From Gaiellales bacterium (GTDB lineage: Bacteria; Actinomycetota; Thermoleophilia; Gaiellales; JAICJC01): a stretch of DNA of 64,000 nucleotides. Position 1 is the first letter of the stretch; each line of letters opens with the position of its first letter. This document shows positions 1 to 64,000 of this stretch, in pieces. The DNA lies in NCBI GenBank assembly GCA_036273515.1, contig DASUHM010000044.1, positions 64,384 to 128,383 of the forward strand, in the 5' to 3' direction. Below the pieces are notes generated by a model. The model worked only from the letters and a program-made list of their open reading frames with translations. It made no database searches and was not told where the DNA came from. Both the position numbers and the translations under genes were made by a program.

Positions 1-1154
1 AGGTCGGCGTCGTAGCCGGGCAGGATGCGGCCCTTCCGCGTCAGCCCGAAGACCTCGGCGGGCCGGGTGCAGCAGACCTCGACCCACCGGTTCGGCGAGA
101 AGTGGCCGGCGCGGACGCCGAAGGTGTAGGCGAGCGGCAGGCGCACCTCGACGCCCGACGTGCCCGGCGGTGTGGTGACCGTCCCATCCGCCGCGCGGAC
201 GCGGCGGCGGGGGCCGTGGTCGGTCGAGATGATGTCGAGCGCCCCACCGGCGAGGCCCTCCCACAGCGACCGCCGGTGCGTCGCGTCGCGCAACGGCGGG
301 CCGATGTCGAGCGCGGTGCCGCTGACCGGCTCGTCGGCCGCGTCGATCGTCAGCATCAGGTAGGGCAGGACGGCCTCGCCGAACACGGCCTGCCCCCGCG
401 CCTTCGCGGCCGCGATCTCGCGCACCGCATCGGCCGCGGTGACGTGAAAGATCAGCGTGCGCGCGCCGGCCACCTGCGCCATCGCCAGGCAGCGGTAGAC
501 CGCCTCGGCCTCGAGCTCGGGCGGCCGCGCCGCCGCGTTCGCCCGCGCGCCCGTTCGGCCGGCGGCCGCGTTCTGGCGCTCGAGCTCGGCGATCATGACG
601 TCGTTCTCGGCGTGCACGATCGCAAGGCCGCCGAGCCGCGCGACCTCCTGCATGCCGACGAAGAGCACGTCGTCGGGCACCTTGTAGGTGTCGTAGGTCA
701 TGTAGAACTTGAAGCTCGGCATCCCCCGCGCCGCGAGTGCCGCGAACTCGGAGACGCGCTCGATGTTCGGCTCGCGCAGGTTGACGTGCAGGCCGTAGTC
801 GATGACCGCCTTGCCGGCGGCCGCCGCCAGCCGCCCCTCGACCCCCTCCGTCAGCGTCAGCCCCGGCTCGACCTGGGCCTGGTCGACGATTGCGGTGACG
901 CCACCGAACGCCGCGGCGATCGTGCCGCTGTCCCAGTCGTCGTCGTAGACCGAGACCGGCCGCTCGGTGCGCATGTGCACGTGCCCGTCGATCGCGCCCG
1001 GGATCACGAGCTTGCCTTCCGCGTCGATCTCGCGGGCGCCGCGCAGGCCCGAGCCGATCGCCGCGATCGTCCCGCCCGAGACCGCGATGTCTGCGACGTA
1101 GTCCTCGTGCGCCGTCACGACCCGGCCGCCGCGGACGACGAGGTCGAACGTCAA
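1..1154 (-). CDS. Dihydropyrimidinase / D-hydantoinase family amidohydrolase (3' end missing)
   Basis: The frame stays open from a TTG at 1154 to the left edge, so the C-terminus lies outside. Family enzymes open cyclic amides such as hydantoins or dihydropyrimidines using two metal ions. Visible family marks in order: the metal pair DGHVHM, the lysine that becomes carboxylated in SFKFYMTY, IVHAEN, FHVT and STDHGP, so the active site seen so far looks intact. The TTG start is supported by GGGGAGGAG 6 nt upstream and by a TTGA overlap with the stop of the cupin gene, which implies translational coupling. The exact substrate cannot be told; allantoin or a secondary-metabolite amide is equally possible. 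Confidence 0.85.
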   Translation of the reverse strand, partial: MTFDLVVRGGRVVTAHEDYVADIAVSGGTIAAIGSGLRGAREIDAEGKLVIPGAIDGHVHMRTERPVSVYDDDWDSGTIAAAFGGVTAIVDQAQVEPGLTLTEGVEGRLAAAAGKAVIDYGLHVNLREPNIERVSEFAALAARGMPSFKFYMTYDTYKVPDDVLFVGMQEVARLGGLAIVHAENDVMIAELERQNAAAGRTGARANAAARPPELEAEAVYRCLAMAQVAGARTLIFHVTAADAVREIAAAKARGQAVFGEAVLPYLMLTIDAADEPVSGTALDIGPPLRDATHRRSLWEGLAGGALDIISTDHGPRRRVRAADGTVTTPPGTSGVEVRLPLAYTFGVRAGHFSPNRWVEVCCTRPAEVFGLTRKGRILPGYDAD

Positions 1155-1507
1155 CGCGGCTCCTCCCCGAGGAAGGTCTGCTCGAGCGTGTCCGCCTCGT
1201 GCACGGAGACGACCAGGAGCGGGCCGTCGCCGGTGTTGCGGAAGCCGTGCGGGGTCTCCGGCGGCACGACCAGCATCTGGTTCCGGCGCAGCTCGACGAC
1301 CTCGTCGCCGGCCGTCCAGCGCCCCTCGCCCTCGAGCATGAGGAACGTCTCGTGATACGGGTGCACGTGCAGGTCGACGCCGCCGCCGGGCGGCGTGCGG
1401 ACGACGAACATCGAGACGCCGGCGCCGCCGTGCTTCGCGCCCTCGAAGAGCCAGGCGGTGGGGCTGAACTGCATGTCGTCGAGATCGAAGACCGGGGCCG
1501 GGCTCAT
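1151..1507 (-). CDS. Small cupin-domain protein
   Basis: This is a single-domain cupin of 118 residues. It shows both cupin motifs: HVHPYHE with a downstream Phe (motif 1, metal-binding His and Glu) and PPETPHGFRNTG (motif 2 His). Cupins of this size are metal-binding enzymes or small-molecule sensors. AGGAGA lies 7 nt before the ATG. It is the first gene of a two-gene operon with the amidohydrolase and overlaps it by 4 bases, so it may act on the same cyclic amide pathway, for example as an isomerase or hydrolase. That role is inference. Confidence 0.8.
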   Translation of the reverse strand: MSPAPVFDLDDMQFSPTAWLFEGAKHGGAGVSMFVVRTPPGGGVDLHVHPYHETFLMLEGEGRWTAGDEVVELRRNQMLVVPPETPHGFRNTGDGPLLVVSVHEADTLEQTFLGEEPR

Positions 1508-1534
1508 TGATCGTCTCCTGGGTCGGGTGCCGCC

Positions 1535-1540
1535 TAGAGT
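1535..1540 (+). promoter_or_regulatory. -10 box for a leaderless methyltransferase transcript
   Basis: TAGAGT lies 5 nt before the ATG at 1546, which puts the expected transcription start on or next to the start codon. No Shine-Dalgarno sequence is visible. The divergent cupin gene starts 38 bases away. Confidence 0.45.
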
Positions 1541-1545
1541 GTGGC

Positions 1546-2286
1546 ATGCCCGAGAACTACTTCGGCGAGGACGTCGCAGCCCGCTACGACGATCCGTCTG
1601 ACGGCATGTTCGCCCCCTCGGCCATCGCTCCGGTGGTCGACCTGCTGGCGGACCTGGCCGGCGACGGCGCCGCCCTCGAGCTCGGCATCGGCACGGGCCG
1701 CATCGGCGTGCCGCTGGCGGAGCGCGGCGTCCGCGTGCACGGCATCGACCTGTCCGAGGCGATGGTCGCCCGGCTGCGCGCGAAGCCCGGCGCGGAGTCG
1801 ATCGGCGTCACGATCGGCGACTTCGCGACGACGCGGGTCGACGGGACGTTCGCGGTCGCCTACCTCGTCTACAACACGATCAACAACCTGACCACGCAGG
1901 ATGCGCAGGTCGCCTGCTTCCGGAACGCCGGCGCACATCTCGCGCCGGGCGGGCACTTCGTGGTCGAGGTCGGCGTCCCCGACCTGCGCAGGCTCCCGCC
2001 CGGCCAGACGGCCGTCCCGTTCACGGTCACCGCCGACCGGCTCGGCTTCGACGAATACGAGGTGGTCGGCCAGGGCATGGTCTCGCACCACTACTGGCGC
2101 AACGAGGACGGCGGCTTCGACTCGCTCTCGGTGCCTTTCCGGTACGTGTGGCCGTCCGAGCTCGACCTGATGGCCCGCCTCGGCGGGATGTCGCTGCGCC
2201 ACCGATGGAGCGACTGGAATCGAAACCCGTTTACCGAGGAGAGCACGAGCCACGTCTCGGTGTGGCAGAAGGATGCGACGGGCTAG
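1546..2286 (+). CDS. Class I SAM-dependent methyltransferase
   Basis: A 246-residue protein with a Rossmann-type methyltransferase fold. Motif I is LELGIGTGRIG at about residues 44-54, followed by the acidic end of strand 2 (HGIDLSEAM) and a GDF motif. This is the small-molecule methyltransferase family 25/11 type; the acceptor cannot be predicted. I chose the ATG at 1546 over an upstream in-frame codon at 1507 because homologous sequence starts at MPENYFG and a -10 box sits just before it. It overlaps the stop of the convergent hypothetical gene. Confidence 0.85.
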   Translation: MPENYFGEDVAARYDDPSDGMFAPSAIAPVVDLLADLAGDGAALELGIGTGRIGVPLAERGVRVHGIDLSEAMVARLRAKPGAESIGVTIGDFATTRVDGTFAVAYLVYNTINNLTTQDAQVACFRNAGAHLAPGGHFVVEVGVPDLRRLPPGQTAVPFTVTADRLGFDEYEVVGQGMVSHHYWRNEDGGFDSLSVPFRYVWPSELDLMARLGGMSLRHRWSDWNRNPFTEESTSHVSVWQKDATG

Positions 2287-3159
2287 CGCGTCCGGGTGAG
2301 CGCGTCCATCGTCCGGATCACGAGGTACCCGTACTTGTCCTTCTTCGCGTCGATCCGGGCCTGCGCCTGATACTCCCGGATGCGGCGAAGCCGGTTCCGC
2401 GGGCCCTTCTTGTACAGGTCGTGGGGGAAGTGGCCTCGGGAACACGAACGGGTGGTAGAAGGTCAGGAAGTCCTCGTCGACGAACACGCCCCACGTCCGC
2501 CCCAGCAGGTGCACGTAGGCGCCGCGGGCCGAGGACGGGATCGTGCGATCGAACTGGATGGTGAGCATGTAGCCGCGCCGCGCCACCGCCGGATCGCCGG
2601 CGTTCGTGGCCGCACCCGCGATGTGCGCTCCCGCCGGTAGGAGGCTCGTGAACCGTTCGGGGATCTGCTCCGGCTGGATGCGGCGCAGGTCGAACCCGTG
2701 CCGGTTGATCGCATCGATCACCTTGTGGATCGTCGTCGGGACGTTCCGGAAGCATGGGTTCGGGTTGACGACGCAGTCGACGCCGGGCGGCACCACCTTG
2801 ATCGGCGTCCCGTGCGTCGCCGCGAGTCCGTGCACGACCGCAGCCCGCAGCCCGGCCGGCGCCCCGTCCAGCCGCTGCGGGGTGATGACGAGATTCCCGC
2901 GCCAGCCACCGAGGTCGCCGCTGAGACGCGTGAAGTCGCCCGAGCTTGGTGCGGTGTCGTCCGGATGCGGGAGGCGCAGAAATGCGACGTACCGGGCGAG
3001 CGCTCCGCACACGGGCAGCCGGTATGCGCCGTCGCCGTACCTGCACAGAACCCGCGCCTCGGTCAGCTTCGCGCCACGGCGCGCGACGATCTCGATCCGC
3101 CCCTGGTGCTGACGTGCGGTCGTGTCGGCCGCAGCCGGCGGACCGTGCCAGGTGGTCAC
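2283..3159 (-). pseudogene. Hypothetical protein, frameshifted near its C-terminus
   Basis: An unrecognised protein reads cleanly from an ATG at 3159 (MTTWHGPPAAADTT) to FYHPFVFP. It then loses sense in that frame, while another frame picks up HFPHDLYKKGPRN and runs to KDKYGYLVIRTMDALTRTR and a TAG at 2283. The switch lies within 2422-2437, a G-rich run next to GGCC. Removing one base restores a continuous protein of about 291 residues (FVFPRHFPHDLY). The start overlaps the stop of the upstream sigma-like remnant as ATGA. No conserved domain is recognised. A sequencing error in the homopolymer is as likely as a true mutation. Confidence 0.55.
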
Positions 3160-3380
3160 ATGCCCCAGGCGTGGGCCGTGCGGGCGCGGAAGGCCGCGCG
3201 CGAGCGGATCGCCTGGGCGAATCCGTCCTGCACGGCGACGAACCGGCTGTACTCCGCGCGGTAGAGCGCCTCGATGTCTGCGAGTTGCGCTCCGGAAGCC
3301 GCATCGGAGATCTGCTGGTGCTCTGTCGCCGCGCTCACCACGAGGAATGACGTACGAGCCTCGTCGTTTTCTTCAGTCAA
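3156..3380 (-). pseudogene. Remnant of an ECF sigma factor region 2
   Basis: A 74-residue open frame contains ALYRAEYSRFV directly joined to AVQDGFAQAIRSRAAFR. In ECF sigma factors these two parts of region 2 are normally separated by roughly 15 residues (the AxxIxGDxxxAxDAV stretch), so an internal piece appears to be missing. The protein then stops at HAWGM, where the family continues with the W-x-W-R part and the DNA-binding region 4. It is coupled by ATGA to the next hypothetical gene. The frame could still be translated as a small protein, but it cannot be a working sigma factor. Confidence 0.5.
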
Positions 3381-3452
3381 CGCGAGATCAACCGGACATC
3401 AGTGGACGGAGTAGAGTCGCCGGTTGGCGCCTTGTATCGACGCGAGGCGACT

Positions 3453-5231
3453 CTAGGCCGCCCGGCGGCCGGATATCCGGCCGTTGCCCGCGAGCAGGCG
3501 GTCGAACGCGTCGGCATCCACCGGCCTGCTGTACAGAAAGCCCTGACCGAGCGCGCAGCCGTTCTCGCGCAGGAACGCCAGCTGAGCGTCGGTCTCGATC
3601 CCCTCGGCCAGGCACGTCATCCCGAGCTTCGCGGCCATCGTGACCATGGTCTGCACGAGCACCGCCGCTTCCCGATCGTGCGGAAGGTCGGAGACGAACG
3701 AGCGGTCGATCTTGATGAGGCTCGGCCGGATCCGGCGCAACCGGCCGAGTGAGGAGTAGCCGGTGCCGAAATCGTCGATCGCGAGGCCGAGGCCACTGGA
3801 GTGAAGGAGCGCGAGCGTCGCCTCGTCCTCGGCGGCGTCGCCCATCGCGGCCTGCTCGGTGATCTCGAGCGTCAGCCGGTCGGCGTCAAGGCCGAACGCA
3901 GCGATCGTGGCGAGGGTCTGCCGGATCGCCTCCGGTTCCCAGTACGCGGCGGGCAGGTTGACGGCGACGTGGAGATCGCGCCCGTCGGTGTGCCATCGGA
4001 GAGCCTGCTCACACGCACGCTCGACGACCCAGCTCGTGATCGGGCGGATCAGGCCGCTGCGCTCGGCGACGGGCAGGAACTGCCCCGGCGGGATCAGCCC
4101 ACGAACGGGGTGGTTCCATCGCAGGAGCGCCTCCGCGCCGACGATCCTCCCGCCCTCGAGCTCGACGAGGGGCTGGTAGTGCAGGATGAGGTCGTCGCGC
4201 CGCAGCGCGTCTCGCAGCTCCGTCGCGATGGTCAGGTCGTATCCGGAGTCTCGCTCCGGGCGGCGGTAGTAGCGATGGCTGTCACGCCCGGCGTGCTTGG
4301 CGGCGTACAGCGCGATGTCCGCCTTCTTCAGGAGCTCCTCGGCACTGGTCCCGTCCTGCGGAAAGAGGCTCACGCCGATGCTGGGCGTGATGTAGGCGCT
4401 CACCCCGGCGACGAGGAAGTCGCGGCTCAGGGTCTCGCGCACGGATACGGCAACCGCCTCCGCGGAGCGCCGCGCGTGCTCGTCGCTCTCCGAATCGCGC
4501 ACGAGAATGAGGAACTCGTCGCCGCCCTGGCGGGCTACCAGGTCTCCCCGGCGGCAGGCCGCGCGCAACCGCTCCGCGCAGTGCACGAGGAGCTCGTCGC
4601 CGGCGGCGTGCCCGAACCCGTCGTTCACGAGCTTGAAGTCATCGAGGTCGATGTAGAGAACCGCCAGGCTGCGGCCGGCACGGCCGGCGTCCGCGATCGC
4701 CGTCACGAGATGCTCGTTGAACGCGGCGCGGTTTGGCAGTTCCGTGAGGCTGTCGTGATAGGCGAGATGCTCGAGCCGCGCGCGGGCCTCCCGAAGCTCG
4801 TCGGCGGCGCGGCGGCGCTCGGTGACGTCGGCGACGACCCCGTCCACCCAGACCACGCCGTCCTGGACGCGCGGCCGGGCTCGCTCCCACACCCACCGGG
4901 TCACGCCGTCGAACCCCACGAGCCGGAACTCGATCTCCGACGCCTCGCCGCGACGGCATGCCGCGTTGAACGCGTCGTAGGACGCGCGATCCTCCCGATG
5001 GACGGCCTGCTCCCAGGCCAGCTCCTCGTCGACGTCCGCGGGCATGGCGCCGAGCAGGCTCTCGAGGCCTTCGCCGATGAAGGCCGTGCATTCGTACGAC
5101 CCGTCGGCGTCGTACCGCAGCTCGTACAGGTGGATCGCCGCCGTTCCGGCGATGCGGCGCAGGACGTCGCTCGTCGCGAGCGTCGCCGCGAGGGCCGGGT
5201 CGAGCGGCGGCCGAGTCTCGTCAGATTCCAT
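3453..5231 (-). CDS. PAS-GGDEF-EAL cyclic-di-GMP enzyme
   Basis: A 592-residue soluble signalling protein. A PAS-like sensor fills about residues 25-140 and ends in DGVVADVTERR, typical of a PAC segment. The diguanylate cyclase domain follows with an intact GGDEF at 236-240 and a product-inhibition RxxD site at 227-230. The phosphodiesterase domain then shows EAL at 367-369, AIDDFGTGYSSL, KIDRSFV and AEGIET. Both activities look possible, so the protein could make or break c-di-GMP depending on the sensed signal. No membrane segment is seen. It is monocistronic and separated from its neighbours by short gaps. Confidence 0.92.
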   Translation of the reverse strand: MESDETRPPLDPALAATLATSDVLRRIAGTAAIHLYELRYDADGSYECTAFIGEGLESLLGAMPADVDEELAWEQAVHREDRASYDAFNAACRRGEASEIEFRLVGFDGVTRWVWERARPRVQDGVVWVDGVVADVTERRRAADELREARARLEHLAYHDSLTELPNRAAFNEHLVTAIADAGRAGRSLAVLYIDLDDFKLVNDGFGHAAGDELLVHCAERLRAACRRGDLVARQGGDEFLILVRDSESDEHARRSAEAVAVSVRETLSRDFLVAGVSAYITPSIGVSLFPQDGTSAEELLKKADIALYAAKHAGRDSHRYYRRPERDSGYDLTIATELRDALRRDDLILHYQPLVELEGGRIVGAEALLRWNHPVRGLIPPGQFLPVAERSGLIRPITSWVVERACEQALRWHTDGRDLHVAVNLPAAYWEPEAIRQTLATIAAFGLDADRLTLEITEQAAMGDAAEDEATLALLHSSGLGLAIDDFGTGYSSLGRLRRIRPSLIKIDRSFVSDLPHDREAAVLVQTMVTMAAKLGMTCLAEGIETDAQLAFLRENGCALGQGFLYSRPVDADAFDRLLAGNGRISGRRAA

Positions 5232-5282
5232 CTCACCCGGCTAATCGTCATGGGAGCGACGATTCTGAGCCGGACCATGCAT

Positions 5283-5314
5283 GTGCCCCGCCCCTCTCGC
5301 GAGGGACGGGGCAC
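5283..5314 (-). terminator. Hairpin terminator after the secreted repeat protein
   Basis: GTGCCCCG at 5283-5290 pairs with CGGGGCAC at 5307-5314. Inside it, CCCTC and GAGGG pair around a short loop, with a single mismatch between the two stems. It lies 18 bases beyond the stop of the gene at 5333. No T-run follows, as is usual for high-GC actinobacteria. Confidence 0.6.
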
Positions 5315-5332
5315 GTCAGCTGCTCCGGGCGG

Positions 5333-6535
5333 TTACTGCTGGTACCGCGCGAAGTGGTTGACCGCCACGCCGGAGATCCGGGTGAACTCACCGCCGACGG
5401 CGACACGACCGAGGTCGGCGCCGACCGCCTCGATGCCGAGAGCGGTGTTGACGGTGGGCGTCCACGGCTCGAGCGCACCGGTGGCCTCATCGAACGCCGA
5501 CAGCTTCGACCGGGCAGCGGAGCCCGGGCGACCGGCGCAGAAGAAGTTGTTGCCGGGGACCGGCCCGCAGTAGCTGCTGTAGTGGCCGCCTGCGTACACG
5601 ACACCGTCGGTGACACCGATGCCGACGACGTTGCCGTTGAAGCCGGCCTGCCAGTTCAGCGTGCCGTCCTCCATGTTCAGGCTGAGGGCGGTGCCGCCGT
5701 TGCCCGTGCCCGACGCGAACAGCGTGTTCCCGTCCTGCGTCATCTGGATCACCTGGAACGGGCGGTACGGGAAGCCCGGGGGCGGGATGAACGTCGGCGG
5801 GCCGCTGTAGGCGAACGGCAGGAACGAGCCGTCCGTGGTGTTGACGGCGCCGATGCCGATGCGGCCGTCACAGCCGGAACCGACCGGGCACTGCTGGAAG
5901 CCGCCCTCGACGATCCGGGTCTGGCTCGTGTCGGTCGCGAGCGCACGCACCTCGGCGTCGACGACCGGTTGCCACGTCGGGATGTACGCGTTGGTCGTGG
6001 CGTTGACCTCCATCATGAACGACCGCGGGCTGGTGAACGCCCCGCCGACGTAGAGGTTGCCGTTCGCGATCACCAGCGCGCGCACGGCCTTGTTCGGCCG
6101 CGAGCTGTTGGCGAACGCGGTCACGACCGCGCCGTTCGTGTTGTTCACCTCGGCGATGTTCTTGTGCGTCGCGCCGCCGACCGTCGTGAACGAGCCACCC
6201 AGGTACACGTTGTTCCCGGCGGGAAGGATCGTGTACACCGTGCCGCTCACGTTCGGGTTCCACGGCAGCACGTTGCCGGTGGTCATGTCGATCGCCGCGG
6301 CGTGATTCCGCGTGACCGTCGTCGCCCCGTTCGCCGAGGTGAGCGCGGTGAAGCTGCCACCGATGTACGCCGTGTTCCCGACCACGATCATGTCGCGGAC
6401 GGTGTTGTTGGGCTGGTAGCCAACCAGCGGGGTCTGCGTTACGACCGCCGCCTCCGCTGCCGGCGCAACCAACATCGCACCTGCCACAGCGAGCGCAGCG
6501 GCAACAGCAACGCGCGTCTTGCCTAGCCGTCTCAC
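5333..6535 (-). CDS. Secreted beta-propeller-like repeat protein (paralogue 1)
   Basis: A 400-residue exported protein. The N-terminus has an arginine-rich head, a hydrophobic core and an AEA cleavage-like site within the first ~30 residues. The rest is built of repeated units containing YIGGSFT, YLGGSFTTVGG, YVGGAFT, YAGGHYSSYCGPV and VAVGGEFT, each followed by a 'D..TG....W.P' stretch, as in delta-60 or propeller-type repeats. A conserved Cys pair follows the YCGP motif. Function is unknown; an extracellular binding role is inferred. The start is GTG with GGAGG 5 nt upstream. A paralogue lies at 39212-40360. Confidence 0.75.
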   Translation of the reverse strand: MRRLGKTRVAVAAALAVAGAMLVAPAAEAAVVTQTPLVGYQPNNTVRDMIVVGNTAYIGGSFTALTSANGATTVTRNHAAAIDMTTGNVLPWNPNVSGTVYTILPAGNNVYLGGSFTTVGGATHKNIAEVNNTNGAVVTAFANSSRPNKAVRALVIANGNLYVGGAFTSPRSFMMEVNATTNAYIPTWQPVVDAEVRALATDTSQTRIVEGGFQQCPVGSGCDGRIGIGAVNTTDGSFLPFAYSGPPTFIPPPGFPYRPFQVIQMTQDGNTLFASGTGNGGTALSLNMEDGTLNWQAGFNGNVVGIGVTDGVVYAGGHYSSYCGPVPGNNFFCAGRPGSAARSKLSAFDEATGALEPWTPTVNTALGIEAVGADLGRVAVGGEFTRISGVAVNHFARYQQ

Positions 6536-6641
6536 TTGCCCTCCTCTTGCAACCGAACGTCTCAGCCGAACGGGTACCCGCCGGCCACACTCACTCCGTT
6601 ATCCACGCAAGTTGCGAAGAAGGCAACAAGAGAAGAACGAG

Positions 6642-7523
6642 TCAGCCCGAGCGGGGCGTCGAGCTCCAGACCGCGCCGATGCTCGCGACGACCACGGCGG
6701 CCATGCCGAGGAGTTGCGCGCCGGTCATCGTCTGCCCCAGTGCGACGAACCCGACCAGGCCGGCGATCGCCGGGTCAAGGCTGTAGATGACCGCGACCGT
6801 CCGCGGTTCCAGGCGGCGCAGCCCCTCGAGCTCGAGCGCGAACGGCAGGATCAGCCCGCCGGCGGCGATCACGATCCCGAGCCCGAACGCGTGCGCGTCG
6901 ACCGCACCGAATCGGAGGATGCCAAACGGCAGGGTGACCACAGCGGCGATCGGCAACGCGAGCGCGAGGCCGTCGAGCCGCGACGTGCGCGCACCGACGG
7001 TGCGCCCTGCATACGCGACGCTCGACCACGCGACACCGGCGGCGATCGAGAAGGTGATCCCGATGACCGACCCGGGCCGTCCGACGCCGCTCAGCAGGAG
7101 CACGCCGGCACCGGCAACGAGCGCAAACGCGACGTCCCGGCGACGCCGCGAGCCGGCCAGCGCCATGGCGAGCGGCGCAAGAAACGCGAGCGTGACGGCG
7201 ATCCCCATGGGCAGCCGCTGGATGGCCTCGAAGAAGGTGAGGTTCAGCACGGCCATCGAACCGCCGTAGCGCGCGATCGCCCACCACGCCTCGCCGTCCC
7301 GGCCGCGGATCCGGGGCCGGACGACGGCGAAGAGCATCGCGGCCCCGAGGGTGAACCGAAGCGCCGAAGTCCCCGCTGGCCCGAGGGTCGCAAAGAGGTC
7401 ATGAGCCAGCGCGGCCGCGATCTGGATGCTCGCGCTCGTCCCGACGATCATCGCCGCGCCCGCGAGCGGATTCGGCGCGAGCCGCCCCTCCCGCCGCTCG
7501 ACCGTCGTCGGCGAGGTGCTCAC
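6642..7523 (-). CDS. EamA/DMT-family transporter
   Basis: A 293-residue integral membrane protein with about ten hydrophobic helices arranged as two similar halves, as in drug/metabolite exporters of the EamA family (for example VVVASIGAVW at the end). Such proteins export amino acids, nucleobases or other small metabolites; the substrate is unknown. The GTG start overlaps the stop of the XRE regulator as GTGA, so the two are one operon and the regulator probably controls this exporter. Confidence 0.82.
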   Translation of the reverse strand: MSTSPTTVERREGRLAPNPLAGAAMIVGTSASIQIAAALAHDLFATLGPAGTSALRFTLGAAMLFAVVRPRIRGRDGEAWWAIARYGGSMAVLNLTFFEAIQRLPMGIAVTLAFLAPLAMALAGSRRRRDVAFALVAGAGVLLLSGVGRPGSVIGITFSIAAGVAWSSVAYAGRTVGARTSRLDGLALALPIAAVVTLPFGILRFGAVDAHAFGLGIVIAAGGLILPFALELEGLRRLEPRTVAVIYSLDPAIAGLVGFVALGQTMTGAQLLGMAAVVVASIGAVWSSTPRSG

Positions 7524-8323
7524 GCGCGCTCGCCGGCGAGGCCGAGCGCCGCGGCGTGTGCGAGCTCCCCCCAGGTGCCGGCCCGCGTCTCGGCAGGCGC
7601 CAGGCCGACCAGGATCCGCTCGATGGCGGCCGCGCCGGTCGTGATCTCCGCCCGCGAGTCGGCCACGGCGACGAGCGGATGCGTCCGCACGAGCTCGAGC
7701 GCGGACGCGAGCGGATCGACCCCGTCCGCCCGCCGCCGGATGTCGGTCTCGCGGTACACGCAGACGTTCGCGACAGGCGCGGCGCCGAGCGCGCGCCGGC
7801 AGACGGCCGCCACGTCGGCCTCCCAGGTCGCCTCGGCGGCGATGAGCGACGGGACGTCGTGCCGGCGCGGACGGGCGGCCGCGCCGAAGATCAGGCCCAG
7901 GCGCGGCGCCGTCGACGCCGGGCGGCGATCGGCCAGGAGCGCCTCGAGCTCCGCCAGGCCGCGCTCCGGTGCAGACGCGCGCGGGACCTCGACCCACCTG
8001 TCCACGGCCTCGCCGAACAGCCGTCGCGCAGCCGTGTCCGGAGAAGCTTGCGCCGGCCCGGTCTGGTAGAGCAGGACGTGCGGGGAGCGCGACCGTGGCG
8101 CCGCCAGCTCGAAGAGCTCCGAGCGGCCGATCCCGAGCACCCGGCCGAGCGCCGCGAGCACGGGCGGGGACGGCGATGACGGCTTGCCGGTGGTCGGATT
8201 GCGGCCCTGCTCGAGCGCCACGAGATAGCTCGGCGAGATGCCGGCGCTGCGGGCGACGTGCCGCAGCGAGAGCCCAGCCGCGAGCCGCCTGCTCCTGAGC
8301 GCGTCAGCGATGGACCCGTCCAT
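7520..8323 (-). CDS. XRE-family transcriptional regulator
   Basis: A 267-residue protein. The first ~70 residues form a helix-turn-helix of the Cro/C1 type (LRSRRLAAGLSLRHVARSAG, then ISPSYLVALEQGRNPTT). The remaining 190 residues are an unrecognised, probably ligand-sensing domain. The ATG at 8323 sits one base behind a perfect 18-bp palindrome that also contains the -10 box, so autorepression is very likely. The next gene in the operon is the EamA exporter, and the palindrome also faces the decayed LysE exporter on the other strand, suggesting an efflux control switch. Confidence 0.82.
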   Translation of the reverse strand: MDGSIADALRSRRLAAGLSLRHVARSAGISPSYLVALEQGRNPTTGKPSSPSPPVLAALGRVLGIGRSELFELAAPRSRSPHVLLYQTGPAQASPDTAARRLFGEAVDRWVEVPRASAPERGLAELEALLADRRPASTAPRLGLIFGAAARPRRHDVPSLIAAEATWEADVAAVCRRALGAAPVANVCVYRETDIRRRADGVDPLASALELVRTHPLVAVADSRAEITTGAAAIERILVGLAPAETRAGTWGELAHAAALGLAGERA

Positions 8324-8324
8324 C

Positions 8325-8342
8325 TGTTCAGTATACTGAACA
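8325..8342. promoter_or_regulatory. Perfect 18-bp palindromic operator with embedded -10 box
   Basis: TGTTCAGTATACTGAACA is fully self-complementary. Read on the minus strand it contains TATACT at 8335-8330, 6 nt before the regulator's ATG, which fits a leaderless transcript repressed by its own product. The palindromic core gives a TATACT on the plus strand as well, so it could serve the divergent LysE remnant too. Confidence 0.7.
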
Positions 8343-8380
8343 CAATCGGCTCGCGGCATCGTCACGCCCGGAGGTGCCTG

Positions 8381-8606
8381 CTGACCACCCATCTCGGTGC
8401 GTTCCTCGCCGTGTCGTTGCTCGTGATCGCCGTGCCCGGCCCGGACACCGCGCTCACGATCCGCAACAGCCTCGTGCGCGGCCGTCGTGCCGGCCTCCTC
8501 ACCGCCGGGGCGTCGCCGGCGGCCAGGCGGTCTGGGCCTTCGCCTCGACCGGATCAGCGGCGTCGTGCTGGTTGCGCTCGGCGTGCGCCTCGCGACCGAG
8601 CGCGTC
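8381..8606 (+). pseudogene. LysE-family exporter remnant with frameshift and large internal deletion
   Basis: The first part reads LTTHLGAFLAVSLLVIAVPG then PDTALTIRNSLVRGRRAGLL, a typical LysE/RhtB N-terminus. A one-base loss near 8505-8512 shifts the frame, after which VAGGQAVWAFAST continues the same family. At about 8543 a third frame resumes with RLDRISGVVLVALGVRLATER, the last ~20 residues of LysE proteins. Roughly 110 residues in between are absent. GGAGG precedes a possible CTG start; no ATG or GTG is in frame. The remnant runs straight into the end of the convergent MOSC gene, with no stop of its own. Confidence 0.7.
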
Positions 8607-8611
8607 CAGGC

Positions 8612-9382
8612 CTACGCGCCGACCGCGTCGCCGACGGTAACGCGGCCGGGCTCGACGACCTCGCCGTAGACGCCGAAGGGCAGCGGCTCGGTCTGGCCGT
8701 CGCGCCGGTAGCGGGCGAGCGCGCCGAGGGTGTCGAGGTCAGACGTGCCGGTGTCGGGATCGCACTTCGTGACGACGCAGCGGCCGACGTCTCCCAGCGG
8801 CCGCACCACGGCGTCGCCGATCCGCACACGCTCGCCGATCCAGCCGTCCTCCTCGTGCGCGCCGGCGCCGTCGATCTCGAACAGCATCCGGAAGCGGCGG
8901 CCGTCGACGGGCTGCTCGCCGACCTCGTCGCCCAGGCGCTCGAGCGACGCGCGCGAGACGATCGACACCCAGCCGCCGCGATCCGAGCCGCGGTCGACCG
9001 CGCCGCGCTCCGACCAGAGCAGCGTCAGCGGGAACCCGGCGAAGCGGACGAGCGCGTCCTGCCACGGGCCGATCACCCGCCGCGAGGGATGCGGCTCGCC
9101 GTAGAGCTGCGCCTCGACCGGGTCGCCCAGCTCGACGGTGCCGGCGAGCTCGGCGCCGTCCGGGAATCGCAACGAGAGCCGGCCGGTCGCCTCGTCCCAG
9201 GCCGAGTGGATCTGCATGAGCTGCGGGCACAGCTTGCCGTTCACCAGGCGGCCCTCGTCGGTGATCATCCAGAACCGGCGATCGCCCACCACGCCCGACA
9301 GGGTCAGCTCGACGGTGTCGGGGTGGCTCAGCCCGAGCGACTTCACCGGAGCAATCGAGACGCGTGTCACCCGCCGACTCAT
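8612..9382 (-). CDS. MOSC-domain protein (molybdenum-cofactor sulfurase C-terminal-like)
   Basis: A 256-residue protein with the MOSC N-terminal beta-barrel (ISIAPVKSLGL-type beginning, VVGDRRFWMITDEG) and the MOSC domain with the conserved cysteine in GRCVVTKCDPDTG. The family binds or transfers sulfur or carries the molybdenum cofactor, for example in detoxification of N-hydroxylated compounds. ATG 9382 was preferred over ATG 9400 because GATACT lies 6 nt upstream of it; the first may equally be used. It stands alone, convergent to the LysE remnant. Confidence 0.8.
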   Translation of the reverse strand: MSRRVTRVSIAPVKSLGLSHPDTVELTLSGVVGDRRFWMITDEGRLVNGKLCPQLMQIHSAWDEATGRLSLRFPDGAELAGTVELGDPVEAQLYGEPHPSRRVIGPWQDALVRFAGFPLTLLWSERGAVDRGSDRGGWVSIVSRASLERLGDEVGEQPVDGRRFRMLFEIDGAGAHEEDGWIGERVRIGDAVVRPLGDVGRCVVTKCDPDTGTSDLDTLGALARYRRDGQTEPLPFGVYGEVVEPGRVTVGDAVGA

Positions 9383-9430
9383 GGCCGGAGTATCGACCAT
9401 CCGCCCGGCTGACAGCGCCGACGGCGCCGC

Positions 9431-9799
9431 TCAGCGGTCACGCGAGGAGTTGACCGGGCGGATGCCGATCGCGGGGTCGACCTGTGTGCGCGCATCGACG
9501 ATGGTGTCCCCGAACATGCGCGGAGCTGCGTCCGCCTCGTCGGCCGGAGCCTCGCTCGCGGCGTTCCAGCGCACGATGCCGTACCCGGCCAGGATCACCG
9601 CGACGACCCAGATGCCAGTGTGGACGTAATCGTTCCAGTGCGTCGGGTAGACGTGGATCTTCATGTGCTTCCCGATGCGCTCGGCCTTCGCCTTCGACCC
9701 GTGGATGACGAACAGGTCGAGCAGCACGAGTACGCCGGCGGTCGCGAACATTGCGATGGTGCTTCTCGGTACTCGTCTGAAGCGGCGAAGCCTGTTCAC
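9431..9799 (-). CDS. Small two-helix membrane protein
   Basis: About 122 residues with two hydrophobic segments, one at AMFATAGVLVLLDLFVIHG and one at HTGIWVVAVILAGYGIVRW, joined by a basic loop rich in Lys and His, and followed by an acidic tail. No family is recognised. The GTG at 9799 was chosen because an upstream extension would run into the divergent M20 gene and has a random Arg/Ser-rich composition. It is divergent from that gene by 55 bases. Confidence 0.55.
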   Translation of the reverse strand: MNRLRRFRRVPRSTIAMFATAGVLVLLDLFVIHGSKAKAERIGKHMKIHVYPTHWNDYVHTGIWVVAVILAGYGIVRWNAASEAPADEADAAPRMFGDTIVDARTQVDPAIGIRPVNSSRDR

Positions 9800-9854
9800 G
9801 TACTCATCGTAGGAGACGCTGGTCCTCTCGGCTATCGCGTGACATCCTGCGCCG

Positions 9855-11186
9855 ATGTCCCTGCCGACCGAGGCCGAGCTCCGCGCCGAGGCGGCCGCCC
9901 TCCTGCGCGACCTGCTGCGGATCGATACGAGCAACCCGCCCGGCGGCGAGACGCCGGCGGCGGCGCTCCTGGCCCGTTACCTGGAGGAGCACGGCGTCGA
10001 GTGCGAGCTGATCGCCCGCGATCCGGCCCGTGCCAACCTGGTCGCCCGGATCCGCGGCCACGGCACCGGGCCGTCGCTGGCCCTGCTCGGCCACACCGAC
10101 GTCGTGCCCGCCGACGATCCCCACGTCTGGACGCATCCGCCCTTCGCGGGACACGTCGACGATGCCGGCTACATCTGGGGCCGCGGCGCGGCCGATATGA
10201 AGAACGAGCTCGCGACGCGCGCGGTCGCGATGGCCGCGCTCGCCCGGGCCGGGTTCCGCGGGAACGGCGATCTCGTCCTCATCGCCGAGGCCGACGAGGA
10301 GGACGGGAGGGAGGCCGTCGGGATGCGCTGGCTCGTCGAGGCACGGCCGGACATCGCCACCGACTACGCGCTCAACGAGGGCTCGGCCGAGCGGCTCGAG
10401 CTACGCGACGGCCGCACCGTAATTCCGGTCACCGTGGGCGAGAAGGGCGCGTGCGCGGCGGTGGTCACCGCGATCGGCGAGGCCGGGCCGACATCTCTTC
10501 CCCATGCCGGCGCGAACGCCGTGCCGCTGCTCGCCCGCCTGATCGACCGGCTGGCGACATACGAGCCGCGCCGGCGGACGACACCCGCAACCGCTGCGGC
10601 GCTGGCCGTCCTCGCGGGCGACGACGGCAGCCTCGACGAGCGGCTGGCGCGGGCGGTCGAGCTCCACCCGATGCTGCGCGACCTGCTCGTGCCGCTCTAT
10701 GCGACGACGATCGCGCCGACCCGCCTCGAGGGCTCGACCGCGCTCAACGTGATGCCTGCGCGCGCGAGCGTGGAGTGCGACTGCCGCCCGGTCGCGGGCG
10801 CCTCGGTCGAGGAGCTCCGCGCCGAGCTCGGCGAGGCTCTGGGGGACGACATCCCGTACGAGATCGCCTATCCCGAGCCGCTCACCGGCGGATCGGCCTC
10901 GCCGTTCGAAACGCCGCTCGCGGATGCGTGTCGCGCCTGGTTCGCGCGCAACGATCCGGGCGCGACGCTCTTCCCCACGATCTGCAACGGCTTCACCGAC
11001 TCGCACTACCTGCGCGAGGCGTTCGGGACGATCGCGTACGGGATCTGGCCGATCAGGCATACGCCGAACGAGGTGCTGGCGGAGGGCGTGCACGGGCGTA
11101 ACGAGCGCGTCCACGTCGACGACCTCGGATACGCCACGGCGTTCCATGTCGAGGTCTGCCAGGCGATCGGAGAGCTCGAGACGTAA
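9855..11186 (+). CDS. M20-family metallopeptidase/deacylase (ArgE/DapE/ACY1 type)
   Basis: A 443-residue cytosolic zinc hydrolase. The two-metal site is complete: LLGHTDVV (His80), the bridging Asp in GRGAADMK (Asp114), and the general base and ligand Glu pair in EADEEDG (148-149). An inserted dimerisation domain follows, and the C-terminal metal His lies in HGRNERV. The family splits N-acyl amino acids or dipeptides; which one cannot be read from sequence. It appears monocistronic. Confidence 0.88.
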   Translation: MSLPTEAELRAEAAALLRDLLRIDTSNPPGGETPAAALLARYLEEHGVECELIARDPARANLVARIRGHGTGPSLALLGHTDVVPADDPHVWTHPPFAGHVDDAGYIWGRGAADMKNELATRAVAMAALARAGFRGNGDLVLIAEADEEDGREAVGMRWLVEARPDIATDYALNEGSAERLELRDGRTVIPVTVGEKGACAAVVTAIGEAGPTSLPHAGANAVPLLARLIDRLATYEPRRRTTPATAAALAVLAGDDGSLDERLARAVELHPMLRDLLVPLYATTIAPTRLEGSTALNVMPARASVECDCRPVAGASVEELRAELGEALGDDIPYEIAYPEPLTGGSASPFETPLADACRAWFARNDPGATLFPTICNGFTDSHYLREAFGTIAYGIWPIRHTPNEVLAEGVHGRNERVHVDDLGYATAFHVEVCQAIGELET

Positions 11187-11339
11187 CGCCACCGGTGGGA
11201 CGGATGGGGGTCGCGCATAGAGCCAAGCATTCGGAAGGCCGAGCGGTTCCCGCTTGCACGACTTCGCCGTGCTCTACTACACGTTCATCTGGAGGGAAGG
11301 GCCCCGAGGGCGAGCCCCGCTCGTTTGCCTGACGGACCG

Positions 11340-11690
11340 CTACGGAATTGCGATGCGGCGGCGGTTGCGCACGCCCGCCGCCGCTCCACCGGCGACCAGC
11401 ACGGTCCCGAGCACCGACGCGGCGCCGACGGAGGCGGCGGCCCAGTCGAAGCCGCTCCCGCCACCCGCGTCGGTGACGCGGACGATGGCGTTCGGCTGGC
11501 GCACGGTGCCGCCGAGCACGAGCTCGTCGCGGTGGACGGACGGCGTGTACACCATCGGGCCGCGCTTCGGGCCGACCTGCTCACCCTTCCATGTGAGGTG
11601 ATCCGGGGCCGCCTGCGCGACCTGTGCCGAGATGGCGAGGACGATCGCAAGCCCGGCGGCGCAGCGGATCACGCGACTCATCGACATCAT
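11340..11690 (-). CDS. Exported or membrane-anchored small protein
   Basis: 116 residues. A signal peptide is clear (CAAGLAIVLAISAQVAQA), followed by a short polar domain and a C-terminal hydrophobic stretch (AASVGAASVLGTVLVAGGAA) with the basic tail RNRRRIAIP, a layout resembling surface-anchored proteins. GAAGGAG lies 7 nt before the first ATG. No family is recognised. The 153 bases between it and the convergent M20 gene hold no feature I can name. Confidence 0.55.
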   Translation of the reverse strand: MMSMSRVIRCAAGLAIVLAISAQVAQAAPDHLTWKGEQVGPKRGPMVYTPSVHRDELVLGGTVRQPNAIVRVTDAGGGSGFDWAAASVGAASVLGTVLVAGGAAAGVRNRRRIAIP

Positions 11691-11734
11691 GTCCCGCTCC
11701 TTCCCTGCCGTGGACGAATCAAGATGCCGTCACG

Positions 11735-11923
11735 CTAGGCAGGCTGCTGGCGCCGCCAGCGCATCAGGCGGATCTGGTGACACACCCCGAAGACGACGAG
11801 GAAGGCGGCCGCCGCGCTCACGGCGCCGCCCACGTCGACCAGGATGGCACCGATCTCGACCGCGATCGCCAGGGGAAGAGCCGCCAGGGCCGATCGGCGC
11901 TTGCGGGGCTGATGGGTGTTCAT
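11735..11923 (-). CDS. Small membrane protein (62 residues)
   Basis: MNTHQPRKRR starts at an ATG with GAAGGAG placed 6 nt upstream. A basic head is followed by two adjoining hydrophobic stretches (LAALPLAIAVEIGAILVDVG and AVSAAAAFLVVFGVC) and a basic tail (RLMRWRRQQPA). It is upstream of, and in line with, the exported protein at 11340 and divergent from the histidine kinase. Function is unknown. Confidence 0.55.
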   Translation of the reverse strand: MNTHQPRKRRSALAALPLAIAVEIGAILVDVGGAVSAAAAFLVVFGVCHQIRLMRWRRQQPA

Positions 11924-12070
11924 CGCGTGCTCCTTCGTCGAGTGACCGTTCATCCCGACGATAGGAACGCCTCCGCGAGGCGTCATCGGCACGGGGACGG
12001 GTCCGGTCCCCCCCGTACGGCGGATCTTCGGATCGGCCTCGCGACGGATGCGCGCCGGGGCACCTGCTTG

Positions 12071-12076
12071 TACCGT
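12071..12076 (+). promoter_or_regulatory. -10 box for a leaderless histidine-kinase transcript
   Basis: TACCGT sits 6 nt before the ATG at 12083 and no Shine-Dalgarno sequence is seen. The spacing matches the same arrangement at other genes in this window. Confidence 0.4.
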
Positions 12077-12082
12077 GGGGCA

Positions 12083-13261
12083 ATGGACGGATCGATCGCC
12101 GCCGCGCTCTTCTCGCCGCGGGCCCGGCGCACTGCGGACGCGGCGCTCGCCGTCGGCCTCGGACTCCTCGCGCTCGCCGACCTGCTCCTCTCGTCCGACA
12201 CGTCGTCGTGGGGCGGACGCGGCCCGCTCCAGGTCTTCCTCGCGCTCGGCTGCACCTTGCCGCTCGCGTGGCGCGTGCGGCACCCGATCCCGACCGTGGT
12301 GGTCATCACTGCCGCCGGCGGCCTGCTGGTCGCCGTGGCGGCGCCGCACCAAGCGCCGTTCGAGGTGTTCGTCGGCTCGGTGCTCGCCGCGTACTCCATC
12401 GGCGCGCACACTGCGAGTCGTGATCGGTGGCTCGCACTCGGGACGATGTTCGCGGTTGGCGTGCCGTTCATGATCGGCGCCGATCACCGGGGCATGGCGG
12501 CCGGCGACACGCTCGCGCCGATCGCGTGGCTGACCGGCTCCTGGGCCGTCGGTGTCATCATCCGCGGCCGCCGCCTACGCACGGCCGAGCTCGAGCACCT
12601 GACCGCCGAGCTCGCCCGCCAGCACGACCTGCAGGCCCGGGCCGCAGTGGCGGTCGAGCGAGGCCGGATCGCGCGCGAGCTCCACGACGTGGTCGCGCAC
12701 AACGTCTCGATGATGGTCGTCCAGGCAGGTGCGGCCGAGAGCGTGCTCGAGGGCGAGCAGCCGGACGTCCGCGCGGCCCTCGGCGCGATCGCCGGCACCG
12801 GCCGTGAGACCATCGACGAGATGCGCCTGCTGCTCGGGGTCCTGCGCAGCGACGACGGGCGCGCGCTCGCCCCCCAGCCCGGCCTCGGCGATCTCGAGCA
12901 ACTCCTCCGCAACGTCGCGAAGGCAGGTCTGCGGGTCGACTTACGGGTGGAGGGCGAGCCCGCGGCGCTGCCGCCGGGCGTCGACCTCTCCGCGTATCGG
13001 ATCGTGCAGGAGGCCCTGACGAACGTCATCAAACACGCGGGCCCCGCCAGCGCCAAGGTCATCGTCCGCTACGCCGCCGACCGCGTCGAAGTCGAGGTGC
13101 GCGACGATGGTCACCCGCCTGCGGGGAGCACGACCGGCGGAAACGGACTCATCGGAATGCGCGAACGTGTTGCGATGCTGGGAGGCGAGCTCCAGACCGG
13201 AGTGCTGCGTGGCGGCGGCTTCGCCGTTCTCGCCCGGCTTCCGATCACGGGCCCGGCGTGA
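12083..13261 (+). CDS. DesK/NarL-type sensor histidine kinase
   Basis: A 392-residue membrane sensor. About five hydrophobic helices fill residues 17-165. A coiled stretch (ELEHLTAELARQHDLQ) leads into a HisKA_3 dimerisation domain with the phospho-accepting His in ELHDVVAHNVSMM near residue 200. The HATPase domain has the N-box EALTNVIKHAG and the G-boxes VRDDGHP and NGLIGMRERV. It is coupled by GTGA to its response regulator. No extracellular sensor domain is visible, so the signal is probably sensed within the membrane. Confidence 0.92.
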   Translation: MDGSIAAALFSPRARRTADAALAVGLGLLALADLLLSSDTSSWGGRGPLQVFLALGCTLPLAWRVRHPIPTVVVITAAGGLLVAVAAPHQAPFEVFVGSVLAAYSIGAHTASRDRWLALGTMFAVGVPFMIGADHRGMAAGDTLAPIAWLTGSWAVGVIIRGRRLRTAELEHLTAELARQHDLQARAAVAVERGRIARELHDVVAHNVSMMVVQAGAAESVLEGEQPDVRAALGAIAGTGRETIDEMRLLLGVLRSDDGRALAPQPGLGDLEQLLRNVAKAGLRVDLRVEGEPAALPPGVDLSAYRIVQEALTNVIKHAGPASAKVIVRYAADRVEVEVRDDGHPPAGSTTGGNGLIGMRERVAMLGGELQTGVLRGGGFAVLARLPITGPA

Positions 13262-13929
13262 TCGACCTGCTCCTCGTGGACGACCAGGCCCTCGTCCGGA
13301 CCGGCTTGCGGCTGATCCTGAACGCCGAGCCCGACCTGCGAGTGGCCGGCGAGGCGGAAGACGGCGAAGAGGCCGTGATCGAGGCAGAGCGCCTTCGGCC
13401 AGACGTCGTGCTGATGGATGTCCGGATGCCCAAGGTCGACGGGATCGCGGCGACCCGTGCGATCCTGGCGAGCGCCCCCGAGATTCGCGTGCTCATGCTG
13501 ACGACGTTCGATCTCGACGAGTACGTTGTCGACGCCTTCCGCGCCGGCGCGTCGGGGTTCCTGCTCAAGACCGCCCCGACGGGCCAGATCGTCGCGGCCG
13601 TTCGCACCGTTCGTGACAGCGACGCCTTGGTCGCCCCTGCCAGCACCCGCCGGCTCATCGAGCAGCAAGTTCGCCCGGCACCCGAGCCGCCGGAACTGGC
13701 CGCGCTCACAGCCCGCGAGCGTGACGTATTGCGGCTGCTCGGCCGCGGCCTCACAAACGCCGAGATCGCGGACACGTTCGTGATCGAGCCATCGACGGTC
13801 AAGTCGCACGTCGCCCGCGTGCTCGCGAAGCTCGGCCTCCGCGACCGCGTCCAGGCGGTGATCTTCGCCTACGACCACGGCATCGTGCGGCCGGGCGATC
13901 AGCCGTCGCCGGGCAGTCCGCCGCGGTAG
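13258..13929 (+). CDS. NarL/LuxR-family response regulator
   Basis: A 223-residue two-domain regulator. The receiver has the acidic pair VDDQ, the phospho-acceptor Asp54 in VVLMDVRMP, a Thr in MLTTFD and Lys in FLLKTAP. The LuxR-type helix-turn-helix follows at about 150-210 (LTARERDVLRLLGRGLTNAE). The GTG start overlaps the kinase stop, so it is the cognate partner. The 3' end overlaps the convergent cupin gene by 31 bases. Confidence 0.92.
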   Translation: MIDLLLVDDQALVRTGLRLILNAEPDLRVAGEAEDGEEAVIEAERLRPDVVLMDVRMPKVDGIAATRAILASAPEIRVLMLTTFDLDEYVVDAFRAGASGFLLKTAPTGQIVAAVRTVRDSDALVAPASTRRLIEQQVRPAPEPPELAALTARERDVLRLLGRGLTNAEIADTFVIEPSTVKSHVARVLAKLGLRDRVQAVIFAYDHGIVRPGDQPSPGSPPR

Positions 13930-14222
13930 GGCCTGGTCGTCGTCTCCGGGAGGATCGCGTAGGCCTCGGCGGGCTTCGCCGTCTCCGCTGTCACGCCGGC
14001 GCGGTGGCGCAGGGCGAGCTCGGACACCGTGTAGAGGATCGCGTCCGGTGTCTGCCGCGCGCCGATGCCGATGAAGGCGCACGGCCCGTCCCCGGCCCCG
14101 AGGAAGTCCTCCTGGTCCCTCTCGGCGTGGTAGTAGCCGTTCGGCCGGCCGGGCCAGATGACCTGGATGTTGAGACCGAACTGGCGGAAGTACGGCGTCC
14201 CCTCGAAGACGACTTGACTCAT
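13899..14222 (-). CDS. Cupin-like protein lacking the cupin core
   Basis: 107 residues. The start (FGLNIQVIWPGRPNGYYHAE) and end (GAGDGPCAFIGIGAR then YTVSELALRHRAGVTAETAK) match a family of ~150-residue cupins. The segment that should lie between QEDFL and GAGDG, carrying the turn after motif 1 and the PGTEH-type motif 2, is absent. The join falls between residues 41 and 42, near base 14100, and keeps the frame. Without motif 2 a normal metal site cannot form, so this is probably a decayed gene or an assembly deletion. It is divergent from the S53 protease. Confidence 0.6.
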   Translation of the reverse strand: MSQVVFEGTPYFRQFGLNIQVIWPGRPNGYYHAERDQEDFLGAGDGPCAFIGIGARQTPDAILYTVSELALRHRAGVTAETAKPAEAYAILPETTTRPYRGGLPGDG

Positions 14223-14294
14223 TATCGTCTCGGGCGGGATACTCCAGCCGTTTTGGCGCTCGCGGAGCGCCGCCACGATTCGAGGGGGTAGGAC

Positions 14295-16271
14295 TTGAGT
14301 ACCGGATTCCATGGCAGACGGCGGCTGCTGCTCGCCGGGGCGGCCGTCCTTGCGACGGCGGTCCTGGCAGGGCCCGCCACTGCGTCGGCCCCGTCCCGGC
14401 ACCTGCTCGCCGGCAGCGCACCGCGCTGGGTGAGCCACGCCACGACGGTCGGCGCGACGCCGAGGGCGCAGCAGGTCGCATTCGGCGTGCTCTTGCACAT
14501 GCGAAATCAGGCCGGCGCCGTGCGCACGCTGCAAGCGGTGTCCGAACCCGCGAGCGCGGCCTACGGCCGATGGCTCACGAACGCGCAGTTCAACGCGCGC
14601 TACGCACCGGCGCGGGCGCAGGTCGTCGCCGTCCAGCGGTGGCTGCGCTCGCAGGGCTTCGCGGTCACGAAGACGTTCCGAAGCGGCATGTACGTCCAGG
14701 CGACCGGCACGGCCGCCCGGATCGAGCGGGTCTTCGGGACTGCCTTGCACGAGTACCGCTACAAGGGCGCGACGCTCCGCTCGAACGCGACGCCGCTCTC
14801 GCTGCCGGCCACCACGCCTGCCGCGGTCACCGGCGCGATCGCCGGCATCATCGGCATCGACCAGGGCTCGGCCCTGAAGCAGCCGGCCGCCACCGAGCCG
14901 GGCCCGCCCCCGGGCGCCCGCTACGGCGTGCAGCCGTGCTCGGGCTACTACGGCCAGAAGACGGCGTCGAACAAGCCGAAGGCCTACGGGCACCACGAGC
15001 CGTACGTGATCTGCGGCTACGGCCCGCAGCAGTACCAGCGCGCCTACGGCGAGTCCGGCCTGATCGCCCACGGCATCGACGGCCGCGGCACGACCGTCGC
15101 GATCACGGATGCCTACGCGGCGCCGACGATCCTGAAGGACGCCCAGATCTACAACCGCGTCCACCATCAGCCGGAGTTCGGGCGCGGCCAGTTCCGCCAG
15201 ATCATCCCCGGCAAGAACGGGTTCGGCCAGGTCAACCTGTGCGGCGCACAGGGCTGGTACGGCGAGGAGACGCTCGACGTCGAGGCCGTGCACGCCATGG
15301 CGCCCGGCGCCAAGGTCGTCTACGTCGGCGCGTCCGACTGCCTGAGCGGGCTCGACAACGCCTGGGCGGCGACGATCGACAACCACGTCGCGAACGTCAT
15401 CACGAACTCGTGGACCGACGGGACCGACGACATCAGCCTGCTCGGCCAGGCCTACGTGGACTTCTACAACCAGTTCTCGCTCGAGGCGGCGCTGACGGGC
15501 ATCACCGTCAACTTCTCCTCCGGCGACGACGGCGACCACACCGCCGGCGGCACCGACCTCGCGTCCAAGACCGTCGAGTTCCCGGCGGACGTTCCGTGGG
15601 TCACCGGGGTCGGCGGCACGAGCGTACTGATCGGCCGCCGCGGCCAGTGGCTGAACGAGTACGGCTGGCAGAACGCGTACTCGACGCTGACCGACGGCAC
15701 ATGGGATCCCACGCCTCCGGGCGACTACAACTCGGGCGGCGGCGGCGGCACCAGCGTGCTCTACACGCAGCCGTTCTACCAGAAGGGCCGCGTGCCCACG
15801 AGCATCTCGGAGTACTACGGCAGCACCCCGATGCGCGCCGTCCCCGACATCTCGATGCCGGGCGACCCGAACACGGGCTTCGAGGTCGGCGAGACCCAGG
15901 CCTTCCCGCACGGGACGTTCTGGGCGCAGTACCGGATCGGCGGCACCAGCCTGTCGTCGCCGCTCCTGGCCGGCGTGGTGGCGGTCGCGAACCAGCGGGC
16001 GCACCGGCACCTCGGGTTCGTCAACCCGCTGTACTACCGCATGCTGGGCTCGGGTGCCCTGCATGACATCGTTGCCCCCCGAAAGCCGGTCGCCCAGGTG
16101 CGCACCGACTTCGCGAACTTCCTGAATGCGGCGGAGGGCAAGCTGTTCCGGCTCCAGACCATCGACGTCCAGTCCTCCACGCTGCACAGCATCCGGGGGT
16201 ACGACGACGAGACCGGCGTCGGCTCGCCTCGCGGTCCGTGGTTCTTCGCGGCCGCGGCGCACCGGCACTAG
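14295..16271 (+). CDS. Secreted S53-family (sedolisin/kumamolisin) acid protease
   Basis: A 658-residue preproenzyme. A signal peptide with a basic head (GRRRLLLAGAAVLATAVLAG) is followed by the pro-kumamolisin activation domain (about 45-195) and the catalytic domain. The Glu and Asp of the catalytic triad lie in GEETLDVEAVHAMAPG near residue 320, the oxyanion Asp in SSGDDGD and the nucleophile Ser near residue 552 in GGTSLSSPLLAG. The C-terminal calcium region (NPLYYRMLG, ...GYDDETGVGSP) is present. Start is TTG with a G-rich ribosome site. The protein would digest proteins outside the cell, usually at low pH. Confidence 0.92.
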   Translation: MSTGFHGRRRLLLAGAAVLATAVLAGPATASAPSRHLLAGSAPRWVSHATTVGATPRAQQVAFGVLLHMRNQAGAVRTLQAVSEPASAAYGRWLTNAQFNARYAPARAQVVAVQRWLRSQGFAVTKTFRSGMYVQATGTAARIERVFGTALHEYRYKGATLRSNATPLSLPATTPAAVTGAIAGIIGIDQGSALKQPAATEPGPPPGARYGVQPCSGYYGQKTASNKPKAYGHHEPYVICGYGPQQYQRAYGESGLIAHGIDGRGTTVAITDAYAAPTILKDAQIYNRVHHQPEFGRGQFRQIIPGKNGFGQVNLCGAQGWYGEETLDVEAVHAMAPGAKVVYVGASDCLSGLDNAWAATIDNHVANVITNSWTDGTDDISLLGQAYVDFYNQFSLEAALTGITVNFSSGDDGDHTAGGTDLASKTVEFPADVPWVTGVGGTSVLIGRRGQWLNEYGWQNAYSTLTDGTWDPTPPGDYNSGGGGGTSVLYTQPFYQKGRVPTSISEYYGSTPMRAVPDISMPGDPNTGFEVGETQAFPHGTFWAQYRIGGTSLSSPLLAGVVAVANQRAHRHLGFVNPLYYRMLGSGALHDIVAPRKPVAQVRTDFANFLNAAEGKLFRLQTIDVQSSTLHSIRGYDDETGVGSPRGPWFFAAAAHRH

Positions 16272-16280
16272 CCGAACGAC

Positions 16281-16315
16281 GGGCCTGGGCGGTCGCATCC
16301 CGACCGCCCGGGCCC
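16281..16315 (+). terminator. Strong hairpin terminator after the S53 protease
   Basis: A 15-bp stem (16281-16295 with 16301-16315, one G-U pair) closes a 5-base loop 9 bases after the stop codon. There is no T-tract. Confidence 0.7.
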
Positions 16316-16394
16316 GCCTCCCCGAAGTGCCGTAGCCCCTATCGCGCGAACGGGGGATGCACGCGGCCCCTGTGCGGACGACTACCGGCACACA

Positions 16395-17144
16395 ATGCCC
16401 AGGGGCCTCCGCACCGTCGATTCACCGCCGGCGATCGCAGCCGTGGTCGCGATCCTCGTCGGCCTGGTCGCGTCCGTCCAGTTCTCCGTGCCGACGTCGC
16501 AGAGCTACGGCATCGCCACCCTGTACCTGTGGCCGATCGCGATCGCGGCGCTCTGGTTCGGCGCCCGCATCGCCGTCGGCGTCGTCGGCGGCATCATGGC
16601 GACGCAGGCGGTCTGGGTGCTGACGGTCGCGCCGACCTCGGCCACCGGCGGCCTCGTCTCCGTCGTCCTGCGAAGCGCCACCTATCTCTTCATCGCGAGC
16701 CTGGTCGGGCACTTCGCCAGCCGCCTGCGCCGCGTCGCCCTGTCCGATCCGCTCACCGGCCTCCCCAACCGCCGCGCCTTCTTCGAGGAGGTGCGCCGGC
16801 GCAGCCAGAACGCGGGCTCGATCGGCGTCGTCACCTGCGACGTCGACGGCCTGAAGACGATCAACGACCGCGACGGGCACGACGCCGGCGACGGCGCGAT
16901 CATGCGCACCGGCCAGGAGCTGCGCCGCCTCGTCGGCAGGGACGGGTTCGTGGCCCGCTTCGGCGGGGACGAGTTCCTCGCGCTGACGACGCCGGAGACC
17001 GCCGCGCGGATCGCCGCCATGCTCGACCCGGTCCGCGGCGCCCGCGTCGGCGTCGCCGTGCACTCGACGACCGACGGCTCGATCGACGCCGCCATCGCCG
17101 CGGCCGACCAGTCGCTGTACCGGGCCAAGCGCCGGGCCGCATAG
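16395..17144 (+). CDS. Membrane diguanylate cyclase
   Basis: A 249-residue protein. Three hydrophobic helices (about 14-105, including IAIAALWFGARIAVGVVGG) precede a GGDEF domain with DPLTGLPNRRAF, the metal Asp in CDVDGLKTIND and an intact RFGGDEF. It should make c-di-GMP at the membrane. The short N-terminal region resembles a DUF4118/MASE-type membrane sensor. The last third of the domain is shorter than usual but ends in DQSLYRAKRRA as expected. It is the second c-di-GMP enzyme in the window. Confidence 0.88.
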   Translation: MPRGLRTVDSPPAIAAVVAILVGLVASVQFSVPTSQSYGIATLYLWPIAIAALWFGARIAVGVVGGIMATQAVWVLTVAPTSATGGLVSVVLRSATYLFIASLVGHFASRLRRVALSDPLTGLPNRRAFFEEVRRRSQNAGSIGVVTCDVDGLKTINDRDGHDAGDGAIMRTGQELRRLVGRDGFVARFGGDEFLALTTPETAARIAAMLDPVRGARVGVAVHSTTDGSIDAAIAAADQSLYRAKRRAA

Positions 17145-17195
17145 CTGCCGCGCGCCGCCCTCGCCCGGGACGGCATCATGTACGGTAGGCGGCGG

Positions 17196-17612
17196 ATGGG
17201 GTATTCGACCCTGCTGTTCCTGCATCTGACGTCGGCGTTCGCGATGGTGACTGCGGCAGGTCTCTTCCTCGCCATCGCGCTGGCCCAGCGGAGCGACCGT
17301 CATTCGGCGACGGCGCTTCGGCTTGCGCCCGTCGCGGCCATCCTGTGGCCGATCGGCAGCCTGCTGGCGATCGTCTTCGGCGTGTGGCTCGCGCTGCACG
17401 ACTCGCAGTACTCGCTCGGCGACGGCTGGATCATCGCCGCGATCGTGCTCTGGGTGATCGGAGGGGCGATCGGCGGGCGGCTCGGGGCCGGGTACCGCAA
17501 GGTGACCTCGTCCGGCGCGGCTGACCCGTCGGCGCTCGTGATGAACCTCGCGCTGATCGTCACGCTGCTCGTGATCCTGATCGACATGATCTACAAGCCG
17601 GGGGCGTCGTGA
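17196..17612 (+). CDS. Four-helix membrane protein (DUF2269-like)
   Basis: About 138 residues with four hydrophobic helices and short loops (LLFLHLTSAFAMVTAAGLFL, LAPVAAILWPIGSLLAIVFG and two more). It resembles predicted integral membrane proteins of the DUF2269 type, where His in helix 1 may bind haem; that is inference. ATG 17196 and ATG 17178 are both possible. It overlaps the next gene as GTGA, and the two have the same topology, so they probably form a heteromeric pair. Confidence 0.6.
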   Translation: MGYSTLLFLHLTSAFAMVTAAGLFLAIALAQRSDRHSATALRLAPVAAILWPIGSLLAIVFGVWLALHDSQYSLGDGWIIAAIVLWVIGGAIGGRLGAGYRKVTSSGAADPSALVMNLALIVTLLVILIDMIYKPGAS

Positions 17613-18070
17613 CCGTCCTCCTGATCCGCCCGGACAGCTGGAACCTGCCGCTGCTCCTGCACGTCGGCGGGGCGATGGCCCTGGTCGCGTCGGTCACGGT
17701 CGCGGCCGTCGCGCTCCTCCAGGGGTGGCGGGCGAGCGATCCGTCGGCGGCCTCCCTGAAGCGGTTCGGCGCGCGGACCCTGCTCTACGCCGCGATCCCC
17801 TCCTACTTCGTGATGCGCATCGCGGCTGAGTGGATCCTCTCGAAGGAGCATCTCACCAACTCGAACGCCGCCTGGATCGGCGACGGCTTCCTGGCCGCCG
17901 ACGCCGGCTTCGTCCTGCTCGTGATCGCGACCATCGTCGCCAACATCGCCGTGCGCCGCGACCCCGAGTCCGGGCTCGGCAAGCTGGCCAAGGTGGGCGC
18001 CAGCCTCTCCGTCGTACTGATCGCGCTCTACGTCTTTGCCGTGTGGGCGATGACGACGAAGCCCTCCTAG
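17609..18070 (+). CDS. Four-helix membrane protein, partner of the upstream gene
   Basis: 153 residues with four hydrophobic helices, starting LLLHVGGAMALVASVTVAAVA, then YAAIPSYFVMRIAAEWILSK. The His in helix 1 and the general layout mirror the preceding gene, to which it is coupled by a GTGA overlap. The family is unnamed as far as I can tell. It ends by overlapping the convergent gene at 18067 by 4 bases. Confidence 0.6.
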   Translation: MTVLLIRPDSWNLPLLLHVGGAMALVASVTVAAVALLQGWRASDPSAASLKRFGARTLLYAAIPSYFVMRIAAEWILSKEHLTNSNAAWIGDGFLAADAGFVLLVIATIVANIAVRRDPESGLGKLAKVGASLSVVLIALYVFAVWAMTTKPS

Positions 18071-18333
18071 ACCTCGTCGCCTTTCTCGTCGAGGACGGCG
18101 CTCGTGATCTGCGGCTCGGCGAGCAGCGGCTCGATCGCCTCGCCGACGTCGGACTGGAACTCGCGATCGAGCACGATCTCGATCGTGACCGCGTCCTCGG
18201 AGCCGAACCTGACGTCGGGGAAGGCGCGGTCGGTCACGCCGCCGACCCGCGTCCGGACGAGCTCGGCGAAGCCGGCCTGCTCATCCGAGCTGCCGACCGC
18301 CCGGCCGGAGATCTGCATGCGCACCTTCGGCAT
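18067..18333 (-). CDS. Small acidic hypothetical protein
   Basis: 88 residues, soluble, acidic (many Asp and Glu), with no membrane segment. The sequence (MPKVRMQISGRAVGSSDEQ) is not recognised. Normal codon choice and a clean ATG support it as a real gene. It lies downstream of, and in line with, the monooxygenase-like gene. Confidence 0.5.
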   Translation of the reverse strand: MPKVRMQISGRAVGSSDEQAGFAELVRTRVGGVTDRAFPDVRFGSEDAVTIEIVLDREFQSDVGEAIEPLLAEPQITSAVLDEKGDEV

Positions 18334-18363
18334 GCCCCCTTGAGTACCCGCCGGCGGCCGCGG

Positions 18364-18651
18364 CTACTCGACGACCGAGAAGCGGTCCCAGGAGCGCTCG
18401 GCGAGAAGCGGCACGACCTGTCCCTCGATGTACCGCTTGAAGTGCGGCGAGTCGCGGTGCGCCTCGAACGCCGCCTCGTCCTCGTACTGCTCGTAGAGCA
18501 CGAAGCGGTCGCCGTCGTCCTGCGACCGGTTGACGACGAACGCCCGGCAGCCCGGCTCGGCGACCGTCGCGGGGCGGTGCAGCGCGAGGACGGATGCGAC
18601 CTCGTCGCCCTTCCCGGCCTGTGTGCGGTACTGCGCGATCACGACCAGCAT
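18364..18651 (-). CDS. Antibiotic-biosynthesis-monooxygenase (ABM) family protein
   Basis: 95 residues with the ferredoxin-like ABM fold pattern: VIAQYRTQAGKGDEV, EPGCRAFVVNRS, FVLYEQYEDEAAFEAHRDSPHF. Members are cofactor-free quinone-forming oxygenases or signal-molecule enzymes such as LsrG. It follows the reductase-like gene on the same strand with an 18-base gap, so a shared redox role is possible. Confidence 0.8.
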   Translation of the reverse strand: MLVVIAQYRTQAGKGDEVASVLALHRPATVAEPGCRAFVVNRSQDDGDRFVLYEQYEDEAAFEAHRDSPHFKRYIEGQVVPLLAERSWDRFSVVE

Positions 18652-18669
18652 GGTCTCGGCCGGCGGGAA

Positions 18670-20352
18670 TCAGCCGGCGACGGCGCCGGCGCGCTCCTCC
18701 GCCTCGCGCAGGTACTGGTGGACGAAGGCGATGGCCATGCTGCCCTCGCCGACGGCCGCCGCCACGCGCTTGACGGGCCCGAGGCGGACATCGCCGCAGG
18801 CGAAGATGCCGGGGACGCTCGTCTCGAGCAGGTACGGGTCGCGCTCGAGCCCCCAGCGGTCGGTGCCCGCGAGCTCGGAGCCGGTGAGGACGTACCCGCG
18901 CCGGTCGCGGGCGATCTCCGGCGGCAGCCAGCCCGTCTCGGCGTCGGCGCCGATCAGGATGAAGAGTCCGCCCGACTCGAGCGTGGCCTCCTCCCCGGTC
19001 TGCGAGTTGCGGACGACGATCGCGTCGAGCTTGCCCTCGCCCTCCACCCGCACGACCTCGCTGTGCGTGAGCACGTCGATGTTCGACCGGGCCTCGAGCT
19101 GGTCGAGCAGGTACTGCGACATCGTCCGCTCCGGCCCGGCGCTGCGGCAGAGGATCGTCACCGACCGGGCGTGGCTCGCGAAGTACAGGGCGGCCTGGCC
19201 GGCCGAGTTGCCCGCGCCGACGATCTGCACGTCGAACCCGTGGCTGGCCGGCGCCTCGCTGCGGGCCGCGCCGTAGGCGACGCCCTTCCCGGCCAGCTCG
19301 TCGCCGCCCTCGATGTCGAGCCGGCGCCAGGTGACGCCGCAGGCGAGGATGATCGTGCGCGCGCGCAGGACGTCGCCGCCGTCGAGGTGCACCTGCCGGG
19401 TGGACGCGTCGATGCGCGTGATCGCCCGCGTGACCAGGATCTCGGCGCCGAGCCGGCGGGCCTGCTGGAGCGCCCGGCTGGCGAGCTCGTCGCCCGAGAC
19501 GCCCGAGGGGAAGCCGAGGTAGTTCTCGATCCGCGACGACGTGCCGGCCTGCCCGCCGGGCGCCTCGCGTTCGATCACGATCGTGCGCAGGCCCTCGGAC
19601 GCGCCGTACACCGCGGCGGCCAGGCCGGCCGGGCCGGCGCCGACGATCACCGTGTCGTACTCGGCGGCCTCGGGCTCGGTGGAGAGGCCGAGCAGCTCGG
19701 CGACGCGGCGCAGCTGCGGCCGCACGACCGTCTTGCCGTCGACGACCCGCAGCACGGGGCAGTCCTCCGGCGCCGGCACCGGCCCGTCCCACTGCTCGGT
19801 GAGGTCGTCCGTGTCCGGCTGCAGCCACTTGAACGCCACCTGGTTTCGCTGCAGGAAATGGCGCAGCTCGGCGCCGGCGGCGTCCCAGCGCTCGCCGACC
19901 ACGAACGCGCGCGGCACGGAGGGCTCGAACGAGATGCCCTGGAGGCCGCGCAGACCGCTGATGCGGTGGCTCGCCAGCTGGCCGATCTCGCGGCCCACAT
20001 CGGGCGCGGCGGCGACCACCGCGTAGTAGTCGTCCGGATCGAGGCGAATCACCCGGGACGGCTCGGCCGCGCGGAACCCGACCGGGAACGTGGTGCCGAG
20101 CGTGACCGGCACCTCCCCGAAGATGTCGCCGGGCGCGCGCACGCCGACGACGCGGCCAATGCCCTCGACGTGCTTGACCGCCTCGATCTTGCCCTCCAGC
20201 AGCCCGAAGAGGGCCCGTTCGCCGCCCTCGTAGGCGGCGTACTCGCCGGCGCCGAGGGTGATGTCGGCGGCGGCGCGCGAGATCCGCTCTCGATCCGCCT
20301 CGCTCAGCTCCGCGAAGACGGTGATTCCCGCGATCTCCTCTGCCGTCACCAT
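18670..20352 (-). CDS. Cyclic-nucleotide-binding domain fused to a thioredoxin-reductase-like flavoprotein
   Basis: 560 residues. Residues ~10-130 form a cyclic-nucleotide-binding domain ([16 protein letters not shown]). A thioredoxin-like linker segment follows at ~140-220, then an FAD/NAD(P)H module with [52 protein letters not shown] and [15 protein letters not shown]. Where thioredoxin reductases carry the redox CxxC, this protein reads YGAARSEA, so it cannot pass electrons to a disulfide in the usual way. ATG 20352 was preferred over an upstream start at 20406. It is divergent from another cyclic-nucleotide-domain gene. Confidence 0.88.
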
Positions 20353-20450
20353 CGCCGCCAACGGTACCTTTTCCGGGCGGCTCCGCGCAGCCACCACCCA
20401 CACCATGCCGCGCCGGACACGGCTCCAACGCTTGTGGTAGAAGTGACGTT

Positions 20451-20948
20451 GTGTCCAGGGACGCGACGGTCGACGAGTCGCAGATCCTCGCGGCGCTCGC
20501 GAGCGTCCCGCTCTTCGCCGGGCTCGGGAAGCGCGAGCTCAAGAAGGTCGCCGGGACGGCGACGGTCGCCCACGTCCCCGCCGGCCAGCACATCGTCCGT
20601 GAGGGGTTCACCGCCGAGGCCTTCTACGTCATCCTGGAGGGCGAGGCGCACGCGACCGGGACGCCGGTGCGGTCGCACCTCGGCCCCGGAGACTTCTGCG
20701 GCGAGATGGGGCTCCTCGACGGGTCGACCCGCTCGGCGAGCATCCTCGCCGAGACGGACGTGACCGCCGTCAAGCTGCCCCGGAAGGAGTTCCTCGACCT
20801 GGTCGATCGCCACGCCGAGATCGCCCGCGCCCTGCTCGCCGACCTGGCCGCGCGGGTGCGGCGGCTGGAGGCGGCGCTGCAGGAGGGCGATGTGCGGAAA
20901 CCGCAGGGTGAAGCGATGAATCTTGATGATTCCGGAGGCGTTCGGTAG
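20451..20948 (+). CDS. Stand-alone cyclic-nucleotide-binding domain protein
   Basis: 165 residues. The CRP-like sensor fold spans about 15-130 ([20 protein letters not shown], then [20 protein letters not shown] with the phosphate-binding cassette). There is no helix-turn-helix, so it is not a transcription factor; it should work by protein contact. The GTG start is 98 bases from the divergent fusion protein, which carries the same domain. Its 3' end lies 13 bases before the Lrp gene. Confidence 0.78.
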
Positions 20949-20961
20949 GATCGCTGCCGAT

Positions 20962-21456
20962 ATGGCCCTGGATGTGGTCGATCGGCGTCTGATCTCCTGT
21001 CTCAAGCTGGACGGCCGGATGAGCTACTCGGAACTGGCCGGGCGGCTGCAGGTGAGCGAGGGCACCGCGCGCAACCGGATGCAGAAGCTCATGGACGCCG
21101 GAACGCTCCAGGTCGTCCCCGTGGTCGAGCCGGACACCATCGGCTACCGCCTGAACGTCTGGATCGGCGTGCGCTGCCTGCCCGGCGCCGCCCGCGCGAT
21201 CGCCCAGGCGCTCGCGCAGTTCCACGCCGTGCGCTACGCGACCGCCTGCGCCGGCGTCTACGACGTGATCTGCGAGGCCGTCTTCCTGTCGCAGGCGGAG
21301 ATGCTGGACTTCCTCGAGTCCGAGCTGCAGACCGTCGCCGGGATCACGGGCGTCGAGACCTCGATGGTGCTCGAGATCGCGAAGACCGGATGGGAGTGGG
21401 AGCTGCGGGAGGAGGATCCCGAGCCCGTCACGCCGCCCGACCGCGAGGGCGTGTGA
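20962..21456 (+). CDS. Lrp/AsnC-family transcriptional regulator
   Basis: 164 residues. An N-terminal helix-turn-helix (DVVDRRLISCLKLDGRMSYS, then LAGRLQVSEGTARNRMQKL) is followed by the RAM ligand-binding domain (CAGVYDVICEAVF). Lrp-type proteins sense amino acids. The ATG at 20962 was chosen over 20923 because it matches the usual family start; TAGGAT lies 10 nt before it. The next gene, an M24 peptidase, starts 4 bases after the stop, so this is probably a local regulator of amino-acid or peptide use. Confidence 0.87.
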   Translation: MALDVVDRRLISCLKLDGRMSYSELAGRLQVSEGTARNRMQKLMDAGTLQVVPVVEPDTIGYRLNVWIGVRCLPGAARAIAQALAQFHAVRYATACAGVYDVICEAVFLSQAEMLDFLESELQTVAGITGVETSMVLEIAKTGWEWELREEDPEPVTPPDREGV

Positions 21457-21460
21457 GCGG

Positions 21461-22615
21461 GTGACCGATCCCCCGTCGATCCGCGTCACGGCCATCGCCG
21501 ACGGCGAGATCGACGGGCGGGTGAGGCGGCTCCAGACCGAGGCGGCGGCCCGCGGCCTGGCCGCCGTCATCTGCTTCGGCGCACACCGCGACTTCTGGCC
21601 GGCCGACCTGCGCTACCTGGCCCGCTGGTACTGCACCGACGAGGAGCTCTCGTTCCTGTTCGTGCCGGCGGTCGGCCAGACGACACTCGTGACGAATGCC
21701 GAATGGGATCTGGAGCGCGCGCTCGCCGAGGCCCGGGCGGACGACATCCTGTACGACCCCGAGCCAGGGCCGAGGCTCGTCCGGCTCGTGCGCGGCCACG
21801 CCGGCAAGGGCGACAGGGTGGGCCTGAGCGGGATGGAGGTCTTCCCCGCCCCGGTCTTCGTCGCCCTCGCAGGCGGCTGCCCGGACGTCTCCTTCGAGGG
21901 CGTGACGGCGATGGTCGAGGCGCTTCGGCTGGTCAAGTCCGAGGCCGAGATCGCGCTCCTGCGCGCGGCGGCGCAGGCCACCGACACCGGCATGCGCGCC
22001 GGCCTCGACGAGGTCCGTGACGGCGGCAGCGAGCACGCAGTCGTCGCCGCCGCCGAGCACGCGATCCGGCGGGCGGGCGCCGAGATCGCCTTCGCCACCG
22101 TGATGGGCGCCGGCCCGCGGACGGCGCTCGCGACGTTCTTCCCCTCCGACCGGCCGATGCGCCGGGGCGACCTTGCGGTGCTCGACTGCGGCGCCCGGAT
22201 CGAGGGCTACCACGGCGACATGTGCCGGACCGTCGCGATCGGCGGGCCCGACGCCGTCCAGCGGCCGATGCTCGAGGCGGTGGCCGAGAGCGTCCGGGCG
22301 GCGACGGATGCGGCCCGCCCCGGCGCCCGCGTGGCCGACGTCAACGCGGCGGCCCACGAGGCGGTACGGGCCGCCGGGTTCGGCGATGCCTGGTGGGGCG
22401 CGTTCATGCCCCACGGCACCGGCACCGGCCAGCACGAGATGCCCCACGCGCTCGCCGACGGCGAGCTCGTGCTCGAGCCGGGGATGGTGATGTGCATCGA
22501 GCCGGGGATCGCGGTGCCGGACGTCGGCGCCGTGATCCTCGAGCAGATGGTCCTCGTCGGCGACGCCGGCGCAGAGACCCTGACCGCCCTCCCGCTCGAG
22601 ATGTGGGACGGATGA
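21461..22615 (+). CDS. M24-family metallohydrolase (Xaa-Pro peptidase / creatinase type)
   Basis: 384 residues: a creatinase-like N-domain (1-150), then the pita-bread catalytic fold. Metal ligands are visible: Asp in VLDCGARIEGYHGD (two Asp), His in MPHGTGTGQHE, Glu in MCIEPGIAV and Glu in ILEQMVLV. The family includes Xaa-Pro dipeptidases, creatinases and ectoine hydrolases. The operon with an Lrp/AsnC regulator and an APC permease would suit uptake and hydrolysis of an amino-acid derivative. Start is GTG. Confidence 0.85.
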   Translation: MTDPPSIRVTAIADGEIDGRVRRLQTEAAARGLAAVICFGAHRDFWPADLRYLARWYCTDEELSFLFVPAVGQTTLVTNAEWDLERALAEARADDILYDPEPGPRLVRLVRGHAGKGDRVGLSGMEVFPAPVFVALAGGCPDVSFEGVTAMVEALRLVKSEAEIALLRAAAQATDTGMRAGLDEVRDGGSEHAVVAAAEHAIRRAGAEIAFATVMGAGPRTALATFFPSDRPMRRGDLAVLDCGARIEGYHGDMCRTVAIGGPDAVQRPMLEAVAESVRAATDAARPGARVADVNAAAHEAVRAAGFGDAWWGAFMPHGTGTGQHEMPHALADGELVLEPGMVMCIEPGIAVPDVGAVILEQMVLVGDAGAETLTALPLEMWDG

Positions 22616-22634
22616 CGGACGAAAGGAGCCAGAG

Positions 22635-24155
22635 ATGACCGAGCCGGTCGACCACTCCACCAGCCTCGCGGTCTCCGAGCGGCGCAAGCTGCGAAAGAGC
22701 CTGCGCCGCATCGACATGATCTTCTTCCTGATCTGCGCGCTCGTCGGCCTCGACACCCTCGGGCAGGTCGCGAGCTACGGCGCGCAGACGTTCACATGGG
22801 TCGTCGTGCTGGGCGCCCTCTTCCTGATCCCGTACGGCCTGGTGATGGCCGAGCTCGGCACCGGCTTCCCGCAGGAGGGCGGCCAGTACGAGTGGATGAA
22901 GCTGGCGTGGGGCCGGCTCGCCGCCGGGCTCGGCTCGGTGCTCTACTGGGTCTCGAACCCGCTCTGGGTGGGCGGGTCGCTCGCGTTCGTCTCGACGGCG
23001 GCGTGGTCGGCCTACATCCACCCGATCGGCACCAAGACCGCAGGCGACTACGCGTTCAAGCTGGGCTTCATCTGGATCACCGTCATCGTGGCGATCATCG
23101 CCCTGCGCCACGGCAAGTGGATCCCGAACCTCGGCGCGATCGTGCGCGTCGTCGTCCTCAGCTTCTTCTCCCTGACGGTGGTCATCTACGCCGTCGAGCA
23201 CGGCGTCCACGGCTACGGCGCCGGCGACTTCAAGCCGACGAGCGCGGTCTTCATCGGCCTCGTCCCGCTGCTGCTCTTCAACTATGTCGGCTTCGAGCTG
23301 CAGAGCGGCGCGGCGGAGGAGATGCAGGATCCGCGCCGCGACGTGCCCAAGGCCGTGGTCGGGGGCGGGATCGTGACCGTGCTCTGCTACGCCGTCCCGA
23401 TCTTCGGCATCGTGGCGGTCCTGCCCTCGTCGAAGGTGAGCGGGATCGAAGGCTTCCTGGACGCCGTGAACACGACGTTCACCGTGTACGGATCGGCCCA
23501 TCACTTCCTGCTCGAGGTGATGGCGCTCGGCTTCATCTTCGCCCTCGCCACCGGCGGCGCCGCCTGGATCATCGGCTCCGACCGCGTGCTCGCCGTCGCC
23601 GGGTACGACGGCGCGTTCGCCGGCTGGTTCGGCGTGTTCAACGCGCGGCTGGGGACGCCGGTGCGGGTGAACGTGCTCTCCGGCCTCGTCTCGACGGCGT
23701 TCATGCTCGCGGCCGAGTTCCTGAACACGGGCTCGAACGCGACGACGTTCGTCGTCGTGCTCTACATGGCGACGTCGACCGGGCTCCTGTCCTACCTCCT
23801 GATCTTCCCCGCGGTGATCCGGCTCCGCTACACGCACCCGGACGTGCACCGGCCGTACCGGATCCCGTACGGCAACGCCGGTGCGTGGATCGGCGGCCTC
23901 GTGACGCTCGGCTGGATCGTGCTCGGATCGTGGATCGCGGTCTTCCCGGACACGATCGAGAACGCGGTCGGGGCGGGCTACAACTTCGAGAGCGTGTGGG
24001 GCATCTCGCGGCTGCGGTTCGAGGTGTTCACGCTGGGGACGCTGGCCGTCATCGCGGTGATCGGCCTGGTCGGCTACGCCGCCGGCGCGGCGACGCGCTC
24101 GGCGCCCATGGACGTGCCGCTCGAGGGTGCCGTGGAGGGCCCGGCCGCCGTCTAG
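22635..24155 (+). CDS. APC-superfamily amino acid permease
   Basis: 506 residues with about twelve membrane helices. The helix-1 substrate-binding region reads [20 protein letters not shown] and helix 6 has [19 protein letters not shown], typical of APC transporters of the AAT/GltC type. AAAGGAG lies 7 nt before the ATG. It is the third gene of the Lrp-M24 operon and would bring the substrate into the cell. The substrate is unknown. Confidence 0.88.
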
Positions 24156-24201
24156 ACGAAGCGCTCAACACCAGGGCGGCTCGTGCCGACAACGCGGGGA
24201 G

Positions 24202-25479
24202 ATGCCCCGCAGGTCAGAAGGCCCCGCTCCCGTCCGGCTCATCCGCAGCGAGCTCACGTGGATCGTTTCCGCGTGCGTCGTCGCGCTGCCGCTGGGGACA
24301 CGGGTTGCCCTCGCGCTGCTGGTTCTCGGAATCGTCGCCTCGCAGGTGCTGCGCGTACGCCGGGGCCGTGCCCTCCGGGCCGAGCTGACCGCCGCCAACG
24401 CTCTTCACCTGGCAGCCGTCGCCGACCGCGCCGCCGCCGAGCGCGAGCGCGCCGCGATGGCCGCCGAGCTCGATGCCGCCCGCGCCGCCGCGGCCGACCG
24501 TGAGGCCCAGACCGAGCGCGCACTCGCGAACGCGGCCGAGCGGGCCGAGCAGGCCCGCGCCCGGTACGCCGCCGAGGCGCAGCACGCGAGCGCCGAGGCG
24601 GCAGCGCATGCCCGGCGCACCAGCTCCGCCGCCGCCCGCGAGGCGCTCGACCGGATCAACGCGACCCTCGAGGTGCTCGCCGGCGCGAGCGACACGATCG
24701 GCGAGGGCGCGCGCGAGACGATGACGGCCGCGGACGCGGCCCGGGCGCGCGTCGAGGAGGCCGTCCAGGGCAGCCTCGCCCTCCGCGGCACCACCGCCGC
24801 CGCCGCCGAGATCACCCGCGAGATCTCGGCCGTCGCCGACCAGACCCGCCTGCTCGCGCTGAACGCCGCCATCGAGGCGGCCCGGGCCGGCGAGCACGGC
24901 CGCGGCTTCGCCGTCGTCGCCCACGAGGTCGGCGAGCTCGCGAACACCGCCGGCGCGGCCGCGGGGCGCGTGCTCGACCACATCCGCGCAGTCACCGAGC
25001 AGAGCGACGGTGTCGCCGCCTCCATCGAGGCGACCAGCAGCGCGCTGGCCGAGGTCGGCGAGTCCACCCGCCGGATCGAGGAGACGGTTGCCTCCCAGCG
25101 CACCGCCACGGTGGAGAGCGAGGACACCCTGACGGCGGCCGGCGAGCGGCTCGTCCAGATCGCCGAGCGGCGCGCCAATTCGCGCGTCGACCTGCGGGCG
25201 CCGGTGCGCGCGACACCCCTGGCAGCCGAAGGCGTCGCCCGCACGATCGAGACCGTGACGATCGATCTCAGCCTGGGCGGCGCCCTGCTCGAAAACCGGC
25301 CCGGGATCGGCGAAGGGCCGTGGCAGATCGAGCTCTGCCTGCCCGGCGAGGCCGACCCCGTGCGCTGCCTGGCCGTACGCGCCCGCCTGGCCGGCGGGCA
25401 CGTCGGCGTGGCGTTCGGCGAGGTCGGGGACGCCGACCTGCTGCGGCTCGACGCCGCCATCGCCCGCCACCAGCTCTAG
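24202..25479 (+). CDS. Chemotaxis-type signalling domain fused to a PilZ domain
   Basis: 425 residues. A short hydrophobic hairpin (about 15-50) anchors the protein, followed by ~80 residues of Ala/Glu/Arg-rich coiled coil and an MCP signalling domain with the hairpin-tip sequence [20 protein letters not shown]. The last ~95 residues form a PilZ-like c-di-GMP-binding domain ([13 protein letters not shown], then [13 protein letters not shown]). The start has no ligand domain. It may link c-di-GMP to a chemotaxis-like output. It stands 46 bases after the permease and has its own stop before a gap. Confidence 0.85.
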
Positions 25480-25507
25480 CCCTCGGGGAGGCAAGAGGTC
25501 GGACAAC

Positions 25508-25523
25508 TGTGACCGAGATCACG
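25508..25523. promoter_or_regulatory. CRP-like palindrome before a secreted protein gene
   Basis: TGTGACCGAGATCACG matches the TGTGA-N6-TCACA arrangement with one mismatch. It lies 67 bases before the ATG at 25591. No CRP-type regulator is encoded in the window, so this rests on motif match only. Confidence 0.35.
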
Positions 25524-25590
25524 GTCGCCAATCCGGCCGCCGGGCTCCCGGCGTAGTCGCGCCGAACAGCTCGCCTCCAAGGAGCCCGAT

Positions 25591-26421
25591 ATGTTGGACA
25601 TCTTGCGCGCCGGAGCCGCCGTGGCGGCGATCGGCCTCGTCGCATCACCCGCGGTCGCCCAGGCCGCCACCGCCCCGCCCGGATACACGGTCGTCCACAG
25701 CCCGCTCATGCCGGCGCCGCCCTCGACGCTCGATTCGGGCGGCCAGATCTCGTGCCCCGCAGGCACGGTCATCTGGGGCGGCGGGACGGCGATTGCGGGC
25801 ATCCCCGCGCCCGGCCAGACCATCAACACCTCCGCGCCCGGCGGCCCGACCTCCTGGCGGGCGCGCGTGAACGACGCGGGCCCGGGCACCGCCCAGTTCG
25901 CGGTCGACGCGATCTGCGCGAAGAAGCCGAAGGGGTATGCCATGCCGTTCACGCAGGCGGCCAACCCCGCCGGCACCCAGACGACCGCCACCGCGACCTG
26001 TCCGGCGAACACGGTCATCTTCGACGGGGGCGTCTTCTCGACGTCCGACTCGGCCCGGACCGCCGTGACGAGCGCGTTCCCGGCCGGCAACACCAGGTTC
26101 ACCGCGACCGTCTTCAACGGCACCGACGCGAACCAGGGGATGGACGTCTTCGCGATCTGCGGGCACAAGCCGACCGGCTACAAGGTCGTGCGCTCGAGCG
26201 GCACCGCCGACCCGACCGGAACGCCCGTCGTCATCACCGGCGGCCCCGGGTGCCCGCACGGCACCTCGGTCATCGGCGGCGGCGCCCGAGTCGCGACACC
26301 GCTGCCGACGACCCCGCTCGGCCAGTCGATCGACGGCGGCGGGATGAACTGGGTCTCGACGATCGTCAGCACGAGCACCCAGCCGGTGACGGACACCTTC
26401 GCCACGATCTGCGCCGCGTGA
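25591..26421 (+). CDS. Secreted three-repeat protein
   Basis: 276 residues with a signal peptide (AGAAVAAIGLVASPAVAQA). The mature part has three units of about 75-85 residues, each with GY-x-VV/MP..., a CP..(T/G)TV(I/F) motif (SCPAGTVIWGGG, TCPANTVIFDGG, GCPHGTSVIGGG) and an xICA/CGxK end, suggesting one disulfide per unit. No family name is recognised. CAAGGAG lies upstream of the ATG. It is 12 bases before the PhzF gene. Confidence 0.65.
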   Translation: MLDILRAGAAVAAIGLVASPAVAQAATAPPGYTVVHSPLMPAPPSTLDSGGQISCPAGTVIWGGGTAIAGIPAPGQTINTSAPGGPTSWRARVNDAGPGTAQFAVDAICAKKPKGYAMPFTQAANPAGTQTTATATCPANTVIFDGGVFSTSDSARTAVTSAFPAGNTRFTATVFNGTDANQGMDVFAICGHKPTGYKVVRSSGTADPTGTPVVITGGPGCPHGTSVIGGGARVATPLPTTPLGQSIDGGGMNWVSTIVSTSTQPVTDTFATICAA

Positions 26422-26433
26422 GAGACTGGCCGA

Positions 26434-27264
26434 ATGCAGCGCAGCTTCCGCCAGGTGGACGTCTTCACGACGGAGCCATACCGGGGCAACCCGGTCGCCG
26501 TGGTGCACGATGCGGAGGGGATCTCGGACGGCCGGATGCAGCGGTTCGCCCACTGGACGAACCTGTCGGAGACGACCTTCGTGCTCTCCCCCACCGCTGC
26601 CGGCGCGGACTACCGCGTGCGGATCTTCACGCCGGTGGCAGAGCTGCCGTTCGCCGGCCATCCGACCCTCGGCACCTGCCACGCGTGGCTCGAGGCGGGC
26701 GGGGCGCCGCGGTCGGACGCCGAGATCGTCCAGGAGTCCGCGGCGGGCCTCGTCTCGATCCGGCGAACGCCGGACGGGCTCGGATTCGCCGCGCCGCCGG
26801 TGACCCGCTCCGGGCCGGTCGACGAGGACGAGCTCGCCGGCGTCGCCCGGACGCTCAACATCGATCGGGGTGCGATCGTCGCGGCCGAGTGGGCGGACAA
26901 CGGCCCCGGCTGGGTCGCGCTCCTGCTCGAGTCGGCCGAGGCGGTGCTCGCCGTGCACCCCGGGCTCGTCGACCACGACGTCGGCCTCGTCGGGCCGCAC
27001 CCGCCCGGCGGCGACGCGGGGTTCGAGCTGCGCGCGTTCTTCCCGAAGGACGGGGCGACCACCGAGGATCCGGTCACCGGCAGCCTGAACGCGTCGGTCG
27101 CCCAGTGGCTCCTGCGCACCGGCCGGGCGACGGCGCCGTACGTGGCGGCGCAGGGCACGGTCCTGGGACGGGCCGGCCGGGTGCACATCTCGGCCGACGA
27201 CGGGGGCGCCGTGTGGGTCGCCGGCGGCACCGTGACCTGCGTGAGCGGCACGGTCGAGATCTAG
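26434..27264 (+). CDS. PhzF-family isomerase/epimerase
   Basis: 276 residues with the diaminopimelate-epimerase-like double fold. Marks are QVDVFTTEPYRGNPVAVV at the start, the catalytic Glu in NLSETTFVL, AGHPTLGT and DPVTGSLNAS. PhzF-type proteins isomerise or cyclise small acids; most homologues have no assigned substrate. It follows the secreted protein closely but shares no obvious role with it. Confidence 0.88.
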   Translation: MQRSFRQVDVFTTEPYRGNPVAVVHDAEGISDGRMQRFAHWTNLSETTFVLSPTAAGADYRVRIFTPVAELPFAGHPTLGTCHAWLEAGGAPRSDAEIVQESAAGLVSIRRTPDGLGFAAPPVTRSGPVDEDELAGVARTLNIDRGAIVAAEWADNGPGWVALLLESAEAVLAVHPGLVDHDVGLVGPHPPGGDAGFELRAFFPKDGATTEDPVTGSLNASVAQWLLRTGRATAPYVAAQGTVLGRAGRVHISADDGGAVWVAGGTVTCVSGTVEI

Positions 27265-27448
27265 ACGACCGGGAGCAGCAGGTCGATCAGATCGCGGCGG
27301 CGATAGAACTCGATGTCGGGCCGCGATGGATCGTGGTCAGGCCGCCTGGCGAGACGCTGGAACGTCGGCTGGATCAGCCCATAGACCGCGGGCGGCGCCC
27401 CCTCCAGGCGCTCGCGGGCATATCTGCCACCCGGAAGCGACCCAACCT
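27261..27448 (-). pseudogene. Orphan 3' coding fragment downstream of trpS
   Basis: A frame with protein-like composition (RYARERLEGAPPAVYGLIQP, then DIEFYRRRDLIDLLLPVV) ends in TAG at 27261. No start codon lies in frame before it runs back into trpS. It looks like the last ~60 residues of a lost gene. The family is not recognised, and chance cannot be excluded. Nothing else is seen in this 184-base gap. Confidence 0.3.
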
Positions 27449-28504
27449 CTAGCAGTACCTCGTGTGCATCAGCTCCTTGACCCTGCGCAGCGTCTCCGCC
27501 GCGATCTCGTGCGCGCGGGCGTTGCCCTCCGCCAGCACGGCGCGGAGATAGTCGCGGTCGCCGGCGACCTGGGCGCGCCGGGCCCGGATGGGCGCCAGGC
27601 GCTCGTTGAGCGCGTCGGCCGCGACCCGCTTGAGCGCCGCGGCGCCGCCGTCGCCGACCTCCTCGGCGACCGCCTGCGGCGGCACGTCGCGGCAGATCGC
27701 CACCAGCCGGAGCAGGTTGGACACCTCGGGCCGCCGGTCGGGCTCGTAGGTGATCCGGCGCTCGGCGTCGGTCTTCGCCGCCCGGATGAGGCGCTCGGTC
27801 TCGTCGGCGGTCGCGCCCAGCGCGATCGCGTTTCCCCTGCTCTTGCCCATCTTCCGGCCGTCGAGGCCGAGCAGGAGCGGCGCCGTCCCCATCAGCGCCT
27901 CCGGCTCCGGGAAGTAGGGCGCCCCGGGCGCGTAGCGGTCGTTGAACCGGCGGGCGATCGTCCGTGCGAGCTCGACGTGCGGCAGCTGGTCGCGGCCCAC
28001 CGGCACGAGGTTGGCGTGGCAGAAGAGGATGTCGGCCGCCTGGTGCACCGGATAGGTGAACATGAGCGCCGACGTCGTGCCGCCGCCCGCCGCGATCTCG
28101 TCCTTCACGGTCGGGTTGCGGCGCAGCTCCGACACGCTGACGAGGCTCAGGAACGGGAGCACGAGCTGGTTCAGCTCGGCGACCTGGCTGTGGGTGAAGA
28201 TCACCGCCCGGCCGGGATCGATTCCGGCCCCCAGGTAGTCGGCGACCAGGCCCTCGACGTCGCCGGGCAGGTGGGCCGGCGAGTCGCGGTCGGTGATCGC
28301 CTGGTAGTCGGCGATCAGGACGAGCAGATCGACGCCCAGCCGCTGCAGCCGGACGCGGTTCTCGAGCGTGCCGAAGTAGTGGCCGACGTGGAGCGGCCCG
28401 GTCGGCCGGTCGCCCGTGAGGATGCGGAACGACGCCGGGTCGGCGAGCACGGCCCGCTCGAGGTCGGCGCTGCGGCGCTCGGCCGCGATGAGTGTCGATG
28501 ACAT
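27449..28504 (-). CDS. trpS: Tryptophanyl-tRNA synthetase
   Basis: 351 residues, the usual length. It charges tRNA-Trp. The class I signature is HVGH at residues 39-42 and the KMSKS loop reads KMGKSRGNA. Typical TrpRS elements are TGDRPTGPLHVGHYFGTL and the binding loop GRDQLPHVELAR. The ATG at 28504 has GAAGGAG upstream. A 150-base leader holds a short peptide gene with two Trp codons and three mutually exclusive stems, so expression is probably governed by ribosome-mediated attenuation. Confidence 0.95.
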   Translation of the reverse strand: MSSTLIAAERRSADLERAVLADPASFRILTGDRPTGPLHVGHYFGTLENRVRLQRLGVDLLVLIADYQAITDRDSPAHLPGDVEGLVADYLGAGIDPGRAVIFTHSQVAELNQLVLPFLSLVSVSELRRNPTVKDEIAAGGGTTSALMFTYPVHQAADILFCHANLVPVGRDQLPHVELARTIARRFNDRYAPGAPYFPEPEALMGTAPLLLGLDGRKMGKSRGNAIALGATADETERLIRAAKTDAERRITYEPDRRPEVSNLLRLVAICRDVPPQAVAEEVGDGGAAALKRVAADALNERLAPIRARRAQVAGDRDYLRAVLAEGNARAHEIAAETLRRVKELMHTRYC

Positions 28505-28566
28505 GGGAGATCTCCTTCGATCGGGCGAAGGGTCGCCTCCAAGCGGAACTCTCTCATGAGACACAT

Positions 28567-28588
28567 CGGGCCGCTCGAAGGCGGCCCG
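28567..28588 (-). terminator. Attenuator terminator stem (3:4) of the trpS leader
   Basis: On the minus strand CGGGCCGC (28588-28581) pairs with GCGGCCCG (28574-28567) around CTTCGA, a UUCG-type loop. It ends 63 nt before the trpS ATG. The following bases are not a strict T-run. Its left arm can alternatively pair with the right arm of the stem at 28606-28623. Confidence 0.65.
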
Positions 28589-28605
28589 TCGCATGCAGAA
28601 GCTAC

Positions 28606-28623
28606 GGCCGCCCTAGTGCGGCC
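28606..28623 (-). promoter_or_regulatory. Pause stem (1:2) of the trpS attenuator
   Basis: On the minus strand GGCCGC (28623-28618) pairs with GCGGCC (28611-28606). The left arm starts inside the second Trp codon of the leader peptide, so a ribosome stalled there would mask it and free the right arm to pair with 28586-28581, blocking the terminator. Confidence 0.65.
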
Positions 28624-28654
28624 ACGACCAGCGGGTGCGAGTTGCGCAGGTCAT
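28613..28654 (-). CDS. Trp-rich leader peptide of trpS
   Basis: A 13-codon frame, MTCATRTRWSWPH and stop, with Trp at codons 9 and 11. Its end overlaps the pause stem of the attenuator. A TACAGT -10 box lies 7 nt before the ATG, so translation would be leaderless. Ribosome-mediated attenuation through Trp codons is known for trp operons widely and for an auxiliary trpS in Streptomyces. This is the same logic read from sequence alone. Confidence 0.7.
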   Translation of the reverse strand: MTCATRTRWSWPH

Positions 28655-28661
28655 CGGGCTC

Positions 28662-28667
28662 ACTGTA
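28662..28667 (-). promoter_or_regulatory. -10 box for the trpS leader transcript
   Basis: TACAGT on the minus strand is 7 nt from the leader-peptide ATG. A second TANNNT box, TAGGCT at 28684-28689 on the plus strand, lies 8 nt before the divergent LLM gene, so the two promoters are back to back. Confidence 0.45.
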
Positions 28668-28697
28668 GATGATCGATGCCAGGTAGGCTGCGCGGCC

Positions 28698-29699
28698 ATG
28701 CCCGCGCCCCGCTACACCCACCCGATCGGCGTCTCGCTCGGCGACATGGTGCCGCCGGAGCGGATCGGTGAGCGCGCCCGCGAGCTCGAGCAGCTCGGGT
28801 TCTCGCACCTGATGATCCCCGAGGACTACTTCTACGAGCCGGCGCTCGTCTGCACGACGCTCGCGCTGGGGGCGACGGAGTCGGTCCCGATCGGGACGAG
28901 CATCGTCTCGGGCATGGTTCGCCATCCGGCCGTCCTGGCGATGGAGATCGCCGGCATCAGCCGCGCCTTCCCCGGCCGGTTCCGGCCCGGCGTCGGCCTG
29001 GGCCTGCCGGAGTGGCTGCGGCAGATGGGCGCTATGCCCGGCAAGCCGGTGGCCGCGCTGCGCGAGAGCGTCGGCGCGATCCGCCGCCTCCTGGCGGGCG
29101 AGACGGTGACCTTCGAGGGCACGCACTTCTCGCTCGACGAGATCGCGATCACGCACCCGGCCACCGAGCACGTGCCGATCGCGATGGGCGTGAGCGGGCC
29201 GATGCTGCTGCGGCTCGCCGGCGAGCTGGCCGACACGACGCTCTTTGCCGCATCGGCCGGCGTCGAGTACTTCCGCTTCGGCCGCGAGCGGGTCGAGCGC
29301 GGCCTTGCGAAGGCGGCGCGGCCAAATGACGCGATGTCCTACTCGACGATCGCGCTCACCTGTGTCGACCGCGACGGGGCCGCCGCGCGCGACGCGCTGC
29401 GGCCGATGCTGGGCGGCTTCCTGGCGGAGTTCGGCGTGAACACGATGACCGACGCGTACGGGATCTCCGACGAGCTCGCGGCCATGATCGAGCGCGGCGG
29501 CGAGGAGGTCGTCGCGGAGGAGATGCCGGACGAGTGGCTGGAGGACCTCACGCTGACGGGCTCGCCCGACGAGGTCGTCGCCAAGATCCGCTGGTGGCTC
29601 GACGCCGGGCTCGACTCGATCTGCATCTTCAACCCCGAACCCGAGCTCGAGGAGCGCACGATCGCGCTCGTGGCGTCGGACGTCATCCCCAATCTCTAA
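28698..29699 (+). CDS. LLM-class (luciferase-like, probably F420-dependent) oxidoreductase
   Basis: 333 residues forming a luciferase-like TIM barrel: YTHPIGVSLGDMVPPERIGE, ALGATESVPIGTSIVSGMVR, RPGVGLGLPEWLRQMG. The pattern of His and Gly residues and the C-terminal GSPDEVVAKIRWWLDAG fit F420-using members, though FMN cannot be excluded. The substrate is unknown. The ATG at 28698 was chosen for its -10 box 8 nt upstream. The 3' end overlaps that of the convergent flavoprotein gene by 17 bases. Confidence 0.82.
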   Translation: MPAPRYTHPIGVSLGDMVPPERIGERARELEQLGFSHLMIPEDYFYEPALVCTTLALGATESVPIGTSIVSGMVRHPAVLAMEIAGISRAFPGRFRPGVGLGLPEWLRQMGAMPGKPVAALRESVGAIRRLLAGETVTFEGTHFSLDEIAITHPATEHVPIAMGVSGPMLLRLAGELADTTLFAASAGVEYFRFGRERVERGLAKAARPNDAMSYSTIALTCVDRDGAAARDALRPMLGGFLAEFGVNTMTDAYGISDELAAMIERGGEEVVAEEMPDEWLEDLTLTGSPDEVVAKIRWWLDAGLDSICIFNPEPELEERTIALVASDVIPNL

Positions 29700-31794
29700 G
29701 GCGTGCGACCGACCGCCGAGCGCACCAAAAGGGGTCTGACCCCGTCTGGTGCGTGAGCGCGACGACTTCGCGGCGGAAGGGCGGGAGGGTGTCGTCGGAC
29801 GGCGGGGCGTCCAGCTCCTCCGCGTAGCGGCGGCCGTCCCAGACGGCCGCCGCGATCGTGCCCGGGCTCATGGCGTCGCCGATCACGCGCACGGTCGCGG
29901 CCGCGCCCGCGGCCGCGAGCTCGTCCGCCAGCGCGTCGTTCGGCAGCCGGCCGGTGACGAGCACCACGGCGTCGCAGGGGTGCTCGCGCTCGGCCTCGGT
30001 GAAGACGCAGGCGGTCGTGGCGGTCCCATTCCGAGCCCGTACGAGCGCCCGCGACACGACCACCTCGACACCCAGCTCGAGCAGCCGGCCCTGGATGCGG
30101 CTCTGCTCCATCGTGTTCACGGTCCAGGCGGAGGCGAGCGACTCCGGCGTCACCAGCGTCACCTGGCGGCCGGCCTTGCGCAGCACCTCGCAGAGCGCCC
30201 CGCCCATGAAGTAGTGGTCGTCGTCGTAGACGAGCACGCGCTCGCCGTCGGGCAGCGTGCCCCGCAACAGGTCGTCCGGCGTCAGCACCTGCACCCCCGC
30301 CCCCAGCTCGAGCGGGCGGGTGTGCCAGCGGCCGACGCCGTCGGCCCGCCACCGGGCGCCGGTCGCAAGGGCGATGTGGTCGAAGCCGTACGAGGCCGCC
30401 TCGGCCGCATCGAGCGGGCTGCCGACGCCCACCTCGACGTTGGACAGCCGGGCCAGCTGGCTGCGGCGGTAGTCGACCACTCGGACCCACGCCGCCAGGC
30501 CGGGCAGGCGCGCCTCGACCGGCACCCGCCCGCCGACGTCGTCGCCGGCCTCGGCCAGCACCACCGCATACCCGCGGCGGCCGAGCATCATCGCCGCCTC
30601 GAGCCCGGCCGGGCCGCCGCCGACGACGAGGACGCTCGCGTCGGACTCCTTCGGCCGGATCCGCTCGGGGTGCCAGCCGCGCCGCCACTCCTCGCCCATG
30701 CTCGGGTTCTGCGTGCAGCGGATCGGCGTGGCCGTCGCATCGCCGGTGACGCAGATGTTGCAGCCGATGCACTCGCGGATGTCGTCCCAGCGCCCCTCCT
30801 CGATCTTCTTCGGCAGGAAGGGGTCGGCGATGGACGGCCGGGCCGACCCGATCATGTCGAGCACGCCGTCGCGCACCATCCGCACCATCGTGTCGGCCGA
30901 CGTGAACCGGCCGACCCCGACGACCGGCTTGCTCGTGAGCGCCTTGAGGCCGCGGACGTAGACCTCCTGCGCGCCCTCCTCGGAGAAGCGCGAGCTGAGC
31001 GAGTCGTTCTCCCACTCGCCGACCATGAAGTCCCACACGTCCGGCAGCTCGCCGACCAGGCCGAGCACCTCCTCGATCTCGGCCCGGTCGATGCCGCGGT
31101 CGCCGAGCTGCTCGTCGACGCAGATGCGGCAGGCGACGGCGGCCCGGCCGGCGACCGTCTCGACCGTGTCCTCGAGGATCTCCCGCAGCAGCCGGGCGCG
31201 GTTCTCGACGCTGCCGCCGTACTCGTCGGTGCGGTCGTTGAAGCGGCGGGAGAGGAAGTGCTGGAGCGTCGTCAGGCCGTGGGCGGCGTACACGTAGACG
31301 AGGTCGTACCCCGCCCGCAGCGACCGCTCGACCGCCGCCCTGTGCCACCGCCGCAGGTCGGCGATGTCGCCCTTGCTCATCCGCCGCGCCTGCACCGGGT
31401 CGGTCGTCTGCACGGGCAGGTGGGACGGCCCCATCGGCGGCTGGCGCACGTACAGGTTCGCCGCCGTCATCCCGCTGTGGACGAGCTCGATCCCCGCCAG
31501 CGACCCGTGCTCGTGCACCTTGTCGACGAGCAGGGCGTGCATCGGGATGTCGGCGTCGTCCCACAGCCGCCCCTCGACGTATCCGGCGACGTCGGTCGAG
31601 TGGTGCAGCTCGACCTCCTCCGTGCACACGACCGCCCAGCCGCCCTCGGCCTTCACCCCGCGCATCTCGGCGTGGGCGCTCGGGTGGGCGTGGCCCATCC
31701 CGTTGCAGTGCGGCACCTGGAAGAAGCGGTTGCGCGCGGTCACGGGACCGAGCGGCACCGGCTCGAACAGGACGTCGTAGCGCGGATCGCGCAC
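29683..31794 (-). CDS. Trimethylamine/dimethylamine-dehydrogenase-like flavoprotein
   Basis: 703 residues. An Old-Yellow-type FMN barrel (1-~340) carries RFFQVPHCNG, whose Cys matches the covalent FMN cysteine of trimethylamine dehydrogenase. Then comes a 4Fe-4S site, CIGCNIC plus the Cys in RCTQNP, and FAD/NAD-type modules (SVLVVGGGPAGLEAAMMLG). It should demethylate an N-methylated amine and pass electrons on. The GTG start overlaps the GcvT-like stop as TAGTG. The last ~20 residues, beyond VVALT, are encoded by a palindromic repeat and the overlapping LLM gene, so the natural end has probably been lost. Confidence 0.88.
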   Translation of the reverse strand: MRDPRYDVLFEPVPLGPVTARNRFFQVPHCNGMGHAHPSAHAEMRGVKAEGGWAVVCTEEVELHHSTDVAGYVEGRLWDDADIPMHALLVDKVHEHGSLAGIELVHSGMTAANLYVRQPPMGPSHLPVQTTDPVQARRMSKGDIADLRRWHRAAVERSLRAGYDLVYVYAAHGLTTLQHFLSRRFNDRTDEYGGSVENRARLLREILEDTVETVAGRAAVACRICVDEQLGDRGIDRAEIEEVLGLVGELPDVWDFMVGEWENDSLSSRFSEEGAQEVYVRGLKALTSKPVVGVGRFTSADTMVRMVRDGVLDMIGSARPSIADPFLPKKIEEGRWDDIRECIGCNICVTGDATATPIRCTQNPSMGEEWRRGWHPERIRPKESDASVLVVGGGPAGLEAAMMLGRRGYAVVLAEAGDDVGGRVPVEARLPGLAAWVRVVDYRRSQLARLSNVEVGVGSPLDAAEAASYGFDHIALATGARWRADGVGRWHTRPLELGAGVQVLTPDDLLRGTLPDGERVLVYDDDHYFMGGALCEVLRKAGRQVTLVTPESLASAWTVNTMEQSRIQGRLLELGVEVVVSRALVRARNGTATTACVFTEAEREHPCDAVVLVTGRLPNDALADELAAAGAAATVRVIGDAMSPGTIAAAVWDGRRYAEELDAPPSDDTLPPFRREVVALTHQTGSDPFWCARRSVARLRDWG
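29721..29753. repeat. Palindromic element with GGGGTCAGACCCC core (copy 1)
   Basis: Outer arms CGCACCA (29721-29727) and TGGTGCG (29747-29753) pair perfectly. Inner arms GGGGTC and GACCCC pair around one base, with 3-base spacers. Read on the minus strand, the core is GGGGTCAGACCCC followed by TTTT, like an intrinsic terminator. It lies inside the extreme 3' end of the flavoprotein frame. A second copy with other outer arms is at 51234-51262. Confidence 0.75.
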
Positions 31795-32966
31795 TAGGCC
31801 GAGGCGGGCCGGAGCGTCCCCGCCGGCCGCTCCTTGCGCGGGTCGACGAACGGGATGGCGGCGGTGCGGCCACTCACCCAGCCGTGCTCGGACTCGACGT
31901 CGATCGGCGTCCCCGGCTCGGCCAGATCGATCGGCACCCAGACGTAGCCGATGTTCTTCGAGAGGCCCGGCGACCAGACCGCGTCGGTGACGCGGCCGAC
32001 GGCGACGCCCGAGTGGCTGGCCGGCCAGCTCGCGGTGATGCCTGGGAACGGCTCCTCGCGATCGAACTCGATGCCGACCAGCTTGCGGTCGACGCCCTCG
32101 CGGCGAACGCGCTCGAGCGCCGCCTTGCCGATGTAATCCTGCGGCTGCTCCTCGACCAGCCGCTCGAGCCCCATCACGTGGAAGGGCGTGTCGGCGAGGG
32201 TCATGTCGGAGCCGAGGTTGAAGATTCCGGCCTCGACCCGGCGGGCCTCGTTCGGCGCGATCGGCCGGATGGCGAACTCCTCGCCTGCGGCCATGATCGC
32301 GTCCCACAGCTCGGTGCCACGGCTGCCGTCGAGCAGGTTCACCTCGAACCCGGGCACGGCCGACCAGCCGGTGCGGCTGACGACGACAGGGATGTCGCCG
32401 ACCACGAAGCGCTCGCACCAGTAGTAGCGGATGTCGTAGATCGCCTCGCCGACGAGCTTCGCGAGCGTCGCCGCGGCGTGCGGGCCCTGCACCTGCACCG
32501 GGTGGACGTCGGGGTAGGAGACCTCGGCGTCGAGGTTCGTGCCCGAGAGGACGCCCATCGCGTAGAGGCCGGCGTCGCTGTCTGCGAGCTGCATCCACCA
32601 CACGTTCTCGTCGACGTGCAGGAGCACGGGGTCGTTGATGATGCCGCCCTCGGGCGACATGACGAGCATGTACTTGCCCTGCTTCACCGCGCATCTGGTC
32701 AGGTCGCGGCAGGTGAGCATGTCGATCAGGCGGTCGGCGTCGGGGCCGCTCACCTGCACCGTCCGCTCGACGCCGACGTCCCAGAGCGTGACGCCGTCGT
32801 TCAGCGCCCAGTACTCGGCCTCGGGGTCGTCGTACTCGGCCGGCAGGTACATCTTGTTGTAGATGTCGTAGGCCTTGCAGCCGGCCTTGATCGTGGCCTC
32901 GAAGTACGGCGAACGCCGATACCACGGGCCGAAGTAGAGCTTCGTCGTTGCAGGAACGGTGGTCAC
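31794..32966 (-). CDS. GcvT-like folate-dependent aminomethyltransferase/demethylase
   Basis: 390 residues of the glycine-cleavage T-protein/DmdA/dimethylglycine-oxidase folate-binding fold: WALNDGVTLWDVGVERTVQV, MSPEGGIINDPVL, WDAIMAAGEEFAIRPIAPNE, RRVEAGIFNLGSD. Such proteins move one-carbon units from an amine or sulfonium to tetrahydrofolate. It is the first gene of a two-gene operon with the trimethylamine-dehydrogenase-like protein, suggesting that the carbon released by that enzyme is captured on folate. A 20-bp palindrome lies 27 bases before its ATG. Confidence 0.87.
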   Translation of the reverse strand: MTTVPATTKLYFGPWYRRSPYFEATIKAGCKAYDIYNKMYLPAEYDDPEAEYWALNDGVTLWDVGVERTVQVSGPDADRLIDMLTCRDLTRCAVKQGKYMLVMSPEGGIINDPVLLHVDENVWWMQLADSDAGLYAMGVLSGTNLDAEVSYPDVHPVQVQGPHAAATLAKLVGEAIYDIRYYWCERFVVGDIPVVVSRTGWSAVPGFEVNLLDGSRGTELWDAIMAAGEEFAIRPIAPNEARRVEAGIFNLGSDMTLADTPFHVMGLERLVEEQPQDYIGKAALERVRREGVDRKLVGIEFDREEPFPGITASWPASHSGVAVGRVTDAVWSPGLSKNIGYVWVPIDLAEPGTPIDVESEHGWVSGRTAAIPFVDPRKERPAGTLRPASA

Positions 32967-32993
32967 GCGGCCTCCCAGTGCGGGCGAGATGGG

Positions 32994-33013
32994 CTGACTG
33001 ACTCGTCAGTCAG
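32994..33013. promoter_or_regulatory. 20-bp palindromic operator before the demethylase operon
   Basis: CTGACTGACTCGTCAGTCAG has 9-bp perfect arms around two bases. Size and symmetry fit a TetR-type operator. It overlaps the stop codon of the sigma factor and sits 27 bases upstream of the GcvT-like ATG, where a repressor would block the promoter. No TetR gene is present in the window. Confidence 0.65.
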
Positions 33014-33872
33014 GACCAGCGAGCGTACCAGAGGCCGCAGCCGTCCGGGGCCCGATCCTCAGCTCTGCCGGGAGACCGAACCCGGGAAACGTGGACGCGT
33101 CGAGGAAGGCCATGATCTCGGCGATCCGGTCGCCGGCCCGCGTGAGGACGCTGATCCCGTGCGCGCGAAACCCGCCCCGCTCCCCGTCCCACCTGTAGTG
33201 CGCGAACGCCAGGGCGCGCAGCGTCGACTGCTGGCTGCGGTCGAGCCGGCGCTGGTCGAGCGTGCGGTGCGCCCGCTGGAGCGCGCTGCAGACCGACGCC
33301 GGGGTCGTCCCGAGCGCCGCCGCGGTCTCGGCGCCGGAGAGGCCGAGCACGTCGCGCAGGATCAGCACCGCCCGCTGGCGCAGGGGCAGCTGCTGCAGAG
33401 CGGCGATGAACGCGAGCTCGACGCTCTCGCGCTGCTCGTATCGGGCGTCGGGCGCCGCCAGGCCGTCCTCGAGGCCGATCTCACGGTCGGGGTAGGGGGC
33501 GATCCACACCGACTCGATCAGCGGCCGGCCGGGGGCGTCGTCCGGGTCGCCGGACCCGCCGTAGTCGAGCGGGAGGACGCGCCGCGGCCGCCGCTCGATC
33601 GCCTTCAGGCAGGCGTTCGTGGCGATCGTGTAGAGCCCGGAGCGCAGCGAGCTTCGGCCCTCGAACCGGGGCAGGCCGCGCCAGGCCCGGAGCAGCGATT
33701 CCTGCAGCGCGTCCTCGGCGTCGGGCAGGGAGCCGAGCATGCGGTAGCAGTGGGCGTGCAGCGCCGCCCGGTAGGGCGCGGCGAGCCCGGCGTAGGCGTC
33801 CTCGTCGCCGCTCCGGGCGGCGGTCAGCAGGTCGCGCTCCCGGTCGGTCATCGGCGGTGGCAGCGTCGGCAT
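33006..33872 (-). CDS. Sigma-70 family (SigG/ECF41-like) factor with shortened SnoaL domain
   Basis: 288 residues. Region 2 (YRMLGSLPDAEDALQESLLR) and region 4 (LPLRQRAVLILRDVLGLSGA) are complete. The family continues with a ~130-residue SnoaL-like domain that controls activity. Here RSQQSTLRAL jumps directly to AFAHYRWDGERGGFRAHGIS and the ending AEIMAFLDASTFPGFGLP, so roughly 75-80 residues are missing in frame. The DNA-binding part could still work, perhaps without control. ATG 33872 was chosen; 33851 is possible. A truncated ABM-like gene lies just upstream. Confidence 0.75.
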   Translation of the reverse strand: MPTLPPPMTDRERDLLTAARSGDEDAYAGLAAPYRAALHAHCYRMLGSLPDAEDALQESLLRAWRGLPRFEGRSSLRSGLYTIATNACLKAIERRPRRVLPLDYGGSGDPDDAPGRPLIESVWIAPYPDREIGLEDGLAAPDARYEQRESVELAFIAALQQLPLRQRAVLILRDVLGLSGAETAAALGTTPASVCSALQRAHRTLDQRRLDRSQQSTLRALAFAHYRWDGERGGFRAHGISVLTRAGDRIAEIMAFLDASTFPGFGLPAELRIGPRTAAASGTLAGPD

Positions 33873-33888
33873 CACGGTCGGCCCGAGC

Positions 33889-34035
33889 TCAGGCGCCGAT
33901 CGCCAGCCGGAAGGTCGCGTAGCGGATGCCGTCGGGACCGGTACGGTGCAGCTCCTCGTAGACCTCGCGCAGGAGGCGCTCGTTCTCGTCGGCCCGGTCG
34001 GCCTTGACCGTGTAGCGAACCATGACTCGGCGCAT
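33889..34035 (-). pseudogene. Truncated ABM-like partner of the sigma factor
   Basis: 48 residues, MRRVMVRYTVKADRADENER to YATFRLAIGA. Intact proteins of this kind are about 100 residues and usually sit beside SigG-type sigma factors. Here the sequence stops at the point where the second half should begin. AGGAGA lies 8 nt before this ATG. The gene may have lost its 3' half in the same way as its neighbour. Confidence 0.5.
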
Positions 34036-34077
34036 GTGCATTCTCCTTGGATGGGTACGCGCGCACAGAGATCCGCC

Positions 34078-35763
34078 ATGACTCCGGAATCCATCGCAAA
34101 CACGCCGGCGCTCGTCGTCGGCCCCGTGCTGCGCTACGTCGGCCAGACCGAGGCGACCGTGTGGGTCGAGGTCAGCGCCGCCTGCCAGGTCGAGGTGCTC
34201 GGCCAGGCGACGCCGACGTTCGAGGTGCGCGGGCACCACTACGCCGTGGTCGGGCTGACCGGCCTCGACCCCGGAGCCGTCGTCGAGTACGCGGTGACGC
34301 TCGACGGGACGCAGGTGTGGCCGCTCCCCGAGGACACCCGCCCGCGCAGCTCGATCCACACCCGTAAGGGCGAGCACCGCGCCCGCCTCGTCTTCGGCTC
34401 CTGCCGCGTCGGCGCGCCCGAGCGCGAGCCCTACACCCTGCCGCCGAGCGAGGAGGAGGGCTTCGGCATCGATGCGCTCTGGGCGTACTCGCGCCGGCTC
34501 CAGGAGGGCCTCGAGGACTGGCCGGACGGCCTCCTACTGATCGGCGACCAGGTCTACGCGGACGAGGTGTCGCCCGCGACGCTCGAGTTCATCCGCGGCC
34601 GCCGCGACACGTCGGACCCTCCGGGAGAGGAGATCGCCGACTTCGAGGAGTACACCCGCCTCTACCGCGAGTCGTGGACCGAGCCCGACATCCGCTGGCT
34701 GCTCTCCACGGTGCCGAGCGTCATGATCTTCGACGACCACGACGTCATCGACGACTGGAACATCTCCTGGCAGTGGCTGCGCGACGCGCGCTCCGAGCCG
34801 TGGTGGGACGCCCGCATCACCGGCGCGTTCATGTCCTACTGGGTCTACCAGCACATCGGCAACCTGACCGCCGACGAGCTGGCGGAGGAGCCGATGTACC
34901 GGACGGCGATCGCGAAGGACGGCGACGTCGGCGACGAGCTCGAGGCCTTCGCCCGCAAGGCCGACCGCGAGTCCGCGGCGACTCGCTGGGCCTCGCTGCG
35001 CGACTTCGGCCGGTCGCGCGTGCTCGTGGTCGACTCGCGCGCGGCCCGCGTCCTCGACGAGGAGCACCGGGAGATGGTCGACGACGCCGAGTGGGCCTGG
35101 ATCGTCGAGCGCAGCCGCGGCGACCTCGACCACCTCCTGATCGTGAGCACCCTGCCCGTCTTCATGTCGCCGGGCGTGCACCATCTCGAGGCCTGGAACG
35201 AGGCCGTGTGCGACGGCGCCTGGGGGCGGTCCGCCGCCGGCCTTGGCGAGCGTTTGCGGCGCGCGCTCGACCTCGAGCACTGGCCCGCCTTCCACCGGTC
35301 GTTCGCCCGCATGGTCGACCTGCTGCGCGACGTCGCCACGGGCGGAGGCGGCGCCCGCCGCCCGCCGGCGTCGGTGAGCGTCATCGGCGGCGACGTGCAC
35401 AACGCCTACGTCGCCGAGGTGTCGCTGGGGCGGCGCGACCCGGCCCGCAGCCGGGTGCACCAGATCGTCTGTTCGCCCTTCAGGAACCCCCTGTCGCCGG
35501 GCCAGCGGCGGATGGTGCAGCTGACGAAGACTGCGCCCGTTGTCGCCGTCCTGAAGGCGGCCGCGCATCTGGCCGGCGTGCGCATGCCGGCGGTGCGGTG
35601 GCGCTACGCCACCGGCCCCACCTTCGAGAACTCGATCGGCATCGTCGAGCTCGACGGCCGCCGGGCGGAGGTCACGATCTACCGTGCGGAGCCGGGCGAT
35701 CCGGCCGACGCGCTCCAGCCGCTCCACTCGCATCTGCTGTCGGACGGCCCCCGGGCCGGCTGA
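34078..35763 (+). CDS. PhoD-like alkaline phosphatase/phosphodiesterase
   Basis: 561 residues. An N-terminal beta domain (VLRYVGQTEATVWVEVSAAC) precedes the metallophosphatase with FGSCR, IGDQVYADEV, FDDHDVIDDWN, STLPVF and the late metal site VIGGDVHNAYVAEV, all typical of PhoD-type enzymes. No signal peptide is seen, unlike secreted PhoD, so it may be cytosolic. It overlaps the 3' end of the convergent PAP2 gene by 92 bases. Confidence 0.87.
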   Translation: MTPESIANTPALVVGPVLRYVGQTEATVWVEVSAACQVEVLGQATPTFEVRGHHYAVVGLTGLDPGAVVEYAVTLDGTQVWPLPEDTRPRSSIHTRKGEHRARLVFGSCRVGAPEREPYTLPPSEEEGFGIDALWAYSRRLQEGLEDWPDGLLLIGDQVYADEVSPATLEFIRGRRDTSDPPGEEIADFEEYTRLYRESWTEPDIRWLLSTVPSVMIFDDHDVIDDWNISWQWLRDARSEPWWDARITGAFMSYWVYQHIGNLTADELAEEPMYRTAIAKDGDVGDELEAFARKADRESAATRWASLRDFGRSRVLVVDSRAARVLDEEHREMVDDAEWAWIVERSRGDLDHLLIVSTLPVFMSPGVHHLEAWNEAVCDGAWGRSAAGLGERLRRALDLEHWPAFHRSFARMVDLLRDVATGGGGARRPPASVSVIGGDVHNAYVAEVSLGRRDPARSRVHQIVCSPFRNPLSPGQRRMVQLTKTAPVVAVLKAAAHLAGVRMPAVRWRYATGPTFENSIGIVELDGRRAEVTIYRAEPGDPADALQPLHSHLLSDGPRAG

Positions 35764-36613
35764 CCGGCACGGGGTCCCGCAGGGCGGCCTGCTCGACGGG
35801 CGCGCCGAAGTCGAGCAGCCGGCCGCCGAAGGCGACCGCGCAGGCGGCGAACCAGGCCCAGCCGAGCGCCAGCCCGCCGACCACGTCGGACGTCCAGTGC
35901 AGGTCGAGCATCACCCGGCTGCACGCCACGGCGACGGCGATCCCGACCGCGGCCGCCGCCAGGGCGGCCCTGGCCGTGACGCCGCGGCGCCGGCCCGCCA
36001 GGAGCGCGACCGCCGCGAACAGGGAGGCCGCCGTCGACGAGTGGCCGCTCGGGAACGACGGGCCCAGGGTGGCGGCGACCGGGTCGATCGCCGGCCGCGC
36101 CCGGTCGATCGCCGTCTTGACGGCGTTCGTCGCCAGCGAGTCGCCGATCGTGACGACGGCCAGGAACACCGGGATCGCCCGGCTGGGCACGCGCACCCAC
36201 TCGACGGCGCAGACGACCACCGCGATCACGACCACGCCGCCCGTCGACGCAAGCGTCGAGACGTCCTCGAGCAGGCGATCCTGGAGCAAGCCGCCGTGCC
36301 GGTGCGCCCAGAGCGCCGCCGCGGAGTCGACGTCGGACAGCCCCTCGGCGTGGCGCACGGCGACGGCCAGGCCGGCGACGACGAGCCCGGCGACCACGAT
36401 CACGGCGAGCGCGGCCGTGAGCGCGAGCCCGGTGACGACCTCCGCATCGAGGCGGTCGTCCACGAAGCGGCGCGCGCGGGTGTGCTCCTCGATGGCCCCG
36501 GCCGCCGCGGCCGCCGGCGCGCGCCCCCACGGCCTGCGAAACGCCGAGCGGAAGGCGGCGAATGCCAGCGCGGCCGCGGCCGCCGAGACCAGGATGAGGA
36601 CTGCGATCAGCAT
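35672..36613 (-). CDS. PAP2-family membrane phosphatase (1)
   Basis: 313 residues with several membrane helices. The three-part phosphatase signature is complete: KTAIDRARP, PSFPSGHSS and SRVMLDLHWTSDVVGG, giving the catalytic His pair. The family removes phosphate from phosphatidic acid or undecaprenyl pyrophosphate. The last ~30 residues are Pro/Gly/Arg-rich and lie antisense to the phosphatase next door, so the true end may be a late extension. It is divergent from a second PAP2 gene by 57 bases. Confidence 0.85.
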   Translation of the reverse strand: MLIAVLILVSAAAAALAFAAFRSAFRRPWGRAPAAAAAGAIEEHTRARRFVDDRLDAEVVTGLALTAALAVIVVAGLVVAGLAVAVRHAEGLSDVDSAAALWAHRHGGLLQDRLLEDVSTLASTGGVVVIAVVVCAVEWVRVPSRAIPVFLAVVTIGDSLATNAVKTAIDRARPAIDPVAATLGPSFPSGHSSTAASLFAAVALLAGRRRGVTARAALAAAAVGIAVAVACSRVMLDLHWTSDVVGGLALGWAWFAACAVAFGGRLLDFGAPVEQAALRDPVPVSRPGGRPTADASGAAGARRPDRPAPHGRS

Positions 36614-36670
36614 GGACGCCCGCCCATGGCCGCGGTTTGCCCAGGGACCGATCTGGGAAAACGTCGGGTC

Positions 36671-37480
36671 ATGCAGCTCGGCGAAACAGCCCGCCGGCCC
36701 GCAGAGCATCGGCCGTCTCGGCAGGGCGACGGCGCACCGGCCACCGATGGCCCGCGCTTTCTCACCTCCCGCCGGCACGGCCCGTCCGCGCTCATCGGCG
36801 GGCGGTTCGCGGGCCGACCCGTGGTCGCGTTCATCGTCGCCGCCCTTACCGGATTCGTGATCCTCGCGGCGCTCGCGATCCTCGTCGGCTGGGTGCTGCA
36901 GCACTACGTCCTTCACGACCACGGCATCGGCCACGCCGACGAGCACGTGAACGTGTGGCTCTCCCATCACCGGACGGGCGCGCGCAACGACGCCTCGTTC
37001 TGGATGTCCGGCGTCGGCGACATCCCGGCGATCCCCGTGATCGTCGCCCTGACGATGGCGGTCGCGGCCGTGCGCAGGCACTGGCGTGTGGCGGCCTTCA
37101 TCCTCACCGCGATCGCCGTCGAGGCGGCCACGTATCGCGCCGCCACGCTCTCGATCCATCGCGTGCGGCCGCGCGTTCCCCGCCTCGACCACCTCCCGGT
37201 CGACGCCAGCTACTACTCCGGCCACACAGCCGCGTCAGTCGCCGTCTACTGCGGCGTCGCCCTCCTGATCACAAGCGCCGTGCACAGCCGCGCGGTGCGG
37301 GTCGTGGTCTGGCTGATCGCCATCGCGATCCCGCTTCTGGTCGCCCTGTCGCGCATGTATCGCGGCATGCACCATCCCACCGACGTCACCGCCGGCGCGA
37401 TCTGGGGGATCGGGTCGATCCTCGTGGCGATCACGGCCGCCCGGGCGGCCGCGGCGGCAGAGGAGCGGAGGCCGGCGTGA
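36671..37480 (+). CDS. PAP2-family membrane phosphatase (2)
   Basis: 269 residues, membrane-embedded. The signature reads IHRVRPRVP, YYSGHTAAS (Tyr in place of the usual Pro before SGH) and SRMYRGMHHPTDVTAG, so the key His residues remain. The first ~45 residues are polar and Arg-rich; translation could start further in. The stop overlaps the start of the lipid-kinase-like gene as GTGA. Confidence 0.8.
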   Translation: MQLGETARRPAEHRPSRQGDGAPATDGPRFLTSRRHGPSALIGGRFAGRPVVAFIVAALTGFVILAALAILVGWVLQHYVLHDHGIGHADEHVNVWLSHHRTGARNDASFWMSGVGDIPAIPVIVALTMAVAAVRRHWRVAAFILTAIAVEAATYRAATLSIHRVRPRVPRLDHLPVDASYYSGHTAASVAVYCGVALLITSAVHSRAVRVVVWLIAIAIPLLVALSRMYRGMHHPTDVTAGAIWGIGSILVAITAARAAAAAEERRPA

Positions 37481-38376
37481 GCACGATCGCCGTCATCGCC
37501 CACGGCCGCAAGCGCACGGCCGACCTGCCCAAGCTGCGCCGCGCGCTCGAGCGCCGGGGCGTGCTCGACCCGCTCTGGGCCGAGGTGCCGAAGAGCAAGC
37601 GCGCCCCGAAGCAGCTGCGCAAGCTGCTCGAGCGCGGCGCCGATCACGTCTTCGTCTGGGGCGGCGACGGGATGGCCCAGCGCTGCATCGACACGCTGGC
37701 CGGCAGCGACGCGACCCTCGCGATCGTGCCGGCCGGGACGTCGAACCTGCTCGCCTCGAACCTCGGCATCCCCAAGAGCGTCACGAAGGCGGTCGACGTC
37801 GGGCTCACGGGCCGGCGGCGGAAGATCGACGTCGCGTCGCTGAACGGCGAGCGCTTCGCGGTCATGGCCGGCGCCGGGTTCGACGCCGAGATGATCGACG
37901 GCGCGGACGGCGCGATGAAGCGCCGCCTGGGCCGCGCGGCCTACCTGTGGACGGGCGCGAAGAGCCTGCGCGCGCGGCCGTTCGAAGCCCGGATCCAGGT
38001 CGACGGGACGCAGTGGTACAGGGGCCCGGCGAGCTGCATCCTGGCCGGGAACATGGGCTCGCTCTTCGGCGGCGTCGAGGTGTTCACCGACGCGGAGCCG
38101 GACGACGGCCTGCTCGACCTGGCCGTGATCACCGCCGAGGGCCTCGCCCAGTGGGCGGGGACGGTCGGGCGCACGATCGCCGGCCACCCGGAGCGGTCGC
38201 CCAGCTTCCGCGTCACCCGGGGCCGGAAGGTGAAGGTGAAGCTCGACCGCAAGGTCCTCTACGAGCTCGACGGCGGCGCGCGCGACAAGGCGAAGCGCTA
38301 CCGGCTCGCCGTCGAGCCCGGCGCGATCACGGTGTGCGTGCCGGCCGCGACCAGAAACGGAGACGGAACGACATGA
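37477..38376 (+). CDS. Diacylglycerol/lipid-kinase-family protein
   Basis: 299 residues with the kinase catalytic fold: VFVWGGDGMAQRCIDTL (nucleotide loop GGDGM), IVPAGTSNLLASNLGI, GAGFDAEMI and EPDDGLLDLAV. Such enzymes phosphorylate diacylglycerol or related lipids, the reverse direction to the PAP2 enzyme encoded just before it. It forms a three-gene chain with PAP2 and DUF1206 through GTGA and ATGA overlaps. Confidence 0.85.
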   Translation: MSTIAVIAHGRKRTADLPKLRRALERRGVLDPLWAEVPKSKRAPKQLRKLLERGADHVFVWGGDGMAQRCIDTLAGSDATLAIVPAGTSNLLASNLGIPKSVTKAVDVGLTGRRRKIDVASLNGERFAVMAGAGFDAEMIDGADGAMKRRLGRAAYLWTGAKSLRARPFEARIQVDGTQWYRGPASCILAGNMGSLFGGVEVFTDAEPDDGLLDLAVITAEGLAQWAGTVGRTIAGHPERSPSFRVTRGRKVKVKLDRKVLYELDGGARDKAKRYRLAVEPGAITVCVPAATRNGDGTT

Positions 38377-39203
38377 GCAGCAGGATCGAGATGCAGGCCC
38401 GCGCGGCGGGCCAGAATCCCACCCAGAGCACGGCGTTCGAGCTGCTGACGCGGATCGGCTTCATCGCCCGCGGCGTGATCTACATCATCATCGGCTGGCT
38501 CGCGATCGAGGTCGCGACCCACACGACGTCGGGCGCCTCCGCCAACCAGAAGGGCGCGCTCGAGACCATCCAGAAGCAGCCGCTCGGCCACTGGCTCCTG
38601 GTCGTCGTGGCCATCGGCCTCGGCGCGTACGCGATCTGGCGGTTCGTCCAGGCCTACGCCGGCCACGGCCCCGAGGGCGGCGGCGATGCGTCGAACTTCG
38701 GCCGGATCTCGGCGGCGGCGAGCGGCTGCGCGTATGCCGCCATGTGCGCGCTCGCCGTGTCGATCCTGCTGGGCTCCTCGAGCCAGAGCTCGAACCCGCA
38801 CAAGTCGGCCGCCGGCGTGCTCGGCTGGCCGGGCGGACAGTGGATCGTCGGCATCGCCGGCCTCATCTTCGTCGGCGTGGCCCTCTTCCAGGGCTACAAG
38901 GCCGTGACGCTGAAGTTCCTCGAAGAGGACAAGACCGAGCAGATGGGCCGGACCACCGAGCGCTGGATCACGATCATGGGCGTCGTCGGCCACCTGGCCC
39001 GCATGGTCGCCTTCGGCCTGATCGGCATCTTCATCGTCAAGGCCGCCGTCGACTACTCGCCGCAGAGCGCCGTCGGCCTGGACGGGGCGCTCGAGCGGCT
39101 CGCCCGCCAGTCCTACGGCACGTTCCTGCTCGCGGTCGTGGCCGCGGGGCTGATCGCGTTCGGCATCTACTCGATCGCCGAGGCGCGGTATCGACGCATC
39201 TAG
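38373..39203 (+). CDS. DUF1206 membrane protein
   Basis: 276 residues with six helices in three pairs. Each pair repeats a pattern with a conserved Arg-Gly or Arg-Met and a Gly-rich helix (IGFIARGVIYIIIGWLAI, FGRISAAASGCAYAAMCAL, GHLARMVAFGLIGIFIVKAA). This is the DUF1206 layout common in actinobacteria and of unknown function. The ATGA overlap ties it to the lipid-kinase-like gene. Confidence 0.85.
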   Translation: MSSRIEMQARAAGQNPTQSTAFELLTRIGFIARGVIYIIIGWLAIEVATHTTSGASANQKGALETIQKQPLGHWLLVVVAIGLGAYAIWRFVQAYAGHGPEGGGDASNFGRISAAASGCAYAAMCALAVSILLGSSSQSSNPHKSAAGVLGWPGGQWIVGIAGLIFVGVALFQGYKAVTLKFLEEDKTEQMGRTTERWITIMGVVGHLARMVAFGLIGIFIVKAAVDYSPQSAVGLDGALERLARQSYGTFLLAVVAAGLIAFGIYSIAEARYRRI

Positions 39204-39211
39204 CTGTCTCC

Positions 39212-40360
39212 CTACGGCGTGAACTCGGCGTAGCGCTGCTGGGAGCGGCCGCCGATCGTGGTGAAGTCGCCGCCGGCGAAGAGGTTGCCGGTGGCGGAAT
39301 CGCCGGTGAGGGCGAAGACGCCGAGCGAGCTGTTCGCCCCGGGGTCCCAGGGCAGGAGCGCGCCGCTCGACTCGTCGACCGCGAGCAGCTTCGGCCGCGA
39401 CGTCGGATGCTGGCAGGTGTGCGCGCCGGCGACCGGGCCGCAGTAGGTGCCGAAGTGGCCGCCCACGTAGACCACGCCGCCGAGGGCCGCGATCGCCTGC
39501 ACGTTCCCGTTGGTGCCGCCGATCCACTGCCGCCCGCCCGTGGCCGGGTCGAGGCTCGCGAAGTTCCCGCCGTTGCCGGCCCCGGCGACGAAGACGCCGT
39601 TCGGGTCGGCGTCGAGGTCGATGACGGAGTAGGGCTCGTGCGTCGCCCAGGCGAGCGGCGTGCCCGACGCCGGGTCGAGCGCTGCGATGTGGCTCTGCGA
39701 CGTGCCGTTGACGTGGGTGAAGTCGCCGCCCACGATCACCTTCGAGCCGTTGGCGGTCACGGCGAGCGCCTTCACGAGCGCGTCGGCGGACGGCGCCCAG
39801 GAGTTCAGCGAGCCGGTCGACGTGTCGAACGCCGCCAGGCGCGTCCGTGCGGCGCCGGCGATCGTGGTGAAGTCCCCGCCCACGTAGAGCACGCCGCCGA
39901 TCTGGCCCATGTCCAGCACCTGGTTCGAGGCGCCCGGGTTCCACGACTGCACGGCGCCCGTCGACCCCGCGTCGACCGCCGCCAGGTTGTGCCGGCCGGT
40001 CCCGCCCACGGTCGAGAACGACCCGCCCAGATAGGCGGTCGAGCCGACGATCTCGATCGCCCGGACGTTGCCCGAGGCGTTCGGGTTCCACTGCAGGAGC
40101 GCGCCCGTCGCCTCGTCGAACGCGGCGACGTGGTTTCGCGGCGTCGACGACCCGCCTCCCGCCGGCACCACGCTCGTGAACGAGCCGCCGATGTACACCG
40201 TCCCGTTGGCGACCGTGATCACCGAGACCCGCCCGTTCGCCTGATAGGTCGGGATCGGCGAGGTGCCGACCACGGCTCCCAGGGCCGACCCGGTGAAGGC
40301 CGCCCCCAGGATGCCCACGACCACGCCCACGCCAAGCACCTGCCTCACGCTGCGCCGCAT
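39212..40360 (-). CDS. Secreted beta-propeller-like repeat protein (paralogue 2)
   Basis: 382 residues with a signal peptide (LGVGVVVGILGAAFTGSALG). The repeats match paralogue 1: YIGGSFTSV, YLGGSFSTVGG, YVGGDFTTIAG, IVGGDFTHVNG, YVGGHFGTYCGPVAG, FAGGDFTTIGG, with DxxTG...W.P between. The late Cys pair after YCGP is conserved. GGGAG precedes the ATG. A standard promoter is visible upstream. An outer-surface role is inferred. Confidence 0.75.
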   Translation of the reverse strand: MRRSVRQVLGVGVVVGILGAAFTGSALGAVVGTSPIPTYQANGRVSVITVANGTVYIGGSFTSVVPAGGGSSTPRNHVAAFDEATGALLQWNPNASGNVRAIEIVGSTAYLGGSFSTVGGTGRHNLAAVDAGSTGAVQSWNPGASNQVLDMGQIGGVLYVGGDFTTIAGAARTRLAAFDTSTGSLNSWAPSADALVKALAVTANGSKVIVGGDFTHVNGTSQSHIAALDPASGTPLAWATHEPYSVIDLDADPNGVFVAGAGNGGNFASLDPATGGRQWIGGTNGNVQAIAALGGVVYVGGHFGTYCGPVAGAHTCQHPTSRPKLLAVDESSGALLPWDPGANSSLGVFALTGDSATGNLFAGGDFTTIGGRSQQRYAEFTP

Positions 40361-40392
40361 CTCCCTGCTCCCCTGACTGGACGCCAGATCCG

Positions 40393-40420
40393 GCTATACG
40401 CTACCGCCGGAACGTGTCAA
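40393..40420 (-). promoter_or_regulatory. Promoter of secreted repeat protein 2
   Basis: On the minus strand TTGACA (40420-40415) and TATAGC (40398-40393) are 16 bases apart, a near-consensus housekeeping promoter placed about 33 bases before the ATG. It follows the convergent-facing end of typA by 40 bases on the other side. Confidence 0.55.
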
Positions 40421-40458
40421 GTCAAGGGGTGCGTGACAACGGACACGGAAGCGCGCCG

Positions 40459-42282
<1,824 letters not shown>

Positions 42283-42305
42283 GTCGCCGCGCAGGGTAGC
42301 GACGG

Positions 42306-42821
42306 CTAATCCGGGCGGAGCGAGAGCGCGTAGCGCGCCTCGCGGCAGGGCTCGCCGCGGAAGATCGTCTCCTCCTCGGCCTCGAGCGCCATCCCCAGCC
42401 GCTCGAGCAGGCGGGCGCTGGCGGCGTTGCGGACGTCCGTGATGCCGATCAGGCGGCGCACCTGTGTGTGCTCGCGCAGCATGCCGATGAGCGCGCCGGC
42501 GGCCTCGGCGGCCAGACCCCGTCCCTGCGCGTACGGCGCCAGCGTGATGCCGAGCTCGGCCTCGTCGCCCGCCGCCGAGACGTGCAGGCCGATGTCGCCG
42601 AGCAGCCCGTCGTCGAAGGCGTCGGCGATCGCGATCTGCACCCAGTCGCCCGGCGTCGGGCACGGCGCGGCCGCCATCCTCGCGATCATCGCCGCGGCGG
42701 CCGCGTCGCTCATCGGCTCCCAGCCCTGGTAGCGGCCCACCTCGGGGTCGTTGCGGTAGGCCTGGAGGGCCGTCAGGTCGGCGGCGCGAAGGCGCCGCAG
42801 CGTCACCCGCTCGGCCCGCAC
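42306..42821 (-). CDS. GNAT-family N-acetyltransferase
   Basis: About 171 residues of the RimJ/RimL type: [40 protein letters not shown] with the acetyl-CoA loop QGRGLA, and [16 protein letters not shown]. The frame is open back to the LigD stop, with no ATG; I use GTG 42821, though a CTG overlapping the LigD stop would also fit. It likely forms an operon with the LigD polymerase gene upstream. Confidence 0.8.
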
Positions 42822-42850
42822 GGGCAGCGGGTCGGATACGGGTGGCCCGT

Positions 42851-43861
42851 TCAGGTCTTGCGCGCCCGGCTGGGCGCGACCCGGGCGGGCTCGTTGGGCA
42901 TCTTCGGGTAGACCGGCGGCCAGGGGGCGTCCTGCAGGCCGGCCGCCATGTCGCGCTCGTGCCACTCGAGCAGCGGCTCGAGCGGCTGCGGCGCGGCCGA
43001 CATCGGCTCCCACGGATCGCCTGAGGAGGCCACCCGGGCGGGCACGTTCGCGAGGGTGAGCTCCTCGGGCGCGATCGCCTCGAGCTCGTCCCACCGGAAC
43101 GGGGTCGAGACCTGGCCGCCGACGCGCGGGCGCACGCTCCACGCCCCGAGCACGGTCTTGTGCGGCGCGTTCTGGTTGAAGTCGCAGAAGACGCGCGTGC
43201 CCCGCTCCTCCTTCCACCACGCCGCGGTGATCAGGTCGGGCCGGCGCCGCTCCAGCTCCCGAGCCAGGGCGACGGCGGCGGAGCGGACGGCGAAGGCGTC
43301 GAAGCGCGGCTCGAGCCGGACGTAGATGTGGATGCCGTTGCGGCCGGTGGTCTTCGGCCCGCCCACGAGGCCCAGGTCGTCGAGCAGCCGCTTCGTCTCG
43401 GCGGCCGCCTCGCGCACCATGTCGAAGGTGACGCCGGGCGACGGGTCGAGGTCGATGCGCAGCTCGTCGGCGTGCTCGGGGTCGTCGGCGTGGTACGGCC
43501 ACACGTGGAAGCCGAGGCACCCGAGGTTCACCGCCCAGGCGAGGTGCGCGACGTCGGCGACGACGAGCGCCCGCGACGGCGTGCCGTTCGGCGTCTGCAC
43601 CGTCGTCGTCTCGAGCCATTCCGGGGCGTTGGCGGGCACGCGCTTCTGGAAGAACGACGTCCCGCCCGCGCCGTTGGGGTAGCGCTCCATCAGCACGGGC
43701 CGGCCGCCCAGCGCCCGCATCACCTCGGCCTCGACGGCGACGTAGTAGCGGATCAGGTCGAGCTTCGTCTCCCCGCGCTCGGAGAAGAAGACCTTGTCCG
43801 GACTGGACACCGCGACCGTGCGGCCGGCGGCGTCGAGCTCGATTGGCGTGGGCTCGGGCAT
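42851..43861 (-). CDS. LigD-type polymerase/primase domain protein (stand-alone)
   Basis: 336 residues matching the LigD polymerase domain: PDKVFFSERGETKLDLIRYY, MERYPNGAGGTSFFQKRVP, the catalytic acidic pair in LRIDLDPSPG, TGRNGIHIYVRL and FCDFNQNAPHKTV. It can add nucleotides during end joining. There is no ligase or nuclease domain fused, and no Ku gene in the window, so partners must be elsewhere. The C-terminal extension (PPVYPKMPNEPARV) is typical of the free-standing form. Confidence 0.9.
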   Translation of the reverse strand: MPEPTPIELDAAGRTVAVSSPDKVFFSERGETKLDLIRYYVAVEAEVMRALGGRPVLMERYPNGAGGTSFFQKRVPANAPEWLETTTVQTPNGTPSRALVVADVAHLAWAVNLGCLGFHVWPYHADDPEHADELRIDLDPSPGVTFDMVREAAAETKRLLDDLGLVGGPKTTGRNGIHIYVRLEPRFDAFAVRSAAVALARELERRRPDLITAAWWKEERGTRVFCDFNQNAPHKTVLGAWSVRPRVGGQVSTPFRWDELEAIAPEELTLANVPARVASSGDPWEPMSAAPQPLEPLLEWHERDMAAGLQDAPWPPVYPKMPNEPARVAPSRARKT

Positions 43862-43914
43862 CGGGCGTCGCCCTCGATCATAGGCGGCCCCGCCCGATCT
43901 GCGAGGCTATGCGC

Positions 43915-45141
43915 ATGGCCGATCTCGACCGGACGGTTCGCCGGAACACGCTGATCCTCGCGAGCGTCACGGCCGTGAACTCGGTCGTGCTCCAGCTGGC
44001 CTCGGCGGTCTCCTCGATCACCTTCGTGCTCGTCACCGGCGAGCGCGGGCTGCTCGGCCTCGGCCCCGCCATCTTCCTGACGTCGTCTGGCCTCACGGCC
44101 GTCGTCGCCGGCCGGACGATGGACCGGCGCGGGCGCCGCCCCGTGCTCGCGGCGGGGTTCGTCGCGCTGGCGGCCGGATGCTCGCTGACGGCGCTCGCGA
44201 CGCACACGTCGTCGGTGCCGCTGCTCCTGCTCGGCTTCGTCCTGATCGGCATGGGCCAGGCCACGTCGCTCCTGATCCGGGCGGCGGCCGGCGACATGTA
44301 CGTCGCCGCGCGGCGCGCGCGCGGGATCTCCTACGTGCTCTCGGGCGCCGTCATCGGCGCGGTGCTGGGGCCGGCGGTCTTCAGCCCGATGTTCGCCGAC
44401 CGCAAGCTCGACGCGGCAGAGCTGACGGTGCCCTGGCTGTCGGCCGCCGGGATCGCGCTGATCGCGCTCACGATCGTCATGCTGGTGCGCCCGGACACGC
44501 GGGTGATCGGGCAGATGCTCTCCGACCGGGCCGGCGACGGCCCGCCGCCGGCCGCCGCGCCGCTGGCCGAGATCGTGCGCCGTCCCGGCGTCATCCCGGC
44601 CATGATCGCCAGCCTGGCCAGCTTCGGCGTCATGGTCTCGGTGATGAACCTGGCCGGCTACGTCGTGGTCGAGGTGCACCACCACTCGCAGGACTCCGTG
44701 TTCCCGATCATCGGCGCCCACGTGCTCGGCATGTACGCGCTCGTGCTCGTGGTCGGCGCGCTGATCGACCGCATCGGCCGCACGCCCGCCCTGAGCATCG
44801 GCCTGATCGTGATGGGCGCCTCGACGCTCGGCCTCCAGTGGGTCGGGACCGTGCCGATGACGGCGCTCCTCCTGTTCGGTCTCGGCATCGGCTGGAACAT
44901 CTCGTTCGTCGCCGCGACCGCGCAGATGGCCGACTGCACGGCACCCGAAGAGCGCGGCAAGCTGCTCGGGTTCAACGACCTCGTCGCCGCCCTGCTGGGC
45001 GCGAGCCTGGCCCTGATCGGCGGCTACGGCCTCGAGTCCGCCGGCGTCGGCGCGCTGGCCGTGGGCGCGACCATCATCGTGATCGCGCCGGTCGCCTGGA
45101 TCCTCTGGCGGGTGCCGCAGCCGGCCGCCGCAGACGCTTAG
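43915..45141 (+). CDS. MFS transporter
   Basis: 408 residues with about twelve hydrophobic helices. The loop 2-3 signature is visible as GRTMDRRGRRPVL, and a matching one after helix 8 as GALIDRIGRTPAL. It resembles drug or small-molecule efflux members. The second ATG (43915) has GAGG 8 nt upstream. The end overlaps the convergent aminotransferase by 4 bases. Confidence 0.85.
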   Translation: MADLDRTVRRNTLILASVTAVNSVVLQLASAVSSITFVLVTGERGLLGLGPAIFLTSSGLTAVVAGRTMDRRGRRPVLAAGFVALAAGCSLTALATHTSSVPLLLLGFVLIGMGQATSLLIRAAAGDMYVAARRARGISYVLSGAVIGAVLGPAVFSPMFADRKLDAAELTVPWLSAAGIALIALTIVMLVRPDTRVIGQMLSDRAGDGPPPAAAPLAEIVRRPGVIPAMIASLASFGVMVSVMNLAGYVVVEVHHHSQDSVFPIIGAHVLGMYALVLVVGALIDRIGRTPALSIGLIVMGASTLGLQWVGTVPMTALLLFGLGIGWNISFVAATAQMADCTAPEERGKLLGFNDLVAALLGASLALIGGYGLESAGVGALAVGATIIVIAPVAWILWRVPQPAAADA

Positions 45142-46499
45142 CGGGCGCTGCCGGCGAACGTCTCGGCGTGCACCGCGGCGACCGTCGCCGCCATCCGCTC
45201 GACCATCGCCTCGAGCTCGGCGTCGGTGGCGTTGAACGCGGGCGCGAGCAGGGTCTGGTCGCCGGCGTAGCCGTCCGCCGTGGGCTGCGTCGAGTAGACG
45301 ATGAGGCCGCGCCGCAGCGCCTCCTGGTCGATGCGCGGCGCGACCCGCAGCGCCGGATCGAGGAACGACTCGCCGCCGGCCGGGTCGGCGTACTCGATGC
45401 CGAGCAGAAACCCGTGCCCGCGCACCTCGGCCACCATCGGGCTGTCGGCGAGCGCCTCGGCCAGCGCCGCCCGCACCTCCGGGCCGCGCGCCGCCACCCG
45501 CTCGACGAGGCGCTCGCGGCGCAGGTGCTCGATCACGGCCAGGCCGACCGCGCACGAGAGCGGCGCGCCGTCCCAGGTGTGGCCGAGCTCGAAGCTGCGC
45601 GAGCCGCCGGCGACGGCCGCGTAGATATGCTCGCGGCAGAGCACGGCGGCGACCGGCGCGTAGCCCGCACCGAGCCCCTTGGCGGTCGAGACGATGTCGG
45701 GCTGGAGCGGCAGCTGCTGGGCGTGGAACCACGAGCCGGTGCGGCCCATCCCGGTCACGACCTCGTCCAGGCAGACGAGGAAGCCGTGCTCGCGGCGCAG
45801 CTCCTCGAGCCCCGCCCAGAAGCGGTCGGGCGGGCGGAACGCCGGCATCGCCGCGGCCGACACCGGCTCGCAGAAGAACGCGGCGATCGTGCCGGCGCCG
45901 TGCTCGGCGATCGCCGCCTCGATGGCCGCGAGCGTGCGCTCGCCCGTCGGGTCGAAGCGGCGAGTGGGCGGCGGGACGTGGATGAAGCCGGGCAGGTAAG
46001 GCCGGTTCGGCCCCTGCAGGCCCGGCCGCCCGGTCAGCGCCAGCGTCGCCATGGTCGGGCCGTGGTACGCCTGGGCGAAGGAGATCACGTTCCAGCGCTC
46101 CGGCTCGCCGCGCTCGACATGGTATGCCCGCGCCAGCCGCAGGAGCGTCTCGTTCGCCTCGGCGCCGCCGCTCGTGAAGTGGACGCGCGCGAATCCGGGC
46201 GCGAGCCCGACCAGCTCCCGGGCCAGCCGCTCCTGCGCGGGGCTCGTGAACTGCTGGTTGTAGATGAAGCCGAGCTGCCCCAGCTGTGCCGCCGCGGCCT
46301 CGACCACGTCGGCCGCGCCGGCGCCGAGCGACGCCACCATCGCCCCGCCGCCGACGGCGTCCAGGTAGCGGTTGCCGTCGGCGTCGACGAGCCACATGCC
46401 CTCGCCGCGCTCGATCAGCGGATAGCCGCGGTCGAGCTCGCGGTGGAAGACCGCCGAGCCGTCGGCGTGGACGAGGACGGGGTCGATCCGCTCGCTCAT
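45138..46499 (-). CDS. Class III PLP-dependent aminotransferase
   Basis: 453 residues. PLP-binding marks: TSGGAEANETLLRLAR, a ring-stacking AYHGPTMATLAL, CLDEVVTGMGRTGSWF and the Schiff-base Lys in STAKGLGAGYAPVAAV. Members act on omega-amino groups such as beta-alanine, GABA or amines. The donor is unknown. It is a single gene, separated by 34 bases from the membrane protein upstream. Confidence 0.88.
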   Translation of the reverse strand: MSERIDPVLVHADGSAVFHRELDRGYPLIERGEGMWLVDADGNRYLDAVGGGAMVASLGAGAADVVEAAAAQLGQLGFIYNQQFTSPAQERLARELVGLAPGFARVHFTSGGAEANETLLRLARAYHVERGEPERWNVISFAQAYHGPTMATLALTGRPGLQGPNRPYLPGFIHVPPPTRRFDPTGERTLAAIEAAIAEHGAGTIAAFFCEPVSAAAMPAFRPPDRFWAGLEELRREHGFLVCLDEVVTGMGRTGSWFHAQQLPLQPDIVSTAKGLGAGYAPVAAVLCREHIYAAVAGGSRSFELGHTWDGAPLSCAVGLAVIEHLRRERLVERVAARGPEVRAALAEALADSPMVAEVRGHGFLLGIEYADPAGGESFLDPALRVAPRIDQEALRRGLIVYSTQPTADGYAGDQTLLAPAFNATDAELEAMVERMAATVAAVHAETFAGSAR

Positions 46500-46533
46500 G
46501 CGGCAGGCATCCTGCCGAAGCCCACCGGCGCGG

Positions 46534-47484
46534 TCAAGCGGGCACCGGCTCCTCCACCCGCGTCCGCACCCGGAACGCGACCAGGTAGACGACGACGGAG
46601 GCGACGATCAGGATGGCCGTCCCGTAGTTGAGCGCCGGGCTGAGCACGCTCGGAAGGCCGTGCGACGTCCATCCCCGCTTGACGAGCTGCTCGTTCCAGC
46701 CGTCGTTCGCCGAGACCATCACGCCGTAGCAGAGCAGCAGCGCGAGGTAGCCGGCCAGGATCGACCGCAGCCTGGTCGCCCGCATCCGCGCCAGGCAGGG
46801 GCGCAGGATCAGCGCCGTCACGGCGAGCAGCCACCCGTCAAGCCCCTCGTGGTTTCCCAGGTGGACGGCGCGGAGCGTGGGATGGCCGGGCTCGGGCAGG
46901 ATCCTCTTCGACATGAACACGGCATGGAGCCCCGGGATGTCGCCGACGTAGAAGCCGAGGTTCGCGAAGATCCACGGCAGCGCGGCCAGGGCGTAGACGA
47001 CTGCGGCCCACAGGGCGATCCGGTCTCCCCGGGTGCGCTCGGCCGGAGGCCCCGCCCCGGTACGGTGCCACGCGTAGAGCGTGAGCCCCAGGGCCACGAG
47101 GACGCCGGCGCCGGCCAGCAGATTGACGGGCTTCGCGTCGAGGTCGGACTGCTTGATGACGCCGGGCACGGCGATCGTCGCGCAGAGGACCGTCGCGACG
47201 ATCGCAAGCGCGATCACGGCGCGGCGGGCGCCGCGATCGAGCTCCGCCGCCAGCAGCCGGTCGGCGGCGACCCCGAGCAGCGCGAGCGCGGCCAGCGAGA
47301 CCGGCCAGCCCGTCAGGACGAGCAGCCGGGCCGCGCCCGACCACACGCCCGTGCCGGTGACGTTGTAGAAGTCCCGCGCCGGGAGGCGGGCGTACGTGAC
47401 GAACACCGTGCCGGCGACGACGCCCCAGATCGCCCATCCCCACAGCGCCTCGCGGATGCCGGGGCCGTCCGCCGGGGCGCTCAT
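46534..47484 (-). CDS. Eight- to nine-helix membrane protein
   Basis: 316 residues with eight or nine hydrophobic helices and a conserved-looking loop PGHPTLRAVHLGNHEGLDGW. No family is recognised with confidence. It starts at an ATG that overlaps the stop of the P450 gene, so the two are co-translated; a role in handling the P450 substrate or in supplying electrons is possible but unproven. Confidence 0.65.
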   Translation of the reverse strand: MSAPADGPGIREALWGWAIWGVVAGTVFVTYARLPARDFYNVTGTGVWSGAARLLVLTGWPVSLAALALLGVAADRLLAAELDRGARRAVIALAIVATVLCATIAVPGVIKQSDLDAKPVNLLAGAGVLVALGLTLYAWHRTGAGPPAERTRGDRIALWAAVVYALAALPWIFANLGFYVGDIPGLHAVFMSKRILPEPGHPTLRAVHLGNHEGLDGWLLAVTALILRPCLARMRATRLRSILAGYLALLLCYGVMVSANDGWNEQLVKRGWTSHGLPSVLSPALNYGTAILIVASVVVYLVAFRVRTRVEEPVPA

Positions 47485-48830
47485 ACCGCCCTCGCCTCGG
47501 GCCGCATCCACAGGCCGTCGCGGGGCCGCAGCGAAACCCTCGCCTGCGGCACGACCTCGTGCCCCGGCGCCGGTCGCAGCCGGAACCGCTGGCCCAGCTC
47601 TGCCAGCACGAGCACCGCCTCGAGCATCGCGAAGCCGACGCCGATGCACTTGCGCGTGCCCGCGCCGAACAGCGGGTAGGCCCAGTCCGGCCGCTCGGCG
47701 GCCGCGTCGCCGCGGAACCGCTCCGGGTCGAACCGCAGCGGCTCGGGATACACCCGCTCGTCGCGGTTGGCGATGTATGTCGGCATGAGCACGGCCGCGC
47801 GCGCCGGGACGACGTACCCGCCGATCTCCTGATCGCACACCGCCCGGCGCTCGATGCCCCACGCCGGCGGGAAGAGCCGCATCGACTCGAGCAGGACCGC
47901 CTCCGTGTACTCCAGGGCCGGGGCGTCGTCGACGCCCGGCGACCGGCCTCCGAGCACCTCGGCGAGCTCGGCGTGGAAGCGCTCCTCGACGTCCGGGTGC
48001 TGCGCCAGCATGTGCCACGTCCAGGTGAGCCCGTTCGCCGTGGTCTCGTGCCCGGCGGTGATCAGCGTGAGCGCCTCGTCGCGAACCTGCTCGTCCGTCA
48101 TCCCTGTGCCGTCTCCCTCGACGTCGCGGGCCGCGAGCAGGATCGCCAGCAGGTCGCCGTCGCCGTTCGCGTCCGCCGCCCGGCGCGCCGCGATCACGCG
48201 CTCCGTCGCCGCCTCGAGATCGTCGATGCCGCGGCGGAACCGACGCACCCGCGGCAGCGGCGTGCGCAGCAACACCGGCAGGAGCGCGACCGTCAGGTAG
48301 TCGAAGAACTCGCCCACCTCCGCCACGGCCCGGCTGATCTTGCGCGCGTCATCGTCGAGTTCGGCGCCGAAGAGCGCCCTCGAGACCACGCGCAGCGCGA
48401 GGCCGCTCATGTCCTCGGCGACGTCCCGCACCTCGCCCTCGTCCCAGGCGTCCCCGACCCGGACGGCCTCCTCGACCATGATGTCCGCGTAGGCGGCCAC
48501 CCGGCGGCGATGGAAGGCCGGCTGCAGCATCCGCCGCTGCCGCAGGTGGAAGTCGCCCTCGCTGGTCAGGAGCCCGTTGCCGAGCACGATGCGCGCCGCC
48601 TCGAACCCCGGCCCCTTCTTGAACGACTTCTGGTGCTTGACCAGCACCTCGCGGATCAGGTCGGCGCGCAGGACGCAGAAGACGTGCTGCGGCCCGATCC
48701 GGAAATGCACCAGGTCGCCGTGGCGGCGGTGCAGACCGGACATCACGGCCAGGGGGTCGCGATGGAGGCCCGCCATGACGCGCAGCGACCCGGCGGGTCC
48801 GGGCCCGGGCGGGAGACGGTGAGCGTTCAC
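47481..48830 (-). CDS. Cytochrome P450
   Basis: 449 residues. The four P450 landmarks are present: the I-helix AGHETTANGL, ESMR of the K-helix, the FDPERFRGD region, and the haem loop FGAGTRKCIGVGFAMLE with the axial Cys. The sequence resembles bacterial CYP families related to fatty-acid or alkane hydroxylases (CYP102/CYP4-like). I use GTG 48830 because the earlier start at 48869 would cross the divergent gene's start. Its closest partners are two membrane proteins and a desaturase. Confidence 0.9.
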   Translation of the reverse strand: MNAHRLPPGPGPAGSLRVMAGLHRDPLAVMSGLHRRHGDLVHFRIGPQHVFCVLRADLIREVLVKHQKSFKKGPGFEAARIVLGNGLLTSEGDFHLRQRRMLQPAFHRRRVAAYADIMVEEAVRVGDAWDEGEVRDVAEDMSGLALRVVSRALFGAELDDDARKISRAVAEVGEFFDYLTVALLPVLLRTPLPRVRRFRRGIDDLEAATERVIAARRAADANGDGDLLAILLAARDVEGDGTGMTDEQVRDEALTLITAGHETTANGLTWTWHMLAQHPDVEERFHAELAEVLGGRSPGVDDAPALEYTEAVLLESMRLFPPAWGIERRAVCDQEIGGYVVPARAAVLMPTYIANRDERVYPEPLRFDPERFRGDAAAERPDWAYPLFGAGTRKCIGVGFAMLEAVLVLAELGQRFRLRPAPGHEVVPQARVSLRPRDGLWMRPEARAV

Positions 48831-48860
48831 CAGGTGCGGTATTCTCGCCAGCCGGCGAGC

Positions 48861-49658
48861 ATGTTGCAACCATCACCAAGACGCGTGCCGTGGTGGCTCC
48901 GCGCGTATCTCCTGATCGGCGCGGTGCAGGGGCTCGCCATCGGCCTGACCGGCATGTTCCGGCCGGCCCATGTGGTCGGCTTCCCGCTTCCGACGACGCC
49001 GCTCAACGTGCGCTTCGTCGCCTCGTTCTATCTCGCCGGGGCCGTCGGCCTGATCGCGTCCGCCGTCGTCCGCCGCCCGGTCGATGCGCGGATCTTCCTG
49101 TTCGGCTTCGTCGCGGTGACGGCGCTGCTCCTGACCGCCACCATCTGGTACTGGTCGACGTACACCGCCGGCGGCATCCCGTATCCGTGGACGGTCTCGT
49201 ACGTGCTCGAGCCGATCGCCGGGATCGTGATCCTGCGCGTCCTCCACCTCGGCCGCCCGGCCCGGCCGGGGCGCCACCGGCTGAGCCCGGTCTACATCGC
49301 CCAGGCGGTCGTGTTCGGGGTGCTCGGCGTCATCCTCGCGGCGTCGCCGAGCCTGGCCGTGCGGATGTGGCCGTGGGCGCTCACGGCCGTGCTCGCCCGC
49401 ACCTACGCGGCCATCTTCCTGGCGTTCGCGCTCGGCGCCGCCCTGGCTGCCAGCGAGTGCCGCCGGGAGGCGGTGCGGCCGTTCGCGTGGAGCTCGCTCG
49501 TCCTCGTCGCGGCGGCGGCGATCGCGTCCCTCGTGCACCACGCCAAGTTCGACGGCGGCATCTCGACCTGGGTCTGGGCGCTGGGGCTGACCGCCGGCCT
49601 GGCCGGGTTCGCGGCCGCCTCGGCGGCGTCGCTCCGGCGCGATGCGGAGCCGACATGA
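48861..49658 (+). CDS. Seven-helix membrane protein
   Basis: 265 residues with about seven hydrophobic helices (LLIGAVQGLAIGLTGMF, ARIFLFGFVAVTALLLTATI and others). No family is recognised. It starts 30 bases from the P450 gene on the other strand and is coupled by ATGA to the next membrane protein, opening a three-gene operon that ends with a desaturase. Confidence 0.65.
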   Translation: MLQPSPRRVPWWLRAYLLIGAVQGLAIGLTGMFRPAHVVGFPLPTTPLNVRFVASFYLAGAVGLIASAVVRRPVDARIFLFGFVAVTALLLTATIWYWSTYTAGGIPYPWTVSYVLEPIAGIVILRVLHLGRPARPGRHRLSPVYIAQAVVFGVLGVILAASPSLAVRMWPWALTAVLARTYAAIFLAFALGAALAASECRREAVRPFAWSSLVLVAAAAIASLVHHAKFDGGISTWVWALGLTAGLAGFAAASAASLRRDAEPT

Positions 49659-50047
49659 CGCCGACCCTGCGGCCCTACCTCTTGATCCTCGGGGCGACGC
49701 TGCTCGGCCAGGGCCTCGTCTCGTGGGCGCTCGACTGGAGCGGACATGCCTCGAACCAGCTCCCGAACCGCTTCGCCAACTCGGACCCGCGGCACGCCTT
49801 CATCCACGTCGCCTGGGGGGCGGTGATGCTCGTCCTGGCGGGCCGCGGCATGAGCGACCGCGGGTACGCGCAGCTGACGCTCGCCTTCGGCGTCTTCTAT
49901 ACCGCGCTCGCGGTGCTCGGCCTGGCCGTCCACCACCCGTTCGGCCTGCGGCTCGACCGGGGCGAGAACGTGTTCCACCTCCTCGTCGGGCCGATCACGC
50001 TCGCGCTCGGCGTCGTCGCGATGCGGGTCGAGCGGCAGACGGCATGA
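49655..50047 (+). CDS. Four-helix membrane protein
   Basis: 130 residues with four hydrophobic helices and polar sites such as DPRHAFIHVAWG and GENVFHLLVGPITLALG. It is not recognised. ATGA overlaps join it to both neighbours, so the three proteins are made together. Confidence 0.6.
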   Translation: MTPTLRPYLLILGATLLGQGLVSWALDWSGHASNQLPNRFANSDPRHAFIHVAWGAVMLVLAGRGMSDRGYAQLTLAFGVFYTALAVLGLAVHHPFGLRLDRGENVFHLLVGPITLALGVVAMRVERQTA

Positions 50048-50976
50048 CGGCGGCGATTCCCGTCGTCGCCGTGCTGGCGGCGCTCGCGCTCGTGAAGACG
50101 CTCGAGCGACGGTTGGCGCCGGTCGTCGTGCGCGCGGCGATCGCGGTGTTCGTCGTCGGCCCGCTGATCGGCGTCGGCTACGCGATGTGGGCGCTGTGGC
50201 AGCGGGCGCTGGCGCCCGTCGACCTCGTCCTGCTCGTGACGTTCTCCGTCATCACCGGCCTCGGCACCTCGCTCGGCTACCACCGCCTGCTCACCCACCG
50301 CAGCTTCCGCACGAAGCCGTGGATCGCCGGGGCCGCGCTGGCGGCCGGGGCGATGGCGGTCCCCAGCCGCCCGATCGACTGGGCCGCCCGCCACCTCGAG
50401 CACCACGCCCACGCCGATCGCGACGGCGACCCGCACTCACCCGTCGACGGCCTGCTGCACGCGCACGTCGGCTGGATCTTCTCGGTCAGCCCGGCGAAGC
50501 GCGAGCGCTACTGCCGCCGGCTGATGGACGACCCGGTGGTGATGGCGATCGAGCGCACGTCGGTGCTGTGGCTGGCGCTCGGGCTGGCGGTGCCGGCCCT
50601 GATCGACGGATGGCGCGGGCTGCTGTGGGGCGGGATCGTGCGCATCGCGATCCACAACCACTCCATGTTCGCGGTGAACTCGATCTGCCACGCGTTCGGA
50701 TCCCAGCCGTTCGCGACCGGCGACGAGAGCCGCAACAACCGCCTGATCGCGGTTCTTGCCTTCGGGGAGGGATGGCACAACAACCATCACGCCTTCCCCG
50801 CGGCCGCCTACCACGGCATGGGCTCGGGGCCGGACGTCACCGGGCTCGTGATCCGCGGGCTCGAGCGGACCGGCCTCGCGTGGGATGTCCGCCGGCCGCA
50901 TCCGGGAGCGGTGGAGCGGCGACGGCGGCCGCCCGTGCGTGGCCTGCCTGCCGCCGGGAGCCCCCGATCCGGGTGA
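50044..50976 (+). CDS. Acyl-CoA/acyl-lipid fatty-acid desaturase
   Basis: 310 residues with four membrane helices and the three His boxes of the stearoyl-CoA-desaturase family: HRLLTH, HLEHHAH and GWHNNHH, which hold a diiron site. It introduces a double bond, typically delta-9, in membrane lipids. The N-terminal helix is longer than usual. The C-terminal ~30 residues are Arg/Pro-rich and may be disordered. Confidence 0.88.
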   Translation: MTAAIPVVAVLAALALVKTLERRLAPVVVRAAIAVFVVGPLIGVGYAMWALWQRALAPVDLVLLVTFSVITGLGTSLGYHRLLTHRSFRTKPWIAGAALAAGAMAVPSRPIDWAARHLEHHAHADRDGDPHSPVDGLLHAHVGWIFSVSPAKRERYCRRLMDDPVVMAIERTSVLWLALGLAVPALIDGWRGLLWGGIVRIAIHNHSMFAVNSICHAFGSQPFATGDESRNNRLIAVLAFGEGWHNNHHAFPAAAYHGMGSGPDVTGLVIRGLERTGLAWDVRRPHPGAVERRRRPPVRGLPAAGSPRSG

Positions 50977-51069
50977 TTGCGACGCCGGCGGGGCCGTGAG
51001 ACATGACACGCCCCAACGGCGGCGCCGCGATGCCTGGGCGAGCGGCGCGGCTCGCTGACCGGCCGCGGG

Positions 51070-51233
51070 GCGGACGACGGCCGTGGGCTCCGCACGAACC
51101 AGCGTCGCTCGCGCCGGGCCATGAACATCGGCCTGGAAACGATGCACGAGCGCCTGCGCGCCGCGGGCGGCGCCCTCCAGGTCACTCCGCGCCCGGGCAG
51201 GGGACGACGCTCGAGTTCTCCATCCCCCTGCCT
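51070..51233 (+). pseudogene. Histidine-kinase 3' remnant
   Basis: A short frame reads ADDGRG (N/G-box), then MNIGLETMHERLRAAGGALQ, the end of a HATPase_c domain. One base is lost at about 51196-51206 and the other frame continues GTTLEFSIPLP, the normal last strand. The kinase's front part is absent. A palindromic element follows directly. The rest of the 300-base gap before and after shows no other feature. Confidence 0.55.
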
Positions 51234-51262
51234 GAATACACGGGGTCAGACCCCTTGTATTC
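51234..51262. repeat. Palindromic element with GGGGTCAGACCCC core (copy 2)
   Basis: GAATACA (51234-51240) and TGTATTC (51256-51262) pair, and GGGGTC / GACCCC pair around one A, with one-base spacers. The core equals copy 1; the outer arms differ. Read in the direction of the preceding remnant the core is again GGGGTCAGACCCC followed by TT. It begins right after the natural end of the kinase remnant. Confidence 0.75.
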
Positions 51263-51279
51263 ACGGCGAGGGCCGGAGC

Positions 51280-52125
51280 TCACCGTGGTCCGTCGAGCTG
51301 TGCGCATCGTCCCTCGCTCCATGCGCTCTGATAGGCGCGGACAAGGTACCGGTTGATGGCGGCCGTGTCGGGCCGCTCCGGCAGGCCGGTGTGCGCGACG
51401 GCGGCGCGCGTCTGCGATTCGAGCTCCGCGATCTCCCCGAGCACGTCCGCTTGGGCGACGTCGCCACGCCGGACGGCGAACACACGGCTTCGAGCCGGCT
51501 CGGGCATCGGCAGCGTGAGCCGTCCGGTCTGCGCGTACTCGAGGCCCTGATGCGCGAGTCGCAATGCGTGCATGCCGTACTTGACGTCCCAGCCGTGGGC
51601 GGCGATCAGCTCGGGCCGGTTGACGCGCATTTGCCCACGAGAGCCGGCGAGTCGCTCGCGCTGGTTGTTCATGTAGCCCAGGAACTTGACCACGCCGCGG
51701 GTGCTGGCGAATGCCGGCGCCAGCGCCTGCAGGCCCTCACCGAGCTTGGTCTGGATGACGAGATGCTCGGGCGGGACGAACAGCAAGAGCAGGATGGTCG
51801 GGTTGCCGGCCGCGGCAAGGCGCGCGTACTTCCGAAGCGAGTAGGTGGTCAGGTCGAGGTCGCCGGGACCGGAGCGGACGCCTTCGGGCTTGGTGCGGTA
51901 CACCCAGTGCTCGAAGCCGACCAGGCCGACCGCCGCCTCGGGCGGCTCGATCGCCACGGCCATCTCGTCGCGATCGTCCTGCCCCTCCAGCATCAGCCCG
52001 TGGATCGTCGATCCGACCAGACCGCGAATGATGCAGCCGTCCTCCGCGATGCGCCGACGATCGGCATCGGAGAACGAGCGCTCGGTCGCCGGCCGTCCGA
52101 TGCCGACCTGTCCGGCTCCTTCCAC
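51280..52125 (-). CDS. Predicted nucleotidyltransferase (RlaP/YcgL-like)
   Basis: 281 residues of the DNA polymerase beta-type nucleotidyltransferase superfamily: VGSTIHGLMLEGQDDRDEMA with the Asp metal ligands, EGVRSGPGDLDLTTYSLRK and GNPTILLLLF. The family acts on unknown nucleic-acid or protein targets and is common beside restriction or RNA-repair loci. The only in-frame conventional start is GTG 52125, just before GGAAGGAG; a start a few codons on is possible. It follows the S33 hydrolase with a 35-base gap. Confidence 0.75.
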   Translation of the reverse strand: MEGAGQVGIGRPATERSFSDADRRRIAEDGCIIRGLVGSTIHGLMLEGQDDRDEMAVAIEPPEAAVGLVGFEHWVYRTKPEGVRSGPGDLDLTTYSLRKYARLAAAGNPTILLLLFVPPEHLVIQTKLGEGLQALAPAFASTRGVVKFLGYMNNQRERLAGSRGQMRVNRPELIAAHGWDVKYGMHALRLAHQGLEYAQTGRLTLPMPEPARSRVFAVRRGDVAQADVLGEIAELESQTRAAVAHTGLPERPDTAAINRYLVRAYQSAWSEGRCAQLDGPR

Positions 52126-52160
52126 GTGGTGGACGGTACCGCGGGCGCGAGCCAGACCCG

Positions 52161-54032
52161 CTACGGCGCGAGCATGTGCAGCCGCAGCGCGCGTCCGCCC
52201 GCGCTGCCGACGAGACGGCCGCGGGCGGCGCGGACCTGCAGCGACCACGCCATCCGCAACCGCTCCACCCTGGCGCCGGCACGGGTCACGACGGCCGCGC
52301 GCACGCGGCCCGTCGAGTAGTTCCAGCGGACGGTGCCGCTCACGTTCACGCCGGGCACGAAGGCGACGTCGTGCAGGGCGAACGTCGTCAGGTTCCCGCC
52401 CGAGTACGACCAGGTGCCGCCGCGCAGGCCGGCCCCGCTGCCGCTCAGGTTCGCCCACCATCGCTGCAGCACATCGGCCACCGCGGCGGCGCTCGCGGCC
52501 GCGATGCGGCGGTCGCGCAGCGTCGACTCGTCGCCGGGTGAAGGCAGCGCCGGCGCCATCCCCGACAGCGAGAGTGGGAACTTCGGCACCACGCGCACCT
52601 CGGGCGTGCGGTGCGCGCAGGACGTGTCGCCGGGACTGAGGTCGCTGACGAAGCGCTCATAGAGCACGGATGCGCAGTCGTTCTGGTCGAGCAATGCCGT
52701 CACGTGGCCGCTGTTCTGCATGACGACGAGCGTGCTGTCGGGGAACCGCGACGCCACGACGCGGGCGTCGGCGATCGGCGTGATGTTGTCCAGGTCGCCG
52801 TTCAGGATCAGCGTCGGCACGTGCGGGTACGGCGCCGCCGGCGACACCGGTGGGTCGGGGAACGCGGCCGGCGGCCAGTTCAGGCAGGCGAGGGCGCCCT
52901 CGTAGTCGAGCCCGGTCCACTCCTTCGCCGTGAACGGGGCGAACGTGCCCGGCGGGTACGAGGCGAGTGCCGAGCGGACGAGCCCCTCGCGCTGTGAGAC
53001 CGGCGTCCCCGCCGGCCAGAGCTCCGGATAGTCGTGGCAGATGACCGACAGGTAGAGCGACTCGGTGAACTCGCGCGGGTCGCCGTTGGGCCCGTCCAGC
53101 GTCTCGGTCTCGGCCACCAGGCGCAGCAGCGGCCGGGTGTCGCCGGCGAAGGCCGAGCGGGTCGCGGCGAAGATGTCGCGCCAGACGCCCTGGTAGTAGA
53201 AGCCGGACTGGACGAGCTGGCCGAGCGTGTCCGGGTCGGCCCTCACCTGGGTCATCGTCCCGTCGGCGTCGGGCGCGACGCCCACGATCGGGTGGCGGCG
53301 CACCTGGCGCAGGAGCCTGCCGAGCAGAGCCAGCGGATGGCGCCCCGCCGGACAGCCGGGCCGGCGCTCGCAGGCGAGCCGCAGCGAGCTCTGGGTGCTC
53401 CCCGCGATGTCGGACAGCGCGGGGTCGGAGCCCGGCAGCTGGTAGGTACCGTCGAGGACGAGCGAGCGCAGGAGGCCCGGGTAGCGGATCGCGAACGCCT
53501 GGGCCGCGTAGGAGCCGTAGGAGTCGCCGTAGACGTCGAGCCGGCCGATGCCGAGAGCGGCGACGACCGCCCGCAGGTCCTGCACGGACTGCGAGGTGTC
53601 GTAGAAGTCGCGCTTCGGCCCGAGCTGGGCGGCGCAGCGGCCCGCGCGAACGACGTAGGGCAGGATGTGGCGCCGGAAGGCCGGACAGTTGAGCGCCCCC
53701 GACCGCCCCGTTCCCCGCAGGTCGACGAGGAGCAGGTCGCGGTGGGCCGAGATCGGCCGCCACAGCTGCAGCCGGGCCGCCCGGTCGGCGGTGGTCGAGA
53801 ACCCGGGGCCGCCCTCGATCGAGAGCACCGTCGAGGTCTGCGGCTGGGCCCGGTCCGTGCGGAGGTAGCGCTCGAAGTAGATCCTGATCTTGCGGCCGTC
53901 CGGGTGACGCCGGTCGAGCGGCACGCGCAGGTACCCGCACTCCGCCGCCGGGCGCGACCGCGGACAGGCCACGCGGACGATCGCCGGCCGCGCATCTGTT
54001 TGCGCGAGCGGCGGGGCCTGCACGCTCAGCAT
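52161..54032 (-). CDS. S33-family alpha/beta hydrolase (tripeptidyl aminopeptidase-like)
   Basis: 623 residues. The hydrolase core has the oxyanion SIEGGPGFS, LVDLRGTGRSG, the nucleophile elbow GDSYGSYAAQAF, the Asp in NGDLDNITPI and the His in NSGHV. A ~150-residue C-terminal beta-rich extension follows. Such enzymes are normally secreted, but the N-terminus here has only ~12 residues before the hydrolase fold and no signal peptide, so the export signal may have been lost. TACACT 7 nt before the ATG suggests leaderless expression. Confidence 0.82.
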   Translation of the reverse strand: MLSVQAPPLAQTDARPAIVRVACPRSRPAAECGYLRVPLDRRHPDGRKIRIYFERYLRTDRAQPQTSTVLSIEGGPGFSTTADRAARLQLWRPISAHRDLLLVDLRGTGRSGALNCPAFRRHILPYVVRAGRCAAQLGPKRDFYDTSQSVQDLRAVVAALGIGRLDVYGDSYGSYAAQAFAIRYPGLLRSLVLDGTYQLPGSDPALSDIAGSTQSSLRLACERRPGCPAGRHPLALLGRLLRQVRRHPIVGVAPDADGTMTQVRADPDTLGQLVQSGFYYQGVWRDIFAATRSAFAGDTRPLLRLVAETETLDGPNGDPREFTESLYLSVICHDYPELWPAGTPVSQREGLVRSALASYPPGTFAPFTAKEWTGLDYEGALACLNWPPAAFPDPPVSPAAPYPHVPTLILNGDLDNITPIADARVVASRFPDSTLVVMQNSGHVTALLDQNDCASVLYERFVSDLSPGDTSCAHRTPEVRVVPKFPLSLSGMAPALPSPGDESTLRDRRIAAASAAAVADVLQRWWANLSGSGAGLRGGTWSYSGGNLTTFALHDVAFVPGVNVSGTVRWNYSTGRVRAAVVTRAGARVERLRMAWSLQVRAARGRLVGSAGGRALRLHMLAP

Positions 54033-54039
54033 GCCCCCG

Positions 54040-54095
54040 AGTGTACGGGTTCTCCGCCCTGGGCGCGCGGAGACCGGACACATCCGCGGTACCCT
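54040..54095. promoter_or_regulatory. Divergent leaderless promoters (S33 and DapB-like)
   Basis: TACACT on the minus strand (54045-54040) is 7 nt before the hydrolase ATG. TACCCT on the plus strand (54090-54095) is 8 nt before the GTG of the DapB-like gene. Confidence 0.4.
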
Positions 54096-54103
54096 CCGCG
54101 GCC

Positions 54104-54913
54104 GTGACGGGCGACATCGATGTGTGCATCTCCGGCGCCCTGGGCGGTGTCGGCCGCGAGCTGGTCGCCGGGGTCGTCGCCGCCGACGGCTTCCGGCTGC
54201 ACTCGGCCGTCGCCCGCCGCGACGCCGGTCGCGACGCCGGCGAGCTGGTGCTGGGACGGCCGCTGGGCGTGGCCGTCGAGGAAGACCTCGCCGCCGCGCT
54301 CGACCGCCGGCCCGACGTGCTGATCGACTACACCCACCCCACCGTCGTCCGCACGCACGTCGACCTCGCGCTCGAGCGCGGCGTGCCAGTCGTGATCGGG
54401 ACGACCGGGCTCACCGACGCCGACTTCGAGCGCATCGACGCGGCCGCACGCGTCGCCCAAGTCGGCGCGGCGACCGGCAACTTCTCGCTGACGGCGGCGC
54501 TCATGCAGCACCTGGCCCGCTTCGCGGCCCGCCACGTGCCCGACTGGGAGATCATCGAGTACGGATCGGCAACGAAGCCGGACGCCCCCAGCGGCACCGC
54601 CCGCGAGCTGGCCGAGCTGCTCGCGCACGCCCGCGAGGGCGAGCCCACCCCGGCCGTGGCGGAGCCGGTCGGCCCGCCCGAGGCGCGTGGCGCCGAGATC
54701 GGCGGAGCGCGGGTGCACTCGGTGCGGCTGGCGGGATCGAATCCCGCCGTCGAGGTCGTGTTCGGGCTGCCCGGCGAGCGGCTGATCCTGCGCCACGACG
54801 AGCAGGGCGATCCGGGCATCTTCGTCGCCGGCTCGCTGCTGGCAGCCCGCCGCGTCCGCGAGCGGGCCGGGCTCGTGCGCGGCCTCGACGCGCTGCTCTT
54901 CGCCGGGAGCTAG
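54104..54913 (+). CDS. DapB-like reductase without the catalytic histidine pair
   Basis: 269 residues with the DapB nucleotide-binding start (ISGALGGVGRELVAGVV), DVLIDYTHPTVV and VVIGTTGLT, and the substrate loop ending KPDAPSGTA. In 4-hydroxy-tetrahydrodipicolinate reductase the catalytic region reads E-x-HH-x-x-K; here it is EYGSATK, so the His pair is Gly-Ser while Lys remains. It may be a divergent DapB of the lysine pathway or a related reductase with another substrate. The 3' end overlaps the LacI gene by 4 bases. Confidence 0.8.
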   Translation: MTGDIDVCISGALGGVGRELVAGVVAADGFRLHSAVARRDAGRDAGELVLGRPLGVAVEEDLAAALDRRPDVLIDYTHPTVVRTHVDLALERGVPVVIGTTGLTDADFERIDAAARVAQVGAATGNFSLTAALMQHLARFAARHVPDWEIIEYGSATKPDAPSGTARELAELLAHAREGEPTPAVAEPVGPPEARGAEIGGARVHSVRLAGSNPAVEVVFGLPGERLILRHDEQGDPGIFVAGSLLAARRVRERAGLVRGLDALLFAGS

Positions 54914-55917
54914 ACGCCCGGGGCCGGCGCGCAGCTGGCCCGGGGCGTGAACTGGATCGCGACAGACGACGTTTCCGGCGGCCCGCCGTCGATGCGGGCC
55001 AGCAGCAGGCGCGCGGCCTCGCGGCCGACCGCCACCGGGTCGCGGTCGAAGGCGGCGATCGGCGGCTCCACCGCCTCGAGCAGGGGCGCGTCGTCGAACG
55101 TCACAACCGAGAGGTCGGCCGGCACGCGCAGCCCGGCCGCGCGGGCGGCGTGGAGGACGCCCGGCAGGATCGCCGCCGAGCCGGAGATGACCGCGGTGGG
55201 CCGGCTTTGCAGCATCCGCGCCGTCGCCGCCTCCGCCCCGGCCGGATCGACGACGTCGCGCTCGACGACACCGGCAATCGAGAGCCAGGCGCACGTCGCC
55301 TCGAACGCCCGGACGAGCTCGCGGGCGGGCCGCGACGCCACCCGGCCCGCGACGAGCGCGACCCGGCGATGGCCGAGGCCGCGCAGCTGCTCCACCACCC
55401 GCTCGATCCCACCCGCGTGGTCGCACAGCACCGCACTCGTGCCCGTCACCCCGGCGAGCTCGCAGTCGACCAGCACCACCGGCGCCTGCAGCCGCCCCAC
55501 CTCCGTCAGCGTCGCCGGGTCGGACTCGTCGGCGACCGAGAGCAGCAGCCCGTCCACCTTCCGGCGGCGGAACTGGCTCACCTGGGCCGCGTCGAGCTCC
55601 GAGGAGCCCTGCGAGCTCGTGACGAGCATCGCGTAGCCGGCCTTGCGCAGAGCGCTCTCGGCGGCCAGCGCCATCGCCGCGTAGAACGGCGAGGAGACGT
55701 CGCGCACGACGGCGGCGACGGTCATGGTCGAGCCCCGCCGCAGGCTGGCGGCGAGCATGTTCGGCTCGTACCCCAGCTCGTCCACGACGGCCATCACCCG
55801 CGCGCGCATCGCCACGCTCACGTCCGGATGCCCCGACAGGACACGCGAGACCGACGACATCGCCACTCCGGCACGGTCGGCAACCTCGCGCAAGCTGAGG
55901 CTCGGGGGGCCGCTCAC
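54910..55917 (-). CDS. LacI-family transcriptional regulator
   Basis: 335 residues. The N-terminal helix-turn-helix and hinge (SLREVADRAGVAMSSVSRVL, then YEPNMLAASLRRG) precede a periplasmic-binding-protein-type sensor domain (ISSPFYAAM-like start, VVTFDDAPLLEAVEP). It is the last gene of the catabolic operon, starting one base after the dehydratase stop. It probably senses a sugar or sugar acid and controls that operon or the transporter. Confidence 0.88.
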   Translation of the reverse strand: MSGPPSLSLREVADRAGVAMSSVSRVLSGHPDVSVAMRARVMAVVDELGYEPNMLAASLRRGSTMTVAAVVRDVSSPFYAAMALAAESALRKAGYAMLVTSSQGSSELDAAQVSQFRRRKVDGLLLSVADESDPATLTEVGRLQAPVVLVDCELAGVTGTSAVLCDHAGGIERVVEQLRGLGHRRVALVAGRVASRPARELVRAFEATCAWLSIAGVVERDVVDPAGAEAATARMLQSRPTAVISGSAAILPGVLHAARAAGLRVPADLSVVTFDDAPLLEAVEPPIAAFDRDPVAVGREAARLLLARIDGGPPETSSVAIQFTPRASCAPAPGV

Positions 55918-55918
55918 G

Positions 55919-57037
55919 TCATTCCGCAGTGCTCCAGAGTGGCGCCCCCAACCTGCCCAGATCCACCTCGACCCCCAGCCCGGGGCCGGTGGGCGCCGAC
56001 CCGCGCCCACCCGACGAGCGGGGCTCGTACCCCGCGACGTGCTCGTTCGTCCAGTCGTTCATGAACGACACCGTGAACAGCGTACGCGCCCTCGTGCTCG
56101 CCGCAAGGTGCGAGACGGCGGCCGTTACGAGATCGCCGCCCCAGGTGTCCTCGATCGTGACCGCGAGGCCGAGCGCGTCGGCCAGGTCGCGCATCTGGCG
56201 AGCTTTGGTGAGCCCGCCGACCTTCGAGACCTTGAGGTTGAACGCCTCCATCGCCCGCGCCTCGTGCGCGCGCACGAGCGACGGGGCGTCGGAGATGCAC
56301 TCGTCGAGGACGAACGGGAGGGCCGAGCGCTCGCGCACGTATCGACACGCCTCGAGGGTCGGGCAGGGCTGCTCGATGTAGACGCGGTCGAGGCCGGCCA
56401 GCATACCCACGGCGGCCACGCCCTCCTGGGTCGTGTAGCGCCCGTTGGCGTCGGCGATGACGACGTCGTCGTGGCCGCACCGGGCCAGCACCGCGCGGAC
56501 GCGGTCGGCATCGACGCGGGGACTGTCCCCGACCTTCAGCTGGAACCGGGTGATGCCCTCCGCCCGAAGCGCCGTCACGTGCTCGGCCATCGCGCTCGGA
56601 TCGCCGAGCGGGATGGCGACGTAGAGCGGGTACGACTCGTTGCGCAGCCCGCCGAGGAGCGTCGTCACCGACACGCCCCGGGCGCGCGCGGCCGCGTCCC
56701 AGCAGGCGACGTCGATGGCGCTCTTGGCGTACTCGTGGCCGGTGAGGACGGCGTCCATGCGGTCGCCGACGGCGAGGAACTCGGCCGGGTCGGCGCCGAC
56801 CACCGCCGGGGCCAGCTCGCGCAGCGCCGCGCGGGCGCCCTCGGCATGGGCGGCCAGATACGTGCTGCCGAGCGGGCAGGTCTCGCCGAAGCCCTCGACG
56901 CCGTCCGCGGTCAGGACGCGCACCACGGTCGAGGCCAGCGAGGCGATCGAGCGCCCGCCCGACATCACGTACTCCTCGCCGACATACGTCAGCTCGTAGC
57001 CGTAGACCTCGACGCGCGCGATCGCCGTGCCCTCCAC
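55919..57037 (-). CDS. Enolase-superfamily dehydratase (mandelate-racemase/MLE type)
   Basis: 372 residues. The capping domain with YVMSGGRSIASLASTVVRVL and FGETCPLGSTYL is followed by the barrel: QLKVGD, the metal ligands in VIADANGRYT, IEQPC and LDECIS, and the second Lys in KVSKVGG. The MSGGR-STVVRV start is shared with cis-3-hydroxyproline dehydratase-like members, but a sugar-acid role is equally open. Start is GTG at 57037. It lies in the catabolic operon. Confidence 0.83.
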   Translation of the reverse strand: MEGTAIARVEVYGYELTYVGEEYVMSGGRSIASLASTVVRVLTADGVEGFGETCPLGSTYLAAHAEGARAALRELAPAVVGADPAEFLAVGDRMDAVLTGHEYAKSAIDVACWDAAARARGVSVTTLLGGLRNESYPLYVAIPLGDPSAMAEHVTALRAEGITRFQLKVGDSPRVDADRVRAVLARCGHDDVVIADANGRYTTQEGVAAVGMLAGLDRVYIEQPCPTLEACRYVRERSALPFVLDECISDAPSLVRAHEARAMEAFNLKVSKVGGLTKARQMRDLADALGLAVTIEDTWGGDLVTAAVSHLAASTRARTLFTVSFMNDWTNEHVAGYEPRSSGGRGSAPTGPGLGVEVDLGRLGAPLWSTAE

Positions 57038-57075
57038 GGGCCCGACTCTACTCCGTTCGAGGCCAGGCCCCGGGT

Positions 57076-58362
57076 TCAGTCTGCGTGCCAGACCTCGAAG
57101 TGACGGCGGTGCGTGTCGAGCACGGCGCCCGGGCGGAAGAAGCGGTCGTAGAAGTCCAGATCGAGGTGCTGCGCCTGGAGCACGTTCATCACCCACACGC
57201 TCGGCACGGTGCCGGGGAACTTGCCCCACGTGTCGATCGTGTAGTCGCACTGCAGCGTCACGCACGCCTTGAACTCGTCCGAATACGGCTCCGCCGAGGC
57301 CCGGATCGCCGCCGACTCGCTCCATGCGCCCGGCGTGTCGGGGTGGTACGGCCCGCCGCGGCCGAACTTGCGCTCGGCGAACGCCTCGACCGCGGCCGCC
57401 ATCGTCGGGAAGTGCGGCGGGCAGAAGGCGTGGAAGGTGCCGTCGGTGCGCCCGGTCGGGTTGGGCGTGCCCCAGCGCGGGTCGGTGTCGTAGCGGAAGC
57501 CGAGCCCGGGAACCTCGGCCTCGCCCGCTGCGCCGAGGAGCGCCATGTGCTCGATGCCGTCGTACGACCAGCCGCCGAGGCCCATCGCCTGGAGCAGCAG
57601 GGCGCCGTTGTAGCTCGACACCATCAGCTCGGCCGTGGCCTCGGTCAGCGAGTACTGCTCGACGAACGAGAGCGGCACCGGCTGGGCCGTGTCCACGAGC
57701 CCGGCGAACCGCTCGATCCCCGGGATCGGACGGCCGTTGATGTCGTCGGTCAGGCAGAACCCGTTCTGGGTGAAGAAGCAGATGTTGGCGATGTGGTGCT
57801 GGGCGATGTCGGCGACGGGGATCGCGAGCAGCGAGCCGGGCTCGTTCGCGATCCACGTGTTGTGCCCCTCGAGATAGGGCTCCTCCCGGGGCAGGTAGAG
57901 GCGCTCGTCGGAGAGCTTCACGATCCGGTCGCGGTGGCGCTCGATCATGAGGGCCGGCGTGATCTCCTCCTCGGCCGGGTCGACCAGCGCGCCCGCGTCG
58001 CGGGTCGGGAAGTAGTAGAGACCCGAGTCGTCGGTGTAGAAGAGCTCGCTCGTGTGGAATCCGGCCGCCGAGGGGATCGTGCGGCCGGCGGCGGCGCCGT
58101 TGTAGTTGGCGAAGTGGGGCGCGTAGCGGGCGTGGCGGGTGATGCCGTAATGCCAGCCGGTCGTGCCGGCCATCGCCGTCAGGATGAGCAGCGTCTCGAG
58201 CTCGGTGAGCGGGACGTGATCGTGGTTCGAGGTGTAGGCGAGCGGGCCGTCCGGTATGGCGCCGCCCATCGGGAAGCGTCGCGACCGGCGGCCGTAGAGC
58301 GCGTCGAGGAGCGGGAAGCGGGTCAGCTCGGCCAGGGCCGCGTCGACGGAGTGCGTGTCCAT
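57076..58362 (-). CDS. Unrecognised 428-residue protein of the catabolic operon
   Basis: A soluble protein without signal peptide or membrane helix. AGGAGG sits 4 nt before the ATG. Notable stretches are AYTSNHDHVPLTELETLLIL, YGITRHARYAPHFANYNGAA, ITPALMIERHRDRIVKLSDE, EPGSLLAIPVADIAQHHIAN and RYDTDPRWGTPNP. Many His, Tyr and Asp residues are spread along it, which would suit an enzyme. I do not recognise its family. It lies between the FGGY kinase (8-base gap) and the dehydratase (38-base gap), so it is very likely part of the same pathway. Confidence 0.75.
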   Translation of the reverse strand: MDTHSVDAALAELTRFPLLDALYGRRSRRFPMGGAIPDGPLAYTSNHDHVPLTELETLLILTAMAGTTGWHYGITRHARYAPHFANYNGAAAGRTIPSAAGFHTSELFYTDDSGLYYFPTRDAGALVDPAEEEITPALMIERHRDRIVKLSDERLYLPREEPYLEGHNTWIANEPGSLLAIPVADIAQHHIANICFFTQNGFCLTDDINGRPIPGIERFAGLVDTAQPVPLSFVEQYSLTEATAELMVSSYNGALLLQAMGLGGWSYDGIEHMALLGAAGEAEVPGLGFRYDTDPRWGTPNPTGRTDGTFHAFCPPHFPTMAAAVEAFAERKFGRGGPYHPDTPGAWSESAAIRASAEPYSDEFKACVTLQCDYTIDTWGKFPGTVPSVWVMNVLQAQHLDLDFYDRFFRPGAVLDTHRRHFEVWHAD

Positions 58363-58370
58363 GTGTCCTC

Positions 58371-59882
58371 CTAGAAGAGGGGCTTGAGCGCCTCGTAGAG
58401 CGCCCGGTGCCGCGCGTGCAGGTCGTCGTAGAGCGCGCGCCGCTCCGGGTCGGGGAGGGCGGGCTCGACGCGCGGCCCGGCCATCGTCAGGCTGGCCGTG
58501 CGGGCGTCGGGATGCAGGCCGGCGCCGGACGCGGCCAGCATCGCCGCGCCGCGGGCGGTCGTCTCGACGTCGTACGGGCGGGTGACCGGGAGGCCGGTCA
58601 CGTCGGCCCGGATCTGGCGCAGAAGGCCGCCGCGGGCGCCGCCGGCGACGCAGACGAGCTCGGTCGGCTCGAGGCCGGCCGCGCCCATCGCCTCGAGCAC
58701 GTCGCGCAGGGCATAGGCATTGCCCTCGAGCAGCGCCCGGGCCAGGTGCGCGCGGCCGTGGGCGGCGGTGAGCCCGAACCATCCGGCCCGGGCGTCGGCG
58801 TTCCACTCCGGCGCCATCGCGCCGGCCAGGGCGGGCACCCAGAGGACGCCGCCGGCCCCGGCGGGCACGGCCTCGGCGAGATCGTTCAGGAGCTCGTACA
58901 CGTCCGTGCCGGTGGCCGCCGACCGCGCCGCCTCGACCGAGCCGAGCTCGTCGCGAAACCAGCGGTAGGCGCCGCCGGAGAGCCAGCCCGGGTTCTCGAG
59001 CAGCCAGCCGCCGGGGTCGGCGTGCGGGTGCAGCTCGGTGACGCCGTCCGGGTCGAGCGCCGGCCCCGGCGCGACGGCGCACACCGGCTCGGCCGTGCCC
59101 ATGACGTCACACACGGCGCCGGGCTCGACGACGCCCGCGCCGAGGGTCGCCGCCATCTCGTCGCCGCAGCCGAGCACGACCAGCGTCGAGGCGTCAAGCC
59201 CGGCCGCCTCGCGCAGCCACGGCGCGACCGGCCCGAGCACCGAGTCGGCCGCGCGCACCGGGGCGAGCGAGCCGGGATCGATTCCGAAGGCGGCGCACGC
59301 CTCCTCCGACCAGTCCCCGGTCTCGACGTCGAGCAGCATCGACGACGACGCGTTGGAGGGGTCGACGGCCACCTCGCCGGCGGCCCGCCAGGCCACGAAC
59401 GACCCCGGCAGCAGGAACCACCGCGCGGCCCGGTGCTGGTCGGGGCGGTTGCCCGCCAGCCAGGCGATCTTGGCCGCCACGTGGCCGGGGTCGATGTTGC
59501 AGCCGGTGAGCGCGCGCAGGCGCTCGGGGTCGATCCGCTCCGCCGCGGCGGCGCACTCGGGTCCCGCCCGCCGGTCCATCCAGATCAGGGCCGGGCCGAG
59601 CGGCTCGCCGGAGGCGTCGGCCGGCACCATCCCGTCGAGCTGGGAGCCGAACGAGATCGCCCGCAACGGCCGGGTGCCGACCTCGCGGCGGATCTCGAGC
59701 AGCGCCTGGGCGACCGCCCCGAGCCACTCGCGGGCGTCCTGCTCGGCCCAGCCCGGGTGCGGGTAGGAGAGCGTGTGGGGGATGTAGCTCGTGGCGACGT
59801 GGGTGCCGTCGGCCGCGATCGCCTGCGCGCAGGTGCCCTGCGAGCCCACGTCGACGCCGACGACCAGATCGGCGTCGCTCAC
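58371..59882 (-). CDS. FGGY-family carbohydrate kinase
   Basis: 503 residues. The phosphate-binding start VGVDVGSQGTCAQAIA, GSQLDGMVP, ALIWMDRRAG, GCGDEMAATLGAG and GGARGGLLRQIRADVTGLPV match xylulokinase-like FGGY kinases. It would phosphorylate a ketose or polyol released by the dehydrogenase encoded two genes upstream. The GTG start overlaps the GntR stop. Confidence 0.87.
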   Translation of the reverse strand: MSDADLVVGVDVGSQGTCAQAIAADGTHVATSYIPHTLSYPHPGWAEQDAREWLGAVAQALLEIRREVGTRPLRAISFGSQLDGMVPADASGEPLGPALIWMDRRAGPECAAAAERIDPERLRALTGCNIDPGHVAAKIAWLAGNRPDQHRAARWFLLPGSFVAWRAAGEVAVDPSNASSSMLLDVETGDWSEEACAAFGIDPGSLAPVRAADSVLGPVAPWLREAAGLDASTLVVLGCGDEMAATLGAGVVEPGAVCDVMGTAEPVCAVAPGPALDPDGVTELHPHADPGGWLLENPGWLSGGAYRWFRDELGSVEAARSAATGTDVYELLNDLAEAVPAGAGGVLWVPALAGAMAPEWNADARAGWFGLTAAHGRAHLARALLEGNAYALRDVLEAMGAAGLEPTELVCVAGGARGGLLRQIRADVTGLPVTRPYDVETTARGAAMLAASGAGLHPDARTASLTMAGPRVEPALPDPERRALYDDLHARHRALYEALKPLF

Positions 59883-60625
59883 CTCGTCTCCTCGCCGTCG
59901 CCGGGGCCGCGCCGGTACACCGAGATCTCGAAGGCGTCGGCCACGTGGTGCTCGCGCGAGACCATCGCGACGGCACCGTCGGCCGTGCTGTCGACCTGCC
60001 AGAGCGTCAGGAGCAGCGTGCCCCGGGGCACGCCCAGGCGCAGCGCCACGTCGCCCATCGCCATGTCCGGCGTGATCGTGGCGACGCCGTGGTGCACCGT
60101 CGCCCCCCGTTCGGCCAGCGCGGCGTAGACCGAGCCCTGGGCGGCGGCCGCCATCGCCGGCGGCGAGAGCAGGTCGCTGCGGCACCAGTCGGTCTCGTCC
60201 ACGACCCGGCGCCCGCCGGCGGTGCGCACGCGGCGCAGCATGCTCGTCGGCTCGCCGACCTCGATCCCGAGCGCCGCCGCGACCTCGGGCGACGCCGGCT
60301 CGGCGGCGCAGGTCTCGTCGACCGTCCCCGGCTCGAGACCCATCCCCGCGATCATCGACGAGACGCCGAAGTTGCGGCTGAGATCGTTCCGCATCAGCGG
60401 CCGGTCGGTGACGTAGGTGCCCGACCCGTGCAGCCGGCGCAGGAGGCCGTCCTCCTCGAGCAGCGCGATCGCCGCCCGCAGCGAGCTGCGCGACACGCCC
60501 AGGCTGCGGGCCAGCTCGGGCTCGCCGGGGAGGCGGTCGCCGGGGCCGAACTCGCCCGCCACCACCCGCTCGCGCAGCCCGTCGGCGATCGAGTGGCGCA
60601 GCGAGCGGCGGTTGAGCGTCGTCAC
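59879..60625 (-). CDS. GntR-family (HutC type) transcriptional regulator
   Basis: 248 residues. The winged helix-turn-helix (HSIADGLRERVVAGEFGPGD, LARSLGVSRSSLRAAIALLE) is followed by a UTRA-type sensor domain (~80-245), which in HutC members binds a sugar phosphate or acid. It sits inside the operon, coupled by GTGA to the kinase, and a candidate operator lies in the operon's promoter. Confidence 0.88.
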   Translation of the reverse strand: MTTLNRRSLRHSIADGLRERVVAGEFGPGDRLPGEPELARSLGVSRSSLRAAIALLEEDGLLRRLHGSGTYVTDRPLMRNDLSRNFGVSSMIAGMGLEPGTVDETCAAEPASPEVAAALGIEVGEPTSMLRRVRTAGGRRVVDETDWCRSDLLSPPAMAAAAQGSVYAALAERGATVHHGVATITPDMAMGDVALRLGVPRGTLLLTLWQVDSTADGAVAMVSREHHVADAFEISVYRRGPGDGEETR

Positions 60626-60635
60626 GCCGGGGATC

Positions 60636-61694
60636 CTACGGCTCCACCACGACCTTGAGCACCTCACCGGCGCGGATGCGCCCGAACGCGGCCGGTGCGT
60701 TGTCGAGATCGACGACGTCCGAGACGACGGCGCGCAGGCCGCCGATGTCGTCGGCCAGCATGTCGAGCGCGTGCACCTGGTCGCGGTGGCGCGAGGCGTA
60801 GGAGCCATGCACCTGCACCTCGCGGTAGTGCAGCACGTTCGAGGGGAAGTTGATGTGGGTCGTGCCCTTCGGCAGGCCGCCGAAGAAGAGCACGCGGCCG
60901 CGCGGCGCTGCCATCTCCATCGCCTGCTCCTGGGCCTTGTCGTTCGAGCAGGCGACGATGACGACGTCGGCGCCGATGTCGTCCGTCGCCGCACGCACGG
61001 CGGCCAGGCCGTCGGCGCTCGACGAGTCGACGTATGCCATGCGCTCGTCGCCGAGGATCTCGCGGGCCAGCTCGAGCCGGGCCGCGGCGGTCTCGACCAG
61101 CAGCACCTGGCCGGCGCCCTCGAGCCGGGCGATGGCGGCATGCGCCGTCCCCACCGGGCCGGCGCCGATCACGGCGACGGTGTCGTCGAGGCCGACCGAG
61201 ATGTCCTTGTGGCCGCAGATCGCGTCGGAGAGCGGGTCGGTGAACGTGGCGTGCGCGTCGGAGAGGCCCTCGGGGATGCGGAAGAGGTTCTTGAGCGCGA
61301 CCTCGGGGATCGCGACCAGCTCGGCGTACGCGCCCTGGTAGTCGAAGCCCATCAGGCCGCCGTTCCCGCACAGGTGCTCGTTTCCGCTGCGGCACAGGCG
61401 GCAGCGCCCGCACCAGAGCGTCGAGATGCAGTGCACGTGGTCGCCGATCTCGAGGCCCGCGGCGGCGATCTCGTCGGCCGCGCCGGAGCCGATCTCGATC
61501 AGCTCGCCGCTGATCTCGTGGCCGAGCACCCACGGCGGCGAGATGCGGCGGTCGCCGTTGTAGAAGGTGCGCACGTCGGTGCCGCAGATGCCGCACGCGG
61601 TGACGCGCAGGAGGACGCCGCCGTCGGCGCAGCGGGCGTCGGGCACCGTGCCCACCGACATCGTGCCCGGGCCGTCCCAGATCGCTGCTCGCAA
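60636..61694 (-). CDS. Zinc-dependent alcohol/polyol dehydrogenase
   Basis: 352 residues, medium-chain dehydrogenase. Catalytic zinc ligands: Cys in CGICGTD, His-Glu in GHEISGELIEIG. The structural zinc cysteines lie in WCGRCRLCRSGNEHLC and the NAD site in VAVIGAGPVGTAHA. It resembles sorbitol/threonine dehydrogenases. A TTG start at 61694 has GGAGG 7 nt upstream; GTG 61718 is the alternative. It is the first gene of the operon and presumably oxidises the starting polyol. Confidence 0.87.
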   Translation of the reverse strand: MRAAIWDGPGTMSVGTVPDARCADGGVLLRVTACGICGTDVRTFYNGDRRISPPWVLGHEISGELIEIGSGAADEIAAAGLEIGDHVHCISTLWCGRCRLCRSGNEHLCGNGGLMGFDYQGAYAELVAIPEVALKNLFRIPEGLSDAHATFTDPLSDAICGHKDISVGLDDTVAVIGAGPVGTAHAAIARLEGAGQVLLVETAAARLELAREILGDERMAYVDSSSADGLAAVRAATDDIGADVVIVACSNDKAQEQAMEMAAPRGRVLFFGGLPKGTTHINFPSNVLHYREVQVHGSYASRHRDQVHALDMLADDIGGLRAVVSDVVDLDNAPAAFGRIRAGEVLKVVVEP

Positions 61695-61737
61695 GTCCCC
61701 ACCCTCCCGTGGTCGCACGTCGTACTCTTGGAGCGCG

Positions 61738-61760
61738 TATCATACCGACTTGTCCGACAA
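61738..61760. promoter_or_regulatory. Divergent promoter with GntR-type operator
   Basis: TTGTCCGACAA (61750-61760) is a perfect 5+1+5 palindrome of the kind bound by GntR regulators. TATCAT (plus, 61738-61743) and TATGAT (minus, 61744-61739) are overlapping -10 boxes facing the TIM-barrel gene and the dehydrogenase operon. A GntR bound here would block the minus-strand promoter between its -35 and -10. Confidence 0.55.
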
Positions 61761-61773
61761 CTTGGAGGATCTG

Positions 61774-62445
61774 GTGATCGAGTTCATCTTCATGCTCACG
61801 CGGGACGACCTGACGCTGACCGACGCCCGCGCCGTCTACGCCTCGATCGCCGGAAGCGGCGTGACCCACGTCGGCTGCAAGGACGTCGGCCTGCCCCGCG
61901 ACGAGCTCTCCGCGCTCATGGACGACATCCGCAGCAACGGCCACACGACGCACCTCGAGGTCGTGTCCGAGACGCCCGAGGACACGCTCACGTCGGCCCG
62001 CGCCGCCGCCGAGATCGGCCCGGACTACCTGATCGGCGGGACGCTGATCGAGCCGGTGCAGGAGATCATCGCCGGCACCGGCATCAGGTTCTTCCCCTAC
62101 GTCGGCCAGATCGTCGGCCACCCCTGCCTGCTGCGCGGCTCCATCGACGAGATCGCCGAAGACGCCCGCCGCGCCGAGGCCCTCGGCGTCGACGGCATCA
62201 ACCTGCTCGCCTACCGCTACGACAAGGACGTGAACGCCCTGGTCGAGGCCGTCGTCGGCGCCACCTCTCTGCCGGTGATCGCGGCCGGCTCCGTCGACTC
62301 GCCCGCGCGCATCCAGGCGCTCAACGAGCGGGGCGTGTGGGCCTTCACGATCGGCACCGCCGCGCTGGACGGCGTCCTCGTCTCGGGCGGCTCGCTCGAC
62401 GACCAGCTGCGCTGCGCGCTCGACGCCGCCGCGGCGGTGGTGTAG
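61774..62445 (+). CDS. TIM-barrel enzyme of unknown function
   Basis: 223 residues with the repeated strand-helix pattern and Gly-rich phosphate-type loops (YLIGGTLIEPVQEIIAGTGI, INLLAYRYDKDVNALVEAVV, IAAGSVDSPARIQALNERGV, FTIGTAALDG). The fold resembles HisA/ThiG/NanE-type phosphosugar barrels; no exact family is recognised. The GTG start has GGAGG 6 nt upstream. It is divergent from the dehydrogenase operon and shares its promoter region, so an aldolase or isomerase step in that pathway is inferred. Confidence 0.7.
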   Translation: MIEFIFMLTRDDLTLTDARAVYASIAGSGVTHVGCKDVGLPRDELSALMDDIRSNGHTTHLEVVSETPEDTLTSARAAAEIGPDYLIGGTLIEPVQEIIAGTGIRFFPYVGQIVGHPCLLRGSIDEIAEDARRAEALGVDGINLLAYRYDKDVNALVEAVVGATSLPVIAAGSVDSPARIQALNERGVWAFTIGTAALDGVLVSGGSLDDQLRCALDAAAAVV

Positions 62446-62479
62446 GGGCCGAAGCCCCCACACCTCCCGCCTGCGGAGG
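62445..62479. terminator. Bidirectional terminator between convergent genes
   Basis: GGGGC/GCCCC (62445-62458) with loop CGAA, and CCTCC/GGAGG (62463-62479), fill the 35 bases between the TIM-barrel gene and the convergent permease. Confidence 0.5.
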
Positions 62480-62480
62480 G

Positions 62481-64000
62481 TCATGCAGCGCTGTCGAGCC
62501 CCTCGTTGACGAGGCGGCCGATGGTCTCGTACTTGGCCCGGTCGTTCGACTTCACGTACAGGGCGTAGGCGATGCCTCCGATGAAGATCGCCAGGTCGAG
62601 CCAGCACAGCCACTTGGCGTACCAGTAGCCGGCTCCCAGGAACGTGAGGTTGTCGATGGCCAGGTAGAGCACGTAGGCCTGGGTCACGGCGGCGATGATC
62701 GGCGCCGTCGTCGTCGTCCACCAGTGGTGGTCGGCGGCGTGATGCGTGCGGAAGTAGTTCAGGATCGCGATCGACACGAGCGCCTGGATGGCGAGGATCG
62801 AGACGACCCCCATCACGGCCATCAGGCCGTACACCTGCAGGTAGGCGACCGAGAATGCCGCGTCCTGGCCACCCGTGCTCGCCCGCCACACGAACAGCAG
62901 CACGATGATCAGGGCGACGACGGACTGGACGATCGACGCGATGTACGGGCTGCGGTGCTTCGGGTGGGTGCGCCCGAGCGCCGTGGGCAGGACGCGCTCA
63001 CGGCCGAGCGAGTACAGGTACCGCGCGGTCGTGTTGTGGAACGCCATGCCGCAGGCGAAGGAGCCCGTGATGATGAACCAGCTCAGGGCGTCCTTCAGGA
63101 ACTCGTTGCCGAATTCCTTGGCCGGGATGAAGAAGAAGTCGGCCGAGTTGTTCTGGGCGACGAACGCCGCCTCCTGTGTGCTGTGGTAGCCGGAGATCGC
63201 GGCCCACGAGGTGATCGTGTAGAAGATCCCCAGCCCGATCACCGAGATGTACATGGCGCGGGGGACGATCTTCTTCGGGTTCTTCGATTCCTCGCCGTAG
63301 TTCGGGGCCATCTCGAAGCCGACCCACGACCAGAAGGCGAAGAAGATGCCGATGCCGGCCGCGCCGGCCGCGACGGCGGTCTTGCCGCTCCCGCTTGCCG
63401 GAAGGCTCTTGAACGCGTTGAGCGGGTTGATCGCGCCCGCCTGCACGTTGTGTCCGCCGTGCAGGAAGACGACCAGGTCGAACACGACCAGGAAGAAGAT
63501 CTCGCCGAGCAGCGCGGCCCCGAGCACGCGGGCCGAGATGTGCACGTCGAAGTAGGCGAGCACCGAGATCAGGACGATCATGAAGAGGGCCGGCCAGAAC
63601 CAGTTGGGGTGATAGCCGTACTGGTTCAGCTTGAGGCTCGCGAAGTAGGCGAACCCGCCGATGAGCGACACCTCGAACACGGAATAGGCGACGACCATCG
63701 CGAGGCCGGATGCCATGCCCAGCTCGCGGTTGAGCCCGTGGCTGATGAAGCTGTAGAAGCCGCCCGCAGCGGTGACCTTGCGGGCCATGGCCACGTAGCC
63801 GACCGAGAAGATGGTCAGCACGATCGTGGCGACGAGGAACCCGGCCGGCGTGCCGAGCCCGTTGCCGAATCCCATCGAGATCGGCGTGTTGAAGAGCATC
63901 GCCGAGATCGGCGCCGACCCGGTCACGGTCAGGAAGAGCACACCCCACAGACCGATCGCGCCGCCGTGCAGCTTGTGGACGTCGCTGCGCGTCGAGACAT
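62481..64000 (-). CDS. APC-superfamily permease (5' end missing)
   Basis: At least 506 residues; the frame continues off the right edge (…KLHGGAIGLWGVLFLTVTGS). About twelve helices are seen, with the substrate-binding helix 1 (TVTGSAPISAMLFNTP) and helix 6 (FFAFWSWVGFEMAPNYGEES) typical of amino acid/polyamine permeases. Its place beside the catabolic operon suggests import of that pathway's substrate, though APC members more often carry amino acids or amines than sugars. Confidence 0.85.
   Translation of the reverse strand, partial: VSTRSDVHKLHGGAIGLWGVLFLTVTGSAPISAMLFNTPISMGFGNGLGTPAGFLVATIVLTIFSVGYVAMARKVTAAGGFYSFISHGLNRELGMASGLAMVVAYSVFEVSLIGGFAYFASLKLNQYGYHPNWFWPALFMIVLISVLAYFDVHISARVLGAALLGEIFFLVVFDLVVFLHGGHNVQAGAINPLNAFKSLPASGSGKTAVAAGAAGIGIFFAFWSWVGFEMAPNYGEESKNPKKIVPRAMYISVIGLGIFYTITSWAAISGYHSTQEAAFVAQNNSADFFFIPAKEFGNEFLKDALSWFIITGSFACGMAFHNTTARYLYSLGRERVLPTALGRTHPKHRSPYIASIVQSVVALIIVLLFVWRASTGGQDAAFSVAYLQVYGLMAVMGVVSILAIQALVSIAILNYFRTHHAADHHWWTTTTAPIIAAVTQAYVLYLAIDNLTFLGAGYWYAKWLCWLDLAIFIGGIAYALYVKSNDRAKYETIGRLVNEGLDSAA

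Follow-up and report, generated by a model that had tools for sequence, protein, structure and literature searches.

A probable ribosome-mediated transcription attenuator with a Trp-Ser-Trp leader upstream of an auxiliary trpS gene in a Gaiellales bacterium

An auxiliary trpS gene behind a tryptophan leader

We analyzed a 64,000-nucleotide stretch of a Gaiellales bacterium contig (DASUHM010000044.1; hereafter the window), in which the gene for a tryptophanyl-tRNA synthetase (TrpRS) lies on the minus strand with a leader peptide open reading frame (ORF) directly upstream, the feature looked for in trpS attenuators. Re-reading the minus strand agreed base for base with every coordinate of a preliminary description made from the sequence, including a -10 box and a 13-codon leader with Trp at codons 9 and 11. 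In order of transcription, the features and their sources are as follows (window coordinates):

28662..28667, minus strand: -10 box TACAGT, 7 nt upstream of the leader ATG
28613..28654, minus strand: leader peptide ORF MTCATRTRWSWPH plus stop, 13 codons, probably leaderless (read from the sequence and relatives)
28622..28630, minus strand: control codons TGG TCG TGG (Trp-Ser-Trp; sequence and relatives)
28618..28625, minus strand: arm 1 (GTGGCCGC), overlapping the second Trp codon and pairing with arm 2 (alignment and folding)
28604..28612, minus strand: arm 2 (GGCGGCCGT), directly 3' of the leader stop, pairing with arm 1 or arm 3 (alignment and folding)
28592..28596, minus strand: GCATG, candidate RNA-polymerase pause site, whose Y lies 13 nt downstream of the arm 2 GGCC
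28580..28588, minus strand: arm 3 (CGGGCCGCC), forming the antiterminator with arm 2 or the terminator with arm 4 (alignment and folding)
28567..28574, minus strand: arm 4 (GCGGCCCG), the 3' strand of the terminator hairpin; ATGTGTC comes next (sequence and alignment)
28512..28517, minus strand: Shine-Dalgarno-like AAGGAG, 7 nt before the trpS ATG
27449..28504, minus strand: trpS, auxiliary (TrpRS-II-type) tryptophanyl-tRNA synthetase, 351 aa (TIGR00233, PF00579)

The likely trpS start is the ATG at 28504, behind AAGGAG; the mechanically called ORF start at 28594 was rejected as unlikely, sitting between arms 2 and 3 and reading through the terminator. Because the neighboring genes on both sides (PhzF-like and luciferase-like monooxygenase) are on the other strand, trpS is probably monocistronic.

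A canonical trpS is found on another contig of the same genome and is 35-36% identical to the window gene, whose product falls in a clade far from canonical copies in a tree with its relatives. The best sequence matches among solved structures were 1yi8 and 2a4m, the latter named TrpRS II. His43 of Bacillus stearothermophilus TrpRS has been implicated in indolmycin sensitivity, and resistance was reported for the Asn substitution at this position (PMC4899734). The residue aligned with His43 is His in the genome's canonical copy and Gln in the window enzyme, and a motif search found Gln at this position in essentially all of 80 relatives. Since the window enzyme carries Gln rather than His here, it is likely, judging from this one residue, to be a spare TrpRS that tolerates inhibitors, including indolmycin.

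Leader anatomy and folding

The -10 box is separated from the leader ATG at 28654 by the 7 nt GAGCCCG. This spacing would place the transcription start at or adjoining the leader start codon, which implies a leaderless mRNA for the leader ORF. The two Trp codons occupy 28630-28628 (codon 9) and 28624-28622 (codon 11), and the core of arm 1 (GGCCGC, 28623-28618) overlaps the latter, so that arm 1 does begin in the second Trp codon as originally proposed. The remaining cores are GCGGCC (arm 2, 28611-28606), GGGCCGC (arm 3, 28587-28581) and GCGGCCC (arm 4, 28574-28568), all on the minus strand. Together, the arms allow mutually exclusive helices corresponding to a pause hairpin (1:2), an antiterminator (2:3) and a terminator (3:4), with computed energies of -12.2 kcal/mol for 1:2, -19.9 kcal/mol for 2:3 (arm 1 hidden, before arm 4 is made) and -18.2 kcal/mol for 3:4 alone.

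Arm 4 is followed by GATGTGTC, with only three T in eight bases, and the window terminator therefore lacks a real U-run, as the preliminary description had noted; termination may consequently be weak or need another factor. Folded as a single sequence, the window leader reached -47.1 kcal/mol (z = -1.59), and 14 of 200 shuffles folded as well. We rejected this energy as proof of a device (a z of only -1.6 is unremarkable); the case is carried by comparative evidence.

Conservation across 70 loci

The nearest comparison is a congener (G002, apparently the same locus as L035) with a trpS of the same type at 88% identity and the leader MTSAHRTRWSWPH. Between the two, none of 39 positions changed in the WSWPH codons plus arms 2-4, and arm 1, which lies mostly inside WSWPH, was also unchanged; about 20% of positions differed nearby (13 of 62 just downstream and 5 of 24 in leader codons 1-8). 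The leader stop codon also differs (TAG in the window and TAA in the congener).

More broadly, 69 of the 80 relatives carry the same device, with -10 box, Trp leader and arms in the same order, giving 70 loci with the window (relatives that are not phylogenetically independent of one another). Leaders are 11-13 aa in all 70; two or three codons separate the last Trp from the stop, and the number of Trp is two in 57 cases, one in seven and three in six. Trp codons are thus kept at every attenuator-bearing locus, as an attenuator would require according to the preliminary description. The Trp-Ser-Trp arrangement is confined among the 70 to the Thermoleophilia pair of window and congener. Streptosporangiaceae relatives have TGG TGG TGG at the control codons; since their leaders read ...RTCWWWPH, the Trp-Ser-Trp form plausibly arose by a single G-to-C substitution that turned the middle TGG into TCG.

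At 70 of 70 loci, an in-frame leader start (ATG or GTG) has TANNNT 6-7 nt upstream of it; the background rate for start codons in these loci is 0.9%. Where several in-frame starts were available the boxed one was chosen, which slightly favors the count. This spacing strengthens the earlier reading of the window leader as apparently leaderless and suggests that leaderlessness is a rule across the family.

Arm pairing was conserved to a similar extent. Helix 3:4 was paired in 98.5% and helix 2:3 in 97.7% of cells (38 distinct sequences), each with both-side changes in three pairs, which are the compensatory changes that the preliminary description proposed looking for. For neither helix did any of 500 shuffles reach the observed percentage paired or covariation score, and slid-register controls were all lower (24-61%). 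For helix 1:2 the paired share was 88.2% in one register, since in the Streptomyces group the partner of arm 1 is the 5' half of arm 2. A concerted change of three arms is seen in the window, where the A-U pair of the common type has become G-C in 2:3 as well as in 3:4. Taken with the Trp codons and the -10 spacing over the 70 loci, this covariation supports the trp-operon logic assigned to the locus at the outset.

The linker between arms 2 and 3 contains NCAYG at 51 of 70 loci (shuffles: mean 11, maximum 22), spaced more tightly to arm 2 than to arm 3 (variance 1.2 versus 2.7). In the window and in the linkers of loci L035-L114, GCAYG is conserved at an almost constant distance of 13 nt from arm 2. 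It is possibly an RNA-polymerase pause site of the hairpin-linked type known from the Escherichia coli trp leader, which this arrangement would fit.

Alternatives acting through translation or ligand binding

Could the leader act mainly on translation or mRNA decay, with the position of the ribosome making a hairpin that covers the trpS ribosome-binding site more or less likely to fold? The missing U-run 3' of arm 4 would fit such a device, as would an inverted repeat in the window (CCTTCG...CGAAGG) that overlaps AAGGAG and is identical in the congener, and the strong hairpins over the ribosome-binding site in some basal relatives. However, arms 3 and 4 lie ~50 nt away from that site, terminator tails are T-rich in most relatives (at least four T in eight bases at 53 of 70 loci), and pairing of the ribosome-binding site is in only slight excess over shuffled sequence (0.59 versus 0.50; 40 of 60 loci). 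We rejected a systematic ribosome-binding-site hairpin across the family on this weak excess and regard control through translation or decay as unlikely. The hairpins of the basal relatives (L047, L044 and L037) are found just upstream of trpS, such as CCTCCTGAGGGC...AATCAGGAGG.

A T-box, or a different riboswitch that binds tRNA or Trp, would suit a regulated gene that encodes an aminoacyl-tRNA synthetase, but the leader ORF is conserved at the codon level, and we give this explanation almost no weight. An Rfam search of the window returned no match at the gathering score, T-box included, and a permissive local search gave only irrelevant sub-threshold matches.

Relatives without the attenuator

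The device is absent from 11 of the 80 relatives. The preliminary description had held that genomes keeping trpS while losing the Trp codons or the arm complementarity would speak against an attenuator. Only loci whose upstream region has been lost or replaced (L036, L041, L051 and L080, for example) and the two mixed cases below come near this condition. The four named loci form one supported group in the TrpRS tree and encode the same TrpRS type with no attenuator. In this group the start codon of trpS itself has a -10-like box 7-8 nt upstream, so the trpS mRNA may be leaderless and unattenuated.

Two further cases are mixed in that the terminator remains and the leader is replaced (L039) or cut by an insertion (L052). 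L039 and L044 are nearly identical in trpS and in the terminator, and L039 keeps the terminator and downstream part, with leader and promoter replaced by unrelated sequence; this could be recombination or a join in assembly of the metagenome-assembled genome. At L052, ~180-240 nt upstream of the trpS match, the leader is interrupted by the end of a transposase-like coding sequence and only arms 2-4 are kept, making the locus a natural leader knock-out.

Distribution across genomes

A scan of 84,980 species yielded the 80 TrpRS relatives, which apart from the congener are 61-70% identical to the window enzyme and come mostly from Actinomadura, Streptomyces and Streptosporangiaceae. More distant TrpRS of canonical type was also present in 27 of the 30 relatives' genomes examined. 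Within the order, this trpS type occurs in 2 of 129 genomes, those of the window and the congener. This scattered distribution points to either lateral gain or repeated loss, and the backbone of the TrpRS tree is too poorly resolved to choose between them. One genome, Streptomyces sp. CB01201, has two auxiliary-type TrpRS genes (L090 and L159) besides the canonical copy, with an attenuator before one and none before the other.

For genome searches we used a covariance model (R2) in which arms were aligned on the last Trp codon, replacing a poor model with automatic structure and nine pairs (R1). With the window in its training set, R2 matched the window genome once, at 59.5 bits, and the congener at 56.7 bits; across 399 genomes of the class it otherwise gave only matches of 33-37 bits, without a convincing Trp leader. 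Over 397 genomes from across the phylum, three loci matched at E ≤ 5e-5, namely the window, L154 and L155. L154 is an attenuator before an auxiliary trpS, with the leader MTSVPCRNWWRSS. L155 (G514:C25:7422-7492, minus strand) has a Trp leader (MLLITPAAQGWWPH), a -10 box close before the ATG and a strong terminator, and precedes a 58-aa ORF (MRRFRRPSPPAS...) rather than trpS.

Read one by one, the 33-37 bit matches in the class were dismissed as ordinary terminators or chance. They would favor a reading in which Trp codons occur by chance between a constitutive promoter and a weak terminator of the ordinary kind (or a processing hairpin), as would the commonness of GC-rich hairpins and the unexceptional single-sequence fold of the window leader. 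Nonetheless, chance would have to account for 70 loci that agree in their Trp codons, in how far these lie from the stop, in arm pairing and in -10 spacing, as well as for arms 2 and 4 following when arm 3 changes, and we consider it very improbable.

Proposed mechanism

We conclude that the locus is very probably a ribosome-mediated transcription attenuator controlling an auxiliary, probably inhibitor-tolerant TrpRS. Anatomy and conservation were read directly from the sequences, and the switching that we infer from them would run as follows. Transcription would begin at or adjoining the leader ATG, as the -10 spacing indicates, and a ribosome would load on the leaderless mRNA. Hairpin 1:2 would then form and polymerase would pause nearby, possibly at GCATG. 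With plentiful Trp-tRNA, the ribosome would reach the stop before arm 2 and cover that arm, leaving 3:4 to form and transcription to end. If starvation or inhibition of the housekeeping TrpRS left little charged Trp-tRNA, the ribosome would stall at Trp 9 or 11 with arm 1 covered; arm 2 would pair with arm 3, no terminator would form and trpS would be made.

The spacing of the window elements is compatible with these steps. The 3' edge of a ribosome lies ~11-12 nt past the A-site base, and positions taken from the sequence would put this edge at ~28613 with Trp 11 in the A-site, covering arm 1 and freeing arm 2. With Trp 9 in the A-site most of arm 1 would be covered, and on the stop codon the edge would fall near 28604, covering arm 2.

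We also offer, as a tentative extension less likely to hold than not in its entirety, that the leaderless Trp leader, 1:2 hairpin, fixed GCAYG pause, 2:3/3:4 switch and inhibitor-tolerant TrpRS II constitute one conserved and laterally spread unit, which might sense TrpRS inhibitors through a drop in Trp-tRNA charge in soil actinobacteria outside Streptomyces. Leaderless initiation and the pause motif would then be integral, so far unrecognized timing parts.

These results place a well-understood switch in soil actinobacteria of a class that has been little studied, where the spare synthetase may protect against natural TrpRS inhibitors. No Rfam family matches the window copy, and the 70-leader alignment provides a covariance model able to find inducible resistance-type synthetases. 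Two testable rules are suggested: that the leader peptides of this family are all leaderless, and that a pause-like motif keeps a constant distance to the first hairpin.

Comparison with known systems

In the E. coli trp operon attenuator, the stop codon is placed so that the terminating ribosome covers arm 2, and the window shares this switching logic, stop-codon placement included. Unlike the E. coli device, it controls a synthetase rather than biosynthesis, has a probably leaderless leader and ends in a weak terminator tail. The closest solved relative of the enzyme, by sequence alone, is 1yi8, the TrpRS II of Deinococcus radiodurans, with which it shares the GDRPTG motif.

The kind of attenuator is already known, in that Streptomyces has attenuators before trpS, and the preliminary description's statement to this effect agrees with the literature. 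A ribosome-mediated attenuator of an auxiliary, antibiotic-resistant trpS was reported in Streptomyces (Vecchione & Sello 2010, J Bacteriol 192:3565, cited in PMC4787780). That system appears to resemble the window locus in combining Trp-leader attenuation of an auxiliary trpS with a separate housekeeping TrpRS; the window locus differs in belonging to another class of Actinomycetota, in its Trp-Ser-Trp codons and in having no U-run.

Attenuators were found in Streptomyces and Corynebacterium by Seliverstov et al. 2005, who predicted a classical attenuator with Trp codons for S. avermitilis trpS2 and reported that the arms of trp attenuators in actinobacteria carry gGCC-rGCy-GGCC triples (PMC1262725). 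The window likewise has Trp codons before a trpS, in this case in a Thermoleophilia-type genome. In S. lividans TK24, trpS is preceded by TrpL2, a 13-aa leader with one Trp (MMTRTCTQLWRAA); the trpS and trpE leaders of S. lividans were mapped as leaderless by their 5' ends, and the trpS leader has hairpins but no U-rich stretch (PMC8079986). Leaderlessness and a missing U-run are therefore known for this kind of leader. The window leader is similarly 13 aa long, probably leaderless and without a U-run, but has two Trp instead of one; the TrpL2 leader pattern was absent from the ten related Streptomyces genomes searched. Compared with these systems, what appears to be new is a rare outpost in another class, the Trp-Ser-Trp control region, probable leaderlessness across the family and the candidate GCAYG pause motif.
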